Translations under genes and position numbers: made by a program
Shown: piece by piece, positions 1 to 48,730 of the stretch
Layout: every line of letters starts with the position of its first letter
Position numbering within the stretch: the first letter of the stretch is position 1
Notes under the pieces: model-generated
What the model was told of the DNA's origin: nothing
Database searches by the model: none
Seen by the model: the letters and a program-made list of their open reading frames with translations, nothing else
NCBI GenBank assembly: GCA_030426845.1
Contig: JAUHXR010000025.1
Span: forward strand, 1 to 48,730
Reading direction: 5' to 3'
Length of the DNA: 48,730 nucleotides
From: Polyangia bacterium
GTDB taxonomy: Bacteria > Myxococcota_A > Polyangia > Polyangiales > Sandaracinaceae

Positions 1-653
1 GCGCGATCGGCGAGATGCTCGCGCTGGTGGTGCACGACCTGCGCAACCCGGTAGCGACCATCAGCGCGAACCTCTCGTTCATCCGCGACGTGGCCGGGGT
101 GGAGGACCCCGACGCGATCGAGGCACTCGACGACGTGGACATCGCGCTCGCCGATCTCACGCGCGGGCTCGAGCAGCTCGGCTGGGTCGGGCGCTGGATC
201 GGGGGCCACCGCACCTCCGAGGCGGCGTCCGCGGACGCCCGGCCCAACGTCGAGCAGGGCGTGCGGCGCGCGGGGGTGGACGCGAAGCTCCAGCTCCCCG
301 ACGAGCCCGTGGTGGTGTCGGCGGCCGGGAACGCGCTCGGCCGGCTCACCGAGCTGCTCGTCCGCAACGCGGCGATGCACGCGAGCCCCACCAGCATCGA
401 GGTCGAGCTGCGCGCGACGGACGACGGGGCGCGCCTCGAGGTGCGCGACTCCGGGGCCGCGGTGGCCGAGGACCTGCGCGCCGAGATCTTCACCCTCGCC
501 GGTCAGCACGCTGCCAAGGGGCGGGCCGACGGCCGCTACTCCCGAGTGGTCGGTCTGCTCGCCGCGCGCGCCCTCGCCGACGCCCTCGGCGCGACCATCC
601 GCGCCGAAGGCGACGTGGGGTCCTCGTGCTTCGTGGTGGACCTGCCCGCCTGA
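1..653 (+). CDS. Sensor histidine kinase, C-terminal part (5' end outside window)
   Basis: The frame is already open at base 3, so the true start lies upstream and only about 216 residues are seen. They contain the transmitter core of a two-component histidine kinase: an H-box with the phospho-acceptor His in HDLRNP, an N-box-like stretch (ELLVRNAAMHAS), a G1-like box (VRDSGAAV) and a degenerate G2 region rich in Gly/Ala near the end. The family autophosphorylates on this His and passes the phosphate to a response regulator. No receiver domain or partner regulator is visible. The ATP lid is short and not canonical, so activity is likely but not certain. The sensor domain cannot be inferred. 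Confidence 0.8.
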   Translation, partial: AIGEMLALVVHDLRNPVATISANLSFIRDVAGVEDPDAIEALDDVDIALADLTRGLEQLGWVGRWIGGHRTSEAASADARPNVEQGVRRAGVDAKLQLPDEPVVVSAAGNALGRLTELLVRNAAMHASPTSIEVELRATDDGARLEVRDSGAAVAEDLRAEIFTLAGQHAAKGRADGRYSRVVGLLAARALADALGATIRAEGDVGSSCFVVDLPA

Positions 654-662
654 CTCGGTGTC

Positions 663-887
663 CTACTCCTCGGAGTCGTCCAGCAGCGACCAGGTCTTCA
701 CCCGGACCGCGCGCCCGAGCATGCCGATGCTCACGTCGACGCGCTCCGCGTCCGCGCCGATCTCGGCCCGGGCGCCGTTCTGCTTGAGCTCGTCGGGGGG
801 ATCGATCAGCTCGATCTGCTCGCCGGCGTCGGTGATCAGCGCCCAGACGCCGCCTTCGATGCCGATCTTGCGAATGGTACCTTTCAT
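663..887 (-). CDS. Small conserved-looking protein, unknown function (74 aa)
   Basis: The start at 887 (MKGTIRKIG) was chosen because GAGGAG lies just upstream at normal spacing. A longer frame reaching 1010 overlaps the divergent gene and has no such site. The protein is small, soluble and acidic, with alternating hydrophobic residues suggesting a small beta-barrel (KGTIRKIGIEGGVWALITDAG). No catalytic motif, signal peptide or membrane segment is visible. It converges on the histidine kinase with a 9-base gap and diverges from the YbjN-like gene at 940. I do not recognise the family. Confidence 0.6.
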   Translation of the reverse strand: MKGTIRKIGIEGGVWALITDAGEQIELIDPPDELKQNGARAEIGADAERVDVSIGMLGRAVRVKTWSLLDDSEE

Positions 888-939
888 GGGTCTCCTCGAT
901 GGTTGACTTCGGGGGCCACCCCTAAGGATGCTCCCAAGC

Positions 940-1329
940 ATGGATGAGGAGACCCTGTCGCGCACCCTCGGCGCGATCGGCTGGGAGTCCGCCCCCCACG
1001 GCGAGAACACCTACCGCACGGTGCACGAGACCGCGGAGGGGGAGCTGATCGCCTACGTCCGCCTCACCGACAACTGGCTCATCGCGTCGATCGTCCCTTT
1101 CCTCACGACCCGCGGGGACAACCCCTTCGAGCTCGCGCGCTGGCTGCTGCGGATGAACCGCGACATGTACCAGTGCAAGTTTGCTTACGATGAGGACGGC
1201 GACGTCGTCCTCACGGTGGAGCTGCCGACCGAGAGCCTCGACTTCGCCGAGGTGGAGGCCGCGCTCAAGGCGCTCGTCGACCACGCGGTCGAGCACCGCG
1301 CGACGCTGCGCAAGGCCGCCTCCGCCTGA
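940..1329 (+). CDS. YbjN / type III chaperone-like fold protein
   Basis: About 129 residues if it starts at the ATG at 940; an ATG at 928 adds four residues but has AAGG directly against it, too close for a normal ribosome site. The pattern of an amphipathic N-terminal helix, a beta sheet with hydrophobic strands (YVRLTDNWLIASIVPF), a helix with LLRMNRDMYQCKF and a second strand pair (DGDVVLTVELP) is that of the YbjN / secretion-chaperone-like family, small alpha/beta proteins that bind partners rather than catalyse. No partner is evident nearby. The assignment rests on pattern only. Confidence 0.6.
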   Translation: MDEETLSRTLGAIGWESAPHGENTYRTVHETAEGELIAYVRLTDNWLIASIVPFLTTRGDNPFELARWLLRMNRDMYQCKFAYDEDGDVVLTVELPTESLDFAEVEAALKALVDHAVEHRATLRKAASA

Positions 1330-1409
1330 GGGCTCCCGGTCGAGGGGTCGCCAAGTCGGGGTCGCGAGCCCGCGCCGCGCGGTCTACCTTTCGGTCCGGA
1401 GCTCACGCC

Positions 1410-2012
1410 GTGTCATCACCCGGGGATTCAACGCCGATGGTCGCGTCCGCGCTCTTCAACGGCGTGCGCGCTCACCTCATCGCGCAGGGCCGCTGGGAGT
1501 CCCTCGAGGAGGCGGTGATCGCCGAGCGCGCCGACCTGGCGGACTGGCTCGCCGACGCGGAGAGCGCGCCGTGGCTGCCCCTCGAGCCGCTCTTCGCGGT
1601 GATGGCTGGCCTGCAGCGCGCGCTCGCCCCCGAGGGCATGCGCGAGCTCGGCCGCGAGCGGCTTCGGGCCGATCTGGAGACGGGCGCGCTGGCGCCGATG
1701 CTCCGCGCCTGGATCCGCGAGTTCGCGAGCGATCCCACCGCGCTGATGCGCGTCTCGCCGCACCTCTGGCAGGCGATCACCCAGCACGCGGGCGCGATGC
1801 GCCTCGTCGCGGCCGACCCGACGCGGGTCGAGTTCCGCATCGCGGGCGCCCCCGGCGGGCTCCTCGAGGCGAGCGGCTGGCACCGCCTGTTCGAGGGCTT
1901 CGGCGGCGAGCTGATGCGCCGCTCGGGCCGTCAGGGCTCGGTCTCGGTCTCCGCGCTCGTCGACTCGGGCGAGCTGGCGCTGGTCGGCGACTGGTCGTCC
2001 GTCGAGGCCTGA
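1410..2012 (+). CDS. DUF2378-like (TIGR02265-type) protein
   Basis: A soluble protein of 200 residues or a little less, since a second ATG follows at residue 10. The C-terminal half (MLRAWIREFASDPTALMRVSPHLW, then a strand-rich part ending near residue 190) resembles DUF2378, a family of paralogues abundant in Myxococcus and relatives, of unknown function and loosely related to heme-NO-binding folds. I see no conserved heme-ligand His in the expected context. Its last 82 bases overlap the last 82 bases of the convergent rarA gene, so both C-termini are encoded on opposite strands of the same DNA. Family assignment is moderate. Confidence 0.6.
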   Translation: MSSPGDSTPMVASALFNGVRAHLIAQGRWESLEEAVIAERADLADWLADAESAPWLPLEPLFAVMAGLQRALAPEGMRELGRERLRADLETGALAPMLRAWIREFASDPTALMRVSPHLWQAITQHAGAMRLVAADPTRVEFRIAGAPGGLLEASGWHRLFEGFGGELMRRSGRQGSVSVSALVDSGELALVGDWSSVEA

Positions 2013-3328
2013 GCCTCCGCGTCCTCGCCGCGGAGCCGCGCGAGGCGGCCGCGGAGCTTGATCTCGAAGCCGGCGTTGCGCGGCTCGTAGTAGCGCCGCC
2101 CGGCGAGCGCGTCCGGGAGGTAGGTCTCGCCCGCCGCGTGCCCGCCCTCCGCGTGCGGGTAGCGGTAGCCCTCGCCGTAGCCCCAGTCCTTCATCGCCTT
2201 GGTCGGCGCGTTGCGCAGCCGCATCGGCACCGGGAGCGGCCCGTGCTCCTGCACGTCGGCGCGGGCCGCCTTGAACGCGTCGTAGGCCGCGTTCGACTTC
2301 ACCGTGCTCGCCAGGTACGTGCAGCACTGCGCCATCGCGTGCAGGCCCTCGGGCATCCCGAGCCGCGCGAAGGCCGCGTCGGCGGCGATGGCGAGCGAGA
2401 GCGCGTTCGGGTCCGCGTTGCCGACGTCCTCGGAGGCGAAGATGACCAGCCGGCGCAGGACGAAGCGCGGGTCCTCGCCCGCCTCGAGCATGCGCATCAT
2501 CCAGTAGATCGCCGCGTCCGGATCGTTGCCGCGCATCGACTTGATGAACGCCGAGACGACGTTGTAGTGCTCCTCGCCGCTCTTGTCGTAGAGCAGCGTC
2601 TTCTCGGCGAGCGCCTCGCGCACGAGCGCCTCGTCGAGCGGCTGCCCGCTCGCCGCCGCCTCCCGCGCGGCCAGCTCGAGCACGTCGAGGGAGCGCCGCG
2701 CGTCGCCCCGCGCGAGCTCCGCGATCGTCCGGAGCGCCTCGGGCGTGTGCTCGACCGCGAGCGCGCCGAGGCCGCGGGTCCGGTCCATCAGCGCGCGGCG
2801 CAGCAGCGTGACGATGTCCTCGGGCGGGATCGCCTCGAGCCGGAACACGCGGGCGCGCGAGAGCAGCGCGGCGTTCACCGCGAAGCTCGGGTTCTCGGTC
2901 GTCGCGCCGATCAGGACGACCGTCCCCTTCTCCACGTGCGGCAGGAGCGCGTCCTGCTGGGCCTTGTTGAAGCGGTGGATCTCGTCGACGAACAGGATCG
3001 TCGGCCGCCCGTAGAGCTTCTTGCGCTCCTCGGCCCGCGCGATGATGCGGCGCAGCTCCGGCACCCCTCCGAGCACGGCCGAGAACGGCGCGAACTCGCC
3101 CCGGGTCTCCTCCGCGATGACGCGGGCCAGGGTGGTCTTGCCGGTCCCCGGCGGCCCCCACAGCAGCATCGACGGGACGCGATCGGCGCGGATCGCCTTG
3201 GCGAGCAGGCGGTGCTCGCCGATGACGTGCGCCTGCCCGACCATCTCGGTGAGCCGGCGCGGGCGCATGCGGTCCGACAGAGGAATCGTGTCGGGGTCGT
3301 GCTCGTTGGCGTGGTCGAACAGGTCCAT
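1931..3328 (-). CDS. rarA: Replication-associated recombination protein A (AAA+ ATPase)
   Basis: A 465-residue AAA+ ATPase of normal length for the RarA/MgsA/WRNIP1 family, which acts at stalled replication forks together with SSB and RecA. It shows the family N-terminus ([16 protein letters not shown]), Walker A GPPGTGKT at residues 58-65, Walker B with DEIH at 115-118, sensor 1 in GATTENPSF near 143, and the C-terminal tetramerisation region ([27 protein letters not shown], then the [20 protein letters not shown] block). The start is the ATG at 3328. The final roughly 30 residues are an acidic Ser/Thr/Glu tail not typical of the family, and that tail is the part overlapping the DUF2378-like gene. 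It is divergent from the PilZ gene. Confidence 0.95.
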
Positions 3329-3423
3329 CGGAGGCCGGGCGGTGAAACTTCTGGGCGGCAGAGACGTCTGGAAGAGTGGACGGAGCGCGGGGGAGTCGTG
3401 CTTCGGCCACGCGGAGGCGGATC

Positions 3424-3927
3424 ATGCGGAACCTGCTGGAGATGATCTACGAGCACCAGCTCCTCCGGAGCAAGGAGCGAAACCTCGCGATCCCGCTCGA
3501 CGCGGGTGAGCGCGTCCGCCTGATGGGGCTCGAGCGGCTCCTCAAGGGCGAGCGCCCCGACGCGGCCGCGCGTCGCTTCGTCCGCGTCCGCCTCCCGATG
3601 GAGGCCCAGTTCACGCGCCCCGGCGGCTTCGGCTCGGGCGAGATCCGCGACCTCGGCGGCGGCGGCTTCTGCGTCGAGACCCGGCGCCCGCCGGATGTCG
3701 GCACGCGCCTCATCCTGCGGGTCGAGGACGCGCGGCGCGGCCTCGAGTACGTCTTCCCCTGCGTCGTCGCGTGGCGCGCTCGCGCCGGCCGCTGGCGGAT
3801 GGGCCTCGCGCTCGACGGAGTGCCGAGCCAGGCGCCGCTCTTCGGCGACGAGTCGAGCGACGTGTGGCGCCGCGGGATGCCGCTCGGCGCGGCCGGCGAC
3901 GACTCGGACGAGACCTTGGTCGCGTAG
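3424..3927 (+). CDS. PilZ domain protein
   Basis: The start at 3424 (MRNLLEMIYEHQLL) has GGAGG a few bases upstream and is preferred to an ATG at 3376. The protein is 167 residues. After a helical N-terminus comes a PilZ fold with RRFVRVRLP (the RxxxR c-di-GMP contact region) near residue 50 and IRDLGGGGFCVET, the counterpart of the D/NxSxxG motif, near residue 76. PilZ domains bind cyclic di-GMP and control motility or envelope output. Here the Ser of DxSxxG is replaced by Gly, as happens in some myxobacterial PilZ proteins, so ligand binding needs testing. Confidence 0.8.
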   Translation: MRNLLEMIYEHQLLRSKERNLAIPLDAGERVRLMGLERLLKGERPDAAARRFVRVRLPMEAQFTRPGGFGSGEIRDLGGGGFCVETRRPPDVGTRLILRVEDARRGLEYVFPCVVAWRARAGRWRMGLALDGVPSQAPLFGDESSDVWRRGMPLGAAGDDSDETLVA

Positions 3928-3947
3928 CGGGTCGGCGAAGCCGGGGC

Positions 3948-5042
3948 TCAGCGCACGATCTTGAGCCGGGTCGGGCCCTTGCCCTTGGGGGCGCGGGTGC
4001 CGCCGGCGCGCTCGAAGTGCTGGCGCGCGACCGCCTCGGCGAGGGCTCCGGCCGCGTCCTTGAACGCGCCCGCGACCGTGGAGTCGGGGCGGGCCTGGAC
4101 GATCGGCATGCCCTTGTCGCCCCACTCGCGGACCTCGGTCTCGATCGGGATCTGGGCGAGCAGCGGGGCCTTCGCGAAGTCGGCCGCCTTCTGCCCGCCG
4201 CCGGCGCCGAACAGCTCGTGCCGGACGCCGGCCGAGTCGACGAAGAAGCTCATGTTCTCGATCACGCCGAGGATCGGGAGGTTGAGCTTCTTGCACATCG
4301 AGACCGACTTGTAGACGTCCTGGAGCGCGACCTCCTGCGGGGTCGTCACCATCACCACGCCGGTGACCTTGAGCTGCTGCGCCATCGTCAGCGCCACGTC
4401 GCCCGTGCCGGGCGGCAGGTCGAGGACGAGGTAGTCGAGCTCGCCCCAGTCGACGTCGCCGAGGAACTGCCGGAGCGCGCCGTGGAGCATCGGGCCGCGC
4501 CAGATGATCGCCTGGGTCTCCTCCTCGAGGAGGAAGCCGATCGACATCATCGAGACGCCGAACCGGCTGAGCGGGCTGATCCGCTTGCCGTCCTTGCTCA
4601 CCGGGTGCCCGCTCACCCCCATCATCGTGGGGATGGACGGCCCGTAGATGTCCGCGTCGAGCAGGCCGACCCGCATCCCGAGCGCCTTGAGCGCCAGGGT
4701 CAGGTTCACCGCGGTGGTGCTCTTGCCGACCCCGCCCTTGCCGCTCATCACGAGGATGATGTTGCGCACGCCCGGGATCGGGTCGTCGCCCATCACCTCG
4801 CGGGTCGGGACCTCCGTCTCGAAGGCGAGCTCGAACGGCGCGTCGCCGAGCGCCCGCCGCACCTGATCGCGCACCCCGTCGCGCAGCCCCTCGACCGGGC
4901 TCGCGAGGACCGCGGTCAGGTGGAGCACGCCCCCCTCGACCCGGAGGTCCTTGAGGGTCTCGAGCTCCAGCATGGGCTTGTCGAACACCGGGTCGACGAC
5001 CGACTGGAGCGCCTCGCGCGCGGACTGCTCGGAGATGCTCAT
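3948..5042 (-). CDS. Mrp/ApbC-type P-loop ATPase (Fe-S carrier family) without the CxxC motif
   Basis: A 364-residue protein if it starts at the ATG at 5042; the frame also opens with a TTG four codons upstream. An N-terminal DUF59/MIP18-like domain (residues 1-85) precedes a ParA/MinD-type ATPase with the deviant Walker A SGKGGVGKST at about 100-109 and LDADIYGPSIP further on. Mrp/ApbC/NBP35 proteins deliver Fe-S clusters through a CxxC pair that follows ENMSxF. Here the matching stretch reads ENMSFFVDSAGVRHELFG, with no CxxC, so cluster binding in the usual way looks impossible. The gene is downstream of the T6SS operon on the same strand, 50 bases after its last stop. Confidence 0.85.
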   Translation of the reverse strand: MSISEQSAREALQSVVDPVFDKPMLELETLKDLRVEGGVLHLTAVLASPVEGLRDGVRDQVRRALGDAPFELAFETEVPTREVMGDDPIPGVRNIILVMSGKGGVGKSTTAVNLTLALKALGMRVGLLDADIYGPSIPTMMGVSGHPVSKDGKRISPLSRFGVSMMSIGFLLEEETQAIIWRGPMLHGALRQFLGDVDWGELDYLVLDLPPGTGDVALTMAQQLKVTGVVMVTTPQEVALQDVYKSVSMCKKLNLPILGVIENMSFFVDSAGVRHELFGAGGGQKAADFAKAPLLAQIPIETEVREWGDKGMPIVQARPDSTVAGAFKDAAGALAEAVARQHFERAGGTRAPKGKGPTRLKIVR

Positions 5043-5092
5043 CGCCGGGTCCAATAGGTCCCGGGGGCGGCCCGGTCAAGCGCCGGCGGGTT

Positions 5093-6100
5093 CTACCACT
5101 CGGTGAGGAAACGCCCGGCGCGGTAGTCACGCAGCGCGAGCTCCGCGACGGTCTCGAACGTGCTGCCGTCGTCGGTTCCCACGATCTTGTAGAGGCAGGC
5201 GGCGATGAGCTGCTCGCGTGCATCCAAGCAGAGCGCGGTCGCGGTCGGGTCGACGCACTCGAGGTGGATCCCCGTCCCGGTCCGCTTGAAGAGGCCCGCG
5301 ACGCCGGCGCCCACCCAGACCTCGCCCCTCCACGTCGCGACCGCGTGCAGCGGGACCCCTTCCCCGGTCGGCATGCGCGGCCCCTCGGCCACCTTTCCCC
5401 AGCCGTAGGGTGAGCCCTCGTAGAGATTCCCTCGCCGCCCGACCGCGAACGTCACCCCGGGGCTCTCGACATGAACCGCGGTGAGATACTCGTTCGTCGG
5501 GCTGCCCACCCGAACCCACCGTTGGCCGTCGAAGACGCTGATCTGACCCTCGATGCCAACCGCGACGAGGTGATCCTCCGAGCAGCCGTGGAGGGCGGTG
5601 ACCATGAAGTCGGGCGCCGCCAGCGGTAGCCACGAGGACGAGTCGAACCGGTAGAAGTGGTGTGGGCCGCCTCGGCTCGCCGAGCCCCACGCGTAGACGC
5701 AGTCGTCCGCCAGGCCCCACACGCCTGCCAGGGTCCCGCGGTGCGGGAACTGGAACTCGGTCCAGCGCCCCATTGCCCCGTCCGCCCCAACGTCGCGGTT
5801 CACGAACATGGTCGGTCCCGCGAGCCCCGGTCCCAGGCTCATGCTCACGAAGCAGCGCCCGCTCGGCGAGCGCCAGAGGCCGCTCATGAAGGCCGCGTAG
5901 CCCAGATGGAACCGGACCTCGGCGCCATCCGTGCCGGCTCGCACGTCGCCGATCCAGTCCTCGCAGTCGCCGGTGACGACGCCGCGGAGCTCGTTGTACC
6001 GGATCCCGAGGAACGCGATATCTGTGACGCGAAAGCCCGAGGCGCGGTGGTACCGGGAGTCGATGAGATCGAGCTCTTCCTGAGAGCGCTCCTCGGCCAC
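5093..6100 (-). CDS. Beta-propeller-like protein at the end of the T6SS operon
   Basis: A 335-residue soluble protein starting with GTG. At least four repeats of about 40-50 residues, each built around a strand pair ending in a hydrophobic/Gly pattern (VWGLADDCVYAWGS, LHGCSEDHLVAVGIEG, VHVESPGVTFAVGRRG, VATWRGEVWVGAGVAG), suggest a WD40- or Kelch-like propeller. No signal peptide is seen. It is the last gene of the operon, four bases after the preceding stop. By position it could be an immunity protein or an accessory binding protein for the effector at 6696-7946. Function is inferred from context only. Confidence 0.6.
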   Translation of the reverse strand: MAEERSQEELDLIDSRYHRASGFRVTDIAFLGIRYNELRGVVTGDCEDWIGDVRAGTDGAEVRFHLGYAAFMSGLWRSPSGRCFVSMSLGPGLAGPTMFVNRDVGADGAMGRWTEFQFPHRGTLAGVWGLADDCVYAWGSASRGGPHHFYRFDSSSWLPLAAPDFMVTALHGCSEDHLVAVGIEGQISVFDGQRWVRVGSPTNEYLTAVHVESPGVTFAVGRRGNLYEGSPYGWGKVAEGPRMPTGEGVPLHAVATWRGEVWVGAGVAGLFKRTGTGIHLECVDPTATALCLDAREQLIAACLYKIVGTDDGSTFETVAELALRDYRAGRFLTEW

Positions 6101-6104
6101 CGCG

Positions 6105-6674
6105 TCAGGACATCTTGCGGATCGCCACTACTCGGGAGTAGCGGCGGTCGAGCGCGTTGGGTTTCATCGAGAGGTACTGACCGAAGGCCGCACCCAGCGC
6201 GTCCAGCTCGTCCCTGGTCGGGAGCTTGGCTCGTTGCTCCGCCGTCCAGCCGGCGGTCTCCTGCTCGACCCAGGGCTGCAGCTGCTGAATGTACCCGGCG
6301 GCGATGCGCGCCGGGCTCTCCTTGGCGGCCATCAGGCGCAGGAGCCCGGCGAACCCGTCGGCGTCGAAGTCCTCAGCGCCGACGAACTCCGTCGAGCGGA
6401 CCGCGCCGAGCGCCTCTTCCAGTGCCGGAGTGATCGCCGACTCGGGCACCGCGACAAAGTCGACTCCGTCGGTGTCGTCACACCACGCGAAGAGCAAGTG
6501 CTCTTCCATCTGGGCGAGCTCGTCCTCGGTGCGCTCGGGAAACCCAGACACGTCGAAGTCGGAGTAGCTTCGGAGGGCTTCCAACACTCTTGCCCGGAGT
6601 GGCCCCGCCGCCCGGTTCGGGTCGCGGGTACGGGGCAGCTCGCGGAGGTCGTCGTGAGCTTCTTCGCTTCGCAT
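6105..6674 (-). CDS. Probable immunity or accessory protein, unknown family (189 aa)
   Basis: A soluble acidic protein with no signal peptide and no recognised motif. It lies 21 bases downstream of the putative effector gene and four bases upstream of the propeller gene, so all three are very likely co-transcribed. Small acidic proteins directly after T6SS effector genes are usually cognate immunity proteins, and that is my best guess. The C-terminus (LDRRYSRVVAIRKM) is basic. No homology to a named immunity family is evident by eye. Confidence 0.55.
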   Translation of the reverse strand: MRSEEAHDDLRELPRTRDPNRAAGPLRARVLEALRSYSDFDVSGFPERTEDELAQMEEHLLFAWCDDTDGVDFVAVPESAITPALEEALGAVRSTEFVGAEDFDADGFAGLLRLMAAKESPARIAAGYIQQLQPWVEQETAGWTAEQRAKLPTRDELDALGAAFGQYLSMKPNALDRRYSRVVAIRKMS

Positions 6675-6695
6675 GTTTCCTCTTCTGGTTCGAGC

Positions 6696-7946
6696 TCAGG
6701 TGCCAGACACCTGACCTCCCCAGTGATCGGTGAACGTTCCATCGTTTCGGAAGTCGTTGGCAAGGATATTCCCCTGTCGCTCGAGGCAGTCCGCCTGCCG
6801 TTCTCGGCTGTGCCGGTCCTGCGAGCCGTGCGGGTCTGCGGCCTCCTGCGCCACGATCTCGTCGTTGCGTTGACGAACCTCGGCGCGGCTGTCCCGCAGA
6901 ACCTGCTGGCGTACGTCGGGCGGCAGCTCGCTGAACTTGTCGACGCCGTGGGCCGCGCACGCATCCTGGCACGCCTGCGACTGCGAGACAGTCGAGTGGT
7001 TGTCCATCACTTCCTTCTGCATGTCCTGCAGGTTCTGCTTGGCCTTGGCCTCGAGGCACTCGGCGGCCTTGGCGATGGCCTCGTCCGTGGGGCTTACGTC
7101 GTCGGGCGGATCCACCATCGCGGCGTCGATCTTGGCCGCAAGTGAACCATCGGTCTGCTTGCCGGCCTCGTCGCGCATGTCTCGGGTTAGCTGCTCGCGC
7201 CGCTCGTCGGTGACGCGGGTCACGTCCCGCAGGTGCGCGTTGTTCGGGTCGTTGGCGGCCGCGATCTCACTGTCGAACTCGCCAGGTCGACGCGGCCCCT
7301 GCCCGGTGTACTGCGCGCTGAGGTCTGCGTTGCGTCGCGTAGCTTCGTTCCGTTGCTCGGTCGTGACGCGTCCATTTGTGCCCCGGTGCTCGTCGCGAAG
7401 CTCGGCCTCGTACCCCATCTCGACGCGCCGGACGGCGTTGTGCTCGCCGTGGATGCCCGCGCCGCAGGCCTTCCCGTGATGGAGGATCGTGAAGGAATCG
7501 TTCGGGAGGTACCCCGGAACGATGTTGGAACACACGTCGCCTCGCTTCCCTCCGAAGCCCGTGATGGAGCCGGTGCCATCTCGGACGAGGTTGTCGGGCT
7601 GCACGTGGCCCGCCTCGCTGTTGGCCAGCAGCCAGCCGTCGACCCCCATATCGTCGGCTACCGCCTGACTGGTGCCCTGCCAGCAGAAGCAGTCGCTCGG
7701 CTTCGAGGCCGGCTTGCGCGCGGTCAGAGGGCAGTTCGACTCATGGTCTCTACCGGGGCTCGCCTCCGCGTCCTCGATGCGTTTCTGACGGTACGCCGCG
7801 CGCTCCTTGCTGATCGCGTCGCTCACCTCGCTGTAGGGCCCGCACGCGTCCGGGTTGATCCCGCAGGCGATCAGCGCCGCCCTACAGTCCTCGCTCCAGA
7901 AGCCGGCGCCGGCGCCCGCGAGGAGAATTCCCTGTGTGCCGACCAC
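6696..7946 (-). CDS. Putative T6SS effector, Cys-rich, unknown toxin class
   Basis: A 416-residue protein starting with GTG at 7946, whose G is also the last base of the TAG stop of the DUF4150 gene (TAGTG), so the two are translationally coupled. The N-terminal third has repeated Cys residues (DCRAALIACGINPDACG; DCFCWQG), a middle region holds LHHGKACGAGIHGEHNAV, which could be a metal or catalytic site, and the C-terminal half is charged and predicted helical with further Cys. Placement directly after the PAAR-like tip and before two small soluble proteins is the usual layout for cargo plus immunity. I cannot assign an activity; the His/Glu cluster near residues 165-185 is the best place to look. 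Confidence 0.55.
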   Translation of the reverse strand: MVGTQGILLAGAGAGFWSEDCRAALIACGINPDACGPYSEVSDAISKERAAYRQKRIEDAEASPGRDHESNCPLTARKPASKPSDCFCWQGTSQAVADDMGVDGWLLANSEAGHVQPDNLVRDGTGSITGFGGKRGDVCSNIVPGYLPNDSFTILHHGKACGAGIHGEHNAVRRVEMGYEAELRDEHRGTNGRVTTEQRNEATRRNADLSAQYTGQGPRRPGEFDSEIAAANDPNNAHLRDVTRVTDERREQLTRDMRDEAGKQTDGSLAAKIDAAMVDPPDDVSPTDEAIAKAAECLEAKAKQNLQDMQKEVMDNHSTVSQSQACQDACAAHGVDKFSELPPDVRQQVLRDSRAEVRQRNDEIVAQEAADPHGSQDRHSRERQADCLERQGNILANDFRNDGTFTDHWGGQVSGT

Positions 7947-8353
7947 TACTTGATGTTCCCGAACGCCTGGCTGGTGACGAACGACGTCGGCTTGCCGCCC
8001 ATCTTGACCGACGAGTTCCCGGTAATCGGCTTGCCATTCTTCATGTTGACCATGGTGATCACGTCCTTCTTCGGCGTGCCAGGCGGGAGCTGGCCGACGC
8101 CCGCCTCGTTGCCCTTGATGCCATCGTAGACCGTCTTGGTATGGACAACTTTTTTGCCTTTATGTACAACTTTGGCAGCGCCCGACTTTACGACCTTCTT
8201 CGTCGTCGTGAGGATGGGGAAGGGAGTCGGGATGCCCTGCGGACCCGTCGGGGGCGGCGGCGCCGGGATGAGACACACGTCAGGCGGGATGGACGTGTAG
8301 TTGAGGGGCTGCTTCTCGGTGCCCAGGTTTCGCTTCGAGCCCTTCAGTCCCAT
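7946..8353 (-). CDS. DUF4150 PAAR-like spike-tip protein
   Basis: A 135-residue protein matching DUF4150/PAAR-like proteins, which sharpen the VgrG spike and carry effectors. It shows the expected opening (PPDVCLIPAPPPPTGPQGIPTPFP), a variable Lys/Val-rich centre and the closing Gly-rich strands (NMKNGKPITGNSSVKMGGKP). In many genomes this domain is fused to the toxin; here it is a separate gene whose stop overlaps the effector's start by one base. The central codons are unusually AT-rich for this genome (KKVVHKGKKVV region). Confidence 0.8.
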   Translation of the reverse strand: MGLKGSKRNLGTEKQPLNYTSIPPDVCLIPAPPPPTGPQGIPTPFPILTTTKKVVKSGAAKVVHKGKKVVHTKTVYDGIKGNEAGVGQLPPGTPKKDVITMVNMKNGKPITGNSSVKMGGKPTSFVTSQAFGNIK

Positions 8354-8369
8354 GGTCGACCCTCGCCTC

Positions 8370-8867
8370 TTAGTTCAGCTCGATGAGCGCCGCGATCGTG
8401 CGAGCGACGTCGCGCGCCTTCGTGACGACCCGCCGGGCGTAGACCTCCACCTGCTCGGGAGCGACCTCGAGGAACGCGCGAGAGGTCTTGAGCAGCACCC
8501 GCTCCCGTGCGTCGATCTCGAACCGGTTGACGGAGGCGCGCACGCTGCCCTCCGCGTCGATCGTCAGAGCACGGCTCGTCATCAGGACTCCGACCACGGT
8601 CAGCCGGTCGGTCGTGCCCTCCAGCACCACGACCGCCCCCGACTCACGCGCCTCCTCGAGCAGGCTCTCGTCCACCGACGGGTCCCGATCGACGACGACC
8701 TCGGCGCCAGCGACCTGCGCGCGCCACTCCCCGCCGGAGCGCGTCAGCCTTCGCCCGAGGCTAATCGTCGGTCGAAGGAACACGACGTTCGACGGTCCGC
8801 GCTCGGTGATGGCCGTTGTCTCCTCGGCCGTGTCTTTCACAGCAGTCTTCTTCACGTTCCCCTCCAT
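8370..8867 (-). CDS. DUF3540 T6SS-associated protein
   Basis: About 165 residues. The start at 8867 shares its A with the TGA of the upstream vgrG (TGATG), which fits coupling; a TTG one codon earlier is the alternative. The protein has a polar N-terminal tail, then beta-strand repeats (GAEVVVDRD, GAVVVLEGTTDRLTVVGVLMTS, LTIDAEGSVRASVNRFEI) and a helical C-terminus. This pattern matches DUF3540, a short family found beside DUF4150, DUF2169 and VgrG and thought to help attach PAAR-like effectors to the spike. Confidence 0.8.
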   Translation of the reverse strand: MEGNVKKTAVKDTAEETTAITERGPSNVVFLRPTISLGRRLTRSGGEWRAQVAGAEVVVDRDPSVDESLLEEARESGAVVVLEGTTDRLTVVGVLMTSRALTIDAEGSVRASVNRFEIDARERVLLKTSRAFLEVAPEQVEVYARRVVTKARDVARTIAALIELN

Positions 8868-11437
8868 CAACCGAGCAGGTTTTCCTTGAGCTTGACCTCG
8901 CTGCTTCCCTTGATGTCGAGCTTGGCGTCGCCGTCGACGGCGACGGTGCCCGACTTCAGGATGAGCTTGCAGTCGCCCACTTTGAAGGTGATCTGCGTAC
9001 CCGCGGTCATCTTGAGCTGCGGTGCCGAGATCACGACGGGGCCATCTGAGCTGATCGAATAGCCCCCGCTGATGCTCTGCTTCTCAGAGCCTGCCACGCT
9101 CAGTGCGAGCGCAGCCTTTGCGGTGATGGCGAGCGACTCGGCGATATCCAGCTTGTACACACCGACCGTTTCTGCCTTGGCCGCGCTCGTCGTCTCGGCC
9201 TTGCCGCCCTTGATGAGCTCCAGCCGCGCAGCCCCCACGGTCTCCGTCAGATCGCCCGCGATCGAGAAGGTCACGCCGCGCGCAGAGTTGATCGCGGCGA
9301 GGCCTCCGATGGTCTCCGACACGTCGGCGCCGACGGTGGTGTTCCAGTTGCCCCCGCCGCCTCCCGAGCCGCCGTCCGGCCCGAGCGCCGCCGCCGCGGC
9401 TCCCGCGAGCGCCCCCGAGACCTGGGCGTGCGCCATCCCGGCCGCCACGCCCGCGGCGTCGGCGGCGCCAGGGACGTTGGACAGCGCCCCAGCCGCGTTG
9501 CCGAACATCGCCGCCGCCGGGTCGCCGCCGCCCAGGATGCCGGCCGCGGGCCCTGCGAATTGCATGGCGGGACCAACCGCCTCACGAGCCTGGGTAAGGG
9601 CTGGAGTGATCGGACCGAGGAGCGCTCCCGTCGCGCGGCTCGCCGCGCCGGCGGCCGCACCGCTCGCGGCCTGGATCGCCTCGGCAGCGATGACCTGCAT
9701 GACGGCTGCGATGGGGTTGCCCACCATGATGTTCCACATGCCGCCGACGCTCAGTGAGTAGCTGGTCGTCGTGTCGGCCGCGATGCTGCCGCTGCACTTC
9801 ACGACTCGGTTGCCGCCGACGCTGATCGTGTGGTTCCCCGTCACGCCCGCGTTGTGGTTGGACCCCACCGTCGTGGAGTCGGTTGCACCCACGGACACCG
9901 AACGGTTGCCCGTGACGTTGTGTGTCGCGTTGGTCCCGACCGACGAGGTCTTGTTGTTCGCCACCTTGACGAGCACGTCGTGACACGCGTTGACGTCGAT
10001 CCGCTCAGAGCCGGCCGTGTCGTCGAAGGCGATCTGGTTGGTGCCCGCGCCGCCGGGGGTTGTCTGGGACGCATGGTGGGTCTGGTTCTTGTCGGCGGGA
10101 AGGTTGGCGGGCGGCGGGAAGCTGGGGTTCCAGACCTTTCCAAGACACACGGGCCGGTCGGGGTCGCCGTCCGCGAACTCCACCAGAACCTCCCAGCCGA
10201 TCCGCGGGATCATCACCGATCCGGTCGTGTGCGGCTGGGCTACTCGCAACCAGCACGAGCTGTGCTCGTCCAGCTCGCCGTCGCGATCCCACCGGAACTG
10301 GACCTTGATGCGGCCCAGGTCATCGGTGTGGAGCTCCTGGCCCGACGGGCCGCACACCGTCGCCGTCTGGAGCCCGCACGGTCGCGGACGAGGGGTGCGC
10401 CGCGGCGGTCGGTAGGGCTGCTCCTTGGGGATCGTCCAGATGGTCTGCGATCCGTCCGAGTCGCCGGCTGACGTCGTCGAGAAGCTCATCCGCGACTCGA
10501 GCACGAAGTGCTCACCCGAATCGAGCGGGTGGCCGACGAGCTCGAAGAGAGTCCCCGGAATCAGGCCGAGGTGGAAGGTCCGCGCCTCCGCGCGTCGCTG
10601 AAGGCAGCGTTGCTCGTCCAGCCGCACCTGCGCGAGGCCCGCCCCTCGCTCCGGGTCCGCGAAGCGACCCGGATACTCGTACACCTCGCGGTCGCCCGGG
10701 CCGTCGCCGCTCGCTTCCTTCGCGAGTGGACGGCTCGGGTTCTCGTAGTCGTAGTCGTTGAGCGTGATCTTCACGGGTCGGAGGGCTCGGGCTCGTCGCC
10801 AGCGCCAATGAGGATCGAACCCCTCGGCGTCGGAGTCGCTGAAGGCGTGATCAACCACCGCGGGGAACGAGCGGGGCGCGCTCTCGCTCGTGTCAGCCAG
10901 CACCATCACGGTCGCGTCGACTGCATGTTCGAACGCGAACCAAATACCCTCCTCCTCGAGGAGACGGCACACGAAGTCCCACTCGGACTCGTCGTACTGA
11001 ACGCAGTAGTCGCGCGCGGCGTAGGTCCCGTTGGTCTCCCACCGGAGAATGCTGGCGTCGAGGCCAGCGTCGGCGACGATCTGATCGACGATCTCGGGGA
11101 CGGTCAGTTCCTGGAAGATGCGGTAGCCGTGCCGAAGGCTGAGCTCACGGTAGGTCAGCGGGACGATGCTCAGGTCGTAGTTGAACCGCTCGTCGGCCTG
11201 GGTGGCCGGTCGGACGCCCATCGCGATCCGCTGGACGACGCCCCCGATCACGCGGGTGTGGCCGTCGGTCGTCTCCAGCTCCAGAACCGCGGCTCCGTCG
11301 CGGCTTGCCTCGACGTCGATTCGACCAAGCACCCTGACACGGTAGGAGTAGGGCGCCGAGAGGCGCTCGACGCCCTCGACGCTCAACACTTCGCAGTGCG
11401 TCTGTATCCCGGAGCACGTGAACGTGGTGGCACGCAT
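8867..11437 (-). CDS. vgrG: VgrG spike protein 1, with an Ala/Gly-rich insertion
   Basis: An 856-residue VgrG (TssI). The N-terminal two thirds match the gp27-like and gp5 OB-fold parts: ILRWETNGTYAARDYCVQYDESEWDFVCRLLEEEG-type region, then CGPSGQELHTDDLGRIKVQF and the MIPRIGWEVLVEF block. A repetitive beta-helix needle follows with V-x-G-N periods. Residues about 575-696 (bases 9350-9715) interrupt this needle with roughly 120 residues almost entirely of Ala, Gly, Pro and small hydrophobics. The beta-helix then resumes to the C-terminus. The start ATG lies one base after the stop of vgrG2. The insert is absent from the two neighbouring VgrGs. Confidence 0.93.
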   Translation of the reverse strand: MRATTFTCSGIQTHCEVLSVEGVERLSAPYSYRVRVLGRIDVEASRDGAAVLELETTDGHTRVIGGVVQRIAMGVRPATQADERFNYDLSIVPLTYRELSLRHGYRIFQELTVPEIVDQIVADAGLDASILRWETNGTYAARDYCVQYDESEWDFVCRLLEEEGIWFAFEHAVDATVMVLADTSESAPRSFPAVVDHAFSDSDAEGFDPHWRWRRARALRPVKITLNDYDYENPSRPLAKEASGDGPGDREVYEYPGRFADPERGAGLAQVRLDEQRCLQRRAEARTFHLGLIPGTLFELVGHPLDSGEHFVLESRMSFSTTSAGDSDGSQTIWTIPKEQPYRPPRRTPRPRPCGLQTATVCGPSGQELHTDDLGRIKVQFRWDRDGELDEHSSCWLRVAQPHTTGSVMIPRIGWEVLVEFADGDPDRPVCLGKVWNPSFPPPANLPADKNQTHHASQTTPGGAGTNQIAFDDTAGSERIDVNACHDVLVKVANNKTSSVGTNATHNVTGNRSVSVGATDSTTVGSNHNAGVTGNHTISVGGNRVVKCSGSIAADTTTSYSLSVGGMWNIMVGNPIAAVMQVIAAEAIQAASGAAAGAASRATGALLGPITPALTQAREAVGPAMQFAGPAAGILGGGDPAAAMFGNAAGALSNVPGAADAAGVAAGMAHAQVSGALAGAAAAALGPDGGSGGGGGNWNTTVGADVSETIGGLAAINSARGVTFSIAGDLTETVGAARLELIKGGKAETTSAAKAETVGVYKLDIAESLAITAKAALALSVAGSEKQSISGGYSISSDGPVVISAPQLKMTAGTQITFKVGDCKLILKSGTVAVDGDAKLDIKGSSEVKLKENLLG

Positions 11438-11438
11438 G

Positions 11439-13673
11439 TCAGTTCGACTTGTGAGTGTTGGAAGGGAGCTCTTTCACCTTGCCCAGATCGACCTTCGGCG
11501 ACTTCATCTTGACGCCCCCCGACGTGATGGTGATCTGCGAGCCGCCAACGTTGAGGACGATCTTGCTCTCGGCGGTGATGTTGATGTTGTCTGCCTTGAT
11601 GCTCAGGCCGCCTCCGGCGGTGATCCCGATCGCGCCCTGAGCGGTGTCCGTCCGGTTGCCGCCACACTTGACCGTCTCGCTCGCGGCGGTCATCGCGTAG
11701 GCGGCGCCGGCCGCGACCGACATCGTCTTCGCCTTCACCATCTTGAGCGCCCCCACCGTCTCGAGGCGGCCGACACATGTGGACGCGCGGCTCGCGGCGG
11801 TCATCTCCACCCAGGCGCCTCCGACCGTCACGCTGCTGCTGCCCGCGACCTTCCGGGTGAAGCCCCCGATGGCCGTGATGTTCTGGAGGCCGCCGATGCT
11901 GCGGGAGAGGTTGCCCGTGACGTTCTCGGTAAGGTCACCGCCGACGGTGTCCTTTCGGTTGCCGACCGTCACGTCCCAGGCGCCGGTGGTCCCCTGGTTG
12001 AGGTCGCCCTCGACGTTGACGTTCTGGTTCCCTCCGACGGTGAGCGAGCGCGCGCCCACGACGTTGGTCGTCAGGTTCGAGCCGATGGCACAGCTGCTGT
12101 TGGAGCCGACGGTGGAGCTCTCGTTTGCCGTGACGTTGGAGGACGAGTTGTTCTCGACCGAGCACACGTAGTCGTACGACGCGTTGAACATGATCTGCTC
12201 GCCGCCGCCGGCGTCCTCGATCCTCAGCTCGTTGGCGCCGTCGCCCCCATCGGTCGTCGCCGTCTGGAAGCTACTCATCGAGGCCCCTCCCGGGAGCTCG
12301 TAGGGCGGCATCGCCTCCCGGTTGTACAGGTGTCCCCCCACGAAGGGCCGGTCGAGGTCGCCGAGCTGGTAGTCGACCAGCACCTCGAAGCCCACCCGCG
12401 GCACGAGCATCGGCCCGCTCAGCGCGAACTGGCCGACTCGGCACCATGTCGAGCTCGTGTCGTCCGTCGTACCGCTCCGATCCCACGGGAACCTCACCTT
12501 GACCTCGCCGCGCTCACTGCCGTGCAGCTCCTGGCCGGCTGGCCCGGTGACGAAGGCGCGGTGAACTCCACCCAGCGTCGGCGCCGCGAGAGCGCGCGGG
12601 CGATACGGCACGGTGAGCGGGATCGCATCGAACTCGTTCCGGTAGCCCGGGTTGTCCTCCGCCGAGCTGAGCTCCGGCGCGCTCCATCGGTGAACCACGC
12701 GCGTGAGGAGGACGTCGCCGTTGAGGTCGAGGCGTGGGTGATTCTCGAGGGTCACCTTTCGTCCCGGCTCCAGGTGGCGGTAGTTGCTCTCCCCGTGGAA
12801 GGTCCTGGCGTCGACGCGCAGGCGCTCGAGCAGGAGCTGCGCGCGCCGCTCGCCGAGGTCGGGATCCTGGTAGTCCCCGGGGTGCTCGTAGACCTCACGC
12901 CCCGTGGTCCCCTCCGTCTCGGTCTGACTCGTCAGATCCGTGCCCGCCTGGGTGTAGTCGTAGTCGCGGAGCGCGACCTTGTCGGAGCGGCTCACGTGCG
13001 ACTCGCGCAGGCGGAAAACGTGCGTCCGGATGACGCCCGAGGTAGCGGAGTAGAATAGGACGTTGTCCCCGTTCGGGTCGACGAACGCGGTGTCATCGTC
13101 GAAGAACACGAGCTTCTCTGCGTCGAGGTCGTTGCGGACGGCCACCCCGATCCCCTCCGCCGCGAGCAGTCGCATCACGAAGTCGTAGTCGCTCTCGTTG
13201 AACTGCGTCACGTAGGGCAGCGGGTCGTAGCTCCCGTTGGTGGCCCACTCCAGCGACTCGGCGTCGACGCAGGCGGCCGAGCCCGACTCGGGGTTCGACT
13301 CGCCCAGCACCATCGTGACGATGTCGGGGACGGACAGGTCCTGGAAGATGCGGCAGCTCGAGCCGACGCGTGCGAGATAGAGCCGTGGGACGATCTCGAG
13401 CTCGACGACGACGACTCCTTCGCGGTTTGGAGGCCGCTCGCTCGTCACGGACGCCACCACGCCGTGGAAGTCGCGCGTGACGTCGGCGGCGGTGGGGAGC
13501 GAAAGCGACGCCGAGGTGCCCGGGAGCGCGTCCAGATCCGGCTCCTGTCCACACCAATACGTGACGAGGCAACGAAATCCCTCGCTCAGCGCCTCCTCGC
13601 ACTCCACGCGGTAGATGCGCGCGTCGATCACCGTCGAGCCGTCGATCGTCAGCGTTGCCAGCGGCTCACTCAT
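11439..13673 (-). CDS. vgrG: VgrG spike protein 2
   Basis: A 744-residue VgrG with a canonical layout: gp27-like N-terminus (SRIFQ-type block as CRIFQDLSVPDIVTMVLGE), gp5 OB-fold (GPAGQELHGSERGEVKVRFPWDR and LVPRVGFEVLVDY), then a long beta-helix of VGSN/VGGN repeats from about residue 500 to near the end. The start ATG at 13673 has GGAGGG upstream, 18 bases after the vgrG3 stop. Sequence similarity to its neighbours is clear in the OB-fold but low in the N-terminal 150 residues, so this is not a recent duplicate. Confidence 0.94.
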   Translation of the reverse strand: MSEPLATLTIDGSTVIDARIYRVECEEALSEGFRCLVTYWCGQEPDLDALPGTSASLSLPTAADVTRDFHGVVASVTSERPPNREGVVVVELEIVPRLYLARVGSSCRIFQDLSVPDIVTMVLGESNPESGSAACVDAESLEWATNGSYDPLPYVTQFNESDYDFVMRLLAAEGIGVAVRNDLDAEKLVFFDDDTAFVDPNGDNVLFYSATSGVIRTHVFRLRESHVSRSDKVALRDYDYTQAGTDLTSQTETEGTTGREVYEHPGDYQDPDLGERRAQLLLERLRVDARTFHGESNYRHLEPGRKVTLENHPRLDLNGDVLLTRVVHRWSAPELSSAEDNPGYRNEFDAIPLTVPYRPRALAAPTLGGVHRAFVTGPAGQELHGSERGEVKVRFPWDRSGTTDDTSSTWCRVGQFALSGPMLVPRVGFEVLVDYQLGDLDRPFVGGHLYNREAMPPYELPGGASMSSFQTATTDGGDGANELRIEDAGGGEQIMFNASYDYVCSVENNSSSNVTANESSTVGSNSSCAIGSNLTTNVVGARSLTVGGNQNVNVEGDLNQGTTGAWDVTVGNRKDTVGGDLTENVTGNLSRSIGGLQNITAIGGFTRKVAGSSSVTVGGAWVEMTAASRASTCVGRLETVGALKMVKAKTMSVAAGAAYAMTAASETVKCGGNRTDTAQGAIGITAGGGLSIKADNINITAESKIVLNVGGSQITITSGGVKMKSPKVDLGKVKELPSNTHKSN

Positions 13674-13691
13674 CGCGCGGCCCTCCGATCG

Positions 13692-15923
13692 TCACGGGAC
13701 ATACTTCACCGAGCCCCCCTTGAGCGTGACCTTGCCCCCATCGGCCTCGACCTTCCCGGCCTTCAGCGCGATGCTTCCTCCGGAGACCGTGACCTGACCG
13801 CTGGAGCCCTTCAGCGAAGCGTTGCCGACGTTGAAGGTGATGGTGGAGCCCGTGATGGCGAAGTCGCCGCCGGCCTTGACCGCCATGGGGCCACCGACTG
13901 CGTAGCCGAGCGCGCCGTCGGCGGACACGGTCACGTCACCGCCCGTCTTGATCGAGACGAGCCCCGCAGTCAGCGCCTTCGCCGCCCCGATGTTCTCGGA
14001 CATCGAGCCCTTGATGACGCAGATCTTGGCCCCGCCGACGGTCTCGGTCTTGTTGCCCCCGACCGCGTCTGCGATGGCCTTGCCCGTGACGATGAGCTGA
14101 GCACCACCGACGTCGCGTGTGTGGGACGCGTTGAATGTCTCCGACGCGATGTTGCAGAGGACGCTCATGAGTCCGCCGACCGTCTCTGACCGAGACCCGT
14201 CGACGTTGATGCTCTGGATGCCGGTGACCCCCCAGTCGTCGAGGCCGCCGACGGTGACGGTGCGCGACCCTACCGTCTCGTCAGTGCACATCCCGGTGAC
14301 CGACAGGTTCTGGTCACCGCCCACCGAGACGGACTCGTCACCGGTCACGCTCGCCACCGCGTCCGACCCGACCTGGGCCTTCGCGTCGACGGCGACCTCC
14401 TCGGTGAGGTCGTTGCCCACCATCATCGCCATGTCCTTCTGCGCGTGGACGAACAGCTCTTGAGAGCCGTTCGTGTCGCACATCCGGACCTCGTTGGTGC
14501 CCCCCCCGCCCGGCGTCGTCGCCGACTGCAGAGTGCTGGTCGCGAGCTGCCCCGGCAGGTCGTACGGAGGCATCGTCTCGTCGTTGTAGAGCTTCTGGAA
14601 CATGACGGGCTGGTCGGGATCTCCGTGGAGGAACCCCACCGAGATCTCCCAGCCCATGCGAGGCAGCACCATGGTGCCCGAGGTGTTCAGCTGCTGCGTT
14701 CGAATCTGTCGAGACGATGTCTCGTCGTTCGGCCCTTCGCGGTCCCAGTAGAACAGCGCGGTGATCCGACCGAGGTGGTCGACCGAGATCTCCTCACCGG
14801 TCGGCCCCGTGACAACGGCCGACTCCTTACCCGTCGCCCTCGGACGCGGGGTTACCTGCGGTGGGTGGAACGCGAACGCCGACGGCGTGGCTTCGAGCTC
14901 GACAAAGGCCTCGCGCGCGGCGCTCGACCCCTGCGCGCGGCGGTAGCGGAGCGTCGTCCCGAGCACGAGGTACTCGCCAACGATCTCCTCCTGAGCGGAG
15001 CCGTCGATCTGGGCGAGCGCGCCTGGCCGCACGCGAACCAGGGGGGTCGTCGCGGTGAGGCGGTATCGTTGGCAGAGCGACGCGGCGAGCCGTCGCTGAG
15101 CCTTGCGGCTGGCGTCGGAGCTGTCCTCGAACCGTCCGGGGAACAGGTACTGCTCCCGACCCGCCTCGTCTCCCTCGACTTCTCGCGCCTCCGGCGGCAG
15201 GTCGGGCGTCATGTAGTTCCAGTCGCGCATCGCGAACACGTCGGGGACGGCTCGCGCCTCGAACAGGACATCGAACACGATGTCTCTGGTTCGAGGATCG
15301 TCCTGGCCTCGGGCCGAGACCATCAGGATCGGATCACCCGGGACCGGCTGATGCACCGAGGGATCGTCGGCGAAGTGGATCCGATGGCCGTCGGTGGCGT
15401 GCTCGAACCAGAAGAAGATCCCCTCGTCTTCGAGCAGGCGCCGCACGAAGTCGAGCTCGCTCTCCTTCCACTGGGTGATGTAGTCCCGAACCACGTAGTT
15501 GGCGTCGTTCGTGTGCCACTCGACCCGGATGTCGGGGATGCCTGCGTCCGACAGGACCGCGCGGACGACGTCGGGGACGCTGAGGTCCTGAAAGATGCGC
15601 GAGCGGACGCGGTACGCGAGGCCGTGAACCTGCGGACGGAGGAGAAGCTCGTAGAGGTGGCCGTGACGCGTGTCGGAGACGTACTCCGCGCGCTCGATCA
15701 CTCCGTGGACGAAGCTCGGTCCGTGCTGCTCAACCGTGTCGGGGTCGACGAGCTCGATGAGCAGCTCCTGCCAGACGAGATCCTCGAGTGCGAGGTTTGG
15801 CTCCTCGCAGAAGATCGTGACGGTCGCTTTGAAGAGCTCGGATAGGCCGCTGCGGAAGCTGAGCTCCGTCAGGATCGCGTCGGGAGGAAGCGAGGCCTGG
15901 TGGAGTATCGCCTGGATGTTCAT
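13692..15923 (-). CDS. vgrG: VgrG spike protein 3
   Basis: A 743-residue VgrG when started at the ATG at 15923 (MNIQAILHQASLPPD), which has a GAGGGGGG ribosome site and overlaps the upstream TGA as ATGA; the same frame extends 55 codons further but into the ketosynthase-like gene. Domains: gp27-like N-terminus with SRIFQDLSVPDVVRAVL and WKESELDFVRRLLEDEGIFF, the OB-fold (GPTGEEISVDHLGRITALF, LPRMGWEISVGF) and a VGG/VGS beta-helix needle to the end. It is the first of three tandem, different vgrG genes. Confidence 0.94.
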   Translation of the reverse strand: MNIQAILHQASLPPDAILTELSFRSGLSELFKATVTIFCEEPNLALEDLVWQELLIELVDPDTVEQHGPSFVHGVIERAEYVSDTRHGHLYELLLRPQVHGLAYRVRSRIFQDLSVPDVVRAVLSDAGIPDIRVEWHTNDANYVVRDYITQWKESELDFVRRLLEDEGIFFWFEHATDGHRIHFADDPSVHQPVPGDPILMVSARGQDDPRTRDIVFDVLFEARAVPDVFAMRDWNYMTPDLPPEAREVEGDEAGREQYLFPGRFEDSSDASRKAQRRLAASLCQRYRLTATTPLVRVRPGALAQIDGSAQEEIVGEYLVLGTTLRYRRAQGSSAAREAFVELEATPSAFAFHPPQVTPRPRATGKESAVVTGPTGEEISVDHLGRITALFYWDREGPNDETSSRQIRTQQLNTSGTMVLPRMGWEISVGFLHGDPDQPVMFQKLYNDETMPPYDLPGQLATSTLQSATTPGGGGTNEVRMCDTNGSQELFVHAQKDMAMMVGNDLTEEVAVDAKAQVGSDAVASVTGDESVSVGGDQNLSVTGMCTDETVGSRTVTVGGLDDWGVTGIQSINVDGSRSETVGGLMSVLCNIASETFNASHTRDVGGAQLIVTGKAIADAVGGNKTETVGGAKICVIKGSMSENIGAAKALTAGLVSIKTGGDVTVSADGALGYAVGGPMAVKAGGDFAITGSTITFNVGNASLKGSSGQVTVSGGSIALKAGKVEADGGKVTLKGGSVKYVP

Positions 15924-17044
15924 CGTCCCCCCTCGCTCGTTCGACTGATGAGCGCGGCGCCGCGCGTCGGGCCCTCGGACGAGCTGATGATCATGCAGTG
16001 AGAAGTGCTCGGGTGGCCGCGACGCATGGACTCGGATGCCACCACCGCTCCTGTCGCCATGGTCGCTGCGCCCAGATCCCCGAAGCACTCGGGGAGGAAG
16101 TCGAACTCGAGGTCATCCGCGGCGATCGGGAAGAAGTCGCGGCCGGCGGTGTCGAGCCCCCCCGGGGCGATCGCCCGCGGGAACGCCAGCCCGAACTCGT
16201 GGGTTCGGTACACCTCGTTGGTGCAGTCCCCCAGGACCCACTCGAGCTGGCGCTGGTCGGCCTTCATCGCCTGGGTCACGGCGCGCATCGCCTGAGACAG
16301 CCCGCTCGCCGCACACGGCAGATCGCTGAACATCGTGGCCGGCTCCTCTGCCTCAGCCACCATCTCCAGCGCGGAGTGACCCGTCAGGCCGACCTGCTCA
16401 GCGACGCTCGGGAGACAGAGGACGAGGAGCGCGGCCCCCTCACCCGCGAGCAGCGTGTCGAACTCGATGGTGTCGAAGAGACGCCGTTGGCGGTTGAGCA
16501 GCTGGATCGTGGCGGGGTCGTAGTAGGTGTCCACCGCGCCCACGATTGCGAAGTCTACGAGGCGCTCGTCCAGGAGCTGACCCGCTTGGAGGAGCGCGGG
16601 CGCGAGCGAGGCGTGGCCGAGCGGAAGCAGCCGGGCGGTTGCGCTAGGCAGGTAGGCGGCGAGCCACCCCCCCAGCACGGACTCCAGCCGGGCGCGCTGT
16701 GCAGTGAAAGGCCGCGAGCTCAGCCGCTCCGCGACGCCCAGCATCAGGGCTCCGCGACGCGACTGAAGCGATGCCAGCACGCTCAGCTCATCGAGGCATC
16801 GCCTCAGCATCACCCACATGCGCTCCGCTCCGAAGCATCGCGTCGGGAGCGTCCGGTCGATGGCCATCGGCGCCTTCACGCCGTTCGCGGCGTGGAACGG
16901 GCCCTCGGTCCAGGGCGTGGTCTCGGCGCGCCAGAAGGCCCAGGTCTGCTCTGCGTTGAAGCCGAGGGCGTTGGTCGCCCCGCTGCCCACGACCCACGGA
17001 GCAGACCGCGCGCTCGCCCATCGTCGTGTGTTCGCCTTCGTCAC
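15920..17044 (-). CDS. Ketosynthase-like protein lacking the catalytic Cys (T6SS-associated)
   Basis: The start is taken as the GTG at 17044, which overlaps the DUF2169 stop as GTGA and gives 374 residues. The chain follows the thiolase/beta-ketoacyl synthase fold: an N-terminal VVGSGATNALGFNAEQTWAFWRA strand-helix, the LVDFAIVGAVD block in the middle, and CFGDLGAATMATGAV near residue 335 in place of the usual N-x-GH-x-x-AAG motif. Where active enzymes have TACSSSL, this one reads LGHASLA, so the nucleophilic Cys is absent, and the following His motifs are also altered. Such proteins occur in DUF2169/VgrG clusters and probably act as binding or chaperone scaffolds rather than as condensing enzymes. 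Confidence 0.72.
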   Translation of the reverse strand: MTKANTRRWASARSAPWVVGSGATNALGFNAEQTWAFWRAETTPWTEGPFHAANGVKAPMAIDRTLPTRCFGAERMWVMLRRCLDELSVLASLQSRRGALMLGVAERLSSRPFTAQRARLESVLGGWLAAYLPSATARLLPLGHASLAPALLQAGQLLDERLVDFAIVGAVDTYYDPATIQLLNRQRRLFDTIEFDTLLAGEGAALLVLCLPSVAEQVGLTGHSALEMVAEAEEPATMFSDLPCAASGLSQAMRAVTQAMKADQRQLEWVLGDCTNEVYRTHEFGLAFPRAIAPGGLDTAGRDFFPIAADDLEFDFLPECFGDLGAATMATGAVVASESMRRGHPSTSHCMIISSSEGPTRGAALISRTSEGGR

Positions 17045-18051
17045 GACAGGGGCTTTCTTTCGTGGACCTGAATCATCCGCAGCCGCCGCATCGGGCGGGG
17101 AATCGGGATCGCCGATCGCCACACCATCTCGAGGCGACGGTCGGAGGGCTCGACGAGGACCGTGTCCAGCATCGGCCTGTGCTCCTGCATTGACCCGTCG
17201 AGCTCGGCGCCGACGTAGAAGGATCGCCGCGGCAGCGCGAACTCGAGAGCCCCGTCGGGGTGCATCCCCAGGACCCTGGCGCGCTCACCACCGCGCAGGG
17301 GCTGCGGCGTGATCATCCACGGCGGTGCCACCTGGTTGTGACGATCGTCGAAGTCCAACGGAGGGAGCGGTTGTCGTGTGTCCTGCCAGGCTTGATCCAT
17401 CGTGCCCGCGTAGCCCAATCGGGGCTGGAAGGTCCGGGGCACAGGCGCGATTCCGGCCGGCCGCGGTCGACTGCGGTGGCTCGCGATCAGGTCGGTCGGG
17501 TCCTCGACGCTCGGTCCCGGCTCGTGGACCAAGGCGCGCCCGTCCACCGCCAGGCCGCGTCCAATCGGGTTCCGATCCTCCATGGCCAGGCGGTCTCCTT
17601 CGTAGTCGGTTCCGCCGAACGCCTCCTCCCACACGAGCGCGCGCGTCGTGAACTCCTCGGGTGGGGTCAACACGATCCCGGTCGCGCCCTCGTACCAGAC
17701 CCGTGGACCGAACACCCGCAGGGCGGTTTTCACGGGGCCAACCTCGATGTAGCAGTCGAGCTCGGTGACCGGCGCGCAGTCAGGGGCCATCGCGTGACCC
17801 ACGACGACGACGTCGGTGCTGGGTTTGCGCAGGCAGACGTCGGCTGGGTACTTGACGCTCTTGCCTTCTTCGCCCCCAGGGACGTCGACGAACCGAACCT
17901 CTGCGTCACGGCCAGACGTGACCGAGCCGTCCTCGTTGATCCAGAAGCGCTCTTTGATCATCACGCTCATGACGAGGCTGCCGTCCACATCCACCAGCGG
18001 GAGGGTCGCGACCGCGGCGTCCGTTCGGGTGTTGAGCGCGGGGAGGTCCAC
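17041..18051 (-). CDS. DUF2169 T6SS adaptor protein
   Basis: A 336-residue protein starting with GTG, matching DUF2169: VMIKERFWINEDG at the N-terminus, VVGHAMAP near residue 85, LVWEEAFGGTDYEGDR near 140, NPIGRG, and a C-terminal VEPSDRRLEMVWR stretch. DUF2169 proteins are cytoplasmic adaptors that load PAAR-like effectors onto VgrG. Its start is one base after the stop of the HEAT-repeat gene and its stop overlaps the ketosynthase-like start. With DUF4150 and DUF3540 present, it almost certainly serves the effector encoded at the end of this operon. Confidence 0.88.
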   Translation of the reverse strand: MDLPALNTRTDAAVATLPLVDVDGSLVMSVMIKERFWINEDGSVTSGRDAEVRFVDVPGGEEGKSVKYPADVCLRKPSTDVVVVGHAMAPDCAPVTELDCYIEVGPVKTALRVFGPRVWYEGATGIVLTPPEEFTTRALVWEEAFGGTDYEGDRLAMEDRNPIGRGLAVDGRALVHEPGPSVEDPTDLIASHRSRPRPAGIAPVPRTFQPRLGYAGTMDQAWQDTRQPLPPLDFDDRHNQVAPPWMITPQPLRGGERARVLGMHPDGALEFALPRRSFYVGAELDGSMQEHRPMLDTVLVEPSDRRLEMVWRSAIPIPRPMRRLRMIQVHERKPLS

Positions 18052-18052
18052 G

Positions 18053-20050
18053 TCAGCTACTCAGTCGGGTTTGCCATCGGCCCGCCGGGAAGCGGCCACG
18101 TCCACTGCTCACCAGCTCTCTCCACTTGGCGATCTGGAGTCGCTGTGAAGGAGCGAACAGATGGGGATCGAAGGGGAGCGAGGACCCCGTCCGCGCCATC
18201 AGCTCCAGGCAGGCCAGCCAGCGCATGTGGTTCTCTGCCGGCGCGACCTCCATCTCCCAGAGGCAGTCGTCCAGGTCGAACACGTGCCCATGACGATATC
18301 GGAGCGAAGGGTCGACCCGACTACGGTGAGCAGTCCACCAGCGCTTCCATACGTCGGCGTCGACGCTCAGCTCTGGCTCGAAGACTGGCCACCGCCGCTC
18401 GCCCGCGAAGGGCAGGTCGTCCTCGCTGTACTCCGGCTCGGGGTCGTCGTCGGTCAGTGTGGCCCCCGTGATCCGTTGCAGCGCTGCGACCGCCGCGATC
18501 TCACCGTCGCTCAGCCGCCCGAGGAGGAAGTCGACGAAGGTCACGCTGCCGTACCACCCTATCGCCTCGTAGAGAGCCGCCGACGGCCCCGTGGCGACCG
18601 CGCTCGCGAGGACGTCCGTCATCGTCTCATCCCCGCACAGTGCCAAGAAGATCGCGGCGCAAGCCCACTCGCCTCGGCCCTCCTCGGTGAGGCGTTGGGC
18701 CTTCCAGCCGGCGGCTCCGATCCCGTGCACCAGCCCAGCCTCGAACCCTGCGATGACGATCGCCTCGTCCTCGCTGGCGAGCATCCAGTTGACGTCACCG
18801 GCGCTCACTCGCGACACCGCTCGGGTGGCCGCGCGGGCGCCCTCGAGTCGCACGGACGGCTCCGGGTCCTTCAGAGCAACCGAGATCTGGTCGGGGTGCA
18901 GGTGCCGGCGCAGGCCCAGTGATCGGAGCGCCACCCGTCGGAGATCGGGCTCGTCGGAGCCGAGCCATCGGCGGAGCTGCGTCTCCGCGCGAGCGTTCGG
19001 CACGTGGGTCCACGCGTCCGCCACCGCGTCGAACACCTCGACGTCGGTCAGGTCGCACGCGCGCGTGAGTCGCGAGATCTGATCGAGCGCGTCGTCGCCC
19101 GCGAGCGAGCCGAACAGGAGCAGCAAACCCCAGAGCATCTCGGGATCGGCGACCGGGCGCTCGTGGAGTCGGCTCACCAGCGCGGGGAGAACCCAATCGC
19201 CGCACGCGAGAATGGCGTCGATGCGCGCGAGCAGCCGATCCTCCACGCCGGCGAGGTCGTTCCAGTCGAAGCCCGCGCCGGGACGACGGATCCTCGACAT
19301 CATCCCGAGCTCGTCGAGGTAGTCGCTCGCCCGCTCCATGAGCACGTCCTCGATCGACCGCTGCACGCCGAACAGCGCCTCGTCGACCTCGTCCGGGGTT
19401 AGTGACCGCGGCGTGGCTGGCTCCTCCCGTGGGTCGGCCCCTTCTGGACGCGGCGCGGCGGGGGTGTCTATCGCATCAGCGAGGTCTTCGGCCTCGCGCG
19501 CCATCCGCTCCAGCTCATCCATGCTGGGAAGCACCGTCGTCTCCGGGAGCACGACCGCTGGGATCTCCAGCTCGACCCGGTCCTCGGTCGGGAACGCCAG
19601 CGCAGGCTGCAGGACCCCGCGCGCGATCGAGACGACCCGCGGTTCCCCGTACGATGCGCGCGGCGTCGCCGGCGCGCCGTCTGCGCGCGGGAGATCAAGC
19701 TCCATCTCCACGGGGGCGTGGAGCGTGCCGTTGAGGATGCCAATGGCCTGGGCGACGAGTCGCATGGTGTCCAGGACAGGGAGGTCCTCGTGCTCACGAA
19801 ACTGAAGCGTCAGGAGCGCCTCGCGCGCACCGGCGAGCGCCTCGCTGCACTCTCGCCGGAAGCTCGCGTAATCGGCGCGCGCTGCCAGCGCCTGGTACAC
19901 GTGACCCAGGGAGCTCGAGACGCGCGCGAGCGCCTCCTCTCGGGGGAACACGCCACCTTCCACCTTCCCCAGCCCGAGCAGCGCGTCGTCGAGGAGGGCC
20001 CTTGCGGCGAGCAGCTCGTGCTCGCGTGCCCGGGGGGACCCACCCGTCAC
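18053..20050 (-). CDS. TIGR02270-type HEAT-repeat protein
   Basis: The GTG at 20050 overlaps the previous stop as GTGA and gives 665 residues; a start 14 codons upstream is possible. The N-terminal third is helical and polar with a disordered Pro/Glu linker. From about residue 240 the chain is made of HEAT-like helical pairs (WVLPALVSRLHERPVADPEMLWGLLLLFGSLAGDDALDQI; LRRVALRSLGLRRHLHPDQISVALKDPEPSVRLEGARAATRAV), followed by the family's closing motif region with WPVFEPELSVDADVWKRWW. TIGR02270 proteins are found in T6SS loci; their role is unknown but scaffold or sorting functions are usual for HEAT folds. Confidence 0.75.
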   Translation of the reverse strand: MTGGSPRAREHELLAARALLDDALLGLGKVEGGVFPREEALARVSSSLGHVYQALAARADYASFRRECSEALAGAREALLTLQFREHEDLPVLDTMRLVAQAIGILNGTLHAPVEMELDLPRADGAPATPRASYGEPRVVSIARGVLQPALAFPTEDRVELEIPAVVLPETTVLPSMDELERMAREAEDLADAIDTPAAPRPEGADPREEPATPRSLTPDEVDEALFGVQRSIEDVLMERASDYLDELGMMSRIRRPGAGFDWNDLAGVEDRLLARIDAILACGDWVLPALVSRLHERPVADPEMLWGLLLLFGSLAGDDALDQISRLTRACDLTDVEVFDAVADAWTHVPNARAETQLRRWLGSDEPDLRRVALRSLGLRRHLHPDQISVALKDPEPSVRLEGARAATRAVSRVSAGDVNWMLASEDEAIVIAGFEAGLVHGIGAAGWKAQRLTEEGRGEWACAAIFLALCGDETMTDVLASAVATGPSAALYEAIGWYGSVTFVDFLLGRLSDGEIAAVAALQRITGATLTDDDPEPEYSEDDLPFAGERRWPVFEPELSVDADVWKRWWTAHRSRVDPSLRYRHGHVFDLDDCLWEMEVAPAENHMRWLACLELMARTGSSLPFDPHLFAPSQRLQIAKWRELVSSGRGRFPAGRWQTRLSS

Positions 20051-20985
20051 TGGACTGGCCAGGAGGTCGGGTCCACGAGTCGGCGACGCCACAGCGCGCT
20101 ACGGTCTTCTTCGAAGAGGTAGCCCCAGAACCGGACGGGGGTCGGCGCCATGCTCTGGTCGAGCGCTCGCGCGACCTCGGCGTATGCGGTCGGGAAGTCG
20201 AGCTGGTTCAGGTCCCCGAGCGACGGCTTCTCTCCCGCGCGTAGCAGCAGGCCATGCTTCGTACGAATTCCCAGGACGTCTTCGCTGAACGCGGCGTTCG
20301 TGAGGCGATCGAGATCGAGCCCCACCTCGTCCGCGAGCGGCGTGCCCACGTGCGTCAACCAGCTCGTGCCGTGGAGCCCTTCATGCGCCGTGAGCGCGGC
20401 CTCCCAGGGGTCCTCCGCGTCCAGGCCGACGAAGCGCTGCGACCAGAGGTAGAAGTGCTCGAACGCGAGCCGCTGGTGCCCGCGATGCCACCGTACGGAG
20501 TAGCCGCCCACGCCTGACAGTGAGGGCCCGAGGTTCGTGAGCTGCAGGGCGAGCTGCATGAGCTCGTTGGGATCCGACTCCGGTGGCAGCGTGAGCTGAA
20601 GGACCGAGGCGCGCTCGCTTCGATCGGGGTCCACCTCCGCGTAGTGGAACGCGGTCTCGGGAGTGTTGGGGTAGTCGGCGATCGTGAACGAGAAGAGGTG
20701 GCGTGGCCGATCGAGCGCGAGCTTCACCGAGCTGAGCTCCTCCAGGTAGTCGCGCGGCTCCTCGACTCGTTGCCACTTTCGTAGCCGGCTACTGGTGAAG
20801 AAGCCGAGGCGCTTGGGATCGACCGCTTCCAAGAACAGGCGGTACGCCTCGGCCGCCCCCTCGCGAGCCCACCACGCGGGCTCCGCCAGGTAGAGCGTCA
20901 GGCCCAGCACCGGCCGCAGGACGACGATATACTCGTTGCTCCTCAGGTGCAGCGGAACGAGGACGTCGTCGGTGAGGCCCAGCAT
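20047..20985 (-). CDS. DUF3396 family type VI immunity-like protein
   Basis: A 312-residue soluble protein that resembles DUF3396, called the type VI immunity family because members neutralise some T6SS toxins. Typical features are VVLRPVLGLTLYL with helix EAYRLFLEAV near the N-terminus, the PRDYLEELSSVKLALDRPRHLFSFTIAD block near 80-105 and the VGGYSVRW strand in the middle. It is the first gene of the 12-gene operon, far from the effector, so in these clusters it may be a structural or loading factor instead. The ATG at 20985 has no obvious ribosome site and lies close to a possible promoter, so the mRNA may be nearly leaderless. Confidence 0.75.
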   Translation of the reverse strand: MLGLTDDVLVPLHLRSNEYIVVLRPVLGLTLYLAEPAWWAREGAAEAYRLFLEAVDPKRLGFFTSSRLRKWQRVEEPRDYLEELSSVKLALDRPRHLFSFTIADYPNTPETAFHYAEVDPDRSERASVLQLTLPPESDPNELMQLALQLTNLGPSLSGVGGYSVRWHRGHQRLAFEHFYLWSQRFVGLDAEDPWEAALTAHEGLHGTSWLTHVGTPLADEVGLDLDRLTNAAFSEDVLGIRTKHGLLLRAGEKPSLGDLNQLDFPTAYAEVARALDQSMAPTPVRFWGYLFEEDRSALWRRRLVDPTSWPVQ

Positions 20986-20999
20986 GCGAACGAGCCGCT

Positions 21000-21028
21000 A
21001 CTCTAGTCACCCCATTTGTGGATAGCAA
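21000..21028 (-). promoter_or_regulatory. Possible sigma-70-type promoter of the T6SS operon
   Basis: On the minus strand TTGCTA and TAGAGT are separated by exactly 17 bases, each matching the -35 and -10 consensus at 4 of 6 positions, and they sit in the AT-richest part of the 93-base gap upstream of the first operon gene. The predicted start of transcription would be within about 10 bases of the ATG. Matches of this quality arise by chance, so this is a suggestion only. Confidence 0.25.
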
Positions 21029-21078
21029 CGCGCCACCTATCCCCCGAATGAGGGGCTGCACCCCGCGGACGGGAGGAG

Positions 21079-22467
21079 CTAGTCGGGTTGGAAGACCCGC
21101 TCCTGGCTGCCGTCGTCGTCGTAGAACATCCCCACCCGGTCGAAGGTGATCGCCCCGAAGGTGTTCACCACGATCGCGAAGACGAGGAGCCCGAGCGAGA
21201 GCTTGCTCGTGAGCCGCCGCCCGCCGAGCGCGAGCAGGACGATGAGCATCGGCATGTAGTCGAGGCTGAAGCGGTAGCCGAACTGGACCCAGCCGCTGTT
21301 CTGGTAGCAGAGGTCCCAGAGCGCCACGAGGCCGGTGCTCAGGAACAGGCCGGTCATCAGCGGGGTGACGCGCCTGGGCCAGAGGACGGGCACGAGGTTC
21401 GGCGAGGTGAACCAGAGCGCGAGCCCGTGGCGGCTGATCGTGAGGTAGGGCGAGGTCGCGCTCAGCCACGGGAGCGAGGCGGCGAAGACCGCGAGGTTCT
21501 TTGAGAGGTAGTGGAGGTTGAACAGGCCCCACTTCTCGATGCGGGGGCGCCAGCGGATCATCAGGAAGCTGTGCCCGAACTCGAACGGGTCGCCGAAGCG
21601 CGCGTGGTTGTGCCACATCGCGAGCGCGCCCACCGCGAGGATCGGGGCGGCGAAGAACGCCGAGCGCCGGATCGTGGACCGCCAGTCGACCTCGCGCAGG
21701 TACGCGCCGAGGCTCCCACCCTCGGCGCCTTCGGGGCGCGTTCCACCCTCGGCCCCCTCGGCGCGGCTGACCCGCATCGCTTCGAGGAGGAAGAACAGCG
21801 CGAACGGCGCGGTGCTCGGGCGGGTGAGGAAGCAGAGGCCGAGCATCACGCCGGCCCCGACGGGGCTCTTCATGCCGATGGTGAAGTAGAGGAACCCGAC
21901 GAGGAGCGCCGACGCGACGACGTGCGCGCTGAACCACACCGAGCCCTGGACGGCGGTGAAGTAGTAGACGCTGCCGAACGCGAAGATCGCGACGAGGACG
22001 AGGTCCTCTTTGACGGTGCGCTCGCTGATCTCTTCCTCGCGCAGGCGCCGCAGCAGCAAGAAAAGCAGGCACGGAGCCAGCCCCGCGAGGAGCGCCCAGA
22101 CGAGCGGGTCCGGGAAGTCGAGGCCGAAGACCGCGACGAACGGCGCCATCACCACCGCGGGGAAGGGCGGGAACGAGACGTACCAGTGCTGATCCGGGTT
22201 GGCCGCGCCGTAGAGCGCGCTCGGCGGGCAGACCGCGGCGTGGGCCGAGTCGAAGCAGGCCCAGTCGTTGAACCCGGGCGGCCGGCCGCCGAGCACCCCG
22301 AGCTCGCCGTTCAGCCAGCTCTGGGCGAGGTGCGCGTAGTGGTTGTTCGGCGACGGCGCGAGCACCCGCGGGCCCGCGGTGACGACGTAGACGAGCGCGC
22401 AGACACCGAAGACCAGCGCCGGCGCGAGGAGCCGCTTCATGCGCGGAGCCGGGGCCGCCTCACTCAC
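21079..22467 (-). CDS. Polytopic membrane protein, GT-C glycosyltransferase-like
   Basis: A 462-residue integral membrane protein with about ten hydrophobic segments, the first directly after MKRLL. The start may be the GTG at 22467 or the ATG at 22440. The first extracytoplasmic loop (NNHYAHLAQSWLNGELG) resembles that of GT-C/PMT-type transferases, which move sugars from lipid carriers, but the acidic catalytic pair usual there is not obvious. A cytoplasmic loop near residue 240 carries a duplicated EGAEGG motif. It is divergent from the penicillin acylase gene and unrelated by strand position to the T6SS operon, from which it is separated by a convergent-free gap of 93 bases on the same strand. 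Confidence 0.7.
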   Translation of the reverse strand: MSEAAPAPRMKRLLAPALVFGVCALVYVVTAGPRVLAPSPNNHYAHLAQSWLNGELGVLGGRPPGFNDWACFDSAHAAVCPPSALYGAANPDQHWYVSFPPFPAVVMAPFVAVFGLDFPDPLVWALLAGLAPCLLFLLLRRLREEEISERTVKEDLVLVAIFAFGSVYYFTAVQGSVWFSAHVVASALLVGFLYFTIGMKSPVGAGVMLGLCFLTRPSTAPFALFFLLEAMRVSRAEGAEGGTRPEGAEGGSLGAYLREVDWRSTIRRSAFFAAPILAVGALAMWHNHARFGDPFEFGHSFLMIRWRPRIEKWGLFNLHYLSKNLAVFAASLPWLSATSPYLTISRHGLALWFTSPNLVPVLWPRRVTPLMTGLFLSTGLVALWDLCYQNSGWVQFGYRFSLDYMPMLIVLLALGGRRLTSKLSLGLLVFAIVVNTFGAITFDRVGMFYDDDGSQERVFQPD

Positions 22468-22568
22468 GGCGGGGGAGGGTAGCGCAATCTCGCCCCTGGG
22501 CGGCGCGCGATGGGCGCCGCTGCTAAGGTCGACTCGCGCGGGGGGACCACCGCGCAGGGAGATGTGGG

Positions 22569-25502
22569 ATGAAGCGATACCTTACGGTGGGCCTCTGGCT
22601 CGCGCTGGCCACGGCCGGCTGTGATGATGGCGACGGCGGCTCCGACGCCGGGATGGACTCCGGCCCTCCGGTCGTCGACGACGGCGGCGACCAGGACGCG
22701 GGGGAGCAGGCGACCCCGCTCACCCTCGAGGGCCTCGACGGAGACGTCGAGGTGATCGTGGACGACCGCGGGATGCCGCACATCTACGCGACGACGATCA
22801 ACGACCTCGCGATCGCCAACGGCTACCTGATGGCCCAGGACCGCTTCATCCAGATGGAGTTCCTGCGTCGCCTCGCGACCGGCCGCATCACCGAGGTGCT
22901 CGGGGTGGTCGACCCGTCGCAGATCGACTCGGACCGCAACTTCCGCTTCCTCGGCCTCGCGCGCGTCGCGCAGGAGACCTACGACGGCCTCGCGGCGGAC
23001 GACCCCTCCAAGCTCTACGTCGACGCGCTCACGTCGGGTATCAACCAGTACATCGAGCGCGTGATCATGGACCCCGAGTACCAGCCGCCCGTCGGCCTCG
23101 AGCTGTTCAACATCATCCGCGCCAACCCGAACTTCGGGCCCTGGTCGCCGGCCGACATCTTCGCGCTCGGCCGCTTCCAGGCGTGGAACCTCAGCTACGA
23201 CGCCGGCGACGACACCGGCCGCACCGAGCGGCTCATGGGCGTGCGCGCGGCGTTCCCGTTCGACGGGGTGGTGGGCAGCGACCCGCCCGACCCGCGCCTC
23301 GCCGACCGCGTGGGTCTCTACGCCGACTTCTTCAGCGAGGTCCAGGCGCGCCGCGTCTACACGCGCACCGGCTTCCCGGACGGCACGACCACCGCCGTGC
23401 GCCCGCCGAACGTCGAGCGCCCGATCCACACGCCGGAGCTCACCGCGGTCGGCCTCGAGCTCGCGCGCCGCGCCAGCGCGTTCTTCGATCGCCTCGACGC
23501 GAACCGCATGAACGTCCGCGACCCGCACATCGGCTCCAACAGCTGGGTCGTCCACGGCGACCACACCGAGAGCGGCAACTCGATCCTCAGCAACGACCCG
23601 CACCTCTCGCTCGTCGCGCCCGGGGTGTGGTGGTACGTGCACCTCAACACCGCCGAGCAGAGCGGCGAGCAGGACATCGACGTCCAGGGCGTCGGCTTCG
23701 CCGCGCTCCCCGGCGTGGTCCTCGGCTACAACCGCGACCTCGCGTGGAGCGCGACCACCACCGGCTACGACGTGACCGACGTCTACGCCGAGCAGGTGAC
23801 CTTTGTGAACGACGGCACGGCCGCCGCCCCGGTGTGGCGCCCGCAGTCGGTCCTCTTCAACGGCTCCCAGGTCGCGCTGACCTCGGTCACCGAGATGATC
23901 GGGACGCCGTCGGGGACCGAGGAGTTCGTGATCTGGCAGGTGCCGCACCACGGCAACATCATCCCGGACACCATCATGCCGCCGACCGTCACTCCGGCGC
24001 CCGACACGGGCGGCACGGCGGTCGGCTCGGCCCTGTCGGTCCGCTACACGGGTGACGTGGTCTCGAACGAGCTCGCGTTCTTCAACGGGCTGTGGACCGC
24101 GGAGTCGATCGACGACGCGATGGCCGCGCAGAACAACTTCGTGTTCGGCGCGCAGAACTTCAGCTTCGTGACCGCGACCGACATCGCCTGGTCGACCCAG
24201 GCCCGCATCCCGCAGCGCTCCGCGGCCGCCTGCTCCTTCGGGATCAGCGCCACGGGTGAGGTCACCGGCACCTCGCCGCTCTTCGTCCTGCCCGGCCAGG
24301 GCGGCTTCGAGTGGGAGTCCGACCTCGACGAGTCGCGCATCCCCCACGACGTGAACCCGACGCGCGGCTACATCGCGACCGCCAACCAGGACAACGTCGG
24401 CGTCACCGACGACGGCAACCCCTGCAACGATACCTACTACCTCGGCGGCGGCTTCGCGGTGGGCTACCGCCAGGGGCGGATCGTCGAGCGCCTCGACGCG
24501 GCGGTCACCGCCGGCGGCATCACCACCGACGACATGATCGAGCTCCAGGCGGAGACCCGCTCGTCGCTCGGCGAGACGATGCGCGACGCGATCGTGGCCT
24601 CGCTCGACCACGCGCTGGGCGATCCGTCGGACGACCCCGCGCTCCAGGCGGCGGTCACCGCGGCCGGCGCGCGGATGAGCGACGTGCAGGACGCGCGTGA
24701 CCGGCTGATGGCGTGGACGCTCGAGACCCCGCACGGGGTCGGCGCGACCGACGCGGCGGTGATCGCCGACAGCATCGCGACGACGATCTTCAACGCGAGC
24801 TGGATCCGGATCGCCAACCTCGCGTTCGGCGACGAGGAGAGCCGGATCGGCCGCGGCATGCCGAGCCAGTACCGCCCGCGCATGCTCGAGTGGTCGCTCA
24901 TGCCGGCCGCGATGCAGGACGGCTTCCTCTACACCTACCGCGCCGACTACAACGGCGTGACCGGCTACAACGACACGGTGGTGTGGGACGACCTCGACAC
25001 CACCGGCGTGACGGAGACGCGCGACGAGCGCGTGCTCAGCGGCGTGCTCGAGGCGCTCACCTGGCTCGAGTCGGAGCTCGGCAGCGACAAGGAGACGTGG
25101 CGCTGGGGCCGCCTGCACGCGGTCCGCTTCGACCAGGTCGTGCCCTCGGCGAGCGGGGTGGACCTGGTGAGCATCCCCCCGAGCAACTCGACCGAGTTCC
25201 CGCTCGGCTTCCCGCGTCACGGCGACTACGGCGCGGTGGACGTGGGCAACTTCAGCACGAGCAGCGGCACGTCGTTCACCCACGGCAGCGGCGCCTCGCA
25301 GCGCCTCGTCGTGGAGATGACCCCGACCGGCCCGCGCCCGTTCAACGCCCTGCCCGGCGGCCAGGTGGAGGATCCGATGAGCCCCCACCACGCCGACGAG
25401 GCGGAGCTCTGGCGGATGAACCAGCAGCCGGCGCTGTACTTCGATCGCGCGGACGTCGAGGCTCACATGGAGTCGACGTTCACGATCACTCCGGCCGACT
25501 GA
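22569..25502 (+). CDS. Penicillin acylase family lipoprotein (Ntn hydrolase)
   Basis: A 977-residue protein with a lipobox (LATAGC) followed by an acidic Gly/Asp linker, so it should be lipid-anchored. The S45 peptidase fold follows: GVEVIVDDRGMPHIYA-type opening (here DVEVIVDDRGMPHIYA), QDRFIQMEFLRRLATGR, and the autocleavage site GSNSWVV with the predicted nucleophile Ser323 at the new beta-chain N-terminus. SNDPHLSL and the C-terminal LAFGDE region also fit. This family hydrolyses amide bonds in penicillins, N-acyl-homoserine lactones and other N-acyl compounds; the substrate cannot be read from sequence. It is single-gene, starting 101 bases from the divergent membrane protein gene. Confidence 0.9.
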   Translation: MKRYLTVGLWLALATAGCDDGDGGSDAGMDSGPPVVDDGGDQDAGEQATPLTLEGLDGDVEVIVDDRGMPHIYATTINDLAIANGYLMAQDRFIQMEFLRRLATGRITEVLGVVDPSQIDSDRNFRFLGLARVAQETYDGLAADDPSKLYVDALTSGINQYIERVIMDPEYQPPVGLELFNIIRANPNFGPWSPADIFALGRFQAWNLSYDAGDDTGRTERLMGVRAAFPFDGVVGSDPPDPRLADRVGLYADFFSEVQARRVYTRTGFPDGTTTAVRPPNVERPIHTPELTAVGLELARRASAFFDRLDANRMNVRDPHIGSNSWVVHGDHTESGNSILSNDPHLSLVAPGVWWYVHLNTAEQSGEQDIDVQGVGFAALPGVVLGYNRDLAWSATTTGYDVTDVYAEQVTFVNDGTAAAPVWRPQSVLFNGSQVALTSVTEMIGTPSGTEEFVIWQVPHHGNIIPDTIMPPTVTPAPDTGGTAVGSALSVRYTGDVVSNELAFFNGLWTAESIDDAMAAQNNFVFGAQNFSFVTATDIAWSTQARIPQRSAAACSFGISATGEVTGTSPLFVLPGQGGFEWESDLDESRIPHDVNPTRGYIATANQDNVGVTDDGNPCNDTYYLGGGFAVGYRQGRIVERLDAAVTAGGITTDDMIELQAETRSSLGETMRDAIVASLDHALGDPSDDPALQAAVTAAGARMSDVQDARDRLMAWTLETPHGVGATDAAVIADSIATTIFNASWIRIANLAFGDEESRIGRGMPSQYRPRMLEWSLMPAAMQDGFLYTYRADYNGVTGYNDTVVWDDLDTTGVTETRDERVLSGVLEALTWLESELGSDKETWRWGRLHAVRFDQVVPSASGVDLVSIPPSNSTEFPLGFPRHGDYGAVDVGNFSTSSGTSFTHGSGASQRLVVEMTPTGPRPFNALPGGQVEDPMSPHHADEAELWRMNQQPALYFDRADVEAHMESTFTITPAD

Positions 25503-25528
25503 GCGCGCCCCAAGCAGGCGGCGCGCTC
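25501..25528 (+). terminator. Hairpin at the stop of the penicillin acylase gene
   Basis: A perfect 9-bp stem, GAGCGCGCC (25501-25509) with GGCGCGCTC (25520-25528) and a 10-base loop, begins inside the TGA stop. No T-run follows, so it may act as an mRNA 3' end stabiliser or a weak terminator. Confidence 0.45.
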
Positions 25529-25710
25529 ACCCCGTGCCCCTGCCCCTGCCCGCGACCCCCAACCCGAGCCCCTACCCTGGGGCGAGGGAAGGGGGTCGTC
25601 GGCGTTTGGGGCGTCGTGCAGCGGGCTGGCTCTCGGCTCCCTCGCGGCTCCCTCGCGCTTGCTCTCAGGCTCTGAGTGGGCTCGGGCGCGGGCAAGGGCG
25701 GTTGCTGTCT
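25529..25710. other. Convergent intergenic spacer with C-rich low-complexity DNA
   Basis: Between two convergent genes lie CCCCTG-type hexamers (about 25536-25550), an imperfect palindrome CCCTGGGGCGAGGG and direct repeats of GGCTCCCTCGCG near 25635. No gene or RNA is visible. Confidence 0.5.
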
Positions 25711-26400
25711 CTACAAGCCTGCCACCCACTGCGAGCTCGCTTCGGCTTGGTCCAGCAAGCTCCCCGGCGTCACCGTCGCCCGGTAGCGCGCCAAGGACAC
25801 CGTCCCCGCGTCGCACCGCGCCCCCGGCAGGCTCGGCTCGCCGCCGTCCACCGGGACGCTCGCGTCGCAGGTGTCCTCGAGGGTGAAGACCTCCGCCCCG
25901 CCCTCGCGCCCGGTGATCGTCAGGCGCGTCGGGTGCGCCGCCGCGCCGGGGCCGCCGAACACCGTCACGGTCGCCGGTTGGCCGTCGAGGTTCGCCGCCA
26001 TGCGGGACGTGATCTCGGGCGGATCGGGCGCGCAGGCGACGCCGGTCGAGGCCGCCGCGTAGACGCGCATCGGCGCGCCGCCCCGCACCTCGACGTCGCG
26101 CAGCTCGATCGTGCACCGCGCCTCGCGCCCGGTCAGCGGTTCGAAGGCGCTGACCGCCGGGTCGAGCCGCACGGTGAACGTGAGCTCCAGGGTGAGCCCC
26201 AATCCGGGCCCGGCGTCGCTCGAGCCGGCGTCGCTCGAGCCGGCGTCGCTCGAGCCGGCGTCGCTCGAGCCGGCGTCGCCCGAGCCAGCGTCGTTCCGCC
26301 CCGCGTCGCCCGCGGCCGCGTCGCTCGGGCCCGCGTCGGGCGCCGTCGGGCCGCCGCACGCGAGCAGCAGGGAGGCGAGGGCGGGCACGAGCGGGCGCAC
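25711..26400 (-). CDS. Lipoprotein with a Ser/Asp/Ala/Gly five-residue repeat region
   Basis: About 229 residues from the GTG at 26400, or 225 from a GTG four codons later with better spacing from GGAGG. The N-terminus (LVPALASLLLACGG) is a lipoprotein signal with lipobox Cys near 15. It is followed by eight units of a five-residue repeat ending in DAG, encoded by a 15-bp tandem repeat (26213-26332). The C-terminal domain is strand-rich with several Cys (ARCTIELRDV, GVACAPDPPE, LEDTCDASV, GARCDAG) and should be a small disulphide-bonded domain outside the inner membrane. Function is unknown. The longer frame reaching 27174 is a shadow of the kinase gene. Confidence 0.65.
   Translation of the reverse strand: MRPLVPALASLLLACGGPTAPDAGPSDAAAGDAGRNDAGSGDAGSSDAGSSDAGSSDAGSSDAGPGLGLTLELTFTVRLDPAVSAFEPLTGREARCTIELRDVEVRGGAPMRVYAAASTGVACAPDPPEITSRMAANLDGQPATVTVFGGPGAAAHPTRLTITGREGGAEVFTLEDTCDASVPVDGGEPSLPGARCDAGTVSLARYRATVTPGSLLDQAEASSQWVAGL
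26213..26332 (-). repeat. 15-bp in-frame tandem repeat, eight units
   Basis: The unit GCGTCGCTCGAGCCG (plus strand) is repeated exactly four times from 26213 to 26272 and continues as four diverged units to 26332. It encodes the SSDAG-type linker just after the lipobox. Confidence 0.9.
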
Positions 26401-26485
26401 CCTCCGAGGATAGCCCTGGCGTCGGGTCCGGCTACGATCCCGAGCGGTTGGGCGATCGACGAACGGATCCGGTATCCTGCCGGAG

Positions 26486-28443
<1,958 letters not shown>

Positions 28444-28447
<4 letters not shown>

Positions 28448-29229
28448 CCCGCGGGCTCGATTGGCCGATCCAGGTCGTCGTCGCGGCGCTCGTCGGCGTG
28501 TCGGCGCTCCCGGCGACGGCCCTCGCGCAGGCAGAGGAGGAGGCCGAGGCGGCCGGGATGGCGGCGCCGGCCCAGGATCCCGTCGAGGGCGCGCGCCAGG
28601 CGTTCCTCGCCGGCGTCGAGCTGGCCCAGGCCGGGCGGTGGGCGGAGGCCGAGGCGGAGTTCCGCGGCGCGCTCGCGCTCCACCCCGCGCCCGGCATCCA
28701 CATCAACCTCGCGAGCGCGCTCGTGGAGCAGGGCCGCTACCGCGAGGCGCACGGGTCGTTGCGGTCGGCCGAGTCCGACCCGGACTTGCCGCCCAACATG
28801 GGGCCGGCGATCGAGGCGCTCCGCGAGCGCATCCAGCGAGAGGCGGGGCGGCTCGCCATCTCGCGCTCTGGCGAGCTCGCCGGCGCGGAGGTCGCGCTCG
28901 ATCGCTCCCCCGTCGAGGAGGCCTGGCTCGCGGGCGACATCCCGGTCACGCCGGGGCCGCACGAGGTCACCGCGCTGCGCGCCGGCGAGGAGCTGGCCTC
29001 CGTCTCGGTCGAGGCGACCGCGGGCGAGCGCACGGCGGTGGTGCTCGGCGGCGTCTCGGAGCGCGTGGTCGAGACCGAGACGGATGAGACCCCCCTCCAT
29101 GTCGGCATCGCGGTGGGCGTCGGCGTGGTGCTCGTGGCCGCGGTGGTCATCGTCGGCGCGGCCGCGGGGGGCGGGGGCGGCGCGCAGCCGGTGAGCGGCA
29201 ACTTCAACCCGGGGCTGATCGCGTGGTGA
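28444..29229 (+). CDS. Exported TPR/PEGA-like protein, probable CTG start
   Basis: The first ATG/GTG/TTG in frame is the GTG at 28498, but it falls inside the hydrophobic core of an otherwise perfect signal peptide. The open frame upstream reads LTRGLDWPIQVVVAALVG and begins with a CTG at 28444 that overlaps the kinase stop as CTGA, so I take that CTG as the likely start (261 residues). The signal ends ATALA/QAEE. Next come TPR-like helices (AFLAGVELAQAGRWAEAEAEFRGAL, INLASALVEQGRYREA), then a PEGA-like strand domain (PVTPGPHEVTALRAGEEL) and a C-terminal transmembrane helix with a Gly-rich tail. It follows the kinase directly and is probably an envelope partner. Confidence 0.65.
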
Positions 29230-30032
29230 GTCGAGCCGGACGCGGCGCTCTGCTCGCGCTCCTGTGCGCGCTCGCGGGCTGCGCCAACGACCCGACCCAG
29301 ATCGTCATCGAGGTCCGGAGCGATCTGTCGGTCCCCGACGAGCTCGACCGGGTCGTCGTGCGGATGGTCTCACCCGACGGCCGCGAGCAGACGGCCGAGG
29401 CGCTGCTCGGGCCAGGCCAGCTCCCGCTCCCGCGCATCCTCGGCGTGCTCCACGAGGGCGGCCCCCTCGAGGGCTACGAGACGACGGTCACCGGCCTGCG
29501 GGCGAGCAACGAGCGCGTCGTCCGGCGCGGCGTGCTCTCGTTCCAGGCGCAGCGCATCCGGCTCTGGTCGGTCACCCTCGAGCGCGCGTGCGAGGGGGTG
29601 AGCTGCGTGGACGGCGAGACCTGCGCGGCGGGCGCGTGCCGCCCGGCCACCGTCGGCGCCGACGAGCTGCTGCCCTGGGACAACCGGAGCGTCCCCGAGG
29701 ACGGCGGCGTGCAGTGCGTGGACGAGCTCTGCAACGAGCGCGACGACGACTGCGACGGGACGATCGACGAGGGCTTCGACCTCACCAGCGACGACGCCAA
29801 CTGCGGCGCGTGCGGCGTCGACTGCACCCGGCTCCCCAACGCGACGGGGACCTGCGTCGCGAGCTCGTGCCAGGTCTCCGCCTGCGCGGCCGGCTTCGAC
29901 GACTGCAACGCGGAGCCCGGCTGCGAGACCGAGATCAACGCCAACCCGGCCGCCTGCGGCGGGTGCGGCAACGCCTGCTCGCCGCCCAACCGCGAGTGCT
30001 GCGCCGGCGTCTGCGCGCGCAGCTGCCCCTGA
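29226..30032 (+). CDS. Cys-rich lipoprotein with MopE-like repeats
   Basis: The GTG at 29226 overlaps the previous stop as GTGA; 268 residues. A lipobox (ALAGC) is followed by an immunoglobulin- or transthyretin-like domain to about residue 125, then Cys-rich motifs: CNERDDDCDGTIDEG and NCGACGVDC, the repeats seen in MopE-type and other myxobacterial surface proteins, which often bind metals. The two acidic CDG loops could bind calcium. It is the third gene of the kinase set. Confidence 0.75.
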   Translation: MSRAGRGALLALLCALAGCANDPTQIVIEVRSDLSVPDELDRVVVRMVSPDGREQTAEALLGPGQLPLPRILGVLHEGGPLEGYETTVTGLRASNERVVRRGVLSFQAQRIRLWSVTLERACEGVSCVDGETCAAGACRPATVGADELLPWDNRSVPEDGGVQCVDELCNERDDDCDGTIDEGFDLTSDDANCGACGVDCTRLPNATGTCVASSCQVSACAAGFDDCNAEPGCETEINANPAACGGCGNACSPPNRECCAGVCARSCP

Positions 30033-30209
30033 CGGGCGCGGGCGGGGACTCGGGCTCGTGCGATCGGGCGACGCGGACGGCTACGCGGTACGTGCAGAAG
30101 CGCGAGGACGAATACGTGGACGTGCACGCGCGCGTGGACGACTAGGTGGACGACTACGTGGACTCGCACGCACACGACGACTTGCGTAGAGCGGGCTGCA
30201 GCTCCGCCT
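30033..30209. other. Convergent intergenic spacer with 12-bp repeats
   Basis: Holds two units of GTGGACGACTA plus G/C (30134-30157) with partial copies around them and alternating GTGCACGCGC. No gene is seen. Confidence 0.4.
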
Positions 30210-31265
30210 CTACGGGCAGCGGCGGAGCGAGGCGATCCAGCGGGTGACGATCGCCTCGCCCGTCGGGTCGATCACCGACACGCCGATCGGCGGCATGCGC
30301 GAGAGGCCCTCCTCGCGCATGCGCATCACGATCCCGCTCCCGTCGGGGTCGCCGGGGACGATCCGGTCCGGCCCGAAGAGGCCGTAGTAGCGGGTCCGCT
30401 CGCCGCAGGTCGCGGTCTCGTCCGTCGGGACCTCGTAGCGCAGATCCATCCCGATCGAAGAGGCCCAGCCGCCCGGGCGGTGGCAGTGCGCGCAGTTCGC
30501 GTGGAGCCAGCTCCGCGCGCGCGCCTCGAGGTCCGGCTCCTCGGGGTCGCCCGGCGAGACGAGCGGCGGGCGCGTCGCGGCCACCGGGCCGTCCTCGAGC
30601 AGGTCGGCGTCACGCAGCGCGGCGAGCTGGTTCTCGCGGGCGACGCCGTAGTCGTAACGGAAGTTGAGCTGCTCCAGCGAGAAGCCGAGCACCGGGCGTC
30701 CGCTGTAGTGGCACGCCTCGCAGGTGAGCTCGTCGGGGAAGTGGTACGCGATGGGCTGCTCGTCCACCGTCAGCTCGACGTCCTCGCCCGCCGTGAGCAG
30801 CCGCGCCTCGCGGCCGTCTTCGTCGAAGCGGTAGGTGAACGGCCGCCAGGCGAAGGCGTCGAGCACGAGGAAGCGCACCTCGAGGCGCATCGGGTCGCGC
30901 AGCGCGCCGTCCACCCCGCGCATCTCGAAGAGCTTCACGAGGATCGTCCCGTCCGGGATGTCGAGGGCGTCGCCGTCCACCCGCAGCCGCTCGCCCGGCG
31001 GCACGACGACCCAGCGCGACTTGCCGGCGCCGTCGGTCCAGAGCGGAGAGCGCACGCCGTAGGGCACGAGATCCGGGGCGGGCTCGAGCGCCTCCACGTC
31101 GGTGAAGCACCCCGTCTCGCCGAGCGTCGCCACCGGCGCTCCGTCGACGAGCGGGCGGCACGACGCGACGGTCGCGCGCGGCGGCAGCGCCGGGCCGGCC
31201 TCGCAGGCGGTGAGCCCGGCGAGGAGCCCGCCCGCGATCGCGACGGTGGCGAGGGATCGAGTCAC
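30210..31265 (-). CDS. Diheme c-type cytochrome lipoprotein (SO2930/HNE_0200-like)
   Basis: The GTG at 31265 overlaps the haemoglobin stop as GTGA, giving 351 residues. A lipobox (AGLTAC) indicates a lipid-anchored exported protein. Two heme c motifs are present: CEACH near residue 180 and CAHCH near 258. The N-terminal half matches a family of diheme cytochromes with the phrase YGVRSPLWTDGAGKSRWVVVPPGE. The C-terminal GDPDGSGIVMRM and LSRMPPIG supply the likely axial Met ligands. It is translated together with a truncated haemoglobin under an NsrR-like regulator, so a role in nitric oxide or low-oxygen respiration is likely. Confidence 0.8.
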   Translation of the reverse strand: MTRSLATVAIAGGLLAGLTACEAGPALPPRATVASCRPLVDGAPVATLGETGCFTDVEALEPAPDLVPYGVRSPLWTDGAGKSRWVVVPPGERLRVDGDALDIPDGTILVKLFEMRGVDGALRDPMRLEVRFLVLDAFAWRPFTYRFDEDGREARLLTAGEDVELTVDEQPIAYHFPDELTCEACHYSGRPVLGFSLEQLNFRYDYGVARENQLAALRDADLLEDGPVAATRPPLVSPGDPEEPDLEARARSWLHANCAHCHRPGGWASSIGMDLRYEVPTDETATCGERTRYYGLFGPDRIVPGDPDGSGIVMRMREEGLSRMPPIGVSVIDPTGEAIVTRWIASLRRCP

Positions 31266-31660
31266 GGGGCCGCCGCTCCGGGCAGATGCGCGCTGAGCGC
31301 GCGCCCCATCCGCCGCGCCTTGGCGATCACCACCCGCGCCTCCTCGGCCGACAGCGTCTCGCGTGCGACCGGCTCGAACAGCGCGAGCCAGCGGGCGAAG
31401 TGCGCACGCTCGAGCTCGCCGATGCCGCGGTGGATGACGGCGGGGGAGCCCCGATCGCTCGGGCGGAACGCAGGCTCGGCGCGGAGCACGGTGGTCCAGA
31501 ATGCCACCATCCGCGCGAGGTGCGGCTCCCAGTCGTCGATGCGCGCGGCGAAGACCGGCCCGAGCAGCGGGTCGGCGCGGACCTCGCCGTAGAAGCGGCG
31601 CACGAGGGCGTCGAGAGACTCGTCGCGGAACGGGAGCGCGCGATCGCGGAGCTCGGGCAC
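31262..31660 (-). CDS. Group III truncated haemoglobin
   Basis: A 132-residue globin starting with GTG at 31660, with GGAGG upstream. It has the group III signature: LVRRFYGEVRADPLLGPVF, then DWEPHLARMVAFWTTVL, and the distal part HRGIGELERAHFARWLALF with the proximal heme His. Such globins bind oxygen and nitric oxide in the cytoplasm and are often NO-responsive. It is the promoter-proximal gene of a two-gene operon with the diheme cytochrome and faces an Rrf2-type regulator across a 62-base region that carries a palindromic operator. Confidence 0.9.
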   Translation of the reverse strand: MPELRDRALPFRDESLDALVRRFYGEVRADPLLGPVFAARIDDWEPHLARMVAFWTTVLRAEPAFRPSDRGSPAVIHRGIGELERAHFARWLALFEPVARETLSAEEARVVIAKARRMGRALSAHLPGAAAP

Positions 31661-31669
31661 GGGACCTCC

Positions 31670-31694
31670 AAAGGAGAATATGATATTCGTCTTT
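31670..31694. promoter_or_regulatory. Palindromic operator, NsrR/Rrf2-type
   Basis: A 25-bp inverted repeat: left arm AAAGGAGAATAT (31670-31681), centre G at 31682, right arm ATATTCGTCTTT (31683-31694). The arms pair at 10 of 12 positions and the inner GAATAT/ATATTC is perfect. It is the most AT-rich stretch for kilobases and lies between the divergent haemoglobin and Rrf2 genes. Spacing and arm sequence resemble the NsrR operator type (AAGATG-like arms around an 11-1-11 layout). Confidence 0.75.
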
Positions 31695-31722
31695 TGGTGT
31701 CACCACGCGTTCGAGACCAGCC

Positions 31723-32148
31723 GTGCGCCTGACTCAGCGGACCGACTACGCGCTCCGGGCGCTCTTGTTCCTCGCCGAGCGCGGCGACGACGGGGCGACC
31801 GCGTCCGAGATCGCCGGGGCCCACGCGGTGTCCGAGGGCCACGTCCGCAAGGTCCTCCACGCGCTCGCGGGCGAGGGCTTCGTCCGCTCGCGCCGGGGCC
31901 GCGGCGGCCGGAGCTGGCTCGCGCGCCCGAGCGACGCGATCACGGTGGGCCAGGTCGTGCGCGCCCTCGAGCCGCTGGAGCTGGTCGAGTGCTTCGGCCC
32001 GAGCGACGCCTGCGCCCTCAGCCCCGGGTGCGGGCTGAGCCGCGTGCTCGGGGCGTCGATGCGCGCGATGCTCGAGCGCCTCGACGCGGTGCCGCTGAGC
32101 GGGCTGACCAGCCGGCGCACCCGCCGCCTCGCCACGCTGTCGGCCTGA
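31723..32148 (+). CDS. Rrf2-family regulator, NsrR-like (Fe-S, NO-sensing)
   Basis: A 141-residue Rrf2 protein starting with GTG. The N-terminal winged helix (RLTQRTDYALRALLFLAERG, then SEGHVRKVLHALAGEGFV with the recognition helix) is typical. Three Cys in CFGPSDACALSPGC have 6 and 5 residues between them, close to the cluster ligands of NsrR and unlike IscR. NsrR holds a [4Fe-4S] cluster, represses NO-defence genes and is released by nitric oxide. The divergent haemoglobin operon and the palindrome between them make autoregulated NO sensing the best reading. Confidence 0.85.
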   Translation: MRLTQRTDYALRALLFLAERGDDGATASEIAGAHAVSEGHVRKVLHALAGEGFVRSRRGRGGRSWLARPSDAITVGQVVRALEPLELVECFGPSDACALSPGCGLSRVLGASMRAMLERLDAVPLSGLTSRRTRRLATLSA

Positions 32149-32180
32149 GGCGCGCTCGGCCGGAGGCTCCGCTCGCGCGG

Positions 32181-32780
32181 TCAGCGGCCGCGGCGGCGGC
32201 GCGGGGTCGCGTTCTCACGCTCGCGCTCGGCGATCCGCTCGCGGACGTCGACGTAGACGCGCTCCTGCTCGATCACCATGTCGATCGCCTGGATGCGCGC
32301 GCGGCCGAGCTGGGGGTGCGAGACGGTGGTGTGCGCGTCGGCGAAGCGGACGTAGGTCTGCCACGCGGTGCGGGCCTCCTCGATCCGTCCCTCCATCCGC
32401 TCGAGGGTGAAGGCCGCGCCCTGGAGCGCCCGGGCCTGCCAGCGAGGCTCGTTCGCGCGCTCGGCGAGCTCGGCCGTGCGCTGGAAGCCGCTGACCGCCT
32501 CCTCGAGGTTGCCGCCCGCGCGGTTGAGCACCGCGATGTAGTAGGGCGCCTGCGGACGCGCGCCGTCGCTCGAGAGCGCGCGTCGGAAGCGGTCGAAGCC
32601 GCCGTCGGTGTCGCCGCTGACCATGAGCGAGACGCCCTCGCTGATGAGGCGGGTGTACTCGTCGGCGCCCGGCGGCGAGGCGGCCTCCGACGGAGCCTGA
32701 GCCTCCTGCGCGCGCGCGGCCGAGGCGAGGCCCATCGAGGTCACCAACGAACAGAGGCAGGCGAGAACCAGCGCGCGCAT
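32181..32780 (-). CDS. Exported TPR-like protein
   Basis: A 199-residue protein with a signal peptide (LACLCSLVTSMGLASAARA/QEA). The rest is helical with three TPR-like pairs (EYTRLISEGVSLMVSGDTDGGFDRFRRAL; PYYIAVLNRAGGNLEEAVSGFQRTAELAER; WQARALQGAAFTLERMEGRIEEARTAW) and a basic RRRRGR tail. TPR proteins bind partners; the partner is unknown. It follows the OmpA-like gene on the same strand, with a hairpin between them, so co-transcription is possible but may be attenuated. Confidence 0.75.
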   Translation of the reverse strand: MRALVLACLCSLVTSMGLASAARAQEAQAPSEAASPPGADEYTRLISEGVSLMVSGDTDGGFDRFRRALSSDGARPQAPYYIAVLNRAGGNLEEAVSGFQRTAELAERANEPRWQARALQGAAFTLERMEGRIEEARTAWQTYVRFADAHTTVSHPQLGRARIQAIDMVIEQERVYVDVRERIAERERENATPRRRRGR

Positions 32781-32815
32781 GCGGCGATGGTATCTCCCTG
32801 CCTCCGTGGTGACAA

Positions 32816-32832
32816 AGCCCCCGCGCGGGGCT
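32816..32832 (-). terminator. Weak hairpin between the OmpA-like and TPR genes
   Basis: AGCCCC (32816-32821) pairs with GGGGCT (32827-32832) around a five-base loop; on the minus strand it is followed by TTTG. It could be a weak intrinsic terminator or attenuator. Confidence 0.4.
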
Positions 32833-32848
32833 CGGTCGTCGAGCCGGC

Positions 32849-33343
32849 TCAGTGACAGACGAGCAGGCTGAACTCGACGCGCCGGTTGGTCTGCTCGCTG
32901 AGCGTCTGCTGGCGGCCGCAGCTCTCGTTGGCGCGCGGCTGCTGCGAGCCGTAGCCGATGGTGTCGATCATCTCGCGCGGGACGCCCATGAGGACGAGCT
33001 CGTTGGCGACCGAGACCGCGCGGTTCTGGCTGAGGACCTGGTTGTTCAGCTCGTTGCCGCAGGTGTCGGTGTGACCCTCGACGCGGACGCGGCGGATGTC
33101 GTTGCGAGCCTGGGCGCTGCGGACCATCTCGCGGAGGATCTCGCGGTTCTGCGCGTCGATCGTACTACCGCTGGTCGGGAACGTGATGAGCATCGGCATG
33201 TGCACCCAGCTCTCCGCGCAGGGCGGGGCCTGCACGACCACCGGCTGGGGCGGGGGCGGCTCCTCGGCCTCCTGCTGCCCGCCGCCGCACGCGGCGAGCG
33301 CCACCGCGGCCAACCCGATCAGGACCATCGCAAAACGGTTCAT
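32849..33343 (-). CDS. OmpA/Pal-family peptidoglycan-binding lipoprotein
   Basis: The start at 33343 (MNRFAMVLIGL) has a GAGG site; five residues upstream are an alternative. The 164-residue protein has a lipobox (VALAAC), a Pro-rich linker, then an OmpA C-terminal domain with IDAQNREILREMV, VEGHTDTCGNELNNQVLSQNRA and IGYGSQQP, the diaminopimelate-binding region. Such proteins anchor the outer membrane to peptidoglycan. The domain has extra Cys residues (HTDTCG, NESCGRQ, LLVCH at the end), so a disulphide is likely. Confidence 0.9.
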   Translation of the reverse strand: MNRFAMVLIGLAAVALAACGGGQQEAEEPPPPQPVVVQAPPCAESWVHMPMLITFPTSGSTIDAQNREILREMVRSAQARNDIRRVRVEGHTDTCGNELNNQVLSQNRAVSVANELVLMGVPREMIDTIGYGSQQPRANESCGRQQTLSEQTNRRVEFSLLVCH

Positions 33344-33480
33344 CCTCTGTGCCTCCACTGTGCTTCCCTAAGGCTGCTGTACGTTTCGGTCCGGAGAGTG
33401 CCTCCCCCGACGCCGGATGGGAACCCTCGCAACGGGGGGTTGCCTTCCGATAAGCTGAGACATCGCTTGAGGAGGTCTCC

Positions 33481-34962
33481 GTGACGCGTGCGCTCTCTCT
33501 CGGTTCGCTCGTGATCGCCAGCGCGCTCTGGCTCGTCGCCTGCGGGGACGACGGCGCCGGCGTCGACGACGGAGGCCCCGGGATGGACGGGATGACCGCC
33601 TGCGCCTCCGGCGAGACGGTGTGCGGCGGCGCCTGCGTCGACACCGGCTCCGACCCGGCGAACTGCGGCGGCTGCGGGACGGCCTGCGCGACGGGGGAGG
33701 TCTGCGACACCGGGAGCTGCGCGGCGATGTGCAGCGCAGGGCTCACCGACTGCGGCGGGGCCTGCGTCGACACGCAGACGACCGCGGCCCACTGCGGCGG
33801 GTGCGGGGCGGCCTGCGCGAGCGGCGAGAGCTGCGCGGCCGGCGCGTGTACCGGCGCGATGTGCACCCCCAACGGGATGGCCTGCGCCGCGCCCGGCGAC
33901 TGCTGCTCGGGCACCTGCGAGGCCGGCACCTGCGCCGCCGCCCCGATGTGCCGCGCGACCGGCGCGCCCTGCGCGACCGCGGCCGACTGCTGCAGCGCGG
34001 CTTGCAACGACTCGGCCGGCGCCGCCTGCGCGGGCTCGGGCGACTGCGTCTGCGCGCCCGCGAGCGGCTGCGCGGCGGCGGGCGAGGCGTGCACCGGCGA
34101 CGGCCAGTGCTGCAACGGCCTGTGCGACCGTCCCGGTGGCGGCGCGGACGGCACCTGCGCGAGCTTCGGGGCGTGCCTCACCGCGGGCGAGCCGTGCGGT
34201 ACCGAGGGCCTCAACGGCTCGTGCTGCTCGACGGTCTGCCTCGACGCGGACGGGACGGGCGCGCGCTGCCAGTTCCTCGGCGGCTGCCGCGTGCAGGACG
34301 AGCTCTGCCGCACGGACGCGGAGTGCTGCTCGGGCGCGTGCCGGATGGCGGGCATGACGGCGGACGGCCGACCGATCACCCGCTGCGCCAACGTCGACTC
34401 GTGCCTGCCGGCCGGCGAGGTCTGCGGCGACGGCGGGGCGAGCTCCAACTGCTGCCCGAACGGCGGCGGCGACACCGGCTGCGAGCCGACCGGCGGCGGC
34501 TTCCGGCGCTGCCTCGGCGGCACGGGCGACTGCACCCTGCCCGGCCGCCCCTGCACCACGACTGCGGAGTGCTGCGCCGAGACGTTCCCCAACATCATGT
34601 GCCAGCCGGGCGTCGGCGGAGAGAACCTCTGCTGCCTCGCGGACGGGCAGGGCTGCGCGTTCGGCGACGTCTGCTGCAGCGGCGTCTGCACCCCCGACCC
34701 CACCGACGGCGTCCTGCGCTGCGGCTCGATGTGCATCGCGGACGGCCAACCCTGCACGGTGGACTCCGACTGCTGCGGCTGCGGCTGCGTCGCCGACGGC
34801 GCGGGCGGCCTCGCGTGCACGAGCGACATGGCGCTCTGCGACCCGTGCACGGGTCCGGACCTTGGCGAGTTCTGTACGCCCGGTGGCGAGCCCTGCTGCA
34901 ACGCGCCGGCGGTGACGTGCCAGGGGAGCAACGAGTTCGCGACCTGTCGCCTCGCCCCGTAG
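33481..34962 (+). CDS. Large Cys-rich surface lipoprotein
   Basis: A 493-residue protein with a lipobox (ALWLVAC), an acidic Gly/Asp linker and then wall-to-wall Cys motifs. The first part has two NCGGCG/HCGGCG modules of the type shared with the lipoprotein at 29226; the rest is a run of about ten modules with ECCSGxC or DCCSGxC centres (GDCCSGTCEAGTC, GQCCNGLCDRPG, AECCSGACR and so on), similar to small disulphide knots. GGAGG stands just before the GTG start. It should be an exported, disulphide-rich surface protein; no function can be assigned. Confidence 0.8.
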   Translation: MTRALSLGSLVIASALWLVACGDDGAGVDDGGPGMDGMTACASGETVCGGACVDTGSDPANCGGCGTACATGEVCDTGSCAAMCSAGLTDCGGACVDTQTTAAHCGGCGAACASGESCAAGACTGAMCTPNGMACAAPGDCCSGTCEAGTCAAAPMCRATGAPCATAADCCSAACNDSAGAACAGSGDCVCAPASGCAAAGEACTGDGQCCNGLCDRPGGGADGTCASFGACLTAGEPCGTEGLNGSCCSTVCLDADGTGARCQFLGGCRVQDELCRTDAECCSGACRMAGMTADGRPITRCANVDSCLPAGEVCGDGGASSNCCPNGGGDTGCEPTGGGFRRCLGGTGDCTLPGRPCTTTAECCAETFPNIMCQPGVGGENLCCLADGQGCAFGDVCCSGVCTPDPTDGVLRCGSMCIADGQPCTVDSDCCGCGCVADGAGGLACTSDMALCDPCTGPDLGEFCTPGGEPCCNAPAVTCQGSNEFATCRLAP

Positions 34963-34984
34963 AGCCCCAATACCCCTGCCCCTG

Positions 34985-35013
34985 CCCCTGCCTGTGCGCG
35001 CAGAGGGCAGGGG
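34985..35013 (+). terminator. Terminator-like hairpin made from a CCCCTG repeat
   Basis: CCCCTGCC (34985-34992) pairs perfectly with GGCAGGGG (35006-35013) around a 13-base loop, just downstream of the Cys-rich lipoprotein stop. No T-run. Confidence 0.35.
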
Positions 35014-35133
35014 AAGCTCCACCACAGACGGCGCACCAAGCGCCGCTCCGAGACACGTGTAGCCCAAAGCCGAACCACCGGCTTCGGCTCCGGCTCCGAC
35101 TCCGGGCTCGCGTGTACGCAGGCGTGCGAGGCT

Positions 35134-35279
35134 ACGTGCACGTGCACGTGCACGAGGACGAGGACGAGGACGTGCACGTGCACGAGGACGAGGACGTGCA
35201 CGTGCACGAGGACGAGGACGTGCACGTGCACGAGGACGAGGACGTGCACGAGGACGAGCACGTGCACGAGGACGAGGAC
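35134..35279. repeat. 24-bp tandem repeat with palindromic GTGCACGTGCAC
   Basis: Unit GTGCACGTGCAC followed by GAGGACGAGGAC, with exact starts at 35172, 35196 and 35220 and shortened units at 35244 and 35262, plus a longer variant at the left end. The first half is self-complementary and alternates purine and pyrimidine; the second half is purine-rich. It lies in a convergent gap. Confidence 0.9.
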
Positions 35280-35369
35280 GTTCGGGGGCGCTGACTCCGT
35301 GGGGAGGTCTTGTTCGGGTCGGGGTTGGCTCCTTGCGGTGACTCAGGGCCGCGGGCGCCTGGTACTTGT

Positions 35370-35402
35370 GGGCACGGGCACGGGCACGGGCACGGGCACG
35401 GG
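35370..35402. repeat. GGGCAC hexamer repeat, five units
   Basis: Five uninterrupted GGGCAC copies followed by GGG, ending 12 bases before the lytic transglycosylase stop codon. Confidence 0.9.
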
Positions 35403-35414
35403 AGTTTGCTGCGC

Positions 35415-36035
35415 CTACTCTTGCTCGAGGAAGGAGTAGTAGTGGCGCAGGACCCGGCGGACGTAGCGCTGGGTCTCCTCGTACGGCGGGATCCCGCGGT
35501 AGCGCAGCACCGCGCCCTCGCCCGCGTTGTACGCCGCGATCGTCAGCACCAGATCGCCGTTGAACTGGTTGGCGAGGATCCGCAGGTAGCGCGTGCCGCC
35601 CAGGATGTTCTGCCGCGGGTCGAACGGGTCGCGCACGCCCATCCGGGCCGCGGTGGCCGGCATGAGCTGCATGAGCCCGCACGCGCCCGCGTGGCTCACG
35701 ACCTGGGGGTTGTAGTCGCTCTCCACCCGGATCACCGCGCGGACGAACGACTCGGGGAGCCGGTAGAGCGCGGCCGCCTCGCGGATGAACGGGTCGTAGC
35801 GCGTGTACCGGTCCGGCGAGCGATCGCGCGGGCCGAGGCTGCCGCCGCCCTGACGCGCGCGCGGCGTCTCGGTGCGCGTGCGGATGTGGCGGACGCCCCG
35901 GGCCTGACGCGGAGGCGTGTTGCTGTAGTGCACCACCCCGTTCGCGTCGGTGTACGTGTAGATGTCCGCGCGCGCGGGGAGCGCGAGGCTAAGGGTCAGC
36001 GCGAGGGCCGACAGGCTGAGGAGGCGAAGGCGCAT
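35415..36035 (-). CDS. DUF4124 / SLT-type lytic transglycosylase
   Basis: The start at 36035 (MRLRLLSLSALALTLSLALPARA/DIY) gives a clear signal peptide; the frame continues 14 codons further upstream without one. Of 206 residues, the first 40 after the signal are a DUF4124-type module (DIYTYTDANGVVHYSNTPP). An SLT domain follows: catalytic Glu in RAVIRVESDYNP, then GACGLMQLMPATAARMGV, NILGGTRYLRILANQF and AAYNAGEGAV. It cleaves peptidoglycan glycan strands in the periplasm. Diverges from nadB. Confidence 0.92.
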   Translation of the reverse strand: MRLRLLSLSALALTLSLALPARADIYTYTDANGVVHYSNTPPRQARGVRHIRTRTETPRARQGGGSLGPRDRSPDRYTRYDPFIREAAALYRLPESFVRAVIRVESDYNPQVVSHAGACGLMQLMPATAARMGVRDPFDPRQNILGGTRYLRILANQFNGDLVLTIAAYNAGEGAVLRYRGIPPYEETQRYVRRVLRHYYSFLEQE

Positions 36036-36168
36036 CCGTACGTCAGAAGGGTACTGGGGCGCGCCCCGGCCTGCCAAAGAAGGGGCCGGTCAGGGGCGGG
36101 CCCGGCAAAGAACCGCCCCCGGGCGCCCCTTCATTCCCCCTCGGCCGGCGGCCGGGTAGAGTCCCGCG

Positions 36169-37767
36169 ATGCGCGTCGAATCGGACTTCCTCGTCCTCGG
36201 GAGCGGGATCAGCGGCCTCACCTTCGCCCTCGAGGCCGCACAGCACTCGCGGGTGGTGGTCGTCACCAAGGGCCAGATCGACGACTCCAACACCAACTGG
36301 GCCCAGGGCGGCATCGCCGCCGTCATGGATCCGCAGGACTCCTTCGACGAGCACGTCAAGGACACCGTCGCGACGGGCTACGGGCTCGGCAAGATCGACG
36401 TCATCCGCGCCGTCGTCGAGGGCGGCCCCGACCGGGTCCGCGAGCTCATCGAGATGGGCGCGCGCTTCGACATGCGCGACGGGAGCGACGACGAGCTCGA
36501 CCTGACGATGGAGGGCGGCCACCACCGGCGGCGCGTCGTCCACGCGGGGGACATCACCGGCCGCGAGGTCCAGCGCGTCCTCGCCGCGGCCGCGCTCGCG
36601 CACCCGAACGTCGAGGTCCTCGAGCACCACATGGCGGTCGACCTCATCGAGCTGAGCAAGTTTGGTGGCCCCCATCAGGTCGCGGGCGCCTACGTGCTCG
36701 ACGAGAAGGCGGGCGAGGTCCACACCTTCGTCGCGCGCGCCACGATCCTCGCGACCGGCGGGGCCGGCAAGGTCTACCTCTACACCTCGAACCCCGACGT
36801 CGCGACCGGCGACGGAGTGGCGATGGCGTACCGCGCGGGCGCGCTCATCTCGAACATGGAGTTCTTCCAGTTCCACCCGACCGCGCTCTACCACCCCAAG
36901 GCCAAGAGCTTCCTCATCAGCGAGGCGCTGCGCGGCGAGGGCGGCATCCTGCGGCTCGCGGACGGCGACGCGTTCATGGCGCGGCACCACGAGATGAAGG
37001 ACCTCGCGCCGCGCGACGTCGTAGCGCGGACGATCGACTACGAGATGAAGCGCACCGGCGCCGACAACGTGTTCCTCGACATGACGCACGAGGACGCGGA
37101 CTTCCTGCGCGAGCGCTTCCCCAACATCCACGCCGAGTGCATGCGCTGGGGCATCGACATGACCAAGGAGCCGATCCCGGTCGTGCCGGCCGCGCACTAC
37201 ATGGTCGGGGGCGTGGTGGTCGACAAGGACGGCAAGACCAAGATCGAGGGCCTCTGGGCGATCGGCGAGGTCACCTGCACCGGGCTCCACGGCGCGAACC
37301 GGCTCGCCTCGAACTCGCTCCTCGAGGGCCTCGTGTTCGGCAAGCGCTGCGCGGAGAACATCGGCCGCCCCACCGGCCGCTTCGCCGACCCGCCCGACTG
37401 GGACACCGGCAGCGCGGCGGCCTCCGACGAGGCGGTCGTCGTCAGCCAGAACTGGGACGAGATCCGCCGCTTCATGTGGAACTACGTCGGCATCGTGCGC
37501 AGCGACCGCCGCCTCCGCCGCGCCGCGCGCCGGGTCGCGCTGCTCAAGGACGAGATCCGGCAGTACTACTGGGAGCACCTCGTCACCCGCGATCTGCTGG
37601 AGCTGCGCAACATCGCCGATGTGGCCGAGATGATCATCGCGTGCGCCACCATCCGCCGCGAGAGCCGCGGGCTGCACTACACGATCGACTACCCGGAGAC
37701 GCGGGACGACTACGCGAAGGACTCCCTCATCGTCTATGGCGAGCCCCCGCACCTGTCGGGGCGGTGA
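36169..37767 (+). CDS. nadB: L-aspartate oxidase
   Basis: A 532-residue flavoprotein of the normal length for NadB, which oxidises L-aspartate to iminoaspartate in de novo NAD synthesis in the cytoplasm. The FAD site LGSGISGLTFALEAA is at residues about 9-23, followed by NTNWAQGGIAAV, HRRRVVHAGDITG, the FHPTALYH and GEGGILR blocks, the HYMVGGVVVD motif and GLHGANRLASNSLLEGLVFG, which contact FAD and substrate. nadA and nadC are not in the window. The gene stands alone, divergent from the lytic transglycosylase. Confidence 0.96.
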   Translation: MRVESDFLVLGSGISGLTFALEAAQHSRVVVVTKGQIDDSNTNWAQGGIAAVMDPQDSFDEHVKDTVATGYGLGKIDVIRAVVEGGPDRVRELIEMGARFDMRDGSDDELDLTMEGGHHRRRVVHAGDITGREVQRVLAAAALAHPNVEVLEHHMAVDLIELSKFGGPHQVAGAYVLDEKAGEVHTFVARATILATGGAGKVYLYTSNPDVATGDGVAMAYRAGALISNMEFFQFHPTALYHPKAKSFLISEALRGEGGILRLADGDAFMARHHEMKDLAPRDVVARTIDYEMKRTGADNVFLDMTHEDADFLRERFPNIHAECMRWGIDMTKEPIPVVPAAHYMVGGVVVDKDGKTKIEGLWAIGEVTCTGLHGANRLASNSLLEGLVFGKRCAENIGRPTGRFADPPDWDTGSAAASDEAVVVSQNWDEIRRFMWNYVGIVRSDRRLRRAARRVALLKDEIRQYYWEHLVTRDLLELRNIADVAEMIIACATIRRESRGLHYTIDYPETRDDYAKDSLIVYGEPPHLSGR

Positions 37768-37783
37768 GGGGAGCGAGCCGAGG

Positions 37784-37803
37784 CCCCTGCCCCTGCCCCT
37801 GCC
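37784..37803. repeat. CCCCTG hexamer repeat, three units
   Basis: Three CCCCTG copies in the convergent gap after nadB, followed by two GACCCGAA units near 37808-37823. Same hexamer as at 34973 and 25536. Confidence 0.85.
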
Positions 37804-37849
37804 TCCGACCCGAAGACCCGAAGACCCGGGTCGAGGGTAAGGGCAACGC

Positions 37850-40162
37850 TTATTGCGTGTGGCTCCCCCGCCGGATCGCGCGCCAGAGGCTCGAGAACCG
37901 ATCCGTCCACGCCCTCGCCGGATCGCCCGCCGGCAGGACCGCGGTCGAGCTCAGGCCCGCGAGATCCTCGTCGCGCCGCGCGAGCACCACGTAGCTCGCC
38001 GAGTCGTCGACCACGAACCGGGTCGACAGGCCGAGCGCGGCCGCGCCGTTGGCGACGACCCCGGGCAGATCGAGCGCGCGGTTCGACAGGTGCAGCACCG
38101 CCCAGCCGCCGGGCGCGAGCTTGTCCATGTAGAGCGCGAGCGCCTCGGTGGTGAGCAGGTGCGCGGGCACCGAGTCCGAGCTGAACGCGTCGACCACCAG
38201 CAGCGCGAGCGCGCCGTCCGGCTCCTCGGTCAGCGCGACGCGGCCGTCCGCGAGCTGGATCTCCAGATCATCCGTCGGCGTGTTGGCGAGGTAGGTGAAC
38301 AGCGCCGGGTCGCGCGCGAGCTCGGCCACCGTCGGGTCGATCTCGAAGTAGCGCCACGGCTCGCCTGGCTCCGCGTAGCACGAGAGCGCGCCCGTCCCGA
38401 GGCCGACCACCGCGGTGCGCCCGCGGCGGCCGCGCGCGCGGTGGGCCAAGAAGATCCGCCCCGCCGGTCCGTCGTGCACGTAGTAGGGCCGCGGCACGCA
38501 GGCGTCTCGCTCGTCGAGGCGCTGCAGGCCGTGCAGCGTCGTCCCGTGCAGCAGCGCGTGCGCGCCGTCGCGCTCGATCACCCGGACCACCCCGAAGAAC
38601 GAGCGCACGCTCTCGACCCGCGCCCCGTCCGGCGACAGCGTCGCCGCCGCCGTCAACAGCGCGAGCAAGCAAAGCGTGTAGCGGCGTCGGAGCGGCATCC
38701 AGCGGTAGCTGTAGAGCGCGGCCGGCGCGAGGATGAGGACGGCGGCGTGCTCCGGCTCGGTCAGCCCGACGAGCGGCGCGATCAGCGCGCCCGCGGCGAC
38801 GAGGACCGCGACCACCGCCACCTGCACGAGATCGCGCCCGAGCGCGCGGTCCGGCCGCACCACGCCCTCGCGCGGCCGCAGCCCGCAGGCGAGCGCGATC
38901 GCGACCGGGTACTCGTAGAGATCGGGCAGGACCGCGGGCGCGATCACCGAGGCGACGAGCGTGCCGAGCACCCCGCCGAGCGCGAGCCACACGTAGAACT
39001 CCGGCAGCCGCGCGACCTCCGGCGCGGCCCGCGCGAGCCGCCGGTGCAGCAGCCACGACGCGGCGCCGAGGAACAGGCAGTGCATCGTCAGGATCAGCGC
39101 GAGCGGCTCGTTCGAGTGGGTGAGGCTCACGTAGATGAGCACCACCGCGACGAGGCACATCGCGCGCCCGAGCCACGGCGGCGGCTCGCCGAGCGCGTCG
39201 CTGAACGCGAGCACGTAGCTCCCGATGTAGATCGCGAGCGGGATCACCCAGAGCAGCGGCAGCGGCGCCACGTCGAGCGAGAGCACCGACGACGCCCCCG
39301 CGAGGAGCAGCGCCGGCACGAACGAGAGCGCGATCCACCGCAGCCGCTCCCGCACCGGCCCGCCGGTCGCCGCCGCGTCGTCGCTCCGCGCGTCGTCGCT
39401 CCGCGCGTCGTCCTCCCGCGCGTTGTCGTCCCGCGCGTTGTCGCTGGCGTCGTCGTCCCGGGCGGTGTCGCTGGCGTCGTCGTCCCGGGCGGTGTCGCTG
39501 GCGTCGTCGTCCCGGGCGGTGTCGTGGCTGGTCGCGTCGTCGTTCGTCTCGTCGCCGTCCGCCCGCGCCGCGCGTCCGAGGCGCAGCACCCCGATCCCGG
39601 CCGCGAGCACCCCGACCGTGATCACCCCGACCCCGATCCGGAACCCGAGCGCCTGGGTCGGCACGTCGAAGAGCGGCTCGATCGCGATCGGGTAGGCGAT
39701 GAGCGCGAGCAGGCTCCCCGCGTTGCTCGCCGCGTAGAGGAAGTAGGGCCGCCGCCCGGCGACGCGCCCAAACCAGAGCGAGAGCAGCGGCGCGGTGGCG
39801 CTGAGGGCGACGAAGGACGGCCCGAGGTTGAGCCCGAGGAACGCGAGCGCGTAGCGCGTCGGGTGCTCGACGGCCGAGATGGCGATCGGCGTCGACAGCG
39901 CGCCGAGCGGCCCGAGCGCGAGGGCGGTGACGAGGACCGCGGCGTGGATCGCGACCCCGACCCGCGCGTCCCGCAGCCGCCCGAGCGCCCACACGTAGCC
40001 GTAGCCGACGAGCAGCGCGGCCTGGAAGAAGAGGAGGCACGCCGTCCACGCACCCGGCACCCCGCCGAGCTGCGGCAGCAGGGCCTTGCCCGCGAGCGGC
40101 TGGACGGCGAAGAGGAGGGCCGCGCTCGCGAAGAGGGTGAGGATGTACAGCGCCGCCCGCAT
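37850..40162 (-). CDS. Membrane-fused spermidine-synthase-like protein
   Basis: The start at 40162 (MRAALYILTLFASAALLFAVQPLAGKALLP) is the family's usual N-terminus; upstream codons are Arg/Gly-rich noise. The 770-residue protein has two blocks of transmembrane helices separated by a 60-residue acidic loop (ARDDDASD-type repeats, about residues 210-265). The C-terminal 250 residues are a Rossmann methyltransferase-like spermidine synthase domain: VVGLGTGALSCY, FEIDP, and VDAFSSDSVPAHLLT. Fused proteins of this kind are common in myxobacteria, but their substrate is not known. It converges on nadB. Confidence 0.88.
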   Translation of the reverse strand: MRAALYILTLFASAALLFAVQPLAGKALLPQLGGVPGAWTACLLFFQAALLVGYGYVWALGRLRDARVGVAIHAAVLVTALALGPLGALSTPIAISAVEHPTRYALAFLGLNLGPSFVALSATAPLLSLWFGRVAGRRPYFLYAASNAGSLLALIAYPIAIEPLFDVPTQALGFRIGVGVITVGVLAAGIGVLRLGRAARADGDETNDDATSHDTARDDDASDTARDDDASDTARDDDASDNARDDNAREDDARSDDARSDDAAATGGPVRERLRWIALSFVPALLLAGASSVLSLDVAPLPLLWVIPLAIYIGSYVLAFSDALGEPPPWLGRAMCLVAVVLIYVSLTHSNEPLALILTMHCLFLGAASWLLHRRLARAAPEVARLPEFYVWLALGGVLGTLVASVIAPAVLPDLYEYPVAIALACGLRPREGVVRPDRALGRDLVQVAVVAVLVAAGALIAPLVGLTEPEHAAVLILAPAALYSYRWMPLRRRYTLCLLALLTAAATLSPDGARVESVRSFFGVVRVIERDGAHALLHGTTLHGLQRLDERDACVPRPYYVHDGPAGRIFLAHRARGRRGRTAVVGLGTGALSCYAEPGEPWRYFEIDPTVAELARDPALFTYLANTPTDDLEIQLADGRVALTEEPDGALALLVVDAFSSDSVPAHLLTTEALALYMDKLAPGGWAVLHLSNRALDLPGVVANGAAALGLSTRFVVDDSASYVVLARRDEDLAGLSSTAVLPAGDPARAWTDRFSSLWRAIRRGSHTQ
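39375..39515 (-). repeat. 15-bp and 27-bp in-frame tandem repeats
   Basis: Four 15-bp units of the GCGTCGTCGCTCCGC type (39375-39434, the first two identical) pass into three 27-bp units (39435-39461, 39462-39488, 39489-39515). Both keep frame and encode the acidic loop of the spermidine-synthase-like protein. Confidence 0.85.
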
Positions 40163-40465
40163 CGGCGGAGGCGTGGATAGCACGCCCCCCAGGCGACCCC
40201 CAGAATCCCGTGCCCGCGCCCGAGATCCCAGGCCCGTCCCCGAGCTCCAAGCCACCGGCCGCGATCCCAGGCCCGTCCTCGATCCCCCCGCGCAGCAGCC
40301 CGCAGCGCCGCGCACCGGCCCAGGGAGAGCGCGGGGGGGACAGCGCGGGGGGACGCTCCGACCTTCTCGAGCTTGTGCGACGTTTGGCAAACAAGTTCGG
40401 AAGGTTCGGCCCCCCGTCACCACAAAGAAGCTGCCGTTGCGTCCGCAAGTGGTAGGCTCTGACCT
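40163..40465. other. Divergent intergenic region of 303 bases
   Basis: Contains two exact copies of GATCCCAGGCCCGTCC (40224-40239 and 40263-40278) and two copies of AGCGCGGGGGGA-like sequence near 40329-40353. The right third (about 40376-40450) is more AT-rich and probably holds a promoter, but no convincing -35/-10 pair is seen. No gene. Confidence 0.45.
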
Positions 40466-40726
40466 GTGACGCAGCGCCCCCTACGCGAGCCGCTCGAGGA
40501 GATGGTCGAGGAGCTCGCGCGGCGACGCAGCGAGCCCCCGCCCCGAATGTTCCACGCCGGGGCGAGCGTCGTCCGCGAGGCGCTCGAGCAGCGCGTCGGC
40601 CTCCAGGTCGAGGACGACCAGATCGAGGACGTCCTCGTCGCAGGCGAGGGCCGCGCGTCGAGCGGTGAGTGGACGGTCGAGCGGGTGGGGCCGGGCGACT
40701 TCCGCTTCCGCCGCCGCGAAGACTGA
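40466..40726 (+). CDS. Small charged protein, unknown function (86 aa)
   Basis: Starts with GTG in the only plausible coding frame here; no clear ribosome site. The sequence is helical and charged (REPLEEMVEELARRRSEPP, then REALEQRVGLQVEDDQIEDVL) and ends in a strand-like WTVERVGPGDFRFRR. It has no signal peptide, Cys or known motif. It converges on the metalloprotease gene. I do not recognise it. Confidence 0.55.
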   Translation: MTQRPLREPLEEMVEELARRRSEPPPRMFHAGASVVREALEQRVGLQVEDDQIEDVLVAGEGRASSGEWTVERVGPGDFRFRRRED

Positions 40727-40789
40727 GCCTCCCCTCCCAGCCTCCAACGTGCTCGTGGACATGCACGCTGAACGCCTGGGGGCGCTCCC

Positions 40790-41860
40790 TCAGCGCACGA
40801 ACGGGTGAAGGCTCACCACCCTCGCCTGCTCCCGGCTCAGCTCCCGCGCGGTCGCGCGCTGCGGCTGGGGGTGCATCAAGTTCGCCTCGTCGTCGACGTG
40901 CGCCAGCCCGAGAAAGTGGCCGAGCTCGTGGGCGAGCACGTGCGCGGTCGCCCGCGGATCGACCGGGGCCGGCGCGTCGTCGAACGCGTCGCACACCCGG
41001 CCCGGCAAGAACACCGCGTCCGCCGCGCCGCCCCCGCCGCCGCCCACCCGGCCGGTCACGCCGAGGACCGCGCCCGGCGTGCCCAGCGGGTCGACCCGCC
41101 GCAGGCACCCCGCGAAGACCACGTCGATCGTGGCCGCCGGCGCGGGCGGGGCGAGCGCGAGGAGCGCGTCGAGCGACCCCGCCTCCCGATCGCCGAAGCG
41201 CGACTCGGCCGGCGCGCCCGCGACCTCCACGACCTGCACCTCGGGCGTCAGCCCCAGCGGCGCGAGCTCGGCCGCGAGCGCGTCGACGAGCGTGGCCCGC
41301 GCCTCGGGCTGATCCTGCATCACGGAACGATCGGTGACGACGAACCGCAGCGCGAGCCGGCCCTCGGTAGGCCGCGCGACCGGCGACCACGCGACCTCGA
41401 GCGCGTCGGCGAGCGGCGCGCGCAGCGGCGTCCCGGTCGCGCAGCGCACCCGCTGGAACCGCAGCGGCCCGCTCCCCTCCACCACGTCGAGCGCGCCGCC
41501 CCGCGCCGCGTCGGCGCCCTCGAGCGCGAAGCACGTGTCGGGGTCGGCCGTCGTCCACACCGCGATCGGTCCGTCGACCGGCCGCGCGATCGGCGCGCTC
41601 CGCCCCTCCGCGTCGAAGCTCACGACCCCGAGCGGGGTGGCCTCGCCGCGCGGCCCGACCGGCCCCGCACAGCCCACCGCGCCGAGGACGGCGGACGCGC
41701 CGAGCGCCGCGAGGCCCCACGCCGCGAGACGCTGCCCGCCGCGACACAGTCCGCCGCGAGGCTGCTCGCCGCGAGGCTGCCCGCCGCGAGGCTGTCCGCC
41801 GCGAGGTCGCTCGCCGCGAGGCTGCCCGCCGAGCGCGAAGAGGCGCGCGCCGATCCCCAC
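40790..41860 (-). CDS. Matrixin-like zinc metalloprotease lipoprotein
   Basis: The GTG at 41860 is one base after the stop of the preceding gene and gives 356 residues. A basic, repetitive N-terminus (GQPRG-type units) runs into a hydrophobic stretch ending in a lipobox (VLGAVGC). Near the C-terminus (about 309-319) is HELGHFLGLAH, the HExxHxxGxxH zinc site of metzincins, followed by NLMHPQ as the Met-turn. Matrixins are secreted endopeptidases. The position at the end of a coupled operon with a vitellogenin-like protein suggests a processing role. The repeat-rich N-terminus is unusual before a signal sequence, so the true start may be later. Confidence 0.82.
   Translation of the reverse strand: MGIGARLFALGGQPRGERPRGGQPRGGQPRGEQPRGGLCRGGQRLAAWGLAALGASAVLGAVGCAGPVGPRGEATPLGVVSFDAEGRSAPIARPVDGPIAVWTTADPDTCFALEGADAARGGALDVVEGSGPLRFQRVRCATGTPLRAPLADALEVAWSPVARPTEGRLALRFVVTDRSVMQDQPEARATLVDALAAELAPLGLTPEVQVVEVAGAPAESRFGDREAGSLDALLALAPPAPAATIDVVFAGCLRRVDPLGTPGAVLGVTGRVGGGGGGAADAVFLPGRVCDAFDDAPAPVDPRATAHVLAHELGHFLGLAHVDDEANLMHPQPQRATARELSREQARVVSLHPFVR
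41740..41832 (-). repeat. 15-bp in-frame tandem repeat in the metalloprotease N-terminus
   Basis: About six diverged units of GCCGCGAGGCTGCCC (plus strand) that keep frame and encode GQPRG/GEQPR-type pentapeptides before the signal sequence. Confidence 0.8.
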
Positions 41861-41861
41861 G

Positions 41862-43685
41862 TCAGCCCGCCGCCCGCAGATCGGCCGCCGACACGAACGC
41901 GCCGAGGCGCTGCTTGAGCCGCAGGTCCGCCTCCGCGTGGAAGTGGGCCGCGAGGAGGCGGCGCACCTCGGGCTGCGCGCTCGCCGACCGGCCGAGCCAC
42001 TCGACGGCGGCCGCGCGCACCTCGAGGTGGGGTGAGGCGAGCTGGGTCGCCGCGAGCGCGAGGTCGGCCTCGCCGAGCGACGCCCCGTCGTCGAGCTGCC
42101 GCAGGCCGCGCAGGATCGACGCGGCGACCGCCGGGTCGGCCTCGTCAGCGAGGTGATCGGCGAGCCGCGCCCGCGCCGCGTCGGGCGAGAGCCGCCCGAG
42201 CGCCTCGGCCGCGTGGGCGCGCACCGAGGGCTCGGCCGCGTCGAGGCGCGCGGCGAGCGGCGCGGCGAAGCGGTCGTCGGCGCAGTTGCCCATCGCGTCG
42301 ATCGCCTGCACCACCTCCGCCCGCGCACCCGCGCCCTCGAGCTCGGCGCTCAGCGTGTCCCGCAGCGACTCGCCGAGCGCGCCGTCGGCGCGGCCCGCGA
42401 GCGTCCCGAGCCCGAGCCGGCTGACGTTGGCGACCATCGGCGAGCCGTCGTCGCGCGCCCGGGCGAGCAGCGCGTCGGCGACCGCCTGGCTCGGCGCGCC
42501 GTGCTCGGCGAGGGCGGCGGCCGCGCGGGCCCGGTTCACCTCGAAGAGCCTGTCGTCGTCCAGCGCCTCGACCAGCGCCGCGCGCGTCGCCTCGGTCCCC
42601 GCGCGCTGGAGCGCGAGGAACAGCGTGGCCTGGGCGTGCTCCGCGATGTCTCCGTCGCGCAGGGCCGTGAGCAGCTCCGCCGCCCCCTCGGGGTGCGCGC
42701 GCAGCCAGTCCGCGAGCATCCGCGCCGCGGGGAGCACGCCGTCGCGGCCCATCGCGTCGAAGACGCCGTGGAAGCGGCCGAGCGCCTCGTCGCGGCTGAG
42801 CGCGGCGATCGCCGGGTCGACCGGCGCCTCGCGCGCCTCGACCGAGCGCGCGTCGTCGAAGCGAGCCGCGTTGACGTCCGCGCGCGCCACCGGGCGATAG
42901 GCCGCGTCGCGCCGCGCCATCGAGAAGCGGTGCGCGATCGTGTGCCGCTCGCCGCTCGGCATCGAGAGCCTGAGCCGCTCCTCGCCGCGCACGTCCACGA
43001 TCGCGCGGGCGCTCGGGTCGTAGAGCGCGTCGGCCCGCGCCGAGAGGACCTCGAGCGTCACCCCGAGCCGCGCCGCCTCCGGGTCGGCCTCGTACGCGAC
43101 CTTGAGGCGCACCACGCGCACCGCGTCGGCGTCAGACCGCGCGCTGTAGCGCGCGACGTAGTCTCCGCCGCCGTCCACCTGCGCCGCCTGCCACGCGTCG
43201 GTCGCCGCGCCGGGCAGGACGATCTCGTTGGCGCGCAGGACGCTCGTCGCGAGGTGGCGAGCCGCCGGGCTCCACGCCTCGGGGAAGCCGATCTCGGTGA
43301 GCCGGCAGCGCGCGTCGACGCGGACGAAGAACGGCGCGCCCTCGAGCTCGTCGGCGCCCACGCGGTCGGCGGGCTCGGACAGCGACTGCGCGAGGCGCAC
43401 CTCGCTGAACGCCGCGCGCAGCAGCGCGGCGCCGGACACCTCGACCGCCTCGAGGCTGAGCACCCCGTCGAAGCGGTCTTCGGTGTCGGCGACCCCGACC
43501 CGCGACGTGACGTCGTACGCGCGGCGCTCGCCGGCGTCGAACGCGCACGCCAGGGTCGGCGCCGCGGCGGCCTCTCGGGCCGGGGCGGCCGGCGTCGGCG
43601 CGGGCAGGAGCGCCCACCCGCCGATCGCCGCGAGACCCAGGAGGCCGCAGACCACGGCGGCGCCTCGACCCGAGAGGCGGCTCAC
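41862..43685 (-). CDS. Vitellogenin-N / large lipid transfer protein-like, exported
   Basis: The GTG at 43685 overlaps the lipoprotein stop as GTGA; 607 residues with an N-terminal signal or anchor helix. Residues about 50-290 form a strand-rich domain with phrases of the vitellogenin N-sheet: AGERRAYDVTSRV, GAPFFVRVDARCRLTEIGF near 113, and a W-x-Q-x-DGGGDYVARYS block. From about 320 the chain is an alpha superhelix: AGTEATRAALVEALDDDRLF near 362, SRLGLGTLAG, and VVQAIDAMGNCADDRF near 456 followed by PSVRAHAAEALGRL, matching the GT..al, LG.L, ALGNAG and vR..A...L signatures of lipovitellin and MTP. The alternative is a plain HEAT-repeat protein with an unrelated beta domain. Confidence 0.7.
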   Translation of the reverse strand: MSRLSGRGAAVVCGLLGLAAIGGWALLPAPTPAAPAREAAAAPTLACAFDAGERRAYDVTSRVGVADTEDRFDGVLSLEAVEVSGAALLRAAFSEVRLAQSLSEPADRVGADELEGAPFFVRVDARCRLTEIGFPEAWSPAARHLATSVLRANEIVLPGAATDAWQAAQVDGGGDYVARYSARSDADAVRVVRLKVAYEADPEAARLGVTLEVLSARADALYDPSARAIVDVRGEERLRLSMPSGERHTIAHRFSMARRDAAYRPVARADVNAARFDDARSVEAREAPVDPAIAALSRDEALGRFHGVFDAMGRDGVLPAARMLADWLRAHPEGAAELLTALRDGDIAEHAQATLFLALQRAGTEATRAALVEALDDDRLFEVNRARAAAALAEHGAPSQAVADALLARARDDGSPMVANVSRLGLGTLAGRADGALGESLRDTLSAELEGAGARAEVVQAIDAMGNCADDRFAAPLAARLDAAEPSVRAHAAEALGRLSPDAARARLADHLADEADPAVAASILRGLRQLDDGASLGEADLALAATQLASPHLEVRAAAVEWLGRSASAQPEVRRLLAAHFHAEADLRLKQRLGAFVSAADLRAAG

Positions 43686-45739
43686 TGGAGCACCTCGAGC
43701 GCGAGCGACTGGTCGAGGAGGTTGGTGGAGATCAGCGGCGAGCTGAAGCGGAAGAGGTTCACGCGCAGGGTCCGGTTGAACCGGCGCAGGAACCGCCGCC
43801 GGAACCGGATGCGCCCGACGATGTTCACGTCGCCCTGGATGAGCCGCAGCTCGAGGTCGAGCCGCGCCCCGCCCATCACCCGCACCGCGCCGGTGTCGTC
43901 GAGGCCGAAGCCGAGCGACGCCTCGAGCGGCAGCTCGGTGTTGATCATCCGCAGCACCGCCTCGACGCCGCCGCTGACCGGGCCGACGCGGACGCCCCCC
44001 TCGATGGTCGCGGTGAACGCGAAGTAGGGCGTCGTGGTGCGGCCGATCGAGCCGCAGGCCGACCACGCGCCCGCGCCGAGGATCTGCTCGCAGCTCGCCG
44101 CGTCGGTGGTCGTGACGAGCGCGTCGCTCACGTTGAGGCCGGCCTCGCCGCCGAGCTCGAAGGTGATGCCGATGCGCACCGGCCCGAAGCCGTAGCCGAG
44201 GGTCGGCAGGCGGTGCGAGCGCGCGACCGAGAAGTCCTCCTCGCGGCTCAGCTCACCGCCGGTGTCCGAGACGGAGTAGACGTCCTGGTTGAACACGCGG
44301 ACGAGCACCTCGTAGCCGTTGCCCGCGGGGTCGAAGCCCGCGTTGGCCCGCGCCATCGCGCGCACGATGTCGAGGTTGAAGCGGCGGCCGATGTCGCCCG
44401 TGATCGAGACGTTGCCCTCGACGCGGCTGGACGCGCCGCTGCGGTCGAGGCGGTTCTCGGTCTCGAGGCCGGCCTCGAGGCGCAGGCGGCTGCCGCCGAC
44501 CGCGCGGTGGAAGCTCCGGCTGAGCTGGTGGGCGGTCGCCGCCGCGGTGCTCTCGGTCTCGCGCACGAGCACGACCTCGACCGCCTGGCAGTCGCCGCCG
44601 TCCTCGAGGCTGCCCTCGTTGCCCGCCTGGGCGAAGTCGGCCTCGAAGCAGCCGCGGACCTCGAAGTCGCTCTCGTCGGCCCACGCGCCGCCCGCCTGGA
44701 GCGCGGCGTAGGTCGCGCCCTCGGCGAAGAGCTCGCGGGTGATCGTGTTGGGCGTGCCGGGGAGCAGCTCGTCGACGACCACGCGGTCAGCGCGCGCGCC
44801 GCCCTCCGCGTCCCCGACGCGCAGCGGCAGGTACGCGTCGCTCGAGCCGACCGGCCGCAGCTCGTAGCGGAGCGAGGCCTCGCCGGGCATCGCGATGAGC
44901 GCGCCGGGGCTCGTCTCGCCGAAGCGCAGGTCCTCGACGAGCGCGGGGTCCTCGGCCACGAGATCGGCCGGGATGTCCTCGGCCGCGACCGCGGCGACGT
45001 AGGGGTCGCGGCCGTTGACAATGAGGGTCGACTCGACCGCCAGGCTCGCCGCGCCCTCCTCGACCGGCAGGGTCGCCACCGCGCTCGACGCCTCGAGGCG
45101 CGCGTGGAGCACGTCGATCAGCGCCTGGCCCGCGTCGCTCGGCGTCGGCTGCAGATCGACGTCGAACACGCAGCCCGCCTCGCCTTCGGCGGTCACGCAG
45201 GCCTGGTTGATCGCCTCGTCGCGCAGCGCCGCGGTGAACGAGACCGACGGCGCGTCGGTGTCGCCCTCGACCTCGTCGCCGCCGTCGAACTCGACGCGGA
45301 GGTTCACTCTTCGGCCGAGCAGCTCCTCGCACGCGGTCGTCGGCCAGACGTAGCCGTAGAAGCGGTGCTCCTGGCCGTCGCCGGGCAGCTCCACGACCGC
45401 CGCGCTCGACGAGCACTCGATCGGGGCCTCCGGGTCGGCCGGGCTCGCCTCGACGAAGCTGAACGTCACCGCGGTCTGCGAGACGGCCCCGCCCGCGCTG
45501 GTGGCGGTGAGCCCGTACTCGATGGGCACGCGGTTGTTGATGTAGACGGGCAGGCCGAGGTCGTACTGCACGTCGAGGTAGGTCAAGCGCAGGGTGTCGA
45601 ACGGCGGCAGCGCCTCGGCGCAGCCCTCGCCCTCGCACGGCGCCGGCTCCTCGGCCGCGCAGGCGCCGAGGGTGAGCGCGCCGAGCAGCGGCAGCAGGGC
45701 GATCCGGCGAGAAGAAACGAAGCTCCTCAGTTCACGCAT
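43682..45739 (-). CDS. Large lipoprotein partner of the vitellogenin-like protein
   Basis: The ATG at 45739 has GGAGG ten bases upstream; 685 residues. A lipobox (GALTLGAC) is followed by a Cys-containing spacer and then an almost entirely beta-strand protein. The region 1-330 has Ig-like strands with scattered Cys. The C-terminal third has Gly-rich amphipathic strands (GYGFGPVRIGITFELGGEAGLNV; TIEGGVRVGPVSGGVEAVLRMI; PLEASLGFGL) that could form a lipid-facing sheet, ending in a very basic RRRFLRRFNRTLR helix. The family is not recognised. It is the first gene of the operon and overlaps the next start as GTGA. Confidence 0.65.
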   Translation of the reverse strand: MRELRSFVSSRRIALLPLLGALTLGACAAEEPAPCEGEGCAEALPPFDTLRLTYLDVQYDLGLPVYINNRVPIEYGLTATSAGGAVSQTAVTFSFVEASPADPEAPIECSSSAAVVELPGDGQEHRFYGYVWPTTACEELLGRRVNLRVEFDGGDEVEGDTDAPSVSFTAALRDEAINQACVTAEGEAGCVFDVDLQPTPSDAGQALIDVLHARLEASSAVATLPVEEGAASLAVESTLIVNGRDPYVAAVAAEDIPADLVAEDPALVEDLRFGETSPGALIAMPGEASLRYELRPVGSSDAYLPLRVGDAEGGARADRVVVDELLPGTPNTITRELFAEGATYAALQAGGAWADESDFEVRGCFEADFAQAGNEGSLEDGGDCQAVEVVLVRETESTAAATAHQLSRSFHRAVGGSRLRLEAGLETENRLDRSGASSRVEGNVSITGDIGRRFNLDIVRAMARANAGFDPAGNGYEVLVRVFNQDVYSVSDTGGELSREEDFSVARSHRLPTLGYGFGPVRIGITFELGGEAGLNVSDALVTTTDAASCEQILGAGAWSACGSIGRTTTPYFAFTATIEGGVRVGPVSGGVEAVLRMINTELPLEASLGFGLDDTGAVRVMGGARLDLELRLIQGDVNIVGRIRFRRRFLRRFNRTLRVNLFRFSSPLISTNLLDQSLALEVLQ

Positions 45740-45821
45740 TCCGATGGGTCCTCCAGTGGGGGGGACCCCGAACCTGGGTCTTCGCCGCGACCTGCCCGGG
45801 TTAAGCCCGGTAAAACCCCGC

Positions 45822-45860
45822 CGGGCGCCCGCGACCTCGAGGGGAGATCGCGGGCGCCCG
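45822..45860 (-). terminator. Perfect 13-bp stem hairpin
   Basis: CGGGCGCCCGCGA (45822-45834) pairs perfectly with TCGCGGGCGCCCG (45848-45860) around a 13-base loop. On the minus strand GCGGGGTTTTACC follows, a short T-run. It probably ends the 46670-46032 operon. A smaller hairpin (CCGGG/CCCGG) lies at 45796-45810. Confidence 0.5.
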
Positions 45861-45900
45861 CGCGGAGCGGCGCGCGACACGGGCGAGCGCGCGCGCCAGG

Positions 45901-45940
45901 GTCCCGAGAGGCGGGTCGCGGTCCCGAGAGGCGGGTCACG
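45901..45940. repeat. 20-bp tandem duplication
   Basis: Two adjacent copies of GTCCCGAGAGGCGGGTCGCG, differing at one base, in the spacer between the terminator hairpin and the 46032 stop codon. Confidence 0.7.
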
Positions 45941-46031
45941 GGCGGACAGGTCCCCGACCGCGCCGGCTCGAGACCTCAGAGCGAGGACATGAGAGGGACA
46001 TCCGAGGTCCCCGCGTCCGAGGTCGCCGTGG

Positions 46032-46673
46032 TCAGGCGGGGGGCTGCGGCAGGCCGCCCTCCGCGTCGCGGGCCAGGAACACGAACACCCGCTCGGTTCC
46101 GTCGGGGTCGGTCTCCATGTTGGCCATCCCGGGCAGCGTGAAGCCGGGCCGGCCCATGAGGCCATCCATCGTGCCCATGGGGTCGCCCTCTTCGGCGATG
46201 GTGAGCTCGAGCCGGCACAGCGTCGCGCGGCACTCGAGGCCGTGGACCGTGACATGCTCGTTGCCGAAGGTGCGCAGGCTCTCGTCGATCGTCGACTCGG
46301 TCTGTGGCCCCCACGTCGGGTCCTGGGTCTCCGCGTCGAGGATGTCCTCGAGTTGCGATCGGTAGATCGCGCGGCGCTCGGCGAGCTCCTCGGGGCTCGG
46401 CAGCGGCTCGTCGCTCATCTGGGCCTCCCCCGCGCTCGACGGCACCTCCGCCGCATGCAGCTCTCCTTCCGTATCGCGGAGCTCCCCCTCGAGCCGCCGC
46501 AGCCGCGCCCAGAGGGCATCCGTCTGCGCGTCGTCCGTCCGCAGCTCGACCGTCCGCGCGGGCGCGGCGACCGAGGGGGTGGTGGGCGGCACCGGGTCGG
46601 CCCGGAGCAGCTCCGCCCCCGCGACGCTCAGGCCGCAGAGCGCGACGACGCCGATCCAGTGCCGCGCGTTCAC
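46032..46673 (-). CDS. Membrane-anchored or exported protein, unknown function
   Basis: The GTG at 46673 overlaps the preceding stop as GTGA; 213 residues. An N-terminal hydrophobic segment (WIGVVALCGLSVAGAELL) acts as signal or anchor. A coiled-coil-like stretch follows (LWARLRRLEGELRDTEGELHAAEV), then a helical region and a C-terminal alpha/beta domain with two Cys (HGLECRATLCRLELTI). CRATLCR-type motifs are seen in small exported myxobacterial proteins of unknown role. The long frame beyond 46673 is a shadow of the neighbouring gene. Confidence 0.6.
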   Translation of the reverse strand: MNARHWIGVVALCGLSVAGAELLRADPVPPTTPSVAAPARTVELRTDDAQTDALWARLRRLEGELRDTEGELHAAEVPSSAGEAQMSDEPLPSPEELAERRAIYRSQLEDILDAETQDPTWGPQTESTIDESLRTFGNEHVTVHGLECRATLCRLELTIAEEGDPMGTMDGLMGRPGFTLPGMANMETDPDGTERVFVFLARDAEGGLPQPPA

Positions 46674-47179
46674 TCGCCGGCCCGGTAGGAGGCGATGTAG
46701 GAGGTGCCGTCGGACGTGCGCGGCGGCAGCGTGCAGCGGATGTGGTTGTAGCCCGCGTACTGATCGCGCACCGAGTTGATGTCCCACGACAGCGTGCCGA
46801 TGTTGCTCGCGCCCCCGCCGAGGCTCGTCTTCCAGCCGCTCCACGCCCACGAGCGGCCGTAGGCCTCCACGTCGTAGAACGAGCACTGGATGCCCTCGCC
46901 GTGGTTCGCGTCGCGCAGGTGCACGCTGACGGTGCCGACCTGGGTGTTGTCGTTCTCCCGCACCATCGGGCAGAAGAGGTTCATGCTCGAGCTGTAGCTG
47001 AGGTTCGAGATGATCCCCTGGTTGTAGTAGCCCCGCGAGCCGCCGGTGCTCACGCACATCGAGCCGGAGTGGTGGAACTGCGGGTGGTAGCTCGCGAAGC
47101 TGGCGGTCGGCCCGCCCACGAGCAGGCCGAGCGCGCCGAGGACGGCGAGCACGATCGAGGAACGCTTCGTCTTCTGCAT
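46670..47179 (-). CDS. Secreted protein, unknown function (169 aa)
   Basis: A signal peptide (SSIVLAVLGALGLLVGGPTASFA/SYH) precedes about 140 residues rich in Ser, Gly, Tyr and Asn with four Cys (MCVSTGG, LFCPMV, QCSFYD, IRCTLPP). This composition and the strand pattern are seen in small secreted adhesin-like or lectin-like proteins of myxobacteria. It starts an operon with the 46032 gene. The ATG at 47179 lies about 125 bases from the left end of the dyad array, so array-binding proteins could affect its promoter. Confidence 0.65.
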   Translation of the reverse strand: MQKTKRSSIVLAVLGALGLLVGGPTASFASYHPQFHHSGSMCVSTGGSRGYYNQGIISNLSYSSSMNLFCPMVRENDNTQVGTVSVHLRDANHGEGIQCSFYDVEAYGRSWAWSGWKTSLGGGASNIGTLSWDINSVRDQYAGYNHIRCTLPPRTSDGTSYIASYRAGE

Positions 47180-47304
47180 GGGAACCCTCCTTGCCGCTCT
47201 TCAGGCGGCGTCGTTGTTCGGAGGGAACTCTGCGGCCTCGGGAGTCGCGCGCGGTCACAGGTTGTCACGCGCGGTGGTCGCGGCGGCGGGGCGGCGGGCT
47301 CGAA

Positions 47305-47842
47305 GCGTCAGCCGCGACGTGAGAGTGGTCCTGCGCGATGTCGGGGGCGTCGAAGGCGACATAGGAGTTGTCCTGGGCGGAGGTCGGGCGTCGAAGGCGA
47401 CGTAGGAGTTGTCCTGGGCGGATGTCAGGCGTCGATCTCGACGTGAGAGCCGTCTTGGGGAGGAGCTCGGGCGTCGATTTCGACGTGAGATCCGTCTTTG
47501 AGGGAGGTCTGGCGTCGACCGCCACGCATGAGTCGTGGTGGGCGGGAGTCAGCCCGTCGAGGATGACGCTGCCAGGGGATTGGCTGAGCTCGTGCGTCGA
47601 TCTCGACGCGCACGGGCCCCCGTGGCTGCGACCGAACGTCGATCTCGACGGGCGTGGTGCCTGCGGCAGTGCTCCACCGTCGATCTCGACGCGAGCACTG
47701 CGGGTCCCACGCGCGCAGCGTCGATCGTGACGCTGGAGGGATCACGAGCGACGGTGCGAGCGTCGATCTCGACGTCGACCGCGTCGCAGGGCGAAGTTTC
47801 TGCGTCGCTCCTGACAACCGATCACGGCGGGTCCCGATACGA
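47305..47842. repeat. Array of 13 dyad elements with a 41-42 bp period
   Basis: The core GCGTCGATCTCGACG contains the inverted repeat CGTCGA/TCGACG around two bases. Copies start at 47305, 47347, 47388, 47429, 47471, 47512, 47554, 47594, 47636, 47677, 47718, 47760 and 47802, steps of 40-42 and a mean of 41.4. The intervening 26-27 bases are related in the left half (two consecutive units at 47347 and 47388 are almost identical over the full 41 bases) but have diverged in the right half, where only the core is kept. The mixed 41/42 step rules out a protein-coding repeat. It fills the gap between divergent genes. Confidence 0.88.
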
Positions 47843-47917
47843 CCTTCAAGCGCGTGAGGAGCGCGGCGCGGCGTGGGGTCGCGGCGCGGTCGCTCTCGCG
47901 AGGAAGGTTGTCTGTCC

Positions 47918-48730
47918 GTGCCCGAGATGCCGCCCCACTTGACCAAGGAGCTGCAGCCCGAGGTCCTCGACGTCTCCCCGTACGTCGCCACCACCCGGTT
48001 CACGGGGACCGGCGGGGTGTTCCTCGCGCGCGCGGTGCTGCGGGCGGCGCCGCCGGTGCGCAGCCGGCGGCTCGAGGCGCGGCTGGAGACGATCCGCGCG
48101 GCGGCGGAGGCGCTGCGCGCGGTGGTGCGCGCGCGGATGCGCGACAAGACGCGGGGCGAGACGCGCGCGCTCGCGACCCGGCTGGGCGCGGGCTGGGTCG
48201 GGCTGCGGGAGGCGCTCGAGGCGCGGGCCCGCCTTGTCGGCGATCCGCTCGGCGACCGCGCCCGGGAGCTCGCCGCCTCGCTGTTCCCCGACGGCACCGC
48301 GTTCGTCCGCGCGCGCTTCGACCCGCAGTGGGTCGGCAGCCAGCTCCACCTCGAGCGCATCGACGAGGAGGGCCTCGCGCCGGAGCTCGACGCGCTCGGG
48401 GTCGGCGGGTTCCTCCCCTACATCCGCGCGGCCCACGCCGCCTTCGGAGAGGCCCTCGGGGTTGGCGCGGCTCCCGTCCCGACCCCCGACCCGACGGCGG
48501 TCCACCGCGCGTCCGCCGCCCTCGCGCGCGCCCTCGCCGACTACGGCCGCGTGCTCGCGGGTGAGCTCGAGCCCGACGACCCCGAGAGCGTCCGCGCCTT
48601 CCGCGCCGCCGTCCACCCGCTCGACGCGCACCGCCGCCGCCGCCGCGCCGCCGCGCGCCCCACGACCCCCGAGACGCTCGGGCCGACCGCCGCCGGGCCA
48701 ATCGCCGCCGGGCCGACCGCCGCCGGGCCA
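47918..48730 (+). CDS. Unrecognised protein, 3' end outside window
   Basis: The GTG at 47918, ten bases after AGGAAGG, opens a frame that stays open to the last base (271 codons seen). An ATG three codons later is the alternative. After a short strand-rich start (VLDVSPYVATTRF) the chain is helical and Arg/Ala-rich (SRRLEARLETIRAAAEALRAVVRARM, then GAGWVGLREALEARARLVGD), with a middle SLFPDGTAFVRARFDPQWVG block. It ends in a 15-bp repeat encoding GPTAA units at 48681-48730. No domain is recognised. Its promoter must lie within or next to the dyad array. Confidence 0.65.
   Translation, partial: MPEMPPHLTKELQPEVLDVSPYVATTRFTGTGGVFLARAVLRAAPPVRSRRLEARLETIRAAAEALRAVVRARMRDKTRGETRALATRLGAGWVGLREALEARARLVGDPLGDRARELAASLFPDGTAFVRARFDPQWVGSQLHLERIDEEGLAPELDALGVGGFLPYIRAAHAAFGEALGVGAAPVPTPDPTAVHRASAALARALADYGRVLAGELEPDDPESVRAFRAAVHPLDAHRRRRRAAARPTTPETLGPTAAGPIAAGPTAAGP
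48681..48730 (+). repeat. 15-bp in-frame tandem repeat cut by the window edge
   Basis: Three units of GGCCGACCGCCGCCG (the middle one GGCCAATCGCCGCCG) plus a partial fourth, encoding GPTAA/GPIAA. Confidence 0.85.

Follow-up and report, generated by a model that had tools for sequence, protein, structure and literature searches.

In an intergenic region of a contig from a Sandaracinaceae bacterium, a relative of the myxobacteria, we found 13 copies of a 14-bp dyad of the form C-GTC-GA-NN-TC-GAC-G, spaced 40 to 42 bp from start to start. Arrays of this kind occur, with other spacers, elsewhere in the genome and in a second genus, the outer dyad evolves more slowly than the spacers, and the distribution of the arrays is patchy. 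From these sequence features, we suggest that the array may be a cooperative binding site for a putative dimeric DNA-binding protein, lying within a small dispersed intergenic element—a reading to which we give about an even chance—and that the palindromes probably serve such a putative protein as repeated landing sites. The array has the conserved dyad, the regular spacing, and the free spacers of a dyad-binding array; we infer the protein, its cooperativity, and any effect on DNA or transcription. In the mechanism that we propose, one dimer would contact each dyad, whose two GTCGA half-sites point toward each other across two free bases; about 40 to 41 bp of otherwise free DNA would keep neighboring dimers at a constant distance and on roughly the same side of the helix; and these dimers, by binding together, would condense the intergenic region, loop it, or silence it. 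As a whole, the array would belong to a small intergenic element dispersed to lineage-specific places. More tentatively, and with considerably less confidence, one may think of a new class of dispersed myxobacterial nucleoprotein element, in which GTCGA-NN-TCGAC dyads about 40 to 41 bp apart would recruit a lineage-specific dimeric protein and so form a filament or a loop at particular sites between genes, core and spacing alone being under selection.

The array lies in what we call the window, the whole 48,730-nucleotide stretch of DNA analyzed here, which is the entire contig C11 of the source genome (9.4 Mb in 538 contigs) and whose open reading frames, read by eye, are chromosomal in appearance (Table 1). 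An earlier, sequence-only reading of this DNA had described 13 cores every 41 to 42 bp with a mean step of 41.4 bp, which we confirm with the inclusion of a single 40-bp step (42, 41, 41, 42, 41, 42, 40, 42, 41, 41, 42, and 42 bp), and had given the core as 15 bp, which we correct to 14 bp. Its statement that the array is noncoding also holds, as the mixed steps of 40, 41, and 42 bp keep no reading frame. The dyad is perfect in 6 of the 13 cores, five of them being exactly CGTCGATCTCGACG; another five cores deviate at one or two of the 12 palindromic positions, and the weakest are the two end units, with three and four mismatches. Scanning the window for the dyad with up to three mismatches gave 108 matches, compared to 33.8 in dinucleotide shuffles (largest, 50), and these matches cluster at the array locus.

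Table 1. Features of the array locus (positions in the window)
Feature	Position	Strand	Description
Array of 13 dyad cores	47306..47816	.	Consensus CGTCGANNTCGACG, step 40-42 bp
Core starts, units 1-7	47306, 47348, 47389, 47430, 47472, 47513, 47555		
Core starts, units 8-13	47595, 47637, 47678, 47719, 47761, 47803		
Left half, units 1-6	47306..47526	.	41-42 bp units still similar; tandem duplication (TRF, flank identity 59%); several degenerate cores
Unit 7	47555..47568	.	Degenerate core separating the two halves; followed by the sole 40-bp step
Right half, units 8-12	47595..47774	.	Cores near-identical (93%), spacers near-random (37% vs 32% expected), spacing kept
Unit 10	47664..47706	.	Core flanked by extra 9-bp inverted repeat GCAGTGCTC/GAGCACTGC; flank-shuffle z -3.1
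Unit 13	47803..47816	.	Weakest terminal core, 4 mismatches
Left neighbor	46670..47179	-	169-aa predicted exported protein without Pfam family; within the family present in this genome only
Right neighbor	47921..48730	+	Start uncertain, cut by contig end; multi-copy Sandaracinaceae family without Pfam family

A search for core and spacing in the source genome and its relatives, a check that the sequence-only reading had proposed, was carried out over the family with mismatches allowed and returned further arrays. A second, short array lies on contig C58 of the source genome (G000), with two perfect dyads, a degenerate third, and spacers that are alike. Two genomes of another Sandaracinaceae genus, G005 and G008 (the latter being Sandaracinaceae bacterium MED-G138), have two array loci each (G005:C148, G005:C128, G008:C445, and G008:C13), with five cores per array and steps of 39 to 41 bp, so that copy number varies among arrays from 3 to 5 to 13 cores. 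No array was detected in 7 of the 10 family genomes, two of these being near-complete in one or two contigs, and detection was confined to two of the six genera of the family. Across 84,980 species, pairs of exact dyads 26 to 28 bp apart occur in 18 stretches, nearly all with the 42-bp step expected of coding repeats, and the sole real array among them is that of Sandaracinaceae MED-G138. When 116 genomes were searched with a two-core covariance model, under stricter filters that short or diverged arrays could escape, scores reached up to 63 bits on the arrays described here and about 39 bits or less elsewhere; the places checked among its candidates in other families contain no chains of good cores. 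A search for further arrays by a period-42 pattern was swamped by coding sequence, the dyad pair gave no match in viral contigs, and a literature search for such arrays found nothing. Lone perfect cores are frequent in all family genomes, array-bearing or not (45 to 223 per genome), probably through codon usage, and because they are so common no regulon can be defined from them.

The related-genus arrays show which parts of the unit vary. In G005 and G008, variable columns make up 1 of 50 in the outer ten core bases, 7 of 20 in the inner four, and 25 of 112 in the spacers, so that the spacers are about ten times as variable as the outer core (Fisher P = 0.0008, from the few events in four arrays that represent two loci in two species). 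Cores evolving as fast as the spacers, the outcome that the sequence-only reading had named as speaking against it, were thus not what the relatives' arrays revealed. For the window locus there is no orthologue with which to compare it. When the flanks of the window units were compared to those of the C58, C148, and C128 arrays, their similarity did not exceed that of shuffled flanks; unrelated spacers therefore go with the same core and a step that is nearly the same. Such recurrence is what selection on core and spacing would predict and what a neutral satellite would not, and it supports, across loci and genera, the earlier view that selection acts on the core and not on the spacers. The C58 and C128 flanks have some similarity to each other in reverse orientation, and homology of the window's array ends with those of the related genus, which had been noticed on inspection by eye, was unsupported in a shuffle test.

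Within the window, the contrast between the two halves that had been noticed from the sequence alone was reproduced: flank identity is 59% in units 1 to 6 and 37% in units 8 to 12 (random expectation, 32%), whereas core identity is 84% and 93%, respectively. That the left half grew through tandem duplication, also part of that reading, agrees with its flank identity and with the 41-bp tandem that Tandem Repeats Finder calls in this half only; its cores are less perfect, and units 2 and 3 are duplicated copies of one mutated core. In the right half, spacer length has been kept despite spacer sequence being near saturation. The minisatellite-like left half counts against the dimer array and leads to an alternative in which a unit with a palindrome that arose by chance was multiplied through slippage or unequal exchange, was copied to a few loci, and is now decaying as a nonfunctional palindromic minisatellite. 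Such an origin, which we regard as unlikely, would agree with the left half being an ordinary tandem repeat of 41 bp in which degenerate cores too are duplicated, with the copy number differences among arrays, and with their detection in two genera only, at lineage-specific positions. However, it would leave unexplained why the right-half cores are near-identical and their spacing kept among near-random spacers, why the outer core of the related genus varies so much less than the spacers, and why the core is the same where spacers are unrelated. Compared to minisatellites and VNTRs in general, the array is similar in the 41-bp tandem repeat of its left half and dissimilar in that its right half keeps core and spacing only and in that arrays with unrelated spacers have the core in common.

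The helical placement of the cores stands only in part. All cores had been proposed to lie on one face of the helix, which is true of the window steps at a helical repeat near 10.35 bp per turn (phase vector, 0.96) and not at 10.5 bp (0.16). For the steps in G005 and G008, the phase vector is at most 0.60 across the helical repeats tested. The mean step of 41.4 bp in the window contrasts with about 40 bp (39 to 41) in the related genus, which contradicts exact four-turn phasing as a conserved feature and, since strict phasing is not conserved, also argues against the dimer array. If dimers bind, neighboring ones would be near one face in the window.

A palindrome may act as a double-stranded protein site or as a hairpin. 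Hairpins tolerate compensatory changes, and an RNA hairpin would favor GU on one strand. Comparing 26 cores, we found GTC...GAC all but invariant, the innermost pair loose, and changes in the half-sites unpaired; compensatory change was absent from every core pair (0 of 12 altered on both sides), and the fifth core pair reads GT five times and AC four times, with neither strand preferred. Because there are no compensatory changes and no strand bias, a double-stranded protein site is favored over an RNA hairpin. We consider it very unlikely that the array is transcribed into a structured RNA or forms a series of single-strand hairpins, in which each core would be a five-pair stem with a tetraloop and outer arms would pair further. 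On either strand, the array region folds better than its shuffled versions, more strongly on the plus strand (z -4.6) than on the minus strand (z -3.5), but repeated palindromes alone can produce such values. The flanks of the units have weak extra dyad symmetry with modest flank-shuffle z-scores, and extended outer arms are complementary in several units (9 bp in unit 10), which as a whole is suggestive. In an arm-swap test, this outer-arm complementarity gave P values of about 0.01 to 0.05 for units 8 to 12, as a hairpin would have it, but of 0.15 to 0.47 for all 13 units. Rfam has no family for the array, its one match being a sub-threshold chance match outside the array. For a simple dimer model, in turn, the weak extra flank symmetry is superfluous and thus a point against it.

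The genes around the arrays are unrelated to one another: they comprise the 169-aa orphan, the multi-copy family, a histidine kinase, a small predicted lipoprotein, DUF222/HNH genes, and a sulfate permease. Divergent gene pairs flank the window array and those at both loci of G005 and G008, in line with the earlier suggestion of a multi-operator that would serve its two divergent neighbors. We now consider such a role highly improbable, given that the neighboring genes change from locus to locus, that the C58 array lies between convergent genes, and that the paralogues of the right neighbor, whose family reaches about 12 matches in a Sandaracinaceae genome and has five in its own, have no arrays upstream.

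The positions of the arrays point to dispersal. The C58 array follows a 202-aa gene, and none of the eight relatives that have this gene carries an array behind it, which indicates that the arrays are lineage specific in place. In six of these eight relatives (three other genera), the next gene resembles holA by eye; the gene beyond the C58 array is unlike this holA-like gene, a difference that suggests a point of rearrangement. The interval from the 202-aa gene to the C58 array contains a strong terminator-like hairpin, GAGCCGAGG...CCTCGGCTC (L206, about 2130 to 2180), and a small GCACGAGGACGTCTCACGT-like direct repeat is found in two to three copies downstream of that array (L093, about 1650 to 1700). 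In each of G005 and G008, the two loci are 87% alike over about 266 bp including the array, the alignment ends just beyond the array, and the surroundings are unrelated. Copies with sharp ends at unrelated loci are a feature of mobile elements, and the arrays could be the repeat region of a small nonautonomous element, with the dyads as transposase or recombinase sites served in trans. This alternative, which we find rather improbable, shares protein contact with the dimer array and differs in its selfish role. It would fit the absence of an array behind the 202-aa gene in the relatives, and also the adjacency of each of the two related-genus arrays to a multi-copy DUF222/HNH gene (13E12-like; one copy at L123:8434-9816, minus strand). 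On the other hand, nothing clear in the way of terminal inverted repeats or target duplications was seen by eye at the ends of the 266-bp copies, each genome has just two copies of this stretch, the majority of HNH genes lack an array, and no homologue of the DUF222/HNH protein was found in the window's genome. Beside the other DUF222/HNH copies we found no arrays, one chain score being too lenient to add more. This mobile-looking gene family has about 11 matches per genome in G005 and G008, mostly >80% identical (L122, L123, L124, and L125); the nucleotide similarity of the copies ends close to the start codon, and for this reason the gene seems to move without its own promoter.

Several known systems resemble the dimer array in part. 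Plasmid iterons and centromeres of the parC/tubC type are usually direct repeats on plasmids near rep or par genes; they are likewise regular tandem binding sites with constant spacing, whereas the present array lies in chromosomal-looking surroundings with no rep or par gene recognized adjacent to it. REP/BIME and REPIN sequences occur in hundreds of copies, often paired, with a RAYT transposase; they too are dispersed intergenic palindromes, in contrast to the few loci and the fixed step of the present arrays. With CRISPR arrays the present one has in common a short palindromic repeat and spacers of constant length, but the repeat is 14 bp (of which the outer ten bases are conserved), compared to roughly 21 bp or more, the spacers of the left half are alike, and spacers are also alike at the two related-genus loci, unlike the unrelated, singly acquired spacers of CRISPR, so that the earlier judgment that this is not a CRISPR array is sustained; a PADLOC scan of the two genes flanking the array gave no match. 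The nucleoid protein CdbA of Myxococcus xanthus recognizes a GC-rich sequence, which makes a binder of this general kind conceivable, but its motif, with >500 sites, is a direct repeat separated by 4 bp (PMC7156744) and not an inverted repeat as in the arrays here. A parallel in arrangement is the parS cluster of M. xanthus, with 22 copies of TGTTCCACGTGGAACG over about 3 kb near oriC and parAB (PMC3899335, PMC3778016): in both cases many short palindromes form one cluster in a myxobacterial chromosome, and in parS they are bound by dimers of ParB. Yet parS has no 41-bp step, the arrays described here are found at two loci in each genome that has them and went undetected in most relatives, and the parS consensus with up to three mismatches has no match in the window. 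The sequence-only reading had considered a centromere-like site or a general nucleoid anchor; this is not supported, given the family genomes, near-complete ones included, in which arrays went undetected, and an essential centromere is unlikely because arrays were detected in a minority of family genomes and sit at lineage-specific places.

If the arrays are binding platforms, the 13 sites within about 510 bp would be a ready-made bait to find a DNA-binding protein of large-genome myxobacteria, in which intact cores and cores that have degenerated naturally would serve as internal controls. In that case, the arrays would also illustrate the spread and maintenance of an operator array when only core and spacing are under selection. 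Selfish or satellite-like arrays would instead offer a clear example of a palindrome preserved among freely drifting spacers. Other repeats in the window are an ACGAGC-type short tandem repeat of 6, 18, and 24 bp at 35134-35280 and a 15-bp CGGGCCGACCGCCGC repeat at the contig end (48679-48729), inside the reading frame of the right neighbor.
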